Positions 1 through 38,058 of a DNA stretch of 38,058 bases are shown one piece after another. This DNA is from Acidobacteriota bacterium (lineage in GTDB: Bacteria > Acidobacteriota > Vicinamibacteria > Vicinamibacterales > JAFNAJ01): assembly GCA_016789685.1 (NCBI GenBank), contig JAEUQQ010000071.1, positions 1 through 38,058 on the forward strand, given 5' to 3'. A program made the position numbers and the translations under genes. The notes under the pieces are model-generated. The model was not told where the DNA came from. It ran no database searches and saw nothing but the letters and a program-made list of their open reading frames with translations. How positions within the stretch are numbered: position 1 is the stretch's first letter; each line of letters opens with the position of its first letter.

Positions 1-2327
1 AACCCGAACGCCAGCGGCTCACACGCGAGTTCTCGTCGCTGGCCCTGTCGCCCGACGGGAAGAAGGTCGCCTTCGTCGCACGTGGCGACATCTACGCCGC
101 GTCGGCCAGGGACGGCGGCGACGCCGCGCGGGCCACGACGACGGCGGGCGTCGAGAGCCACGTCGCGTGGCTGCCTGATTCACGGCGCCTCGTGTTCTCG
201 TCGCTCGAAGCCGCGAGCCGGCGGATCGGCGTGTTCGATTTCGCCGACAACACCACCGCGTGGCTCACGCAGGGACACAACGACTACGCGCCGGTGGCCG
301 CTCCCGACGGGAAGCACGTCGCCTTCGTGCGCGATGGGCGTGAGTTGCACGTCGTGAACCTCGACACCAGGGTTGACCGCGTCGTTGCCACGACGCACCT
401 GGCGGGGTCGCTGACCGAGAGCCGGCCGGTGGCCTGGTCGCCTGACGGCCAGTGGATTGCGACGTTCGTGCTCGGCGCCAAGGGCTTCATGAATGTCGGC
501 CTCGTGCCCGTGACCGGCGGCGAGGTGAGGATGGTGAGCGCGCTACCCAACATGTTCAGCGACTCGCTGGCATGGTCGCCAGACGGACGCGCGATCTTCT
601 TTACAACGGGGCAGCGGACCGAGGACGGTCACGTGGCGCAGGTCGACCTCACGCCCCGCGTGCCTCCGTTCAGGGAAGACGCGTTCCGCAAGCTGTTCGA
701 GCGCGACAAGGAACCGGGCACGCCATCGCCATCGCCGACGCAGGCCCGGCCGACACCTGCCGGCCCGGCCGCGCCAGAGCCTCCGGCCCCGACTGCGGCA
801 GCCGCAGGATCGCCGAAGCCGGGCGCGTCAGCGCCCAGGCCGACAGAGATCGTGTTCGATGGCATCCTTCGCCGGGTCAACCTGCTGCCTGTGGGCCTCG
901 ATGTGGCCGATGTCGTCGTCGCGCCAGACGGGAAGAGCCTGGTCGTTGCCGGCGAAGCCGAAGGCCAGACCAACCTCTACACCTTTTCGATCGACGACGA
1001 GGCGCGCGAGCCCGCCACGGCGCGGCAGATCACGAGCACCTCGACGGGCAAGTCGTCGATCGCGATCGCCGGAGACGGCAGGGACGTGTTCTTCCTCGAG
1101 GAGGGACGCATCGCCACGGCGTCGATCGAGAAGCGCGAGGCGCGCGCGCTGGCGGTCACGGCGGAGTTCGAGGCCGACTTCGCCCGCGACCGGATGTCGT
1201 TGCTCGACCAGGCGTGGTCGATGCTCGGCGAGCATTTCTACGATCCGAAGATGCATGGCGTCGACTGGGCCGCACAGCGGGCGCGATTCGCGCCCGTCGT
1301 CGCAGGCGCCGCCACGCACGACGAGTTCCGGCGTGTGATGTCACTGATGATCGGCGAACTCAACGCGTCGCACCTCGGGATCAGCGCGCCACCGGGGCAG
1401 GGTGGTGGCTCGACCACGGGCCGGCTGGGGATCTCGCTGGACGCGCAGGCGTACGCCGCCGATCGCGCGCTGCGCATCGCGGCCGCCGTGCCGCTCGGCC
1501 CCGCCGCGCTGGCGCGCCTCGGGCCGGGTGACATCATCCTCGCCGTCAATGGCGAGCCGGCCGGGGCAACGGCGTCGCTGCCGCGACTGCTCGACGGCAC
1601 GATTGGCAAGCGCGTCGTGCTCTCGGTGCGTTCTGGCGCGGCGACGGCGCCACGCGACGTCGTGATCAAGCCGATCGACCTGGCGGCCGAGCGCGGGTTG
1701 CGCTACCGGGCCTGGGTCGACGAGCGCCGCGCCTATGTCGAGCGCGTCAGCAAGGCACGGCTCGGATACGTGCACATGCCCGACATGGGCGCGGGCTCGC
1801 TGGCGCAGCTGTACCTCGACCTCGATGCCGCGCAACACGGCCGCGACGGCATCGTTGTCGACCTGCGCAACAACAACGGTGGATTCGTGAACGCCTACGC
1901 CATCGACGTCTTCGCCCGCCGGCCGTACATGTGGATGACCGAGCGCGGCCGGCCAACCGCTCCCGCGCGCAGCGTCCTCGGCCAGCGCGCCATCGAGCGG
2001 CCCTCGGTGCTCGTGGTGAACCAGCACTCGCTGTCTGACGCCGAGGACTTCACCGAGGGCTACCGTGCGCTGAAACTCGGTCCCGTGGTCGGCGAGCCGA
2101 CGGCTGGCTGGATCATCTACACGTGGAACACGCGCCTGTGGGATGGCACGACGCTGCGGCTGCCGCGCATGCGCATCGACGGTGCAGACGGCAGGAACAT
2201 GGAGCTGTCGCCGCGGCCGGTCGACATCGCCGTGTCACGGCGCCCCGGCGAAGACGCCGAGGGCGTCGATTCGCAGCTCGACGCCGCGATCAAGGCACTC
2301 CTCGACCAGGTTCCCGTGAATCGCTGA
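1..2327 (+). CDS. Tricorn-like S41 family peptidase, 5' end cut by window
   Basis: The frame is open from base 3 to the stop at 2325-2327, so the gene begins outside the window and its start is not visible. The N-terminal part has repeated 'LSPDG' and 'WSPDG' blades typical of PD40/WD40-like beta-propellers. A Pro/Ala-rich linker follows at about 715-840, then a second propeller stretch, a PDZ domain (about 1419-1680, with LGPGDIILAVNG) and a C-terminal S41 protease domain. The probable catalytic serine lies in the QHSLSDAED segment (Ser codon 2034-2036), followed by GEPTAGW. The order propeller, PDZ, S41 is that of tricorn protease and its bacterial homologues, which degrade peptides. Whether this one is cytoplasmic or exported cannot be told, because the N-terminus is missing. 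It converges on the SDR gene downstream. Confidence 0.9.
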   Translation, partial: PERQRLTREFSSLALSPDGKKVAFVARGDIYAASARDGGDAARATTTAGVESHVAWLPDSRRLVFSSLEAASRRIGVFDFADNTTAWLTQGHNDYAPVAAPDGKHVAFVRDGRELHVVNLDTRVDRVVATTHLAGSLTESRPVAWSPDGQWIATFVLGAKGFMNVGLVPVTGGEVRMVSALPNMFSDSLAWSPDGRAIFFTTGQRTEDGHVAQVDLTPRVPPFREDAFRKLFERDKEPGTPSPSPTQARPTPAGPAAPEPPAPTAAAAGSPKPGASAPRPTEIVFDGILRRVNLLPVGLDVADVVVAPDGKSLVVAGEAEGQTNLYTFSIDDEAREPATARQITSTSTGKSSIAIAGDGRDVFFLEEGRIATASIEKREARALAVTAEFEADFARDRMSLLDQAWSMLGEHFYDPKMHGVDWAAQRARFAPVVAGAATHDEFRRVMSLMIGELNASHLGISAPPGQGGGSTTGRLGISLDAQAYAADRALRIAAAVPLGPAALARLGPGDIILAVNGEPAGATASLPRLLDGTIGKRVVLSVRSGAATAPRDVVIKPIDLAAERGLRYRAWVDERRAYVERVSKARLGYVHMPDMGAGSLAQLYLDLDAAQHGRDGIVVDLRNNNGGFVNAYAIDVFARRPYMWMTERGRPTAPARSVLGQRAIERPSVLVVNQHSLSDAEDFTEGYRALKLGPVVGEPTAGWIIYTWNTRLWDGTTLRLPRMRIDGADGRNMELSPRPVDIAVSRRPGEDAEGVDSQLDAAIKALLDQVPVNR

Positions 2328-2412
2328 TCGCGTCGCGTTTCCGGGCACGGCCCGCCGTGGTTCGACGCGCGGTGACCGATGGTGGGCGGTTCGGCCCTGG
2401 GAGCCGCACGCG

Positions 2413-3219
2413 TCAGCCGCGGCCCTTCCACTGCGTCATGCTCTTCGTCGCGCCGAGGATGCCGGCGGTGATGTAGAACAGACGCGATGGCAGGACGCCC
2501 TTCAGCAGCGGTGTGACGGCGACCAGCCACGGCGTCCGCACGGTCTCGGTGTTGGCCAGGACGGCCTGCACGGTCTTGTCGCCAAGGCGTTCGGCGGTGA
2601 GCATGCTGGTGAACCGCGGTGGGCGAGCGCCCTCGAACAGGCCGGTGCTCACGTAGCTCGGGCACATCGTCGTCACGTGCACGTGCGAGCGTCCCTGCTG
2701 CTCGAGCTCGAGGCGCAGCGACTCGCTGAATCCGATGACCGCCCACTTGCTCGCGGCGTAGGTTGTGCCGTACGGGAGGCCGATGTAGCCCGAGGCACTG
2801 GCGATGTTGACGATGTGCGCGTCCTGGCGGCCGATCAGGTCGGGCAGGAAGACGTGGGTCATCGCGACGAGCCCCTCGACGTTCACGCGGAACGTCGTCG
2901 CGTGCTTCTCGATCGGCACATCGAGGAACGGCCCTCCGAAGACGACGCCGGCGTTGTTGACGAGCACGTCGATGGGGCCCCCGTCGGCGTGGATGCGGTC
3001 GCGCACCGCCCGCAGGCCGGCGACATCGGTGACGTCGGCGCGGTAGGTGGCCACCGACGCGGCCCCGGGCATCGCGGTCGCGACCGCGGCGAGCGCCGCG
3101 TCGTCGAGGTCGAGGATGATCATGTGCGCCTGGTCGCGCGCGAAGCGCTGCGCGATGGCCTGGCCGATACCCGACGCCCCGCCGGTGACGAGCACGCGCT
3201 TGCCCTGAATCGTCTGCAC
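2413..3219 (-). CDS. Short-chain dehydrogenase/reductase (SDR)
   Basis: A classical SDR of 268 residues. The NAD(P)-binding motif TGGASGIG is at residues 12-19, NNAG at 88-91, the catalytic serine region at 141-143, and YAASK with Tyr154 and Lys158. It should catalyse an NAD(P)H-dependent oxidation or reduction of an alcohol/carbonyl; the substrate cannot be read from sequence. An upstream in-frame ATG at 3282 exists, but I chose GTG at 3217-3219. It has a GGAGG (3227-3231 on the minus strand) seven bases upstream, and the SDR fold starts at once. The C-terminal extension beyond the core is basic and hydrophobic and could touch the membrane. It is divergent from the small membrane protein at 3377, and the shared intergenic region holds repeated dyads. 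Confidence 0.9.
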   Translation of the reverse strand: MQTIQGKRVLVTGGASGIGQAIAQRFARDQAHMIILDLDDAALAAVATAMPGAASVATYRADVTDVAGLRAVRDRIHADGGPIDVLVNNAGVVFGGPFLDVPIEKHATTFRVNVEGLVAMTHVFLPDLIGRQDAHIVNIASASGYIGLPYGTTYAASKWAVIGFSESLRLELEQQGRSHVHVTTMCPSYVSTGLFEGARPPRFTSMLTAERLGDKTVQAVLANTETVRTPWLVAVTPLLKGVLPSRLFYITAGILGATKSMTQWKGRG

Positions 3220-3240
3220 GGTCGATCCTCCGTGAGACAC

Positions 3241-3289
3241 GATACAGCCGCATGCCGCTATGCGGCAAGCGGGATGCCGCAATGCGGAA
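3241..3289. promoter_or_regulatory. Two tandem operator-like dyads over the SDR promoter
   Basis: Two 16-bp boxes, ATGCCGCTATGCGGCA (3252-3267) and ATGCCGCAATGCGGAA (3274-3289), match at 14 of 16 positions and start 22 bp apart, about two helical turns. The first contains a perfect 6-bp dyad, TGCCGC-TAT-GCGGCA. On the minus strand a possible -35 TTGCCG (3263-3268) and -10 TGTATC (3241-3246) with a 16-bp spacer overlap the first box. Repressor binding to the SDR promoter is an inference. Confidence 0.45.
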
Positions 3290-3334
3290 AGTCCGCGCGG
3301 CGGGGGCCACGCCGGACCGCCGGTCCGTCAGGGT

Positions 3335-3364
3335 TTGACACGAACGCCCCTGCAGCGACACTCT
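3335..3364 (+). promoter_or_regulatory. Candidate sigma-70 promoter of the PH-like membrane protein
   Basis: A perfect -35 hexamer TTGACA lies at 3335-3340, followed 16-18 bp later by a weak -10 (GACACT/CACTCT, 3357-3364). A start site near 3370 would leave a leader of only a few bases before ATG 3377. A further dyad, CGGACC-GCC-GGTCCG (3313-3327), sits just upstream. Confidence 0.4.
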
Positions 3365-3376
3365 TCCCTCGCCGCC

Positions 3377-3799
3377 ATGGATCCCATCACCCTCGCCGTC
3401 CTCGTCCTCGTCGTCCTGGTGCTCGTGCCGGTGGTCGTCATCTGGCAGAAGGGTCGGTCATTCGCGCAGGGTGACGTGTTCCGCGCGAGCCGCCTGAGCG
3501 CGGGCAACCGGCTGTTCCCGACCCAGGTGCTGATCACGCCGCAGTCGGTGGTGCACTTCACGCCACAGTGGATCGGGCGCCTCGAGCACTCCATCCACAT
3601 GGCCCACGTCGCGTCGGTGTCGATCGACACGAACCTGATGTTCAGCGATGTGTACATCGAGACGACCGGCGGCACGACACCCATTCACTGCAAGGGCCAC
3701 AGCAAGTCTGACGCACTCGAGATGAAGCGCCTGATCGAGCAGTACCAGACGTCGTACTACCAGCAACGTCCCCAGGAGTCCGAACCGCCCCAGAAGTAG
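3377..3799 (+). CDS. Small single-pass membrane protein with PH-like domain
   Basis: A protein of 140 residues. Residues about 5-24 form one strongly hydrophobic segment rich in Val/Leu, probably a membrane anchor. The rest looks like a compact beta-rich domain with one closing helix, ending in a polar Gln/Pro tail. The pattern of strands ('VLITPQSVVHFT', 'VASVSIDTNLMFSDVYIETTGG') and a final helix (SDALEMKRLIEQYQ) resembles bacterial PH-like (bPH/DUF304-type) domains. I assign that only tentatively. The frame is open upstream to 3260, but ATG 3377 begins exactly at the membrane segment and the upstream residues look non-coding. It is divergent from the SDR gene and has its own TTGACA box. 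Function unknown. Confidence 0.65.
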   Translation: MDPITLAVLVLVVLVLVPVVVIWQKGRSFAQGDVFRASRLSAGNRLFPTQVLITPQSVVHFTPQWIGRLEHSIHMAHVASVSIDTNLMFSDVYIETTGGTTPIHCKGHSKSDALEMKRLIEQYQTSYYQQRPQESEPPQK

Positions 3800-3826
3800 C
3801 CCCCGCGCCGCAGCAGGCACCCGAGG

Positions 3827-3892
3827 GCCCGCCCCGCCGTGGCGGGCAGCGCCGGGGCCTGCCCGCCGTAGCGCGCAAGCGCGAAGGCGGGA
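3827..3892. repeat. REP-like pair of GC-rich hairpins
   Basis: Two inverted repeats with the same arms lie in tandem: CCCGCC-GTT-GGCGGG (3833-3847), and CCCGCC (3863-3868) with GGCGGG (3887-3892). The second encloses an inner CGCG-CAAG-CGCG hairpin (3873-3884). Shared arms and position between genes suggest a REP-type repeat. It could also end transcription of the PH-like gene, though no T-run follows. Confidence 0.5.
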
Positions 3893-3893
3893 T

Positions 3894-3899
3894 ACACTC
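3894..3899 (+). promoter_or_regulatory. Candidate -10 box of the deoxyhypusine-synthase-like gene
   Basis: TACACT within GGATACACTCC lies about 36 bp before the GTG start at 3935 and directly after the REP-like hairpins. No convincing -35 hexamer is seen upstream, because the hairpin arms occupy that space. The call is weak. Confidence 0.3.
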
Positions 3900-3934
3900 C
3901 CCTCCGACGCTTGTCGCCCGGAGGTCATTGCACA

Positions 3935-5077
3935 GTGCCGCATCGCGCACCAGGTTCGCCCCAGCACGGTCGTAAGAACTACCTCAGTGGTCGTCCCATC
4001 CGCTACTACCGCCCCAAGGGCAGCGAGCAGGTGCGCGACCTCGTCGAACACGGCTTCCAGGCGTTCAACGCCGGACGGCTCGGCGAAGCCTGCCGCATCT
4101 ACTCCGAGAAGATGCTGTCGGCCGAGCACGACACGACGATCGGGCTGACGGTGGCCGGCGCGCTGACGCCCGCAGGGCTCGGCGGGTGCGTGATCGAGCT
4201 GATCGATCGCGGCCTCGTCGACTTCATCATCAGCACGGGCGCGAACCTGTACCACGACCTGCACTACGCGCTGAACTTCACGCTGCATCGCGGCTCGCCG
4301 TTTCTCGACGACCGCGAGCTCTACGAAGACGGGATCATCCGCATCTACGACGTGCTCTTCCCCGCGACGGTGCTGCTCGAGACCGATGCCTACGTGCGCG
4401 ACTTCCTGGTGCGCGGGGGCTTCGACAGGCCACTGAGCACCGCCGAGTTCCACTACCGGCTCGGGCTCGACCTCCTCGACCGCTACCCGGGCTGCGAGGA
4501 GCACTCGATCGTGGCGCGCGCCGCGAAGCTCGGCGTGCCCATCTACACCTCGTCGCCGGGCGACAGCTCGATCGGGATGAACGTGGCCTGGAACGAGCTG
4601 ATGCGCGACAGCACGTTCATGATCGATCCGAACAAGGACGTGAACGAGGTCTGCGCGTTCATCCTGGCGGCCGAGAAGAACGGCTGCGTGATCCTCGGCG
4701 GCGGCTCGCCCAAGAACTTCTACCTGCAGGGGCAGCCGACGCTGTGGGAGGTCTACGGCATCCCGAAGGGCGGCAACGACTTCTTCATCCAGATGACCAC
4801 CGACCAGGTCGTCTGGGGCGGGCTGTCTGGCGCCACACCGTCCGAGGCGGTGAGCTGGGGCAAGGTCAACCCCGGTGTGCTGCCCGACACGGTCGTGACC
4901 TATTGCGACTCGACGATAGCGTTCCCGCTGTTCTGCGAGTACGCGCTGGCGTCGCCCAACAACAGCCGTCCGCTCAAGCGGCTGATGCACAAGCGCGACG
5001 CGCTCGTGGCCGACCTCAAGCGGCAGGCCCTCGAGGCGCTCGCCAGCAAGGGCGCCGAGGGCAGCCACGAGGGCTGA
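3935..5077 (+). CDS. Deoxyhypusine synthase-like protein
   Basis: 380 residues, close to the family length. The Rossmann-like core shows STGANLYHDLH (about 100-110), SSPGDSSIGMN (206-215) and the key GGGSPKN stretch. There Lys260 aligns with the lysine that carries the aminobutyl intermediate in deoxyhypusine synthases. Eukaryotic and archaeal members modify eIF5A with spermidine. Bacteria lack eIF5A, and bacterial homologues are mostly linked to polyamine chemistry (homospermidine-type synthesis). The true product here is unknown. I chose GTG 3935 because GGAGG (3920-3924) lies 10 bp upstream; the TTG at 3911 has no such site. Eighteen bases separate it from the DUF5615 gene, which overlaps nagA, so the three are probably co-transcribed. 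Confidence 0.85.
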   Translation: MPHRAPGSPQHGRKNYLSGRPIRYYRPKGSEQVRDLVEHGFQAFNAGRLGEACRIYSEKMLSAEHDTTIGLTVAGALTPAGLGGCVIELIDRGLVDFIISTGANLYHDLHYALNFTLHRGSPFLDDRELYEDGIIRIYDVLFPATVLLETDAYVRDFLVRGGFDRPLSTAEFHYRLGLDLLDRYPGCEEHSIVARAAKLGVPIYTSSPGDSSIGMNVAWNELMRDSTFMIDPNKDVNEVCAFILAAEKNGCVILGGGSPKNFYLQGQPTLWEVYGIPKGGNDFFIQMTTDQVVWGGLSGATPSEAVSWGKVNPGVLPDTVVTYCDSTIAFPLFCEYALASPNNSRPLKRLMHKRDALVADLKRQALEALASKGAEGSHEG

Positions 5078-5095
5078 CGGCCGCGCGGAGGTGGC

Positions 5096-5533
5096 ATGGG
5101 GACGCTGTCGACCGAGCTTGGCGCCGCCCTTTCGCACGCCTCCGGACGTCCGCGTGTCTACGCAGACGCGAACCTGCCAGCGCGTTCGGTGGCGTTCATG
5201 CGCGACGACCTCGGCTGGGACGTGTTCTTCGTGATGGAGCACGACGACCTGCGACGCGCACGCGACACGCACCATTTCGCGCTGGCGCGGCAGATGCACC
5301 GTACCCTCGTCACCCTCGATCGCGACTACAACGACGATCGACGGTTCCCGCCGACGCACAGCGGCGGCGTGATCGTGTTCTCGGCGCCCGACGAGCGGGC
5401 GCTGTGCCTGTTGCTGCGCCGCGTCGACCGCCTGCTGCTCAGGCCTGCCGGCGCGCCGCGCGCCACCCTGCCGCTCGATGGCCGCAAGCTGCAGGTGCAT
5501 CTCGACTGGTCACCCGTCCGTCCTTCGCCATGA
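5096..5533 (+). CDS. DUF5615 PIN-like protein
   Basis: 145 residues. After a short variable N-terminus comes the family pattern: 'YADANLPARSVAFM' (acidic residues at the strand end), 'GWDVFFV', and 'TLVTLDRDYNDD', followed by GGVIVF. These acidic positions correspond to the PIN-like metal site, so nuclease activity is possible but unproven. Some DUF5615 proteins sit in toxin-antitoxin pairs. No antitoxin-like partner is present here, and the gene is wedged between the deoxyhypusine-synthase-like gene and nagA. The start is well supported by GGAGG (5087-5091) four bases before ATG. Its TGA shares an ATGA with the nagA start, which implies translational coupling. Confidence 0.75.
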   Translation: MGTLSTELGAALSHASGRPRVYADANLPARSVAFMRDDLGWDVFFVMEHDDLRRARDTHHFALARQMHRTLVTLDRDYNDDRRFPPTHSGGVIVFSAPDERALCLLLRRVDRLLLRPAGAPRATLPLDGRKLQVHLDWSPVRPSP

Positions 5534-6729
5534 GCCGCGTTCTCAAAGGTGCCACCTTCGTCCTTCCCGATCGCCTCGTGGCCGACGGGGCCCTCGCCAT
5601 CGGTCACGACCTGATCGAGGGCATCGGCAGTCACCTGGTCCACGGCGCCGCCGATGTCGTTCTCGACCCGCGCTGGCTCGTCGTGCCCGGCTTCGTCGAC
5701 GTGCACGTGCACGGCAGCCTGGGTGACGACGTGCTCGATCCGTCGGCGCCGGTCAGGCAGGTGGCGAGGCACCTGCCACGGTTTGGCGTCACGGCGTTCT
5801 GCCCGACGACCGTCGCGTGCGAACCCCAGGCGCTTCGCCGGGTCCTCGACGCCGTCGCAGACGTCCGCCGGATGCCCGAGGCGTCGGGGGCTCGCGTCCT
5901 CAAGGCGCACCTCGAGAGCAACTTCATCGCGCCAGACTACCGCGGGGCCCAGCCACTCGACTGCATCCGGAAGCCACCCGCGGCTGCGTTGTCGCCCGGT
6001 GACGCCTCTGCGCCTGCGTTCACGGGACAGGATCTGCGCGACGAGATCGCGCGGCATGCCGACGAGGTCGGCATCGTCACGCTCGCGCCCGAGATCGACG
6101 GGGCCCTCGCCCTGATCGCCGACCTGGTGTCGTGCGGGCACCGCGTGTCGATGGGGCACTCCGGGGCCGACTACGATGCGGCCAGGGCCGGGATCGCGGC
6201 CGGTGCCTGTCATGCGACCCACCTCTTCAACAGGATGCCGCCGCTCAGTCACCGCGCGCCCGGGCTGATCGGGGCGGTGCTCGAGAGCGATGGCGTCGCG
6301 AGCGAGATCATCTTCGACGGGCACCACGTGCATCCGGCCGTCGCCCTTGCGGCCATGCGGGCCAAGCGTCCAGAACGTGTCATGGCGATCACCGACGCCT
6401 CGTCGGTGGCTGGGCTGCCGCTGGGCTCGACGGGAAATCTCGGGGGGCGCCGCATCACGGCGCACCACGATCTTGCGCGGCTCGACGACGGCACGATCGC
6501 CGGCAGCGTGCTGACGATGGACCGGGCCTTCCGCATGCTGGTGCAGCAGATGGGCGTGTCGATCCTCGATGCGGTGAAGGTGTGTTCGACGACGCCGGCG
6601 CGTGAACTCGGGCTCGACCAGCAGGGGGCGATCGAGGTCGGGGCGTTCGCCGACCTCACGGTGCTCGACGAGGACCTGCGGGTGGTGATGACGCTCGTCG
6701 GGGGCCACGTCGCCTACACGCGACAGTGA
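5530..6729 (+). CDS. nagA: N-acetylglucosamine-6-phosphate deacetylase
   Basis: 399 residues, amidohydrolase fold. Visible landmarks are HVHG (His59, His61), the metal-site glutamate Glu129 in KAHLESNF, GHSGADYD (His210), THLFNRMPPLSHR (His231), DGHHVHP (263-269) and the catalytic Asp289 in ITDAS. The enzyme removes acetate from GlcNAc-6-phosphate during amino-sugar and peptidoglycan recycling. The usual HLEGPF motif reads HLESNF here, a change next to the metal ligand that may affect substrate choice. The frame is open far upstream (to 4186), but that stretch overlaps the previous genes. ATG 5530 gives a 4-base ATGA overlap with the DUF5615 gene and starts the family homology. No nagB is visible nearby. 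Confidence 0.9.
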   Translation: MSRVLKGATFVLPDRLVADGALAIGHDLIEGIGSHLVHGAADVVLDPRWLVVPGFVDVHVHGSLGDDVLDPSAPVRQVARHLPRFGVTAFCPTTVACEPQALRRVLDAVADVRRMPEASGARVLKAHLESNFIAPDYRGAQPLDCIRKPPAAALSPGDASAPAFTGQDLRDEIARHADEVGIVTLAPEIDGALALIADLVSCGHRVSMGHSGADYDAARAGIAAGACHATHLFNRMPPLSHRAPGLIGAVLESDGVASEIIFDGHHVHPAVALAAMRAKRPERVMAITDASSVAGLPLGSTGNLGGRRITAHHDLARLDDGTIAGSVLTMDRAFRMLVQQMGVSILDAVKVCSTTPARELGLDQQGAIEVGAFADLTVLDEDLRVVMTLVGGHVAYTRQ

Positions 6730-6771
6730 GCACCCGCGCCGCCGAACCCGAGGCCGCCCGGCGCGACGCCC

Positions 6772-6810
6772 GGTCGCACACGCGTGGGCCAGGCGTCCCG
6801 GAGTGCGACC
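6772..6810. terminator. Hairpin between convergent nagA and queC-like genes
   Basis: GGTCGCAC (6772-6779) pairs with GTGCGACC (6803-6810), with inner ACGC/GCGT pairing. It lies just after nagA and before the minus-strand stop at 6822. No T-run is present, so it may act on both strands as a weak or Rho-assisted terminator. Confidence 0.45.
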
Positions 6811-6821
6811 CTGGGCACGAT

Positions 6822-7538
6822 TCAGATCGACGTGCGCTGCGCCGACCGCAGCGACGCGTAGTCGGTGGGGTCGTTGATCCCCGCATCGATGAACGCATCG
6901 TGGCGCTCGCGGCACTTGCTGCACGCCCCGCAGTGCCGGCCCGCCAGCGGGCTCATGCACGAGAGCGTCAGCTCGAAGGGCACGCGCAGCTCGGCGCCAA
7001 GCCTGATCACGTCGGCCTTCTCCATCTCGCGGAAGGGCGCCGCGATCGTGAGGCGGCGATCGAGCCCGAGCGACACGGCGCGCGCGAGCGCGTCGAAGAA
7101 GTCGGGCGTCGCGTCGGGGAAGGGATTGCCGGCGAGCGGACCGATCACGATGCGATCGAGCGCGTGCTGTGCGCAGTACACCGCGGCCTTGGTGAGCAGC
7201 ACGAGGTTGCGCCCGACCAGGTACACATCTTCGTCGGGCGTGAAGTAGCCCGGTGCGCGTCCCTCGACGGCCCAGTGCGTGTCGGGGTACACATCGCGCA
7301 TCGTGAACGCGAGTTCCGCGACCGGTTCCACGCGTCCGCGCAACGCCGGCGCATCGACGAGCCGGGCGAGCAGGCGCCGCTCGTCATCCTCCCAGGCGAG
7401 CCCCACGCTCACGTAGATGGGCGTCGTCGGCCCGCGACGGGCCTCGTGCGCCAGCAGTACTGCCGAGTCGAGTCCCGCCGAACACAGCACCGCCGTCCTC
7501 GCGCCGTCGTGATGCCGATCGTTTCTCATCGTCTCCAT
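6822..7538 (-). CDS. queC: QueC-like 7-cyano-7-deazaguanine synthase
   Basis: 238 residues. An ATP-pyrophosphatase loop, SAGLDS, is at 20-25. VGRN (108-111) corresponds to the QueC PGRN segment. Cys194, Cys203, Cys206 and Cys209 form the C-x8-C-x2-C-x2-C zinc site followed by Arg. QueC converts 7-carboxy-7-deazaguanine to preQ0 in the queuosine pathway, and tgt lies in the same window (23678). The loop differs from the usual SGGxDS (second Gly to Ala), and the region after it lacks the common YGQRH stretch. This may therefore be a divergent QueC or a paralogue in another deazapurine pathway. It is divergent from the phosphatase gene and convergent with nagA. Confidence 0.7.
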   Translation of the reverse strand: METMRNDRHHDGARTAVLCSAGLDSAVLLAHEARRGPTTPIYVSVGLAWEDDERRLLARLVDAPALRGRVEPVAELAFTMRDVYPDTHWAVEGRAPGYFTPDEDVYLVGRNLVLLTKAAVYCAQHALDRIVIGPLAGNPFPDATPDFFDALARAVSLGLDRRLTIAAPFREMEKADVIRLGAELRVPFELTLSCMSPLAGRHCGACSKCRERHDAFIDAGINDPTDYASLRSAQRTSI

Positions 7539-7597
7539 GAGACGCCGTCCCTGTCGGATTCGTTACGCCCGCGTGCCGGATCGCGCGCCAGGTGCCC

Positions 7598-8263
7598 ATG
7601 AAGCGCTACGTCCTCGTCGTCTTCGATCTCGATGGTACGCTCGTCGACTCCCGCCGCGATCTCGCCGACAGCGCCAACGCGTTGCTCGCCGAATACGGCG
7701 CCGCGCCCCTGCCGGTCGAGGCGGTCGCCCGCATGGTGGGCGAGGGCGCGCGCGTGTTACTCGAACGGGCCTTCGACGCGGCGGGCCTCGGCGCGCTTCC
7801 CGCGGCGGCGCTGCCGCGGTTCCTCGAACTCTACGACGAACGCCTTGACGTCCACACGCGCCCATACGACGGGGTCGAGCGGATGCTGGACGACGTGGCG
7901 TCGCACTGCGCGATGGCGATGCTCACGAACAAACCGCAGCATCACACCGTGTCGCTGCTCGCGCGCCTCGGTCTCGATCGCGTGCCCTGGCAGCACGTGA
8001 TCGGCGGAGACGCCGCGTTTCCGCGAAAGCCCGATCCCGCAGCCCTCGAGTGGCTCGTCACGACGTGTGGCGCCACGCCATCGACGACGCTGATGGTCGG
8101 CGACTCGCGCATCGACCTCGAGGCCGCACGCGCGGCAGGTACCGGACTGTGCCTGGTGCGCTACGGGTTCGGCTTCGCGCAGGTCGACCCGTCGCTGGTG
8201 CGCGGCGACGATCATGTCGTTGACCGCGCCGGCCAGATCGTGGACCTGATGACCGGCGCGTAG
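7598..8263 (+). CDS. gph: Phosphoglycolate phosphatase-type HAD hydrolase
   Basis: 221 residues, the usual length for the Gph/PGP branch of HAD phosphatases. Motif I FDLDGT (9-14) carries the nucleophile Asp10 and the acid/base Asp12. Motif II is TNKP, motif III is the lysine in PRKPDP, and motif IV is GDSRIDLEAARAAG. A helical cap lies between motifs I and II. The likely role is dephosphorylation of 2-phosphoglycolate formed by DNA repair or oxygenase side reactions, but this subfamily is promiscuous. ATG 7598 is preferred over the in-frame GTG two codons upstream (7592). The 59 bp to the divergent queC-like gene must hold both promoters. Confidence 0.85.
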   Translation: MKRYVLVVFDLDGTLVDSRRDLADSANALLAEYGAAPLPVEAVARMVGEGARVLLERAFDAAGLGALPAAALPRFLELYDERLDVHTRPYDGVERMLDDVASHCAMAMLTNKPQHHTVSLLARLGLDRVPWQHVIGGDAAFPRKPDPAALEWLVTTCGATPSTTLMVGDSRIDLEAARAAGTGLCLVRYGFGFAQVDPSLVRGDDHVVDRAGQIVDLMTGA

Positions 8264-8296
8264 CGCCCTCGCCGACGCGTCGCGGCAGCGAGGGCG
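8264..8296. terminator. Bidirectional hairpin between convergent gph and ubiA-like genes
   Basis: CGCCCTCGC (8264-8272) pairs perfectly with GCGAGGGCG (8288-8296), and the loop itself contains the palindrome CGACGCGTCG (8273-8282). It begins at the end of gph and lies 15 bp past the minus-strand stop at 8312. CCCGTCTTTCCC follows on the plus strand, a weak T-tract. Confidence 0.65.
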
Positions 8297-8311
8297 TGAG
8301 CCCGTCTTTCC

Positions 8312-9253
8312 CTACAGCAGGTACGCGAGCGCGAAGCCGACCTGGGCGACGAACATCATCCGGTACATGTGCGCCCACGAGACGTGGTTCTCTTCGACGG
8401 CCAGGTCCTCGGGGCGTCGCAGCATCAGGTAACAGACATACGCGCCGTACAGCGTCATGCCGATGCCGAGGGCCACGAGCAGCGAATAGTGGCCGGTCAG
8501 CACGCCGGTCTGCGCTCCGACGATGATCATCAGGAAGGGGACGATGAACGAGGGCGAGATCATCCACGCCGCGCGCGAGACGCCGTAGACGATCGGCAGC
8601 GTGCGGCACCCGCCACGCTCGTCGCCCTCCATGTCGGCGAAGTCCTTCGTGGTCGAGGCGCCGAGGAGGAACAAGCCGAAGATGCCGCCGATGAACCAGG
8701 GTTCGAACCCCATCGCCGTCTTCACGCTCGTCCAGCCGGCCACCTTGAGCAGCACGCCGCGCGGGATGGCGATCGTGACGTTCGCCCACACGCCGAGCCG
8801 CTTCGTGCGGAACGGCGGCGCCGAGTAGAGGAACGTGATGATGGTGGCGACCACGACGATCCAGAAGCACTCGTGGCGTCCGCCCGGCGCGATCGACCAC
8901 GCCAGCACCCACGCGATCGCGTAGGTGATCCACGTGAAGACCCACGCCTGCGCGATAGTCAGGCGTCCGCTCGTGAGGGGCCGCCTGGGCTTGTTGATGC
9001 GGTCGATCTCGAGGTCGTAGATCTGGTTGAGCGCGTTCGAGGCCGCGTTGAGCACCGCCGCCATGAGCGCGCCGATCAGGGGGAAGGTGAGCGCGTCCCA
9101 CGTCAGCGCCTCGCGCGGATGCGCGCCGATGGCGGTGAGGCCACCAGACAGGAAGCCCAGCGCCGGGGCCACGAGCGTGAACGGGCGCGCGAACTCGAGG
9201 TACGTGGCCAGCGAAGGCGAGGGGGTCGGCGTCGAAGCGGTGGGCGAAGACAC
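8312..9253 (-). CDS. UbiA-family prenyltransferase
   Basis: 313 residues with about eight or nine hydrophobic segments. The first Asp-rich motif is NALNQIYDLEID (73-84; Asn76, Asp80, Asp84), followed by the diagnostic NKPRRPLTSG (88-97). The second is KDFADMEGDERGG (203-215; Asp204, Asp207, Asp211). Both bind the prenyl diphosphate through Mg2+. YSAPPFRTKR (143-152) is also typical. The motif style is closest, by eye, to the tocopherol, chlorophyll and archaeal glycerol-phosphate prenyltransferase branches rather than UbiA/MenA proper; the acceptor is unknown. I chose GTG 9251-9253, two bases after the stop of the kinase fusion upstream. The frame runs open to 9445, but that part overlaps the kinase gene. 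The neighbour could supply its prenyl diphosphate. Confidence 0.85.
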   Translation of the reverse strand: MSSPTASTPTPSPSLATYLEFARPFTLVAPALGFLSGGLTAIGAHPREALTWDALTFPLIGALMAAVLNAASNALNQIYDLEIDRINKPRRPLTSGRLTIAQAWVFTWITYAIAWVLAWSIAPGGRHECFWIVVVATIITFLYSAPPFRTKRLGVWANVTIAIPRGVLLKVAGWTSVKTAMGFEPWFIGGIFGLFLLGASTTKDFADMEGDERGGCRTLPIVYGVSRAAWMISPSFIVPFLMIIVGAQTGVLTGHYSLLVALGIGMTLYGAYVCYLMLRRPEDLAVEENHVSWAHMYRMMFVAQVGFALAYLL

Positions 9254-9255
9254 GG

Positions 9256-10590
9256 TCAGCGGCTCAATGCTACCGCGATTGCCGCGGCGGCGGTGGTGTT
9301 GAGGAAGTTGAGCAGGTCGTTGGTCAGGTAGCCGCGTTCCTCGAAGTTCGCGGCCAGGAGCGACTCCACGAGGGCACCTGCCGTTGAGGCCACGACCACG
9401 AGCCCGATCTGCGAGGTCGTGATCAGTCCCAGCCAGGCGCCGCATGCCGCGAGCACGGCCGCCCCGACGGCACCGGCCACCGTGCCGGCGACAGACATCG
9501 CCCCGGGGGTTCCCGGCGGCACGCGTGACAGCGAGCGCACCGAGAACGTCGTGCCTCGCATGGCCTTGCCGACTTCGCTGGCGACCGTGTCGCTCGCGCC
9601 AGCGGTCAGGCCGACGACGACGATGAGCAGCGCCAGCGGCGTGTGGGGCGTGGTCGCCGCCATGATGGCGCCGATGGCCGCGACTCCGCAGTTCGCCAGG
9701 GCGTTGCCGGCGCCGCGCCGTCCCTCGCGCTCCTCGGCGATGCCATGCGATCGCTTGCTGCGCTCACCGAACTTCGAGCAGGCGGCCGCCGCGACGAACG
9801 CCGCGAGCAGCATCAGCCATCCCGCCGCCCCGGCGCCGAGGGCGAGGGCGAGACCCACGACGGCGCCGGCCAGGGCGCCACCTGCATCGACCTGCCGTGC
9901 GCGCATCACGGCGGCCGCGACGATGGCGTTCACCACGAGGGCCGGAACGATGCGTTGGGCGACGAGGGGCCACGACGCGCTCACCGATCCTGCATCGATC
10001 AACGACGCGCACCACAACGTAGCCGCGGCGCTGAAGGTCACCGACAGGTTGTCGTCGATCCGGAGGTCGATCGACTCCACCAACCCGGCGACGACCGCGG
10101 CGGCGACAGACGCCCAGGCCGCGAACGCTAGGCCTGGCGGGGCCGCGACCGCGGGCGCGCTCCAGCGGATCAACACGATCGATGCCGCCGCTCCCGCCAC
10201 CGCGAACGCCAGGGTTCCCGCCACGCTCTTGCGCGGGTTCCACGGCCAGTGCGGGCCGTGCCGGCCAATCGCGCGGCCGGCCAGCGTGGCCATGCCGTCA
10301 CCGACGGCCAGGATGCCCCATGCGCCGGCGACGAGATCGAGCCGGTGAGGCAGGCACGCGATCGTGATCAGCACCGCGATCGGATAGAGCACGATGCCGC
10401 CGGCGACCGTGCCCCGCGCTTCGTCGGGCCTGAACACCCACCGCCCGACCACGCGGGGAAGGATGAAGAGATTCATGACGACCGCTGACGCGGCCATCAA
10501 CATCGCCTGCGACGGCGTCAGGAATCGCAGCAGGAAGGCGAGGCCGACCACGGCCATGTGCAGCAGCTTGCGGAGCGTCTCGGAGTACAC
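9256..10590 (-). CDS. Fused prenyl-alcohol kinase / prenyl-phosphate kinase (VTE5-like + DUF92/VTE6-like)
   Basis: 444 residues, almost entirely hydrophobic. The N-terminal half carries dolichol/phytol kinase (VTE5) signatures: RKLLHM near the start, VGDGMATLAGR (97-106), PWNPRKSVAGT (116-126), and ES..LRIDDNL (172-182). The C-terminal half carries DUF92 (VTE6) signatures: GERSKRS..REGRRGAGNALANCG (275-302), SDTVASEVGK (333-342), VPPGTPGAMSVAGT (357-370) and TNDLLNFLNT (423-432). In plants and cyanobacteria these are separate enzymes that phosphorylate phytol, then phytyl phosphate, to give phytyl diphosphate. Here both would sit in one chain directly before a UbiA transferase. The substrate (phytol, geranylgeraniol, farnesol or other) is not determined. 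GTG 10588-10590 starts three bases after the upstream gene's stop. Confidence 0.8.
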   Translation of the reverse strand: MYSETLRKLLHMAVVGLAFLLRFLTPSQAMLMAASAVVMNLFILPRVVGRWVFRPDEARGTVAGGIVLYPIAVLITIACLPHRLDLVAGAWGILAVGDGMATLAGRAIGRHGPHWPWNPRKSVAGTLAFAVAGAAASIVLIRWSAPAVAAPPGLAFAAWASVAAAVVAGLVESIDLRIDDNLSVTFSAAATLWCASLIDAGSVSASWPLVAQRIVPALVVNAIVAAAVMRARQVDAGGALAGAVVGLALALGAGAAGWLMLLAAFVAAAACSKFGERSKRSHGIAEEREGRRGAGNALANCGVAAIGAIMAATTPHTPLALLIVVVGLTAGASDTVASEVGKAMRGTTFSVRSLSRVPPGTPGAMSVAGTVAGAVGAAVLAACGAWLGLITTSQIGLVVVASTAGALVESLLAANFEERGYLTNDLLNFLNTTAAAAIAVALSR

Positions 10591-10593
10591 GGC

Positions 10594-11541
10594 CTACGCT
10601 CCTGCCGCGGTGCCCAGCGTCGGCCAGGTCGCCGCCAGGCCATCGGCGAGCGGCGTGATGCGGTAGCCCAGGTCGCGGATCGCCAGGGTGCTGTCGACGG
10701 GCCAGTCGTGCTCGAAGACCTCGACCGCGTCTCGCGTGAGCAGCGGCATCGCGCCGGTCAGCCTCGCGCGCTGCTCCTCGCACCAGCCGGCCATGCGGGC
10801 AAGCGCAGGCGGCACCGTCCACGGAACGCTGATGGCGTGCGCCTCGCGCAGCCAGTCGAAGATCGCGCGCTGCGGGAGGTTCTCGCCGCCGATGCCGTAG
10901 CGCCCCGCGGGTGCGGGCGCATCCACGGCCGCTGCGTGTGCCCTGGCCACATCGTCGATGAACGCGAACGACCATGTGCGATCGGGACCGACGATTCCCG
11001 GCAGGCGCCCCTCGATGCGATCGCGGAGCAGGCGCGCCACGAGGTTCCCCTCGGTGCGGGCCCCAGGCCCATAGATCACGCCGGGAAACAGGGTCACGAT
11101 CGGGACGCCGCGTGCGGCGACGTCGTCGGCAACACGCAGGGCGAGCGCCTTGGTGCGCTGGTAGTCGTTTGCAGCGATCGGTGTCGTGCGGCCGGCCGGC
11201 GGCAGCGCGAGGAACGACGACGTGTAGACGCAGCGGCGGGCACCGTGTCGCTGTACGGCTTCCAGGACGTGTCGTGTGCCCTCGACGTTGACGCGATCGA
11301 ACACCGAGCGGTCGCGCGTCCAGACCGACACGAGGGCGGCGGCGTGGCAGACGACGTCGCATCCGGCAACCGCGCGGTCGACCGCGCCCGCGTCGCAGAC
11401 GTCGCCGTCGATCCGTTCGGCGCCGATGCCCGACGCCGACGCGCGTCGCGCAAAGGCGATGGGCGTGTGGCCGCGCTCGCCGAGGGCCGCTACGATCGCG
11501 CGGCCCAGGTAGCCCGTGGCACCCGTGACCAGCACGCGCAC
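10594..11541 (-). CDS. NAD(P)-dependent epimerase/reductase, dihydroflavonol-reductase-like
   Basis: 315 residues, extended SDR. The nucleotide-binding motif GATGYLGR is at 7-14, the YTSSF serine strand at about 106-110, and the catalytic Tyr127-x3-Lys131 in NDYQRTKALA. FPGVIYGPG and the later WSFAFIDDVARAH segment are typical of the DFR/3-beta-hydroxysteroid-dehydrogenase branch. It probably reduces or oxidises a ketone on a lipid or isoprenoid-like substrate. This is an inference from family and from its place directly upstream of the kinase fusion and UbiA genes, separated by 3 bp. It starts 4 bp after the stop of the GDP-sugar reductase-like gene, so the genes are almost certainly co-transcribed. 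Confidence 0.8.
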   Translation of the reverse strand: MRVLVTGATGYLGRAIVAALGERGHTPIAFARRASASGIGAERIDGDVCDAGAVDRAVAGCDVVCHAAALVSVWTRDRSVFDRVNVEGTRHVLEAVQRHGARRCVYTSSFLALPPAGRTTPIAANDYQRTKALALRVADDVAARGVPIVTLFPGVIYGPGARTEGNLVARLLRDRIEGRLPGIVGPDRTWSFAFIDDVARAHAAAVDAPAPAGRYGIGGENLPQRAIFDWLREAHAISVPWTVPPALARMAGWCEEQRARLTGAMPLLTRDAVEVFEHDWPVDSTLAIRDLGYRITPLADGLAATWPTLGTAAGA

Positions 11542-11545
11542 GGCG

Positions 11546-12496
11546 TCAGGCCTGCCGGTGTTCGGCGCGCACCGTGGCTCGCCAGGCGTCGAGCAGGTCG
11601 CGCAGCGTGGTGTCGAGCCCGATCGTCGGGCGCCAGCCGGTGTCGCGCGTCAACCGCTCGTGCGACCCGAGGACGACCGGGGTGTCGCTGGGCCTGAGCA
11701 GGGCAGGGTCGGTGCCGATGTCGATCGGCACGCGCGCGAGCGCGTGCAACGTGTCGAGGATGTCGCCCACGCGCCCGGCCACGCCCGTACAGACGTTATA
11801 GACGGCACCGCTGTGCCCGTGGGCCATGAGTGCGATGTACGCGCGCACGGTGTCGCGCACGTCGGTGAGGTCGCGTCGGGCTTCGAGGTTGCCGACCCGC
11901 ATCAGCGGCGCCTTGATACCGGCTTCGATTTCGGCGATCTGCCTGGCGAAGCTCGAGGCGAAGAAGCTCGGATGCTGGCGGGGGCCGATGTGGTTGAAGG
12001 CGCGGACGACGACCGTGTCGAGGCCGTCTTCGTCATGCGCGCGGAGGGCGAGTTGCTCCTGCGCGAGCTTGCTCAGGGCGTACGGATTGACCGTGCCGAT
12101 CGGCGAACGTTCGTCGAGGGCCTCGGTCGACGGCCTGTAGACCATCGCCGACCCCGTGACGAGGATGCGAGACGCGAGGCGCTGTTGGCGCACGGCATCG
12201 AGCAGGTAGTGGGTGCCGCGCACGTTCGTGGCGAGTGTCATCTCGGCGGCACCGAACGACTGCCCGACGTGCGCCGCGCCGGCCAGGTGGTAGATCTCGT
12301 CGGGCGCGGCCTCGGCGAGGGCCTCGCCGACGGCGCGCGGGTCGAGCAGGTCGACGCAGCGCCAGGTCACGCGCGGGTCCTGCGTGGCGCCGAGCGAGCG
12401 GTCCCAGCCCACGATGCGGACGTCGGCCGGCAGGGCCTCGATCAGGTGCCCGCCCGCGAACCCGCTGGCGCCGGTGATGAGAATCGTGCGGGCCAC
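11546..12496 (-). CDS. GDP-6-deoxy-mannose reductase-like epimerase
   Basis: 316 residues, extended SDR. GASGFAGG (9-16) binds the dinucleotide; the catalytic serine is in VTGSAMVY (Ser116), and Tyr139-x3-Lys143 sits in NPYALSK. FNHIGPRQHPSFFASSFARQI and the C-terminal RPSDTPVVLGSHERLTRDTGW-type segment resemble GDP-4-keto-6-deoxymannose reductase (RMD) and GDP-mannose dehydratases. These make GDP-rhamnose or related deoxy sugars for surface polysaccharide. Since lptD ends three bases upstream, a role in LPS sugar supply fits, but the exact nucleotide sugar is not shown. A glycolipid made with the nearby prenyl genes is possible though unsupported. Confidence 0.75.
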   Translation of the reverse strand: MARTILITGASGFAGGHLIEALPADVRIVGWDRSLGATQDPRVTWRCVDLLDPRAVGEALAEAAPDEIYHLAGAAHVGQSFGAAEMTLATNVRGTHYLLDAVRQQRLASRILVTGSAMVYRPSTEALDERSPIGTVNPYALSKLAQEQLALRAHDEDGLDTVVVRAFNHIGPRQHPSFFASSFARQIAEIEAGIKAPLMRVGNLEARRDLTDVRDTVRAYIALMAHGHSGAVYNVCTGVAGRVGDILDTLHALARVPIDIGTDPALLRPSDTPVVLGSHERLTRDTGWRPTIGLDTTLRDLLDAWRATVRAEHRQA

Positions 12497-12499
12497 GGC

Positions 12500-14773
12500 C
12501 TACCGCGTGCTCGTCGTGCCGGTGCCGCTCAGGGCCCCGAAGAAGTTCGAGAACGTCCCGATGCCCGCCAGCGAGAAGCCGATATTGAAGCGCTTGTCGC
12601 GGGGGATGCCGTAGTTGGTGATCAATCCCTGGAGGTTGAACGTCTGGTACTCGACCGTGATGCCGCAGCACTGGGCGTTGTAGAACGCGGTGAAGCGCTG
12701 CTGGTTCATGCGGTCGTAGAAGAAGTCGTAGCTGAAGGTGTACCCGCCGCCAAAGCGGCCGTCGGGCCGCCGGTAGCCGGCCGAGCCGTTCATGTAGGTG
12801 TACTTGTTGCTGCCGTCGGCCGACACGAACGTGACCCGTCGCTGGCTGAGGGCGCCGGTCACCTGCACCCCGCTCTGCGCGAACGTGCCAGCAGCGCTGA
12901 GTGTCGAAATCTCGCTCACCACGTGGTCGTACTCGATCCGCATCGTGGCGCCGATCTGCGCGCTCGGCCCGCCGCGGACGACCAGCGACACCGGCGAGAA
13001 CTTGCTCTGGGCCTCGCCGTTGTAGAGGCTGCTCGTGTAGGCGCTGTCGTACGTGCTGGCCTTCTCGTCGCTGTAGTAGGTCTGCGCCACCGAGATGTTG
13101 AGGAACTCGCGCGACACGCTGCGCTCGGCCGACTCGCGCACCTTGGCGAGGAACCGGTTCGTCAGGCCGTAGTTGATGCGCGTGGTCCCCCCGAGCGTGT
13201 AGTCGTAGCTGTCGAGCTTGACGATCTGGTTGTACGAGTCGAAGTCGGTGACCCGCTGGATGCCGACAGTCGGCTCGATGACGTGCTTGAACTTCTCGGC
13301 GAACCCGTTGTTGGGCGTGTCCCAGATCCGCGTGAACACCGGGCCCACGATCTCGGCGCGCATGTCGACGTACCTGCGGAAGAGCGATTCCTCGACCTGC
13401 CTCCGCGAGAGGTCGAGACTCTCCGAGTACCAGGTGTTGCGGAAGGCGACCGACGAGTTGAAGGTCAGGAATGGCCACTTCGTCCAGGGCAACCGGAACG
13501 ACGGGCTGATGTCGACGCGCGTCAGGCTGTTGTCGGTCTCGGTCGTCCCCGACTTCGCGATGCGCGCGATCGAGTAGTAGTCGCTGGCCAGCGAGAAGTA
13601 CACCGGGGAGCCGAAGAGCTTGCGCGCCGCGCGGTTCAGGGCGATTCGCGGCTTGCTGCCGTAGACGGTCGAGTCGGTGGCGCCGTAGAAGAGCTCGCTG
13701 ACGTTGTACGTGGCGCTGACCGAGTTGGCCCCCCACGTGCCGGCGACGTTGCCGCCGTACACGCGCTGCCGCCGCGACGCGTCGTAGAGGTTGTTGTAGT
13801 ACGTCTGCTGCGTCGCGATGCTCGAGAAATAGTCGACGTTGGCGCGCGCCCGCAGGCCCGCGGGAAGCCGCTGCGACGCGCTGGCGCGGATCTCGTAACT
13901 CGTGCTGCCCGCCACGGGCGTCGTCGTGGTGCCGCTGCTGTACGTCGCGTCCTTCTGCTTGAGGACGTAGGCCTTGGCGTTGCCCTCGCTGCCAGGGGCG
14001 GCGATGTAGCGGAACTCGCTGCCGAAGCCCTGCCCGGCCTTGCTGTACAGGTCGTGGAAGAGCGTGGCGTCGGCGCTGCGGTTGATCGCCCAGAAAAAGG
14101 CGTTCGAGAGCGTCTGGCCGCGGATGATCGACGATCCGTACTGCGGCAGCAGGAACCCGGTGGCGCGGTCGTCCTCCTGCACCGGGTAGTAGAAAATCGG
14201 CATGTAGAACAGCGGAACGCCCTTCACCTGCAGCAGCGCGTTCTTGAGGATGGCGTACTTGTCGAGCGTGATCGTCGCGCTCGAGGCCGTCACCTCCCAC
14301 CGCGGCGTCGGCTGGACGCAGGTCGTGAAGCCGCCCTTGCGGATGCGGTACTTGTCCTCGTCGAGCTTCTCGAGCTGCTCGCCGTAGAAGTACGCGTCGG
14401 GCTCCTGCGTCCCGAACATGCTGCGATCGACCTTCTCACCGAGCGTCAGCGTGCCCGAGGCGTTGTAGAAGGTGCCCAGGCGCGTCCTGGCGTTGAACAC
14501 CATCCGGTCGGCCGCGATCCGGATCTCCTTCGACGCGTACACGACATTGCCGCTGGCCTCCATGTCGCCGGTGTCGGTGTGGTAGTCGACGACCTCGGCG
14601 AAGAAGCTCTGGCCGTCGCGCTCCATCTCGACGGTGCCGGTCAGGCGCCAGTGGGTCGCCGTGAGGCGCTCCTGCGTGAACTGCTTCGAACTCGAGAATC
14701 CCGGGATGGTCTGCGCGCCCGCCACGCTGGTCACGGCGAGGATCAGGGCGGCGCACGCGAGGAATCGTCTCAT
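12500..14773 (-). CDS. lptD: LPS-assembly protein LptD
   Basis: About 757 residues. A signal peptide (MRRFLACAALILAVTSVAGAQ) is followed by the OstA/LptA-like periplasmic domain with VEMERDGQSF, GDMEASGNVVY and IAADRMVFN. A long outer-membrane beta-barrel rich in alternating aromatic strands comes after it. LptD forms the outer-membrane LPS translocon with LptE. The conserved GGFTTC (Cys152) and the paired Cys702-Cys703 near the C-terminus match three of the four disulfide cysteines of E. coli LptD. The first one, close to the mature N-terminus, is absent, so only one long-range disulfide is possible. The start is ATG 14773 or the in-frame GTG 14785; neither has a clear ribosome site. It lies between folC and the deoxy-sugar reductase gene. 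Confidence 0.9.
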   Translation of the reverse strand: MRRFLACAALILAVTSVAGAQTIPGFSSSKQFTQERLTATHWRLTGTVEMERDGQSFFAEVVDYHTDTGDMEASGNVVYASKEIRIAADRMVFNARTRLGTFYNASGTLTLGEKVDRSMFGTQEPDAYFYGEQLEKLDEDKYRIRKGGFTTCVQPTPRWEVTASSATITLDKYAILKNALLQVKGVPLFYMPIFYYPVQEDDRATGFLLPQYGSSIIRGQTLSNAFFWAINRSADATLFHDLYSKAGQGFGSEFRYIAAPGSEGNAKAYVLKQKDATYSSGTTTTPVAGSTSYEIRASASQRLPAGLRARANVDYFSSIATQQTYYNNLYDASRRQRVYGGNVAGTWGANSVSATYNVSELFYGATDSTVYGSKPRIALNRAARKLFGSPVYFSLASDYYSIARIAKSGTTETDNSLTRVDISPSFRLPWTKWPFLTFNSSVAFRNTWYSESLDLSRRQVEESLFRRYVDMRAEIVGPVFTRIWDTPNNGFAEKFKHVIEPTVGIQRVTDFDSYNQIVKLDSYDYTLGGTTRINYGLTNRFLAKVRESAERSVSREFLNISVAQTYYSDEKASTYDSAYTSSLYNGEAQSKFSPVSLVVRGGPSAQIGATMRIEYDHVVSEISTLSAAGTFAQSGVQVTGALSQRRVTFVSADGSNKYTYMNGSAGYRRPDGRFGGGYTFSYDFFYDRMNQQRFTAFYNAQCCGITVEYQTFNLQGLITNYGIPRDKRFNIGFSLAGIGTFSNFFGALSGTGTTSTR

Positions 14774-14846
14774 CGGTCGAATCACGGGATGTCAGGGCCG
14801 GGCAGGCGTTTTCTGGCCGGAAATTGGCCAAAGAATATCACAGGCC

Positions 14847-16148
14847 TCATGCCGGCCATGCCCCGCGCCGGCCCAGGAGCGGCAGCACGTCGCCCAGCAG
14901 GTAGATCGACCCGCACACCACCACGCGTGCCGTCGAGGCGATGCCCGCGTCGAGCGCGTCGGCCACGTCGGTCACGACCCGCGCGGCGACGTCGCAGCGC
15001 TCACGCACCAGCGCTGCGAGGTCGTCGGCCTCGCGCGCGCGCGTCGTCGAGGCCTGCGTGGCGATGAACGACGACACGTGCGGCGCGAGGGCATCGATCA
15101 TCTCGCCGGCGTCCTTGTCGCGCATCACGCCCAGGACGCACGTGGCGTCGTTCCAGCCGATCTCGGCGAGGTACCCGGCGAGCGCGCGCGCACCGTCGCC
15201 GTTGTGCGCCGCGTCGAGCAGCACGTGGGCGCCCGAGGGCAGCGCGTGCATGTCGAGCCGCCCCGGCCACCGCGTCTCTGACAAGGCAGAGCGCACGGCG
15301 TGCGGCGCGATGTCGTGCGTGGGCACCAGGCCCTCGAGGAGCGCGACGGCGACCGCGGCGTTCGACACCTGGTGCGCGCCGCGAAGGCCCAGTGTCACGG
15401 CGCCGTAGCTGGCCCGCTCACCCTCGACGACCACCCGCGTCCGTCCGGCCGTGTCGCGGCCCTCGTCGAGCAGGCGCACGCGCTCACGGGCGTCGACGAC
15501 CGGGCTCCCCGCGGCGAGCGCGACCCCGGCGATCGTCGCGCGGGCGTCGGCAGGCATCGCCCCGGCGACCACGGGTACCCCCGGCTTGATGATGCCCGCC
15601 TTCTCGAACGCGATGGCGTGGATCGTCGTCCCGAGGTGGGCCATGTGATCCATCGCAATGTTCGTGATCGCCGTGATCGCAGGCGTCACCACGTTGGTCG
15701 CGTCGAAGCGGCCCCCGAGCCCGACTTCGATCACCGCGGCGTCGCATCCGGCCTCGGCGAAGGCCACGAACGCGGCGGCGGTACAGAGTTCGAAGAACGT
15801 CATGGGCGCGCCGATCCGCCCGGCGTCGCGCTCGCGCGTCTCGACGGCCAGCACGCGCGAGACCGCGTGGGCCAGTGCATCGCTGTCGATGGCACGGTCG
15901 TCGATCGCGATCCGTTCGGCGAGGTCGATCAGGTGCGGCGACGTGTAGCGGCCGGTCCTCAGGCCCGCGGCCGCGAGACCGCGGGCGGTCATCGCCGTGA
16001 CGGAACCCTTGCCGTTCGTGCCGGCGACGTGGACGACGGTGCAACGGCGCTCGGGGTGGCCGAGCGCCGCGCACAGCCTGCGCATGGCGTCGAGGCCGAG
16101 CTTGATGCCGAACTGCTCGCGCGCGAGCAGCGCGTCGAGGGCGTGCAT
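14847..16148 (-). CDS. folC: Folylpolyglutamate/dihydrofolate synthase
   Basis: 433 residues, the normal FolC length. The P-loop is VAGTNGKGSV (41-50), followed by TSPHL, the conserved IEVGLGGRFDATN and TNIAMDHMAHLG stretches, FEKAGIIKPGVPVV and, in the C-terminal domain, LLDAAHNGDGARAL. The enzyme adds glutamate to dihydropteroate and to folates in the cytoplasm. GLGGRFDATN reads as a typical bifunctional or synthase-type FolC; which activities are kept cannot be told. accD ends 19 bp upstream, and the accD-folC pair is a common bacterial arrangement. The 73 bp to lptD show no strong terminator. Confidence 0.93.
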   Translation of the reverse strand: MHALDALLAREQFGIKLGLDAMRRLCAALGHPERRCTVVHVAGTNGKGSVTAMTARGLAAAGLRTGRYTSPHLIDLAERIAIDDRAIDSDALAHAVSRVLAVETRERDAGRIGAPMTFFELCTAAAFVAFAEAGCDAAVIEVGLGGRFDATNVVTPAITAITNIAMDHMAHLGTTIHAIAFEKAGIIKPGVPVVAGAMPADARATIAGVALAAGSPVVDARERVRLLDEGRDTAGRTRVVVEGERASYGAVTLGLRGAHQVSNAAVAVALLEGLVPTHDIAPHAVRSALSETRWPGRLDMHALPSGAHVLLDAAHNGDGARALAGYLAEIGWNDATCVLGVMRDKDAGEMIDALAPHVSSFIATQASTTRAREADDLAALVRERCDVAARVVTDVADALDAGIASTARVVVCGSIYLLGDVLPLLGRRGAWPA

Positions 16149-16167
16149 GGGGAGGCCGGGCGTCGCC

Positions 16168-17022
16168 CTAGGTGGCGCGCGACGGAAGCATGAAGCGCAG
16201 CGCCGACGCGATGGCGGCCTTCAACTGCCGGCGATCGACGATGGCGTCGACCATGCCGTGCTCGAGCAGGAACTCGCTGCGCTGGAAGCCCTCGGGCAGC
16301 TTCTGGCGAATGGTCTGCTCGATGACCCGGGGACCGGCAAACCCGATCAGGGCCTTGGGTTCGGCGATGTTGAGGTCGCCGAGCATCGCGAAGCTTGCGG
16401 TGACACCCCCGGTCGTCGGGTCGGTGAGGACCGAGATGTAGGGCAGCCGCTCACGGTCGAGGCGCGCGAGGCCCGCGCTCACCTTGGCCATCTGCATCAG
16501 CGACAGGGTGCCTTCCATCATCCGGGCGCCGCCCGAGCACGACACGATCACCATGCCGCACCGGCGGGCGATGGCGCGCTCGATGCCGCGCGTGATCTTC
16601 TCGCCGACCACGACGCCCATGCTTCCGCCGATGAAGCTGTACTCCATCGCGGCAATCTCGGTGTCGAGGCCATCGAGGCGCCCCGAGGCGACGATCACGG
16701 CGTCGCGCTGCCCGGTGGCCTTGTAGGAGGTCGTCAGGCGGTCGCGGTAGGCCTTCGTGTCGGTGAAGCCGAGCGGATCGAGCGAGACCAGCTCGCGGTC
16801 ATGCTCCTCCCAGGCTCCGTCGAACAGCGATCGCAGCCGATCGGTGGCCGATACCCGGAAATGGTGGGCGCATTTCGGACACACGTGGAGGTTGGCTGCC
16901 AGGTCCTTGTTGTAGAGGATCTCGGAGCAGTCGGGACACTTGATCCACAGGCCTTCTGGCACGCGGACCGGCTTTTCGACGGAGGGCGCCATCGGGCGCT
17001 TCTCGCGCTTGAACCACGCCAT
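16168..17022 (-). CDS. accD: Acetyl-CoA carboxylase carboxyltransferase subunit beta
   Basis: 284 residues, matching AccD. The N-terminal zinc ribbon uses Cys29, Cys32, Cys48 and Cys51, with WIKCPDC and VCPKC. The carboxyltransferase core shows GGSMGVVVGEKI, SCSGGARMMEGTLSLMQM and LTDPTTGGVTASFAMLGD, ending with GFAGPRVIEQTI. With AccA it transfers the carboxyl group from biotin to acetyl-CoA, the first step of fatty acid synthesis. accA is not in the window. It is followed closely by folC. The dNK gene lies upstream on the same strand behind a GC-rich hairpin, so accD may have its own promoter in the 52-bp gap. Confidence 0.95.
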   Translation of the reverse strand: MAWFKREKRPMAPSVEKPVRVPEGLWIKCPDCSEILYNKDLAANLHVCPKCAHHFRVSATDRLRSLFDGAWEEHDRELVSLDPLGFTDTKAYRDRLTTSYKATGQRDAVIVASGRLDGLDTEIAAMEYSFIGGSMGVVVGEKITRGIERAIARRCGMVIVSCSGGARMMEGTLSLMQMAKVSAGLARLDRERLPYISVLTDPTTGGVTASFAMLGDLNIAEPKALIGFAGPRVIEQTIRQKLPEGFQRSEFLLEHGMVDAIVDRRQLKAAIASALRFMLPSRAT

Positions 17023-17043
17023 GGGCTGTTAAGCCTACTACAG

Positions 17044-17062
17044 CGCCCCGGGATCCGGGGCG
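17044..17062 (-). terminator. Short GC-rich hairpin between dNK and accD genes
   Basis: CGCCCC (17044-17049) pairs with GGGGCG (17057-17062) around a GGGATCC loop. It lies after the stop of the deoxynucleoside kinase gene on the minus strand, with no clear T-run. It may act as a partial terminator or processing site. Confidence 0.35.
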
Positions 17063-17074
17063 ATCAACGGGCGA

Positions 17075-17725
17075 TCAGTGCTCGAGACGCGGGACGTAGT
17101 ACCGCGTGCCGCCCGTCATGCCCTGGATTTGCCGCAGGATTTCATCGACCGCGGCGTCTGGCCAGTCGGGCTCGACCTGCGAGGTTTCGACGACGAGCAA
17201 CGGCGTGGCCGTGTAGTGGAAGAAGAAGTGATTGTAGGCGTCGCTGAGCTCGCGCACGAACGCCTGGTCGGGCAGGGGGCGCTCGGGATGGGTCTTGCCC
17301 CCCTGCTTGACGCGCCGGAAGACGACGTCGGCCGGAGCCTGCAGGTACACGACGACGTCTGGCGCCGCGATGTCGCGCACGAGCAGGTCGAACAGCCGCT
17401 GGTAGATGAACAACTCGTTGTCGTCGAGCGTGACGTAGGCGTAGATCTTGTCGCGGTCGAACAGGTAGTCGCTGACTGTTGCCTGCGCGAACAGGTCGCC
17501 CTGCCTCAGCTGGCCCTGCTGGCGATGCCGCCCGAGCAGGGTGAACAACTGTGTCTGGAATGCCGCGCCGGCCCGCCCCGCGTAGGCGTCGGCGAGAAAG
17601 GGATTCTCGGTCTCGTCGAGTACGACCGAGGCATCGAGGCGGGTCCCGAGCCGGTCGGCCAGTGCTGACTTGCCGAGGCCCGGTGGTCCCTCGATGGCGA
17701 GGTACCTGAAGTCCACGCGGCGCAC
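17075..17725 (-). CDS. Deoxynucleoside kinase
   Basis: 216 residues, deoxyadenosine/deoxyguanosine kinase family. The P-loop GPPGLGKS is at 13-20, followed by DETENPFLADAY, which corresponds to the substrate-binding EPxxNP-type segment. A D-R-D motif (VSDYLFDRDKIYA) and VVYLQAPADVVFRRVKQGGK supply the catalytic and LID arginines. It phosphorylates deoxynucleosides for salvage. In many bacteria a homologue is linked to folK; here it precedes accD-folC. The start is GTG 17723-17725, with another GTG three codons later as an alternative. The divergent lipoprotein gene begins 88 bp away. Confidence 0.85.
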   Translation of the reverse strand: MRRVDFRYLAIEGPPGLGKSALADRLGTRLDASVVLDETENPFLADAYAGRAGAAFQTQLFTLLGRHRQQGQLRQGDLFAQATVSDYLFDRDKIYAYVTLDDNELFIYQRLFDLLVRDIAAPDVVVYLQAPADVVFRRVKQGGKTHPERPLPDQAFVRELSDAYNHFFFHYTATPLLVVETSQVEPDWPDAAVDEILRQIQGMTGGTRYYVPRLEH

Positions 17726-17793
17726 TCTAACCGTTCGACTCGACCGTGTCGAGTCGGCGCCGCCTCAGGCCGGCCGAACCGCCGATTCCCGCG

Positions 17794-17802
17794 TGCTAGC
17801 AT
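17794..17802 (+). promoter_or_regulatory. Extended -10 element of the HEAT-cyclophilin gene
   Basis: TGCTAGCAT reads as an extended -10 (TG-n-TAGCAT). It ends 11 bp before ATG 17814, so the transcript would have a leader of only about five bases and be almost leaderless. No recognisable -35 box is needed for this type, and none is seen. Confidence 0.4.
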
Positions 17803-17813
17803 GGCCCCGCGCC

Positions 17814-19973
17814 ATGTCTCTTTCCTGCCGAACGCTTGTCGTGATGGCCGTCGTGGTCACCGCTGCCTGTGCCCCGCCGCCCGTGGTCACACCCCCACCT
17901 CTGCCGACGTGGGAAGAGAAACTCGCCGACATCCTGCGCCTCGAAGACGCGCGCATCCTGCGCGATCCGGCGCCGGTCGTGGCGCCCGCGGTGCCGGTGC
18001 TGCCTGCGCGTGGCCGGCGAACGCCGGTGCCCGCCGTGGCGCCGCCTCCACCGCCGCCCGACCTCACACGTCTCGTGGCCGACGGCGAAGCCCGCGTCCG
18101 GCGTCGTGCCGCGCTGGCGATCGGCCGCGTCGGGCTGCCAGAGGGCGCCGCGGCCCTGCAGGCGACGTTGCGCGATGCGGATCCCGAAGTGCGACAGATG
18201 GCCGCGTTTGCCCTGGGCCTCGTCGGGAACGCGGCCGCCGCCGCCGACCTGCGCGCCGCGCTCGCGGCTGACGCCGACCTGCGGGTGCGCGGCCGGGCGG
18301 CCGAGGCCCTCTCGAATCTCAATGACACCGAGGCGATCCCGGGCATTCGCGACCTCGCGGTCTCGATCGTGTCGAGCGGGGCCCTCGCGTCCATCGATCC
18401 CGACGACCTGTCGCCGACGCTGCCCGCCGCACCCGAGGCGTACCGCCTCGCGCTCTACGCGCTCGTGCGCCTCAAGTCGTGGGACGCCGTCGCCGCGGCC
18501 ACGCTCGACGCCCGCGGACAGCCCGTCGCGCAGTGGTGGCCGATCGCCTACGCGCTCCAGCGCACGGGTGACGCCCGCGCGCTGGCACCGCTGCTCGCGC
18601 TGGCATCGTCGCCGGCCGTCGAGACGCGCGCGTTCGTCGCGCGCGGACTCGGTGCGCTCAAGGACGCACGGGCAGCGGCGACGCTGCTGACGCTGGCCGA
18701 CCCGGCGACGCACGGGCCGCGCATCGCGGCGGCCGCGGTGCGTTCCCTTGGACAGCTTGGGCCGACGACGCCAGCGGTCGAGGCGCGGTTGCTCACGCAT
18801 GCGCGTGACGCGCGTGCCGACGACAACGTGCGTCTCGAGGCGGTGGTCGCGCTCGGTGCGATTCGTGCCCGGTCGGCGACCGACACGCTGCTCGACATGA
18901 CCGTGGCGCCGTGGGCATCGCTGCGCGCGGCCGCGATGCAGGCCCTGGCGGCCATCGACCCCGACACGCTGATCACGGCACTGTCGGGGCAGGATGCCGA
19001 CGCCGAGTGGTCGGTACGTGCCGAGTTGGCCGCGACGCTGTCGACGTTCGAGCCCGAGCGCGGACTGCCGCTGGTGCGCCTGCTGGTCAATGACGCCGAC
19101 GCGCGCGTGATTGGCCCGGCCCTGCGGGCGCTCGTGCGGCTCGGCGCCGCCGATGCCGAGACCGTCGTCGTCAGGCACCTGGCGCACGACGACGTGATGG
19201 TCAGGGCCGCCGCCGCGTCGCTCGTCGCCGAGAAGAAGTACGCGAGTGCCGCGGGGGCACTGGCGGCCGCGCTCGATCGCGCGAAGGCCGACACGCTGTT
19301 CGATGCCCGCGTCGCCGTGCGCGAGGCGATGGTCGCGCTCGCCCCGGCGCGCGCCGCCGACGTGTGGCGCGAGGGCCTGGCCGATCCCGAGTGGGCCGTG
19401 CGGCGCCACGCGGCCGACCGGTGGCGCACGCTCGACGCGGCGGCCGACGTGTCGCCGATGCGTCCGGCGCCGACCGGGCACGACGCGGCGTTCTACGCGG
19501 CGCCGTCGCTGGTGTCGCCGCCGTACTCACCGCAGCTCTACATCGACACGACGCGCGGGACGATCCAGGTGGAGCTCGACGTGATCCACGCGCCGGTGAC
19601 GTCGCAGAGCGTCATGGCGCTGGCCAGGCGCGGGTACTTCGACGGGATCGTGTTCCACCGCATCGTGCCCAACTTCGTGGTGCAGGCGGGCGATCCGCGT
19701 GGCGACGGCGAAGGCGGGCCGGGGTATGCGATCCGCGACGAACTGAGCGACCTGCCGTTCCTGCGCGGCACGGTGGGGATGGCGCTGTCGTGGCCCGACA
19801 CTGGCGGGAGCCAGTTCTTCATCACGCACGCCCCGCAACCACACCTCGACGGGCGCTACGCCATCTTCGGGCGCGTCGTGGCGGGGATGGAGGTCGTCGA
19901 TCGGTTGCGCCGGTGGGACCGGATCGAGAAGGTGCGGGTGTGGGACGGCGTCGATCCGAGCGGCCTCCGCTGA
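17814..19973 (+). CDS. HEAT-repeat lipoprotein with C-terminal cyclophilin-type peptidyl-prolyl isomerase
   Basis: 719 residues. The first 19 residues form a lipoprotein signal ending in VTAAC (Cys19), followed by a Pro-rich linker. Residues about 95-555 are alpha-helical HEAT/PBS-lyase-like repeats (recurring D-x-x-V-R-x-x-A-A patterns). Residues about 566-719 are a cyclophilin domain with FDGIVFHRIVPNFVVQAGDP, GTVGMALS, GGSQFFITHAPQPHLDGRY and IFGRVVAGMEVVDRL. The Arg and Phe/Met positions needed for catalysis (FHRI, SQFFI) are kept. It probably acts in the periplasm as a scaffolded foldase. The frame is open from 17670, but ATG 17814 starts the signal sequence. The combination of HEAT array and PPIase in one lipoprotein is uncommon. 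Confidence 0.85.
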   Translation: MSLSCRTLVVMAVVVTAACAPPPVVTPPPLPTWEEKLADILRLEDARILRDPAPVVAPAVPVLPARGRRTPVPAVAPPPPPPDLTRLVADGEARVRRRAALAIGRVGLPEGAAALQATLRDADPEVRQMAAFALGLVGNAAAAADLRAALAADADLRVRGRAAEALSNLNDTEAIPGIRDLAVSIVSSGALASIDPDDLSPTLPAAPEAYRLALYALVRLKSWDAVAAATLDARGQPVAQWWPIAYALQRTGDARALAPLLALASSPAVETRAFVARGLGALKDARAAATLLTLADPATHGPRIAAAAVRSLGQLGPTTPAVEARLLTHARDARADDNVRLEAVVALGAIRARSATDTLLDMTVAPWASLRAAAMQALAAIDPDTLITALSGQDADAEWSVRAELAATLSTFEPERGLPLVRLLVNDADARVIGPALRALVRLGAADAETVVVRHLAHDDVMVRAAAASLVAEKKYASAAGALAAALDRAKADTLFDARVAVREAMVALAPARAADVWREGLADPEWAVRRHAADRWRTLDAAADVSPMRPAPTGHDAAFYAAPSLVSPPYSPQLYIDTTRGTIQVELDVIHAPVTSQSVMALARRGYFDGIVFHRIVPNFVVQAGDPRGDGEGGPGYAIRDELSDLPFLRGTVGMALSWPDTGGSQFFITHAPQPHLDGRYAIFGRVVAGMEVVDRLRRWDRIEKVRVWDGVDPSGLR

Positions 19974-20007
19974 GCAGTTGACGAACTCCCAAGGCCACGC
20001 CCGCCCT

Positions 20008-20075
20008 GAGCGAGCCGCACGATCGACGGCGAGTCGAAGGGGAGCGAGCCGCACGATCGACGGCGAGTCGAAGGG
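20008..20075. repeat. Two perfect tandem copies of a 34-bp repeat
   Basis: 20008-20041 and 20042-20075 are identical 34-mers that begin GAGCGAGCCGCACG and end GCGAGTCGAAGGG. Similar 'CTGAGCGAG...GAGTCGAAGG' units are known as dispersed extragenic repeats in many environmental bacteria. I judge this to be one such unit duplicated in tandem. It lies 35 bp past the end of the HEAT-cyclophilin gene. Confidence 0.85.
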
Positions 20076-20087
20076 CTTAAACGCGAA

Positions 20088-20106
20088 CGGGGGCGCTAGG
20101 CCCCCG
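20088..20106. terminator. Bidirectional GC hairpin between convergent genes
   Basis: CGGGGGC (20088-20094) and GCCCCCG (20100-20106) enclose the 5-base loop GCTAG. It stands between the plus-strand HEAT-cyclophilin gene and the minus-strand mini-peptide gene ending at 20138. No T-run is seen on the plus strand. On the minus strand GTTCGCGTTT follows, a weak tract. Confidence 0.5.
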
Positions 20107-20137
20107 CTCACGTTGCGCGATGCCTCGCGCAGCGAAG

Positions 20138-20191
20138 CTACTTCTTCTTCGCGGTCTTCTTGGCGGCCTTCTTTGCAGCCTTCTTCGCCAT
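20138..20191 (-). CDS. Lysine/alanine mini-peptide A (17 residues, histone-tail-like)
   Basis: The complete reading frame encodes MAKKAAKKAAKKTAKKK, nine lysines in 17 residues, with a stop at 20138-20140. It is preceded by AAAGGGGA (20199-20206, minus strand), a plausible ribosome site seven bases before ATG. Its first 12 and last 21 bases are identical to those of the second mini-gene upstream, and the bases after both stops are also similar (CGCGAGGC then CGTGAGCG). This points to tandem duplication. The composition resembles lysine-rich tails of histone H1-like and some bacterial HU proteins, so binding to nucleic acid is a reasonable guess. No folded domain is possible at this length. 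It would be missed by standard gene finders. Expression is unproven. Confidence 0.6.
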   Translation of the reverse strand: MAKKAAKKAAKKTAKKK

Positions 20192-20405
20192 GGTGGTATC
20201 CCCTTTCAAGGGTTGGTTGGGGCCATCGGGTGCATCCCCGCGCTGGTCGTCCTGCCGATGCCGCCTGGCACATTCGGCGACGATGCCGGTGCTCCCGATT
20301 TCGTGCAACGCATTCCGGACTCCGCCGAAGATCGCGCGCCGCAGCGCCCGGAACAGCGGGGCGAGGGTGCGCTCACGCGCGCCTCGCGACGCAGACCGAC
20401 GCGAT

Positions 20406-20465
20406 CTACTTCTTCTTCGCGGTCTTCTTCTTGGCGCCGGCCTTGGCAGCGGTCTTCTTCGCCAT
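20406..20465 (-). CDS. Lysine/alanine mini-peptide B (19 residues, histone-tail-like)
   Basis: The frame encodes MAKKTAAKAGAKKKTAKKK and stops at 20406-20408. A good ribosome site, AAGGAG (20473-20478 on the minus strand), stands seven bases before ATG. A TTGACA-17-TAATCT promoter lies about 95 bp upstream, with a stem-loop in the leader between them. These three signals in the right order make it a credible gene despite its length. It shares both ends with mini-peptide A, 214 bp downstream, and the pair is probably one transcript. The likely role is a small polycation acting on DNA, RNA or ribosomes, but this is inference from composition only. A regulatory leader peptide is an alternative, though no regulated gene follows. 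Confidence 0.65.
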   Translation of the reverse strand: MAKKTAAKAGAKKKTAKKK

Positions 20466-20494
20466 GCGTCGTCTCCTTGGATGGCAGGGACGGT

Positions 20495-20536
20495 TCAATC
20501 CGAGTCGTGACTAGGTAGTCACAACAGGTGGATTGA
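20495..20536 (-). promoter_or_regulatory. Two-level stem-loop in the leader of the mini-peptide genes
   Basis: An outer stem, TCAATCC (20495-20501) with GGATTGA (20530-20536), encloses the palindrome GTGACTAGGTAGTCAC (20507-20522). It lies between the promoter and the ribosome site of mini-peptide B, so the RNA would fold into a hairpin of two stacked stems. The inner palindrome could instead be a protein operator. The arrangement suggests control of leader RNA stability or translation. Confidence 0.55.
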
Positions 20537-20560
20537 GCGGTGCACCTGCATACAAGATGT

Positions 20561-20589
20561 AGATTAGGGACGACATGTGCGCGTGTCAA
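20561..20589 (-). promoter_or_regulatory. Sigma-70 promoter of the mini-peptide genes
   Basis: On the minus strand a perfect -35 TTGACA (20584-20589) and a -10 TAATCT (20561-20566) are separated by 17 bp. A second TTGACA lies 24 bp upstream (20608-20613). Between the two is the near-palindrome CACAAATTCTGTG (20591-20603), which could bind a regulator. Predicted start near 20554, giving a leader of about 90 bases. Confidence 0.6.
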
Positions 20590-20613
20590 GCACAAATTCT
20601 GTGTCGTTGTCAA

Positions 20614-20895
20614 AAAGTTGAGAGGCTTGACAGGGCCGCGTGATCGATCCGCCGTCCACATCTTTCCACCCCTGTCAAGTCGTCGCGATCCCGTCTGCGC
20701 CGACGCGCGCAACATCGCGCACACCCCATGAATTCAGGGCGATCGTGCCGTGCCGGCACGCGTCGCGCGTGCCGCGCCGCGGGTGCCGCATCGCGTGCGC
20801 GCCGCATCGAAGCGGTGCCGTGGTGGCCGTCGTCGCGCCGCGCGCGTGCGCCAGGCGCAGGCGGCATCGCGTGCGTGAGGATGATGAAACGGACG
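20614..20895. other. Intergenic stretch without a recognised gene
   Basis: Between the mini-peptide promoter region and the stop of the TPR-like gene no credible coding frame was found on either strand. A 12-bp palindrome, CGTGCCGGCACG (20749-20760), is the only distinct structure and could help end transcription of the TPR-like gene. Confidence 0.5.
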
Positions 20896-22554
20896 TCAGC
20901 GGGCGGTGTCGGCGATCGTGCGCGCCCGTCGCGCGGCGTCGGCCCGTCGCGCCTCGTGCGCACCGAAGATCGACGACGCGCGTTCGTACAGCGTGCGCGC
21001 CAGGCGCGCGTCACGCGCCTCGATCGCGATCTCGGCGCGCGCGATGCACGCATCGGCCACGAACGTCGGGTGTGTGCCCGGTGGCTGCGCGCACGCGCGA
21101 TCGAACACCGCCGTGGCGCGCGCGATGTCGTGGCTCGCGCGTGCCACGAGTCCGCGGCGATACAGCGATGGCGTGTCGGCCGGCTTCAGCGCGAGCGCGC
21201 GGTCGAGCGTGGCGCCCGCCGACTCGAACTGCCGGCGCTCGTACTGGCGGAGGCCGTCGATCGACAGCCGGCGCGCCTCGCCCTCGGCGGCTGCGACACG
21301 CGTGCGCTGAGAGGCGCGGATGCGCGAGGCGAGGTCGGTGGTGTCTGCGGGCGGCACCCTGGCCAGGGCCGTTGCGAACGCCCGCGTCGATTCGTCGCGG
21401 CGGCCCAGGCGGTCGTGCGCGAGCGCCAGGTGCCACCAGGCCCAGGCCTGCGATGCGTACGGTGCCGTCGCCCCGCTCGTCACCACCGTGTTGAGTTCGT
21501 CGATGGCCAGGTCGGTCTGCTCGAGCGCATCGAGCTGCCGCGCGATGCCGAGGCGCGCGCGTGCCTCGGCAAGGGGGGCCTCGTTGACGTCGCGCCGCAG
21601 CGCACGCCCGAGCAGCACGCGCCACTGCACGAGGCTCTCGGTGCGGTCGTGCACGTAGGTGTCGTTGATCTCGGCGATCGACTGCACGAAGAGCGGGTTG
21701 CGCGGGAACGAACGGTCGAGGCCCCGCAGGTAGTCGAGCGCCTTCCTGAAGTCGCGTTCGTACCACAGGTAGATCACGTGCAGCTGGAAGTCGGCCTCGC
21801 CGCGCATCACCTTGCCGCGCTCGCGTGCGCGCAGCATCCGCTGCAGTCCCTCGACCTTGTCGCCACCCGGCAGCAGCAGCAGGATGCGCAGGAACTTCGC
21901 CACGGCCGGCGCGATGTCGGCGTAATACTGGTACAGCCCGATGCCGAACTGCGCGTCGTCGAGCGCCGGGTCGAGCGCCAGTGCCCGCTCGAGCGATTCC
22001 TTGATCCGCTTGCCGTCGCGCGCCGCGGCAAGGCGCTCGAGGCGCAGCACGCGCCACTGCGCGCGCGCGCCGTACGCGCCGCCGAGGTAGAACCAGGCTT
22101 CGGCGCGGCGCGGTTCGCGCGCCACCCACGCCTCGTTGCGCGCAATCGCATCCTCGACGACGCGTGTGAATGCGCCGTCCAGGGCCCGGGAGTCGGGGTC
22201 GAGCTGGATGCGCCAGAAGATGCGGTTGGCGTCGAGGACGAGGCAGCCCTCGCGCGGGATGCCGGCGCACGTGGCGAGCGCTGCGCCCGCCGCGTCGAAC
22301 TCGGCGTTGAGGATGCGCCCGTAGATGGCGGCGAGCGCTTCGGCGCCCTGCAGGGTCGGCGCGCCGCGCAGCGGCACCGCGAGCGCCGTGGCCAGCGCCG
22401 CGAGCAGCAGCAGCGCGGCCGGCGCGCGCCGGTGCGCCGCGCTACACGCTCGTGCGCAGCGACTGCTTCTCGTGGTGGCGCTCGAGCGCCAGCGCGACGA
22501 GACGATCGAGGAGCGTCGGGTAGTCGAGGCCACTTGCCGCCCACAGCTTCGCAT
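20896..22554 (-). CDS. TPR-like repeat protein, possibly exported; start uncertain
   Basis: Up to 552 residues, mostly alpha-helical. Repeats with the TPR pattern (AEAWFYLGGAYGARAQW, LDRALALKPADTPSLYRRGLVARA, AIDELNTVVTSG) suggest a protein-binding solenoid. A hydrophobic stretch of Leu/Ala after 'HRRAPA' looks like a signal or anchor. The start is problematic. The longest frame begins with ATG 22554 and a GTG exists at 22533, both inside ddl. The first standard codon beyond the ddl stop is GTG 22375-22377, which would remove the hydrophobic segment. A long overlap with ddl or a CTG start near 22413 are therefore both possible. Function unknown; it follows ddl and may act in the envelope. Confidence 0.7.
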   Translation of the reverse strand: MRSCGRQVASTTRRSSIVSSRWRSSATTRSSRCARACSAAHRRAPAALLLLAALATALAVPLRGAPTLQGAEALAAIYGRILNAEFDAAGAALATCAGIPREGCLVLDANRIFWRIQLDPDSRALDGAFTRVVEDAIARNEAWVAREPRRAEAWFYLGGAYGARAQWRVLRLERLAAARDGKRIKESLERALALDPALDDAQFGIGLYQYYADIAPAVAKFLRILLLLPGGDKVEGLQRMLRARERGKVMRGEADFQLHVIYLWYERDFRKALDYLRGLDRSFPRNPLFVQSIAEINDTYVHDRTESLVQWRVLLGRALRRDVNEAPLAEARARLGIARQLDALEQTDLAIDELNTVVTSGATAPYASQAWAWWHLALAHDRLGRRDESTRAFATALARVPPADTTDLASRIRASQRTRVAAAEGEARRLSIDGLRQYERRQFESAGATLDRALALKPADTPSLYRRGLVARASHDIARATAVFDRACAQPPGTHPTFVADACIARAEIAIEARDARLARTLYERASSIFGAHEARRADAARRARTIADTAR

Positions 22555-23611
22555 ACATGCTGATCGTCGTGAACCCGGGCATCGTGTTCACCTCGTTGAC
22601 GAACACCTCGCCCGACTGCCCGTCGAGCAGGAAGTCGACGCGCGCCAGGCCGGCCCCGTCGACAGCACGGAAGGCGTCGATCGCGTGTTGGCGCACCTCG
22701 TCCATCGCCGCCGGCGCGAGTGGCGCCGGAATCAACAGCTTCGACCCGGCGTCGATGTACTTGGCCTCGTAGTCGTAGAACTCACGCGACGGGATGATCT
22801 CGCCCGCGACCGACGCCTCGACGTCGTCGTTGCCGAGCACCGCGACCTCGATCTCGCGTGCGTGCGGCACGGCCGCCTCGACCACGATCTTGCGGTCGTA
22901 CTCGGCCGCCAGCGCGATCGCCTCGCGCAGGCCGTTGACGTCCTTGGCCTTCGAGATGCCAACGCTCGAGCCGAGGTTCGAGGGCTTCACGAACACCGGC
23001 AGACCCAGCGTGTCGATCACCCGGGCCACCACGTCGGCGGGGTCCGCGATCCACTCGCGACGCATGACGAGCATCCAGGGCGCGACCCGCAGGCCGCGCG
23101 CCGCGAACACGACCTTCATGACGGCCTTGTCCATGCCGACCGCCGAGGCCAGCACGCCGGCGCCGACGTAGGGCAGGTTGGCCAGTTCGAACAGGCCCTG
23201 CACGGTGCCGTCTTCGCCGTACGGGCCGTGGAGCACCGGGAACACGAGGTCCAGCCCGAGACCGCGGACAATGGCCGTGTCGGCCAGGTCGGCGTCGGCA
23301 TCCCCGCGCGCCGGGGTGCGGTCGATGGCGAGCAGCGTGTCTTCGCCGGGCCGCGCGATCGGGTACACTTCGCGGCTCGCGCGCAGGTGGCGCGCGTGGT
23401 CGGAGCGCGACTGTTCGATGACTTCGGCGGCCGAGGCGGCCGTCGGCGGCCGTTCGGGCAGGCTCCAGCGACCGTCCTTTTCAATCCGGATGGCCACGGG
23501 GTCGTAGCGGGCCCGATCCAGGTTGGCCATGACGGCGGCTGCCGAGGCGAGCGACACTTCGTGCTCACCCGATCGGCCGCCGTAGACAACGCCGATACGC
23601 AGACGCTTCAC
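22442..23611 (-). CDS. ddl: D-alanine--D-alanine ligase
   Basis: 389 residues, ATP-grasp fold. Landmarks are YGGRSGEHEVSLASA at the N-terminus, VFPVLHGPYGEDGTVQGLFE, LPVFVKPSNLGSSVGISK, AKYIDAGSKLLIPAPL, and RVDFLLDGQSGEVFVNEVNTMPGFT with the metal-binding Glu and Asn. It joins two D-alanines for peptidoglycan. The length and the insert after the first domain match the longer Ddl/VanA-type group. The frame continues open far upstream. I chose GTG 23609-23611 because the conserved core begins three to five residues later and the upstream sequence overlaps tgt on the other strand. It is divergent from tgt, with 66 bp between. Confidence 0.9.
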   Translation of the reverse strand: MKRLRIGVVYGGRSGEHEVSLASAAAVMANLDRARYDPVAIRIEKDGRWSLPERPPTAASAAEVIEQSRSDHARHLRASREVYPIARPGEDTLLAIDRTPARGDADADLADTAIVRGLGLDLVFPVLHGPYGEDGTVQGLFELANLPYVGAGVLASAVGMDKAVMKVVFAARGLRVAPWMLVMRREWIADPADVVARVIDTLGLPVFVKPSNLGSSVGISKAKDVNGLREAIALAAEYDRKIVVEAAVPHAREIEVAVLGNDDVEASVAGEIIPSREFYDYEAKYIDAGSKLLIPAPLAPAAMDEVRQHAIDAFRAVDGAGLARVDFLLDGQSGEVFVNEVNTMPGFTTISMYAKLWAASGLDYPTLLDRLVALALERHHEKQSLRTSV

Positions 23612-23668
23612 GATGACGGGTCCTGTAGGGAATCGAAGGCGGGATCCACACGCGATCCGCCTGCGGAG

Positions 23669-23674
23669 TATACC
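23669..23674 (+). promoter_or_regulatory. Candidate -10 box directly before tgt
   Basis: TATACC in GGAGTATACCGTAGTG ends three bases before the GTG start of tgt. If used, transcription would begin within or next to the start codon, giving a leaderless message. GGAG (23665-23668) could instead be a ribosome site at nine bases, with an unseen promoter further upstream. Confidence 0.3.
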
Positions 23675-23677
23675 GTA

Positions 23678-24831
<1,154 letters not shown>

Positions 24832-24835
<4 letters not shown>

Positions 24836-25185
24836 CGCCTCTGGCCCAAGTTCCGTTCTCTGTCTTCGCCCTGACCCCGCCGCCCGACGGTGCCCCGAGC
24901 CTGTGGGTGCAGTTGGTCCCGTTTGCGCTGATCCTGGGCATCTTCTACTTCGTGATCCTGCTGCCCATGCGGCGGCGCCAGCAGAAGGTCGCGGCCTTCC
25001 AGTCGGCGCTCAAGGTGGGTGACAAGGTGATCACGACCGCCGGCCTGTACGGGTCGGTGACGAAGATCAACGAGGCATCGGTGCAGTTGCAGATTGCCCC
25101 CAGCGTCCGCATCGAGGTGGCCAAGGCCTCGGTGGGCGGGTACCAGGGGCAGGATCCGGTCGTACCCGATCAGGGTGCGCTCTAG
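24832..25185 (+). CDS. yajC: Preprotein translocase accessory subunit YajC
   Basis: 117 residues. One membrane segment (VQLVPFALILGIFYFVILLPM, about 26-46) is followed by RRRQQK and a small soluble domain with LKVGDKVITTAGLYGSVTKI, the family signature. The N-terminal 25 residues are longer than in E. coli and Pro-rich. YajC associates with SecDF and the translocon in the inner membrane. Its ATG overlaps the tgt stop (ATGA), and secD begins nine bases after its own stop. Confidence 0.93.
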
Positions 25186-25194
25186 CGTGCGCTT

Positions 25195-26751
25195 ATGAAC
25201 AGCAACCTCAAGTGGAAAGTCGTCGCCATCCTCGCGGTCGTCGCGCTGGCGGTGTTCTCGTTCTATCCGCCGCAGCAGAAGGTGCGCCTCGGCCTCGACC
25301 TCAAGGGCGGCGTGCACCTCGTGATGCGCGTCCAGACCGACGATGCGCTCAAGGTCGAGACCGAAGCGGTGGCCGAACGGCTCCGTGAGGACTTCACGAC
25401 CAAGAACATCGCGTTCACGTCGATTGCCGCCGCACCGCCCAACACGGTGGTCGTCACGGGCGTGCAGAACGAGCAGGCATTCCGGGCCGCGTCAGACGAG
25501 ATCACGGCGGCCGGCTACGATCGCAGCGGCGGGAGCGGGTCGTTCACCTTCACGCTCAAGCCCAACATCGAGCGCACGCTGCGCGACGAGTCGGTGACGC
25601 AGGCGCTGCAGACCATCGAGCGGCGCGTCAACGAACTCGGCGTGGCCGAGCCGATCGTCGCGACGCACGGTGCGGCCGACCAGATCCTGGTGCAGATGCC
25701 GGGGGTCACGGACGTCAACCGCGCCAAGGAGATCATCCGGTCGACGGCCCTGCTCGAGCTCAAGATCGTCGAGGGCGGCCCGACGAGCACCCGCGAGGCG
25801 CTGCTGCAGGCGACCGGCGGTGCGGTGCCCGACAACATGGAAGTCGTGCTCGGCGTCGGCGACGGCGTGAACGCGGGCGCGACGGTCTTCTACCTGGTGC
25901 GCAAGGTGGCGGCCGTCACGGGGCGCGATCTGCGCAACGCCCGGGCGTCGCTCGACGAGAACAACCAGCCTGCGGTGGGCTTCACGCTCAACAACGAGGG
26001 CGCGGCGAAGTTCGGGCGCGTGACGCAGGACAACATCGGCCGGCAGCTCGCGATCATCCTCGACGGCAAGGTGCAGAGCGCGCCGGTCATCCAGTCGCGC
26101 ATCACCGACGAGGGCCGGATCAGCGGCGGCGCCGGCGGCTTCACGACCGACGAGGTGCAGAACCTCTCGCTGATGCTGCGGTCGGGCGCCCTGCCGGCCT
26201 CGCTCACCTACCTCGAGGAGCGCACGGTGGGCCCCACGCTCGGCGCCGACTCGGTGCGCGCCGGCGTCTACGCGTCGGTGGCGGGCCTCGCGCTCGTGGC
26301 GCTCTTCATGCTGGCCTACTACAAGGTGACGGGGATCAACGCGATCGTCTCGGTCGCGCTCAACCTGGTGATCCTGCTGGGCTTCATGGCCTACATCGGC
26401 GCGACGATGACGTTGCCGGGCATCGCGGGGTTCATCCTGACGATCGGCATGGGCGTCGACTCCAACGTGCTGATTTTCGAGCGCATCAAGGAGGAACTGG
26501 CGACGGGCAAGGGCGTGCGCCAGTCGATCGCGGCGGGCTTCGATCGCGTGTTCCTGACCATTCTCGACACGCACGTCGCGTCGCTGATCTCGGCGGCGTT
26601 CCTCTTCCAGTTCGGCACGGGGCCGATTCGCGGGTTCGCGACGACCCTCACGTTCGGGCTGCTGTCGAACGTGTTCACGGCCGTGTTCGTTTCGCGGACG
26701 CTCTTCGAGGTCATCCTCGGCAAGCGCGAAGCGAAGACCCTCAGCATCTAG
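25195..26751 (+). CDS. secD: Protein translocase subunit SecD
   Basis: 518 residues. There is one N-terminal membrane helix, GLDLKGGVHL (33-42), a large periplasmic domain with the P1 base and head, then five membrane helices in the C-terminal third. That third carries LTYLEERTVGPTLGADSVRAG, GFILTIGMGVDSNVLIFERIKEEL and LTFGLLSNVFTAVFVSRTLFE. The Asp in GMGVDSNVLI is the conserved proton-path residue. SecD and SecF use the proton gradient to complete protein export. The gene is separate from secF (21 bp apart), unlike fused SecDF forms. Confidence 0.95.
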   Translation: MNSNLKWKVVAILAVVALAVFSFYPPQQKVRLGLDLKGGVHLVMRVQTDDALKVETEAVAERLREDFTTKNIAFTSIAAAPPNTVVVTGVQNEQAFRAASDEITAAGYDRSGGSGSFTFTLKPNIERTLRDESVTQALQTIERRVNELGVAEPIVATHGAADQILVQMPGVTDVNRAKEIIRSTALLELKIVEGGPTSTREALLQATGGAVPDNMEVVLGVGDGVNAGATVFYLVRKVAAVTGRDLRNARASLDENNQPAVGFTLNNEGAAKFGRVTQDNIGRQLAIILDGKVQSAPVIQSRITDEGRISGGAGGFTTDEVQNLSLMLRSGALPASLTYLEERTVGPTLGADSVRAGVYASVAGLALVALFMLAYYKVTGINAIVSVALNLVILLGFMAYIGATMTLPGIAGFILTIGMGVDSNVLIFERIKEELATGKGVRQSIAAGFDRVFLTILDTHVASLISAAFLFQFGTGPIRGFATTLTFGLLSNVFTAVFVSRTLFEVILGKREAKTLSI

Positions 26752-26772
26752 GCGCGCGGTATCGAGGCGATC

Positions 26773-27744
26773 ATGCAGATCTTCAGCAACACGAACTACG
26801 ACTTCATCCGGTGGCGCTGGCACGCGATCGTGCTGTCGCTGGTCGTCATTCTCGGCGGCGTCGGCCTCATGGTGTCGCGCGGCGGCCTGCCGCTCGGGAT
26901 CGACTTCTCTGGCGGCACCATCGTCGTCCTGAAGTTCCAGCAGGCGACCTCGGAAGACACCGTCCGCAAGGCCGTCGAGGCGATCCCGGGCGAGAAGGTC
27001 GTCCAGACCTACGGCGCCGCGGCTGACCACGAGATTCTCGTCCGCCTGCCACAGACCGGCAAGGAAGAGGGCTTCTCGCTCGAGCAGGGCGCCAGGAGCG
27101 TCGTCGACGCGGTTCGCGCCGCGAACATCGGCGGCTTCGAGGTGATCAGCACCGAAGTCGTCGGCCCCGTCATCGGCAAGGACCTGCAGAGCAAGGGCAT
27201 CTACGCGACGCTCGCGTCGATTCTCGGCATCACCCTCTACATCGCGTTCCGGTTCCGCCCGAGCTTTGCCGTCGGCGCCATCGCGGCGACCTTCCACGAC
27301 ATCCTGGTCACCGTCGCCTTCCTGTCGTTCTTCGGGTACGAGCTGTCGCTGAACGTGGTCGCGGCCCTGCTGACGATTACCGGCTATTCGGTCAACGACA
27401 CGATCGTGATCTTCGACCGCGTGCGCGAGAACACGCACGGCCCGAAGCGTGGCGCGCTCGAACAGATCGTCAACCTCTCGGTCAACCAGACCCTGGGTCG
27501 CACGATCATCACGGCCGGCACGACGTTCCTGTCGGTGCTGGCGCTGTTCCTGTTTGGCGGCGAGGTGCTGCACGGCTTCGCGTTCACCATGCTGGTCGGC
27601 ATCATCAGCGGCACCTACTCGACCATCTTCATCGCGGCCGCGGTGGCCATCATCCTGAGCAACCGCACCGCCGCGAAAGAGGCGGCGGTGGCACCGTCGA
27701 AGCCAGCCGCGACGGCCAAGAAGGCCGGCAAGGCTCGCGCCTAG
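26773..27744 (+). CDS. secF: Protein translocase subunit SecF
   Basis: 323 residues. GIDFSGGT (42-49) follows the first membrane helix. The C-terminal membrane region has TITGYSVNDTIVIFDRVREN and FLFGGEVLHGFAFTMLVGIISGTYSTIFIAAAV, the SecF signatures; the Asp in SVNDT is conserved. A positively charged Ala/Lys tail (AKKAGKARA) ends the protein. SecF pairs with SecD from the preceding gene. uppP starts six bases after its stop. Confidence 0.95.
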   Translation: MQIFSNTNYDFIRWRWHAIVLSLVVILGGVGLMVSRGGLPLGIDFSGGTIVVLKFQQATSEDTVRKAVEAIPGEKVVQTYGAAADHEILVRLPQTGKEEGFSLEQGARSVVDAVRAANIGGFEVISTEVVGPVIGKDLQSKGIYATLASILGITLYIAFRFRPSFAVGAIAATFHDILVTVAFLSFFGYELSLNVVAALLTITGYSVNDTIVIFDRVRENTHGPKRGALEQIVNLSVNQTLGRTIITAGTTFLSVLALFLFGGEVLHGFAFTMLVGIISGTYSTIFIAAAVAIILSNRTAAKEAAVAPSKPAATAKKAGKARA

Positions 27745-27750
27745 CCTTTC

Positions 27751-28554
27751 GTGACGTTCGTCTACGCGGCGCTGCTCGGGATCGTGCAGGGACTCACCGA
27801 GTTCCTGCCGGTCTCGAGTTCCGCCCACCTCATCCTCGCGCGCGCCCTGTTTGGCTGGGACGCCGACGCCTTCGGCCTTGCCTTCGACGTGGCCTGCCAC
27901 GTCGGCACCCTCCTGGCCGTGGTGATCTACTTCTGGAACGATCTGTGGGCGATGGCCTGCGCCCTGCCCCGGGCTCTTGAGGCTGGCGAGGACGCGCGTC
28001 GCATCCGGTTGATCGTCGTCGGGACGCTTCCCGTCGTGGCCGTGGGCCTGCTGTTCGCCGACGCCATCGAGAACGGCCTCCGCTCGCCGGCGGTCACCAT
28101 CGTCACCCTGACGCTGGGCGCCGTGCTGTTCCTCGTGGCCGAGCGGGTGCGCCCGGCGACCCGTCTGGCGAGTGACATCACGATGGGCGAGGCGCTCGCC
28201 TTCGGGTGCGCGCAGGCCGCCGCCCTCGTGCCCGGGATCTCGCGGTCGGGGGCGACGATCACGATGGGCCTGTTTCTCGGCGTCCGGCGTGCAGAGGCCG
28301 CACGGTTCTCGTTCCTCCTCGGGGTCCCGGCCATTCTCGCGGCCGCGCTCAAGGAGGGACTGCACCTGGTCGAGGTGGGCCTGTCGGCCGATGCTGCGCC
28401 CCTCTTCCTGGTCGGCATGGTGACGTCGGCGGTGGTCGGCTACCTCACCGTCAGGTTCTTCATGCGGTTCCTCGGGTCCCACCGCCTCGACGTTTTCGCC
28501 GCGTACCGGCTCATCCTGGCGGCGGTCGTGGTTGTCTGGCTGTTTGCGCGGTGA
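27751..28554 (+). CDS. uppP: Undecaprenyl-diphosphatase (BacA type)
   Basis: 267 residues, about eight membrane helices. The two catalytic loops are EFLPVSSSAHL (17-27, with Glu17 and the Ser cluster) and PGISRSGAT (161-169, with Arg165). UppP dephosphorylates undecaprenyl diphosphate so that the lipid carrier can be reused for peptidoglycan and other envelope polymers. It confers bacitracin tolerance in other species. The start is GTG 27751, six bases after secF, so it is probably read with the sec genes. Its TGA lies 22 bp before the DUF502 start. Confidence 0.95.
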   Translation: MTFVYAALLGIVQGLTEFLPVSSSAHLILARALFGWDADAFGLAFDVACHVGTLLAVVIYFWNDLWAMACALPRALEAGEDARRIRLIVVGTLPVVAVGLLFADAIENGLRSPAVTIVTLTLGAVLFLVAERVRPATRLASDITMGEALAFGCAQAAALVPGISRSGATITMGLFLGVRRAEAARFSFLLGVPAILAAALKEGLHLVEVGLSADAAPLFLVGMVTSAVVGYLTVRFFMRFLGSHRLDVFAAYRLILAAVVVVWLFAR

Positions 28555-28576
28555 TCACCAGCGGAGCGCTCGGGCG

Positions 28577-29197
28577 ATGACGACGGCGATGCACTGGCTC
28601 CGGCGGCGATTCCTTGCGGGGTTCTTCGTCACGGTGCCCCTGGCCGTGAGCGTGGCCACCTTCATCTGGACCTTCCGCATCGTCGACGGCGTGCTGGGGC
28701 CCCTCGTGGCGCGCTACGTCGGGCGCCAGGTGCCGGGCCTGGGGCTGGCGGCGATCGTCCTCGGGGTGCTGGCGGTGGGCGTCTTTGCGACCAACGTCAT
28801 CGGCAAGCGCCTCCTGCAGCGCACCGAGTACTACCTGCTCAAGTTGCCGGTGTTCAGCGCCATCTATGCGCCGGTCAAGCAGTTGGTGGCGGCCTTTCGG
28901 CCCGACAACGACGCGGGGTTCAAGCGCGTGGTGATGGTCGAGGTTCCCGGCCGGGGCTACGTGCTCGGGTTCCTGACGCGCGAGTTCACGGTGCAGCGCG
29001 AGCAGGCGAGCGAGGCCATGGTGGCGGTCTACGTGCCGACCAACCACCTGTATCTGGGCGACGTGCTGATCTACCCGCTGGGCAGCGTGACCTACCCGGA
29101 TCTGACCGTCGAACAGGGCATCCGGATCTTCCTCACCGGGGGCATGGCGCTCGGTGCGCGCGTGTCGACGACGAGCCAGCCACCCCCCGAGGCCTGA
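28577..29197 (+). CDS. DUF502 family inner-membrane protein
   Basis: 206 residues. Two membrane helices near the N-terminus (LAGFFVTVPLAVSVATFIWTF-like and LGLAAIVLGVLAVGVFAT) are followed by a soluble domain. It carries the family motifs LPVFSAIYAPVKQLVAAF, VVMVEVPGRGYVLGFLT, VYVPTNHLYLGDVLIYP and the closing EQGIRIFLTGGMAL. The function of DUF502 proteins is unknown; the plant homologues are LCV proteins. ATG 28577 was chosen over the longer frame from 28532, because GGAG lies about ten bases upstream and the upstream residues overlap the end of uppP. It is the last gene of the tgt-sec-uppP group. Confidence 0.88.
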   Translation: MTTAMHWLRRRFLAGFFVTVPLAVSVATFIWTFRIVDGVLGPLVARYVGRQVPGLGLAAIVLGVLAVGVFATNVIGKRLLQRTEYYLLKLPVFSAIYAPVKQLVAAFRPDNDAGFKRVVMVEVPGRGYVLGFLTREFTVQREQASEAMVAVYVPTNHLYLGDVLIYPLGSVTYPDLTVEQGIRIFLTGGMALGARVSTTSQPPPEA

Positions 29198-29205
29198 CGG
29201 GCGCC

Positions 29206-29234
29206 TTGATTTGTGACGAGCCCATGAGTACGAT
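29206..29234 (+). promoter_or_regulatory. Sigma-70 promoter of the membrane pyrophosphatase gene
   Basis: TTGATT (29206-29211) and TACGAT (29229-29234) are 17 bp apart. The predicted start near 29241 lies downstream of the ATG at 29224, so it supports ATG 29284 as the true start codon of the next gene. Confidence 0.5.
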
Positions 29235-29283
29235 TCGGCGCTTTTTGTCGTTCCGGATCGATCCCGCATTGGAGCAACGAGTG

Positions 29284-31803
<2,520 letters not shown>

Positions 31804-31804
31804 T

Positions 31805-31835
31805 CCCCGGCCGGGGTGGGCTGGTGCATTTTTTT
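31805..31835 (+). terminator. Terminator-like hairpin and T-run after hppA
   Basis: The palindrome CCCCGGCCGGGG (31805-31816) lies directly after the hppA stop, and a run of seven T residues follows at 29-35 of the same line (31829-31835). The gap between stem and T-run is 12 bases, longer than in ideal intrinsic terminators. Confidence 0.5.
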
Positions 31836-31891
31836 CTGGCACACCCCGAGCCATCTACGCGGAACCGGTGTCTAAGGTTCCAGTCGGTTCG

Positions 31892-31920
31892 TTGACGAGC
31901 GTTAAGGCGCTGACTATAAT
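31892..31920 (+). promoter_or_regulatory. Near-consensus sigma-70 promoter of the tonB-exb operon
   Basis: TTGACG (31892-31897) and a perfect TATAAT (31915-31920) are separated by exactly 17 bp. The predicted start near 31927 gives a leader of about 50 bases to GTG 31977, with GGGAGG (31963-31968) as the ribosome site. This is the strongest promoter seen in the window. No obvious Fur-like box overlaps it. Confidence 0.8.
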
Positions 31921-31976
31921 CGCGGCTCTTCTGTTGGGTTCGAAGCAGACCGCACTGAAGCAGGGAGGGCAGGCCC

Positions 31977-32702
31977 GTGCCTCGTGAGATGTTCGGCGAC
32001 GTGGTAAATCCGTCGATCAAGGTGGGATCGCGTCCGTGGTACTCGGTTCCCTTGTCGATCATTGCCCACGTCCTCATTCTTGGCGCAATCATCGTCATTC
32101 CGCTGATGGCGGCTGACGTGTTGCCCACCCCGCAGGCCGCGATGTCGGCCTTCGTGGCGGCGGCACCTCCCCCGCCACCCCCGCCGCCTCCGCCGCCCCC
32201 CGCGGCGGCCGCACCACAGGTGCAGGCGCCGGTGACCAACCCCAACGCGGCTCCAGTCGAGGCTCCGTCGGAGATCAAGCCTGAAGCACCCACGACCGGC
32301 CTCGGCGAGGGTGTGGAAGGTGGCGTCGACACGGGCGTTGGCGCCGTGGTGGGCGGCATCGTCGGAGGCGTGCCCGATGCGCCCCCGCCGCCGCCTCCGC
32401 CCCCGCCGCCGACCCAGCCGGTCCGCGTCGGTGGCAACATCAAGGCCCCGCAGAAGGTCAGGAACGTCAATCCGGTCTATCCGCCGATCGCGCAGTCGGC
32501 CCGCGTGCAGGGCGTCGTGATCATCGAGGCGACGATCGGTCCGAATGGGAAGGTGCAGGACGCGCGAGTACTGCGGTCGATTCCGCTGCTCGACCAGGCC
32601 GCGCTCGACGCCGTGCGGCAGTGGGAGTACACGCCCACCCTGCTGAACGGCGTGCCGGTGCCGGTCATCATGACCGTCACGGTGAACTTCACGTTGCAGT
32701 AA
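31977..32702 (+). CDS. tonB: TonB-family energy transducer
   Basis: 241 residues. A short cytoplasmic N-terminus leads to one membrane helix (about 22-43). A periplasmic linker with two pure proline tracts (12 prolines at 64-75, 10 at 136-145) separated by a Gly/Val-rich stretch follows. The C-terminal TonB domain (about 155-241) has VYPPIAQSARVQGVVIIEATIGPNGKV and AALDAVRQWEYTPTLLNGVPV. It transmits energy from ExbB/ExbD to outer-membrane receptors. GTG 31977 is supported by GGGAGG eight bases upstream. The proline runs would stall ribosomes and need EF-P. It heads the operon, separated from exbB by 143 bp containing two dyads. Confidence 0.92.
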   Translation: MPREMFGDVVNPSIKVGSRPWYSVPLSIIAHVLILGAIIVIPLMAADVLPTPQAAMSAFVAAAPPPPPPPPPPPPAAAAPQVQAPVTNPNAAPVEAPSEIKPEAPTTGLGEGVEGGVDTGVGAVVGGIVGGVPDAPPPPPPPPPPTQPVRVGGNIKAPQKVRNVNPVYPPIAQSARVQGVVIIEATIGPNGKVQDARVLRSIPLLDQAALDAVRQWEYTPTLLNGVPVPVIMTVTVNFTLQ

Positions 32703-32721
32703 CTCGCGTTTCGATGCACTG

Positions 32722-32747
32722 CCCGCCGGTGCCGCTGGCACGGCGGG
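32722..32747 (+). terminator. Strong hairpin between tonB and exbB
   Basis: CCCGCC (32722-32727) with GGCGGG (32742-32747) and inner GTGCC/GGCAC form a stem with one bulged G and a GCT loop. TTCGG follows, so it is not a full intrinsic terminator. It could attenuate transcription or protect the tonB message end. Confidence 0.45.
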
Positions 32748-32804
32748 TTCGGTCCAGGGTGGGGGCGACGGATTCCCGGAGCGCGCCGTCGCGGCCCCAC
32801 GTCA

Positions 32805-32818
32805 GACTCATATGAGTC
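32805..32818. promoter_or_regulatory. 14-bp perfect palindrome before exbB
   Basis: GACTCATATGAGTC is a perfect palindrome 12 bp before the GGAGG (32831-32835) of exbB. As DNA it could be an operator; as RNA it makes a 5-bp stem with an AUAU loop close to the ribosome site. Confidence 0.4.
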
Positions 32819-32845
32819 ATAGTCACCTCCGGAGGGTGGTCAGCA

Positions 32846-33535
32846 ATGGAGCAGGGTGGTCTGAATCTCATCGAAATGTGGAACCAGATGGGCGCCGTGG
32901 CCAAGGGCGTCGCCATCGTGCTGTTCATCATGTCGTTCTGGTCGGTCGGCGTCGCCGTCGAGCGCATCTTCACCTTCAACAAGGCCCGCCAGCAGTCGAA
33001 GCTGTATGCCCCGCAGGTTGCCAAGCACCTCAAGGAAGGCCGCCTGAAGGAAGCTATCGCGATGTCGGCGAAGCCCGAGTATCGCTACAGCCACCTGGCG
33101 AAGGTCGTGCTCGCCGGCCTCCAGGAATACCAGTTCCAGCAGGAAGCCAACGCCGGCCTGACCCGCGATGACCTGCTCGACACCGTGCGCCGCGCCATCC
33201 AGCGCGCGTCGGCCCTGACGGCCAATGACCTCAAGAAGGGCGTCTCGGCGCTCGCGACCATCGGCTCGACCGCCCCGTTCGTCGGTCTGCTCGGCACGGT
33301 CGTCGGCGTCATCAACGCGTTCACGGGTATCGCCTCGGCCGACTCGGCCGGTATCGGCGCGGTGTCGGCCGGTATCGCAGAAGCGCTCGTCGAGACCGCA
33401 CTCGGTCTGCTGGTGGCCATCCCGGCCGTCTGGTTCTACAACTACCTGACGGGCCGCATCGAGTACTTCAACGTGGAGATGGACAACTCCTCGTCGGAGC
33501 TGGTGGACTACTTCATCAAGAAGACTGCGGCTTAG
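32846..33535 (+). CDS. exbB: ExbB/TolQ/MotA-type proton channel protein
   Basis: 229 residues. There are three membrane helices: one N-terminal (about 14-36) and two in the C-terminal half, with the family segment LATIGSTAPFVGLLGTVVGVINAF and ALVETALGLLVAIPAVWFYNYL. A long cytoplasmic loop lies between. ExbB pentamers with ExbD form the proton-driven motor for TonB. ATG 32846 has GGAGG ten bases upstream. TolQ is the main alternative, but the neighbouring tonB favours ExbB. Confidence 0.92.
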   Translation: MEQGGLNLIEMWNQMGAVAKGVAIVLFIMSFWSVGVAVERIFTFNKARQQSKLYAPQVAKHLKEGRLKEAIAMSAKPEYRYSHLAKVVLAGLQEYQFQQEANAGLTRDDLLDTVRRAIQRASALTANDLKKGVSALATIGSTAPFVGLLGTVVGVINAFTGIASADSAGIGAVSAGIAEALVETALGLLVAIPAVWFYNYLTGRIEYFNVEMDNSSSELVDYFIKKTAA

Positions 33536-33631
33536 TCGCGCTGGAACGCCGGGCGCAGCGCAGGAGCGGGCTCAACACCCACTCCTGCGTGCCCGCACCG
33601 CAACAGCGTTCCTCGCAGGGAGACCACGACG

Positions 33632-34069
33632 ATGTCAATGGATCTGGGTGGTGCCAAGGGTGGTGTCAAGTCTGACATCAACGTGACGCCGCTCGTCGAC
33701 GTGATGCTCGTGCTGCTCATCATCATGATGCTCGTCGCTCCGATGCTCCAGAAGGGCGTGGACGTCAAGCTTCCTGAAGCGGGCAACACGGTAGACAAGC
33801 CAGAAACGCAGGAACAGACGGTCCTGGCCATCAAGGAAGACCAGAGCTTCTATCTCAACGGGCAACTGGTCGCCGAGACCGAACTGGTCCAGCGCATCAA
33901 GGACACCCTCGAGACCAAGAAGCAGAAGGTCGTCCTGATCAAGGGTGACACCGACGCGCCCTACAGCGCCGTCATGAAGATGATGGACCAGCTGCGCGCC
34001 GCTGAAATCGAAGACATCGGCCTCATCACCGAGAAGAAGAAGGATGGGTCCGAGGGAGGTGGCGAATGA
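33632..34069 (+). CDS. exbD: ExbD/TolR-type protein, first copy
   Basis: 145 residues. A short cytoplasmic N-terminus with DINVTPLVDVMLVLLIIMML holds the proton-carrying aspartate at the start of the single membrane helix. The periplasmic domain carries QKGVDVKLPEAG and ends with IEDIGLITEKKK. A basic, acidic and Gly-rich tail closes it. It follows exbB by 96 bp and overlaps the second copy by 4 bases (ATGA). Two different ExbD copies beside one ExbB are common in groups with many TonB receptors. Confidence 0.92.
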   Translation: MSMDLGGAKGGVKSDINVTPLVDVMLVLLIIMMLVAPMLQKGVDVKLPEAGNTVDKPETQEQTVLAIKEDQSFYLNGQLVAETELVQRIKDTLETKKQKVVLIKGDTDAPYSAVMKMMDQLRAAEIEDIGLITEKKKDGSEGGGE

Positions 34070-34515
34070 GCGCTCGTAAGCACCACGGCGCCGACAAGGT
34101 CGTGAGCGCGGAGGTTCCACACGCGTCCTCCGACATGAACGTGACGCCCCTGATCGACGTGCTGCTCGTGCTGCTGGTCATCTTCATGGCCGCGCTGCCG
34201 ATGGCGCAGAAGGGCGTGGACATCAACCTGCCCCTCGAGGCCAAGACCAAGGACACGCCGCAGACCGACTCCGATCAGATCGTGCTCGAATACACGGCTG
34301 ACCGGGCCATCTCGATCAACAAGCAGGCCGTCACCATGCCCGAGCTCGAGTCGCGCCTCCGCACGATCTTCGAGCAGCGCAAGGTGAAGACCATGTTCAT
34401 CGTCGGCGACGGCAGCCTCCGCTACGGCGACATCGTCGCCGTGATCGACGCCGCCAAGGGTGCCGGCGTCGAGAAGGTCGGCATCGTCACCGACGGCATG
34501 CGGCGGGGCGCCTAG
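34066..34515 (+). CDS. exbD: ExbD/TolR-type protein, second copy
   Basis: 149 residues. The family core is DMNVTPLIDVLLVLLVIFMAALPMAQKGVDINLP, with the membrane-embedded aspartate in LIDVLL kept. The periplasmic part ends with VEKVGIVTDGMR. It differs clearly from the first copy outside the membrane helix, so the two are not a recent duplication. They may form a mixed ExbD dimer in the motor. It is the last gene of the operon; a 12-bp hairpin terminator follows 41 bases later. Confidence 0.92.
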   Translation: MSARKHHGADKVVSAEVPHASSDMNVTPLIDVLLVLLVIFMAALPMAQKGVDINLPLEAKTKDTPQTDSDQIVLEYTADRAISINKQAVTMPELESRLRTIFEQRKVKTMFIVGDGSLRYGDIVAVIDAAKGAGVEKVGIVTDGMRRGA

Positions 34516-34556
34516 TCCCGACGCCGCCTGGCGGAACGATCAACGTAGTAGTCGAC

Positions 34557-34586
34557 CGGCCGGACGTCCTCATCGACGTCCGGCCG
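34557..34586 (+). terminator. Hairpin terminator of the tonB-exb operon
   Basis: CGGCCGGACGTC (34557-34568) pairs perfectly with GACGTCCGGCCG (34575-34586) around the loop CTCATC. TTCGTGTGT follows, a weak T-tract. It is the first structure after the second exbD stop. Confidence 0.75.
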
Positions 34587-34794
34587 TTCGTGTGTACGCC
34601 CTTACGTACGCTCGCCTGCTGCCTGGCCACCCCCGCAGTCCCGCTTCCACACCCCCTCAGGCGTGGCTGTCAGACGCTCAGGCTCGCGGTCCCGCGCAGG
34701 CGTCGCGTAGCCGCCGGCGTTCGGGTGCCAGCGCGCAACGTCTTGCATCCATTGTCCCTGCAAGCCCCTGCAGGCCCTCGCAACCTCCCCCCGC

Positions 34795-35084
34795 CCACTT
34801 GCTCGACAACCCCGGTTGCCGCCACGACACCGCCAGCTGATGAGGGTCTGACCCCAATTCCAGCCCCTGGTCCCCTGCGACGGGCAGGAGGCCTTCGCTG
34901 CAACCACATCGGGCGGGCCGGAACGCTCAGGAGAGGCGCGAGTTGGCGCACTTGAGGCGCATCGAGGTCCTCGGGCAGCCGCCCTCGGCAGGCCGAATTG
35001 GGAGCCGAATTGGGGTCTGACCCGAATTGGCGCGGAACTGGATGAGAAACGCGGAATTCGACAACCCGTGTTGTCGAGCAGTGG
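34795..35084. mobile_element. MITE-like element or remnant with 23-24 bp inverted ends
   Basis: The left end (34795-34818) and the reverse complement of the right end (35062-35084) match except for one inserted T and two substitutions. The shared core includes GCTCGACAAC. Inside lie two GGGTCTGACCC motifs, at 34843-34855 and 35014-35027, with AATT flanks in opposite orientation. AATTGGGGTC-type motifs are often found next to REP-associated transposase genes in environmental bacteria. No transposase frame remains in the 290 bp, so it is a non-autonomous element or a deletion remnant. It lies between the exb terminator and the terminator of the TPR lipoprotein gene; the flanking 34590-34794 holds no recognised feature. 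Confidence 0.6.
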
Positions 35085-35105
35085 CGTCCGGCAGGCGAAA
35101 CGACA

Positions 35106-35140
35106 AACGGCCGGCCCCACATCTTGAGGGGCCGGCCGTT
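35106..35140 (-). terminator. Intrinsic terminator of the TPR lipoprotein gene
   Basis: A perfect 13-bp stem, AACGGCCGGCCCC (35106-35118) with GGGGCCGGCCGTT (35128-35140), has a 9-base loop. On the minus strand it lies 32 bases after the stop at 35173 and is followed by TTTGTCGTTT. Confidence 0.8.
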
Positions 35141-35172
35141 GCCAGACTTGCGCGTGCTGAGCGGGACGGGCG

Positions 35173-36120
35173 CTACTCGGTCGCGCCGGCTGCCTTCGCC
35201 TTACGAAGCTCGAGCGCCCGGGCCTGCATGGCCTCGGCGTCGGTCATCAGGGCCTTCTGCTTGGCGGCGTCCTTCTCGAGGCCAGCCTGCACGCGCAGGA
35301 GCAGTCCGCGATACGTGACCGCCTCGAGGTAGCTCGGATTGAGCTTGAGCGCCTGGTCAACCGCGGTCAGACCTTCGGCGGCGAACTGGGACTTCTGGGC
35401 GTCGGTGATGCGGAAGTCGCGGTAAGCCTTGTCCCAGAAATACGTGGCAATCGTGTAAAACGCCTCGGGATTCTCGGGTTCCTTGGCCGCGCGCTCACGG
35501 AGCGCGGCGACGGTCTTCTCGAAGTCGCCCTGCTTGTTGTAGAAGTCGGCCAGGCGGGCATAGATGGCTGGGTCGTTCGGATTGACGTCGCGGGCCTTGT
35601 TGAGCGCCGCTTCGGCCGCTTCGTAGTCACCCATTTCGGTCTTGAGGTTCGACAGCAGGATGTACCCCGTGGTGTCCTTGGGATCGACCGTGATGATCTG
35701 CTCGAGAATCGGCTCTGCGCGTTCGGGGTCGTTGAGCTTGGTGGGCCCGTAGACGTCGGCGAGGAAGTCGAGCGCCAACTTCTTCATCTTCGGGTCCTGC
35801 TCTTGCTGGTAGGCCTTGTTGTAGTACTCGATGGCCAACTCGATGTACTTGTCGTTCTCGGGCTGTCCCTGCTTCGACACCTTGTACATGTTGTCGTAGC
35901 TGTTGCCGAGATAGAAATAGGCCTGGGTCAGGTCAGGCTTGGCGGCCAGAGCCTCGAGATAGTGCTCTGCGGCCTTCTTGTAGTCCTGCGACGCATACGC
36001 GGCGTTGGCTTCCTTGAAGGCTTTCTTTGCCTTCAGCGTGTTGATCCACCCGCAGCCCGCCATCGTGCTCGCCAGCGCAAGAACAATGGCGACACGACCT
36101 GCCTTCGAAACCCTTTGCAT
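35173..36120 (-). CDS. TPR-repeat lipoprotein
   Basis: 315 residues. The signal peptide ends in a good lipobox, MAGC (Cys23). The mature part is built of TPR units: ANAAYASQDYKKAAEHYLEAL, AEPILEQIITVDP, AEAALNKARDVNPNDPAIYARLADFY and TAVDQALKLNPSYLEAVTYRG. It is probably a periplasmic, membrane-anchored scaffold for envelope protein complexes; no partner can be named. ATG 36120 has the purine-rich GGGGGAAG just upstream. Its promoter and that of rel are divergent. Base composition is somewhat less GC-rich than in neighbouring genes because of many Lys codons. Confidence 0.88.
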   Translation of the reverse strand: MQRVSKAGRVAIVLALASTMAGCGWINTLKAKKAFKEANAAYASQDYKKAAEHYLEALAAKPDLTQAYFYLGNSYDNMYKVSKQGQPENDKYIELAIEYYNKAYQQEQDPKMKKLALDFLADVYGPTKLNDPERAEPILEQIITVDPKDTTGYILLSNLKTEMGDYEAAEAALNKARDVNPNDPAIYARLADFYNKQGDFEKTVAALRERAAKEPENPEAFYTIATYFWDKAYRDFRITDAQKSQFAAEGLTAVDQALKLNPSYLEAVTYRGLLLRVQAGLEKDAAKQKALMTDAEAMQARALELRKAKAAGATE

Positions 36121-36250
36121 GACTTCCCCCTGCGCCGTGCGCGTTCGGAGCGTTTCAGACGAGATGATCGAACCGTCGGATTAGACGACGTGGGAGCCAA
36201 TCCGGGCGTGCCCTCACGCCGCAACCGCTCCGCCCAGCCGAAACCGCGCC

Positions 36251-36279
36251 AGTATAGTGAAGCTAGTCAACGCAGGCAA
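36251..36279 (-). promoter_or_regulatory. Sigma-70 promoter of the TPR lipoprotein gene
   Basis: On the minus strand TTGCCT (36274-36279) and TATACT (36251-36256) are 17 bp apart. The predicted start near 36244 gives a leader of about 125 bases, in which no clear fold was recognised. Confidence 0.55.
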
Positions 36280-36307
36280 GCGATCCGACGTGTGTCATGG
36301 CGCTGCC

Positions 36308-36337
36308 TTGACCCTGCCCCGAGGCGGTCCCTATGAT
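36308..36337 (+). promoter_or_regulatory. Sigma-70 promoter of rel
   Basis: TTGACC (36308-36313) and TATGAT (36332-36337) are separated by 18 bp. The predicted start near 36344 leaves about 49 bases to ATG 36393. It is back to back with the lipoprotein promoter. Confidence 0.6.
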
Positions 36338-36392
36338 GGCCACTCGCGTTTCTGGTCCCGCACGACGACCTGAGGTATAGACACCACATCCC

Positions 36393-38058
36393 ATGATTCG
36401 GTTCGAGGATCTCGTCGAGAAGGTCCGGGCCACCAACCCGGACGCCGACACGGAACTCCTTCGCCGTGCCTACGTGTTCTCGGCGATGGAGCACCGGGGG
36501 CAGGTCAGGCACTCCGGTGAGCCGTACCTCGTCCACCCCCTCGAGGTGGCCGACATCCTCGCTGACCTGCGCCTGGACGTGGTCGCCATTGCGGCGGGAC
36601 TCCTCCACGACGTGGTCGAAGACACCCTCACCACCGTCGAACGCATCCAGGAGATGTTCGGTCCCGAAATCGCGCACGTCGTCGAGGGCGTGACGAAGCT
36701 GTCGGTCATCCCGTTTTCGTCGAAAGAGGAACGTCAGGCCGAGAGCTTCCGCAAGATGCTCCTGGCCATGGTCGACGACATCCGGGTCATCCTGGTCAAG
36801 CTCGCCGACCGGCTGCACAACATGCGCACCCTCGGCCACATGCCCGAGGAGAAGCGCGTCCGCATCGCCCAGGAGACGCTCGACATCTACGCGCCCATCG
36901 CCAACCGGCTGGGCATGAGCAAGATCAAGAACGAGCTCGAGGAACTGTGCTTCAAGCACCTCGAGCCCAAGGCCTTCGAGGCGCTGCGGGCCAAGGTCGA
37001 TGCGCGCCGCAAGGAGACGGCGGGCATGGTCGATGACCTGACCCGCGTCATCCGGACGAAGCTCGACGAGGCCCAGGTCGAGTACGAGTCGATCGATGGC
37101 CGCATCAAGCGCCTCTACAGCATCTACCTCAAGCTGAAACGGCAGAAGATCGACATCGAGCAGGTCTACGACTTCGTCGCCGTGCGCATCGTCACGCGCA
37201 GCATTCGCGACTGCTATGCCGCCCTCGGGATCATCCACCAGACGTGGTCCCCGGTGCCGGGCCGGATCAAGGACTTCATCGCCATGCCCCGGCCGAACGG
37301 GTACCAGTCGCTGCACACGTCGGTCGTCAGCGACCGGGGCTTCCCGTTCGAGGTCCAGGTGCGGACCGAAGACATGCACCGCGTCGCCGAGGAGGGCATC
37401 GCGGCGCATTGGAAGTACAAGGAAGGCCGGGTCGGTGCGCAGCAGGACGAACAGTACTTCCGTTGGCTGCGCCAGCTCCTCGAGTGGCAGCAGGAGGTCA
37501 AGGACCCGCAGGAGTTCATCCAGAACCTGAAGATCGACCTCTATCCCGAGGAGGTCTACTGCTTCACGCCCCGCGGCGAGGTGAAGTCGCTGCCGAAGGG
37601 GGCGACCCCGGTCGACTTCGCCTACATGGTGCACACCGACGTCGGTCACGCCTGCGTCGGCGCCCGCATCAACGGCAAGATGGTGCCCCTGCGCCAGCGC
37701 CTGAAGAACGGCGACATCGTCGAGATCATGACGCAGGCAGGCCACAAGCCCAGCCGCGACTGGCTGTCGCTGGCCGTCACCTCGCGCGCCAGGAACAAGA
37801 TCAAGCACTTCCTCCACCACGAAGAGAAGGCGCGTAGCATCGACCTCGGCCGGAAGCTCTTCGAGCGCGAGGCCCGGCGATTCGACGTCAACCTCAAGAC
37901 GGTGCTCGACACGACTGCCCTGACCAAGGCCGCCAACGACTCCGGCCTCCCGCGCATCGACGACCTGTTTGCCGCCATCGGCTATGGGCGGATCGCGCCC
38001 CGGCAGGCGCTGTTGCGCATCGTGCCGTCAGACGACCTCAAGGAGAAGGCGCCTGACT
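36393..38058 (+). CDS. rel: Bifunctional (p)ppGpp synthetase/hydrolase, 3' end cut by window
   Basis: 555 codons are visible and the frame is still open at the window end. ATG 36393 begins the homology. The hydrolase HD domain has His40, His49, LLHDVVEDT (His72, Asp73, Glu76, Asp77) and KLADRLHNMRT (136-146), so hydrolase activity should be intact. The synthetase domain shows YDFVAVRIV, the RIKD motif (291-294) typical of bifunctional Rel/SpoT rather than RelA, YQSLHT (304-309) and FEVQVRTEDMHRVAEEGIAAHW. A TGS domain (about 386-448, VYCFTPRGEVKSLPKGATPVDFAY) follows. It sets (p)ppGpp levels in the stringent response. The remaining regulatory domains, probably including ACT, lie beyond the window. 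Confidence 0.95.
   Translation, partial: MIRFEDLVEKVRATNPDADTELLRRAYVFSAMEHRGQVRHSGEPYLVHPLEVADILADLRLDVVAIAAGLLHDVVEDTLTTVERIQEMFGPEIAHVVEGVTKLSVIPFSSKEERQAESFRKMLLAMVDDIRVILVKLADRLHNMRTLGHMPEEKRVRIAQETLDIYAPIANRLGMSKIKNELEELCFKHLEPKAFEALRAKVDARRKETAGMVDDLTRVIRTKLDEAQVEYESIDGRIKRLYSIYLKLKRQKIDIEQVYDFVAVRIVTRSIRDCYAALGIIHQTWSPVPGRIKDFIAMPRPNGYQSLHTSVVSDRGFPFEVQVRTEDMHRVAEEGIAAHWKYKEGRVGAQQDEQYFRWLRQLLEWQQEVKDPQEFIQNLKIDLYPEEVYCFTPRGEVKSLPKGATPVDFAYMVHTDVGHACVGARINGKMVPLRQRLKNGDIVEIMTQAGHKPSRDWLSLAVTSRARNKIKHFLHHEEKARSIDLGRKLFEREARRFDVNLKTVLDTTALTKAANDSGLPRIDDLFAAIGYGRIAPRQALLRIVPSDDLKEKAPD

Follow-up and report, generated by a model that had tools for sequence, protein, structure and literature searches.

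Two very small minus-strand genes, ORF1 and ORF2, in a 38,058-nucleotide stretch of a Vicinamibacterales (Acidobacteriota) genome (hereafter the window, meaning the whole stretch analyzed) probably represent an overlooked family of very small peptides, which, judging from sequence, would probably coat DNA or RNA. That both are coding genes is close to certain on comparative grounds, with a synonymous bias, a conserved start and ribosome site, and a conserved locus. The reading toward which we lean is that their products would be a free-standing, domainless, histone-H1-tail-like polycation family that binds nucleic acid or another polyanion and is made from a dedicated small transcription unit. 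On the minus strand this unit runs from 20613 to 20088, with the following features:

20608..20613, minus strand: second copy of TTGACA, lying 24 bp 5′ of the −35 element and kept in many relatives
20584..20589, minus strand: −35 element TTGACA, present in almost all aligned loci of the order
20561..20566, minus strand: −10-like TAATCT in approximate −10 register, unchanged across 48 Vicinamibacterales leaders; other orders of the class have TAnnCT in this position
20466..20560, minus strand: putative 5′ leader RNA of 95 nt (folding z-score, leader model, pairing tests)
20548-20543 with 20530-20525, minus strand: leader hairpin P1, CAGGTG with CACCTG
20536-20530 with 20501-20495, minus strand: leader pairing S2, TCAATCC with GGATTGA
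20522-20517 with 20512-20507, minus strand: leader pairing P2, GTGACT with AGTCAC
20473..20478, minus strand: ORF1 ribosome site AAGGAG, with GGAG invariant in 34 leaders and AAGGAGGA in many relatives
20406..20465, minus strand: ORF1, 19-aa peptide MAKKTAAKAGAKKKTAKKK plus stop, with orthologous ORFs and purifying selection in relatives
20192..20405, minus strand: inter-ORF region of 214 nt, containing GTGCCAGGCGGCA, which is common to many relatives, and starting with an intrinsic terminator in most relatives
20200..20206, minus strand: ORF2 ribosome site AAAGGGG (relatives' consensus GAAGGGGGGGAT)
20138..20191, minus strand: ORF2, 17-aa peptide MAKKAAKKAAKKTAKKK plus stop, with orthologous ORFs in relatives, resembling the ORF1 of its own genome more than the ORF1 of other families
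20088..20106, minus strand: hairpin CGGGGGC-CTAGC-GCCCCCG after ORF2, a strong intrinsic terminator in relatives, with a weak T-tract here and no call in a strict scan

The sequence-only reading of this DNA had proposed a tandem pair of genuine genes, each with a ribosome site, with identical peptide ends and a shared upstream promoter. Re-reading the sequence confirmed the positions of the two frames, the identical ends and both ribosome sites (AAGGAG, 7 nt from the ATG of ORF1, and AAAGGGG, 8 nt from the ATG of ORF2), and both the promoter (TTGACA and TAATCT 5′ of ORF1) and the pair itself are conserved in relatives. The similarity that it saw between the 3′ flanks consists of a short GCGAGGC stretch, but is weak. 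It had described neither the 5′ leader, nor the inter-ORF terminator of relatives, nor the order-wide synteny, nor the lineages that lack ORF1, ORF2 or both. On its left, the unit converges with a plus-strand HEAT-repeat/cyclophilin gene (17670-19973); on its right lies a minus-strand gene for a TPR protein, beyond which follow TGT, YajC and SecD. A consensus scanner called no promoter and no terminator in the window, because the −10 element differs from TATAAT and only a weak T-tract is present; both labels therefore rest on comparison with relatives. The second TTGACA (20608-20613) is possibly a second promoter or a regulator site.

The frames are kept in relatives and their substitutions favor synonymous sites, the two points on which the sequence-only reading had staked its claim of coding genes. 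In equal-length groups within one family, 50 of the 62 variable columns fall at third codon positions, or 30 of 38 when codons fixed by the search pattern are left out (both counts uncorrected for ancestry), and pN/pS is 0 to 0.10. The two ORFs of a genome also agree with each other: eight genomes encode identical ORF1 and ORF2 peptides from sequences that differ at 3 to 8 nucleotides, all but one of the differences being at third positions, and across the 28 two-ORF genomes the similarity of ORF1 to ORF2 of the same genome is 0.78 versus 0.56 after shuffling, a value reached by 0 of 5,000 shuffles. Such almost purely synonymous divergence, together with the own-genome similarity, argues that ORF1 and ORF2 are held to one peptide by selection and not by recent copying alone.

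What selection keeps is the composition of the peptides more than their sequence. In a set of 76 peptides of 14 to 65 aa, 75 start with MAKK or MAKR, 71 end with KKR, and the residues after the initial methionine are confined to K, A, G, R, T, V, P, S and C; D, E, F, W, Y, leucine, isoleucine and internal methionine occur in none of the 76. Lysine makes up ∼50% and alanine 29% of this set, the lysine share being partly selected by the scan threshold (K+R of at least one third), which does not hold for the absence of the other residues. A, G and T are exchanged freely between families, length varies freely, and proline is usually missing. All 76 peptides have the composition of an H1-like polycation, lysine/alanine-rich and free of acidic and aromatic residues, and the variable length, with about half lysine and no acidic or aromatic residue, fits a charge-driven, disordered role. 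A hydrophobic type I toxin and an amphipathic antimicrobial peptide were both rejected as candidates, given a composition without leucine, isoleucine, aromatics or methionine beyond the start.

The units are orthologous across the order, whose members are soil and water bacteria, and not scattered. They adjoin the HEAT-cyclophilin gene across 15 families of Vicinamibacterales, a DNA search with the whole unit finds promoter, leader and ORF1 ∼70 to 74% identical in other families, and the HEAT-cyclophilin, TPR, TGT, YajC and SecD neighbors are common to most loci of the order; some families have a D-Ala-D-Ala-ligase-like gene in place of the TPR gene and retain HEAT-cyclophilin. The peptide pattern or the leader is present in 77 of 88 Vicinamibacterales genomes, and among genomes of the class outside this order, 8 were examined at that place and 4 have similar peptides. 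In the 6.17-Mb genome of the window, the pattern MAKK...KK(K/R)-stop has two matches only, ORF1 and ORF2. In a class-wide sample the MAKK scan matched 63 of 119 genomes (62 of 88 in the same order, 1 of 31 in others), and the reversed control pattern only a handful. These few matches per genome and the sparse control show that the pattern exceeds chance, to which synteny, codon bias and leader conservation add further weight. Named records matching the pattern were Acidobacteria and Vicinamibacterales MAGs, and in the rest of the phylum this first pattern gave matches unlike the lysine/alanine peptides. Matches in Enterococcus and Vagococcus from the named-genome scan were rejected as starts of a longer ribosomal-protein-L1-like sequence and not short peptides.

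Retention of the two ORFs varies between lineages. Several carry ORF1 only (e.g., L036, L044 and L048), and families f6 and f10 and most of f11 carry ORF2 only, with an ORF1 remnant in f11 that apparently has ACG in place of ATG. Family f8 has a single peptide of 37 to 65 aa that resembles H1 and AlgP tails, and another part of f8 has neither peptide nor leader, the D-Ala-D-Ala-ligase-like gene abutting HEAT-cyclophilin at most such loci; the unit is dispensable, since this clade does without it. In other orders of the class, the same HEAT-cyclophilin gene is adjoined by peptide ORFs (for example MAAKKAAKKAAKKKK and MAKKKRAKKAAKKTAKKAAKKKK) that follow TTGACA...TAnnCT. Elsewhere in the Acidobacteriota (L281, L282, L283 and L284, from genomes G154, G166, G221 and G263), we observed units of similar build, MA(A/T)KKK...KKK, of 17 to 20 aa; they have a ribosome site and a terminator, some with TTGACA, and are sited elsewhere, the likeness seen being one of build. 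Free-standing lysine-rich ORFs of 14 to 22 aa with AGGAGG sites were also seen in single genomes of other phyla, among them Proteobacteria, FCPU426, Oligoflexia, Elusimicrobia and a Streptomyces-labeled MAG (L089, L111, L119, L120, L121, L149, L171, L181 and L188), and none of them has the Vicinamibacterales leader. A genome in which the peptide unit was not found (G013) encodes a protein of 132 aa whose N-terminal part is H1-like, with lysine, alanine and proline, and whose end is acidic and proline-rich (L066:5702-6100, contig C436).

The promoter and leader are strongly conserved as DNA, and this raises the alternative that the transcript works chiefly as a regulatory RNA, through its leader, its terminator and the conserved inter-ORF stretch, the ORFs being secondary or a translation-dependent switch, which we consider unlikely but deserving of some weight. 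The leader consensus of the order, TAATCTACATCT(T/G)GTATGAGG...GCTCA..CCACC..T.G, yielded a model (R1) that matches 75 of the 88 genomes of the order and 0 of 31 others, almost always once per genome. The leader is probably structured. That of the window folds 4.5 sd better than its shuffles (z-score −4.5) into a structure that partly pairs the ORF1 ribosome site, and this site is paired in the folds of many leaders. RNAalifold returned no consensus structure for the leader alignment, so pairing was assessed by comparing duplex energies in cis and in trans and by counting pairs: P1, S2 and P2 pair better in cis than between species, and 0 of 500 shuffles reach their observed covariation score. 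With one sequence per family, P1 is clearly significant (p 0.003) while S2 and P2 are at p about 0.1, which makes the structure probable rather than proven. Pairing of the leader 5′ end with the ribosome site is also better in cis (with relatedness uncontrolled), and a competing fold, in which the 5′ arm of P1 would pair farther downstream with the leader's 3′ part, gained no support from the cis-versus-trans comparison. Downstream of ORF1, most relatives have a terminator, GGGGGTGTC...GACACCCCC plus a T-tract, the T-tract not being evident in the window, and a strong one follows ORF2, so that expression of ORF2 would require read-through or a promoter not yet seen. Across families, the inter-ORF stretch (20192-20405 in the window; loci L017-L065) has segments of the GTGCCAGGCGGCA and ACGAAGCGAGG type in common, and it is possibly another structured RNA element. 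This conserved motif and the terminator before it count in favor of a regulatory RNA, as does a second promoter-leader copy that one genome alone (G034) showed between ftsA-like and ftsZ-like genes (L237:1996-2092; contig C2:92995-93091), upstream of ftsZ and with no lysine-rich peptide. Against a mainly regulatory transcript stand the strong purifying selection on the peptides, the equality of ORF1 and ORF2 peptides within a genome despite synonymous divergence, and the pattern of loss, with either ORF alone retained in different lineages and part of f8 having lost peptides and leader together.

We return to the polycation reading. Comparison establishes the dedicated small unit, its conservation and the selection on the very short polycations that it encodes. 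A TTGACA promoter comes first, then a conserved and probably structured 5′ leader and ORF1, which in most relatives is closed by a terminator; ORF2 and another terminator complete the unit, which encodes one or two lysine/alanine polycations of 14 to 65 residues, presumably disordered. With nine lysines and neither acidic nor folding residues, each window peptide would be a free-standing counterpart of an H1 or AlgP tail and would act through charge density, coating, condensing or bridging a cellular polyanion. DNA would be the most likely target, followed by RNA or ribosomes and then polyphosphate; DNA comes first because the tails of H1, HU and AlgP are of this sequence type and because in vitro DNA binding is stated for KPAA-repeat peptides (PMC9239181). 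The leader and inter-ORF terminator would probably set the output, as suggested by the pairing of the ORF1 ribosome site in many leader folds, and their conservation leaves room for a function at the RNA level. That the two peptides of a genome are nearly equal points to dose or redundancy and less to a separate partner for each. HU-family matches number 3 to 5 in each of 10 genomes sampled, including those without the peptides, which makes the peptides accessory and unlikely to be the main nucleoid protein.

The same charge could serve another polyanion. AlgP, with its KPAA tail, localizes to and spaces polyphosphate granules (PMC9239181), and the composition of the peptides would suit them equally well to binding or organizing polyphosphate, or a polyanion other than nucleic acid; none of the identified neighbors is a polyphosphate gene, and we think this rather improbable. 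Somewhat more doubtful still is a role as small ribosome-associated or rRNA-binding proteins in the manner of bTHX or eL41. Tiny basic ribosomal proteins do exist, and the peptides are small and basic with strong ribosome sites, but their length ranges from 14 to 65 aa without conserved aromatic or arginine anchors, A, G and T are swapped freely between families, one clade has lost them, and no solved chain matches by sequence. Lysine-rich leader peptides that attenuate a downstream gene would likewise be short and accompanied by a structured leader with a terminator, but gene order nearly refutes this explanation, as ORF2 is followed by a terminator and the convergent HEAT-cyclophilin gene with no same-strand structural gene to control, and alanine, glycine and arginine are kept along with lysine.

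Genes such as ORF1 and ORF2 are expected to be missed by standard gene finding, and their products are likely invisible to trypsin-based proteomics because trypsin would cut them into pieces of a few residues. Since the same kind of search turned up comparable tiny genes elsewhere in the Acidobacteriota and in isolated genomes from other phyla, annotations may lack an entire class of bacterial polycations. More speculatively, and with distinctly less confidence than in the polycation reading itself, Acidobacteriota and perhaps several other phyla could have widespread free-standing histone-tail-like micropeptides of 14 to 25 residues, which would be among the smallest known chromatin or RNA condensers and come from transcripts of their own, with a structured leader that tunes the dose, possibly through peptide feedback on that leader. 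The H1-like polycations known from bacteria are tails or long repeat proteins; in this family the tail makes up the entire protein, down to 14 residues, and so provides a minimal natural system in which to ask how short a chromatin-like or RNA-condensing protein can be.

Database comparison places the peptides near several known systems and inside none of those tested. No Rfam family exceeded its gathering score for the unit, no Pfam or NCBIfam model reached its cutoff with the longest members (the window peptides, at less than 20 aa, are below scan length), no solved protein chain matched by sequence, and no account of these peptides turned up in searches of the literature. A protein search with the 19-aa peptide returned itself only, the sequence being too short and drifting, whereas the whole-unit DNA search and the patterns worked. 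The H1-type or HU-tail nature proposed by the sequence-only reading is compatible with the data: the 37- to 65-aa orthologs resemble H1 and AlgP tails, and the 65-aa one matches HC2 and H1-like models below threshold. We infer that the peptides work like an H1-type tail and yet belong to no named family tested. With Hc2 and the Burkholderia-type H1-like proteins they share lysine-rich repeats and the weak matches of the 65-aa ortholog, but these fall far below the cutoffs (19.1 versus 40 bits for Pfam PF07382, 19.4 versus 135 bits for the HC2 model NF038052 and 17.0 versus 80 bits for NF038053), and the peptides are much shorter and from a different lineage. Actinobacterial HU has lysine-rich tails of the same sequence type; the peptides, in contrast, have no HU domain, and HU genes are separate in these genomes. 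bTHX and eL41 are tiny basic ribosomal proteins, under about 30 aa, arginine-rich and of fixed sequence; the peptides are similarly small and basic but drift in both sequence and length. A further parallel is the C-terminal KPAA-repeat domain of Pseudomonas AlgP/PhaF, likewise a low-complexity lysine/alanine polycation, predicted to be disordered and H1-tail-like. AlgP joins a separate 124-aa helical domain to a 154-aa repeat (PMC9239181), whereas the ORFs described here encode the tail only, without an N-terminal helical domain and so outside the AlgP/PhaF family: the tail, 14 to 65 aa long and usually without proline, is the whole protein, encoded in its own unit behind a conserved leader.
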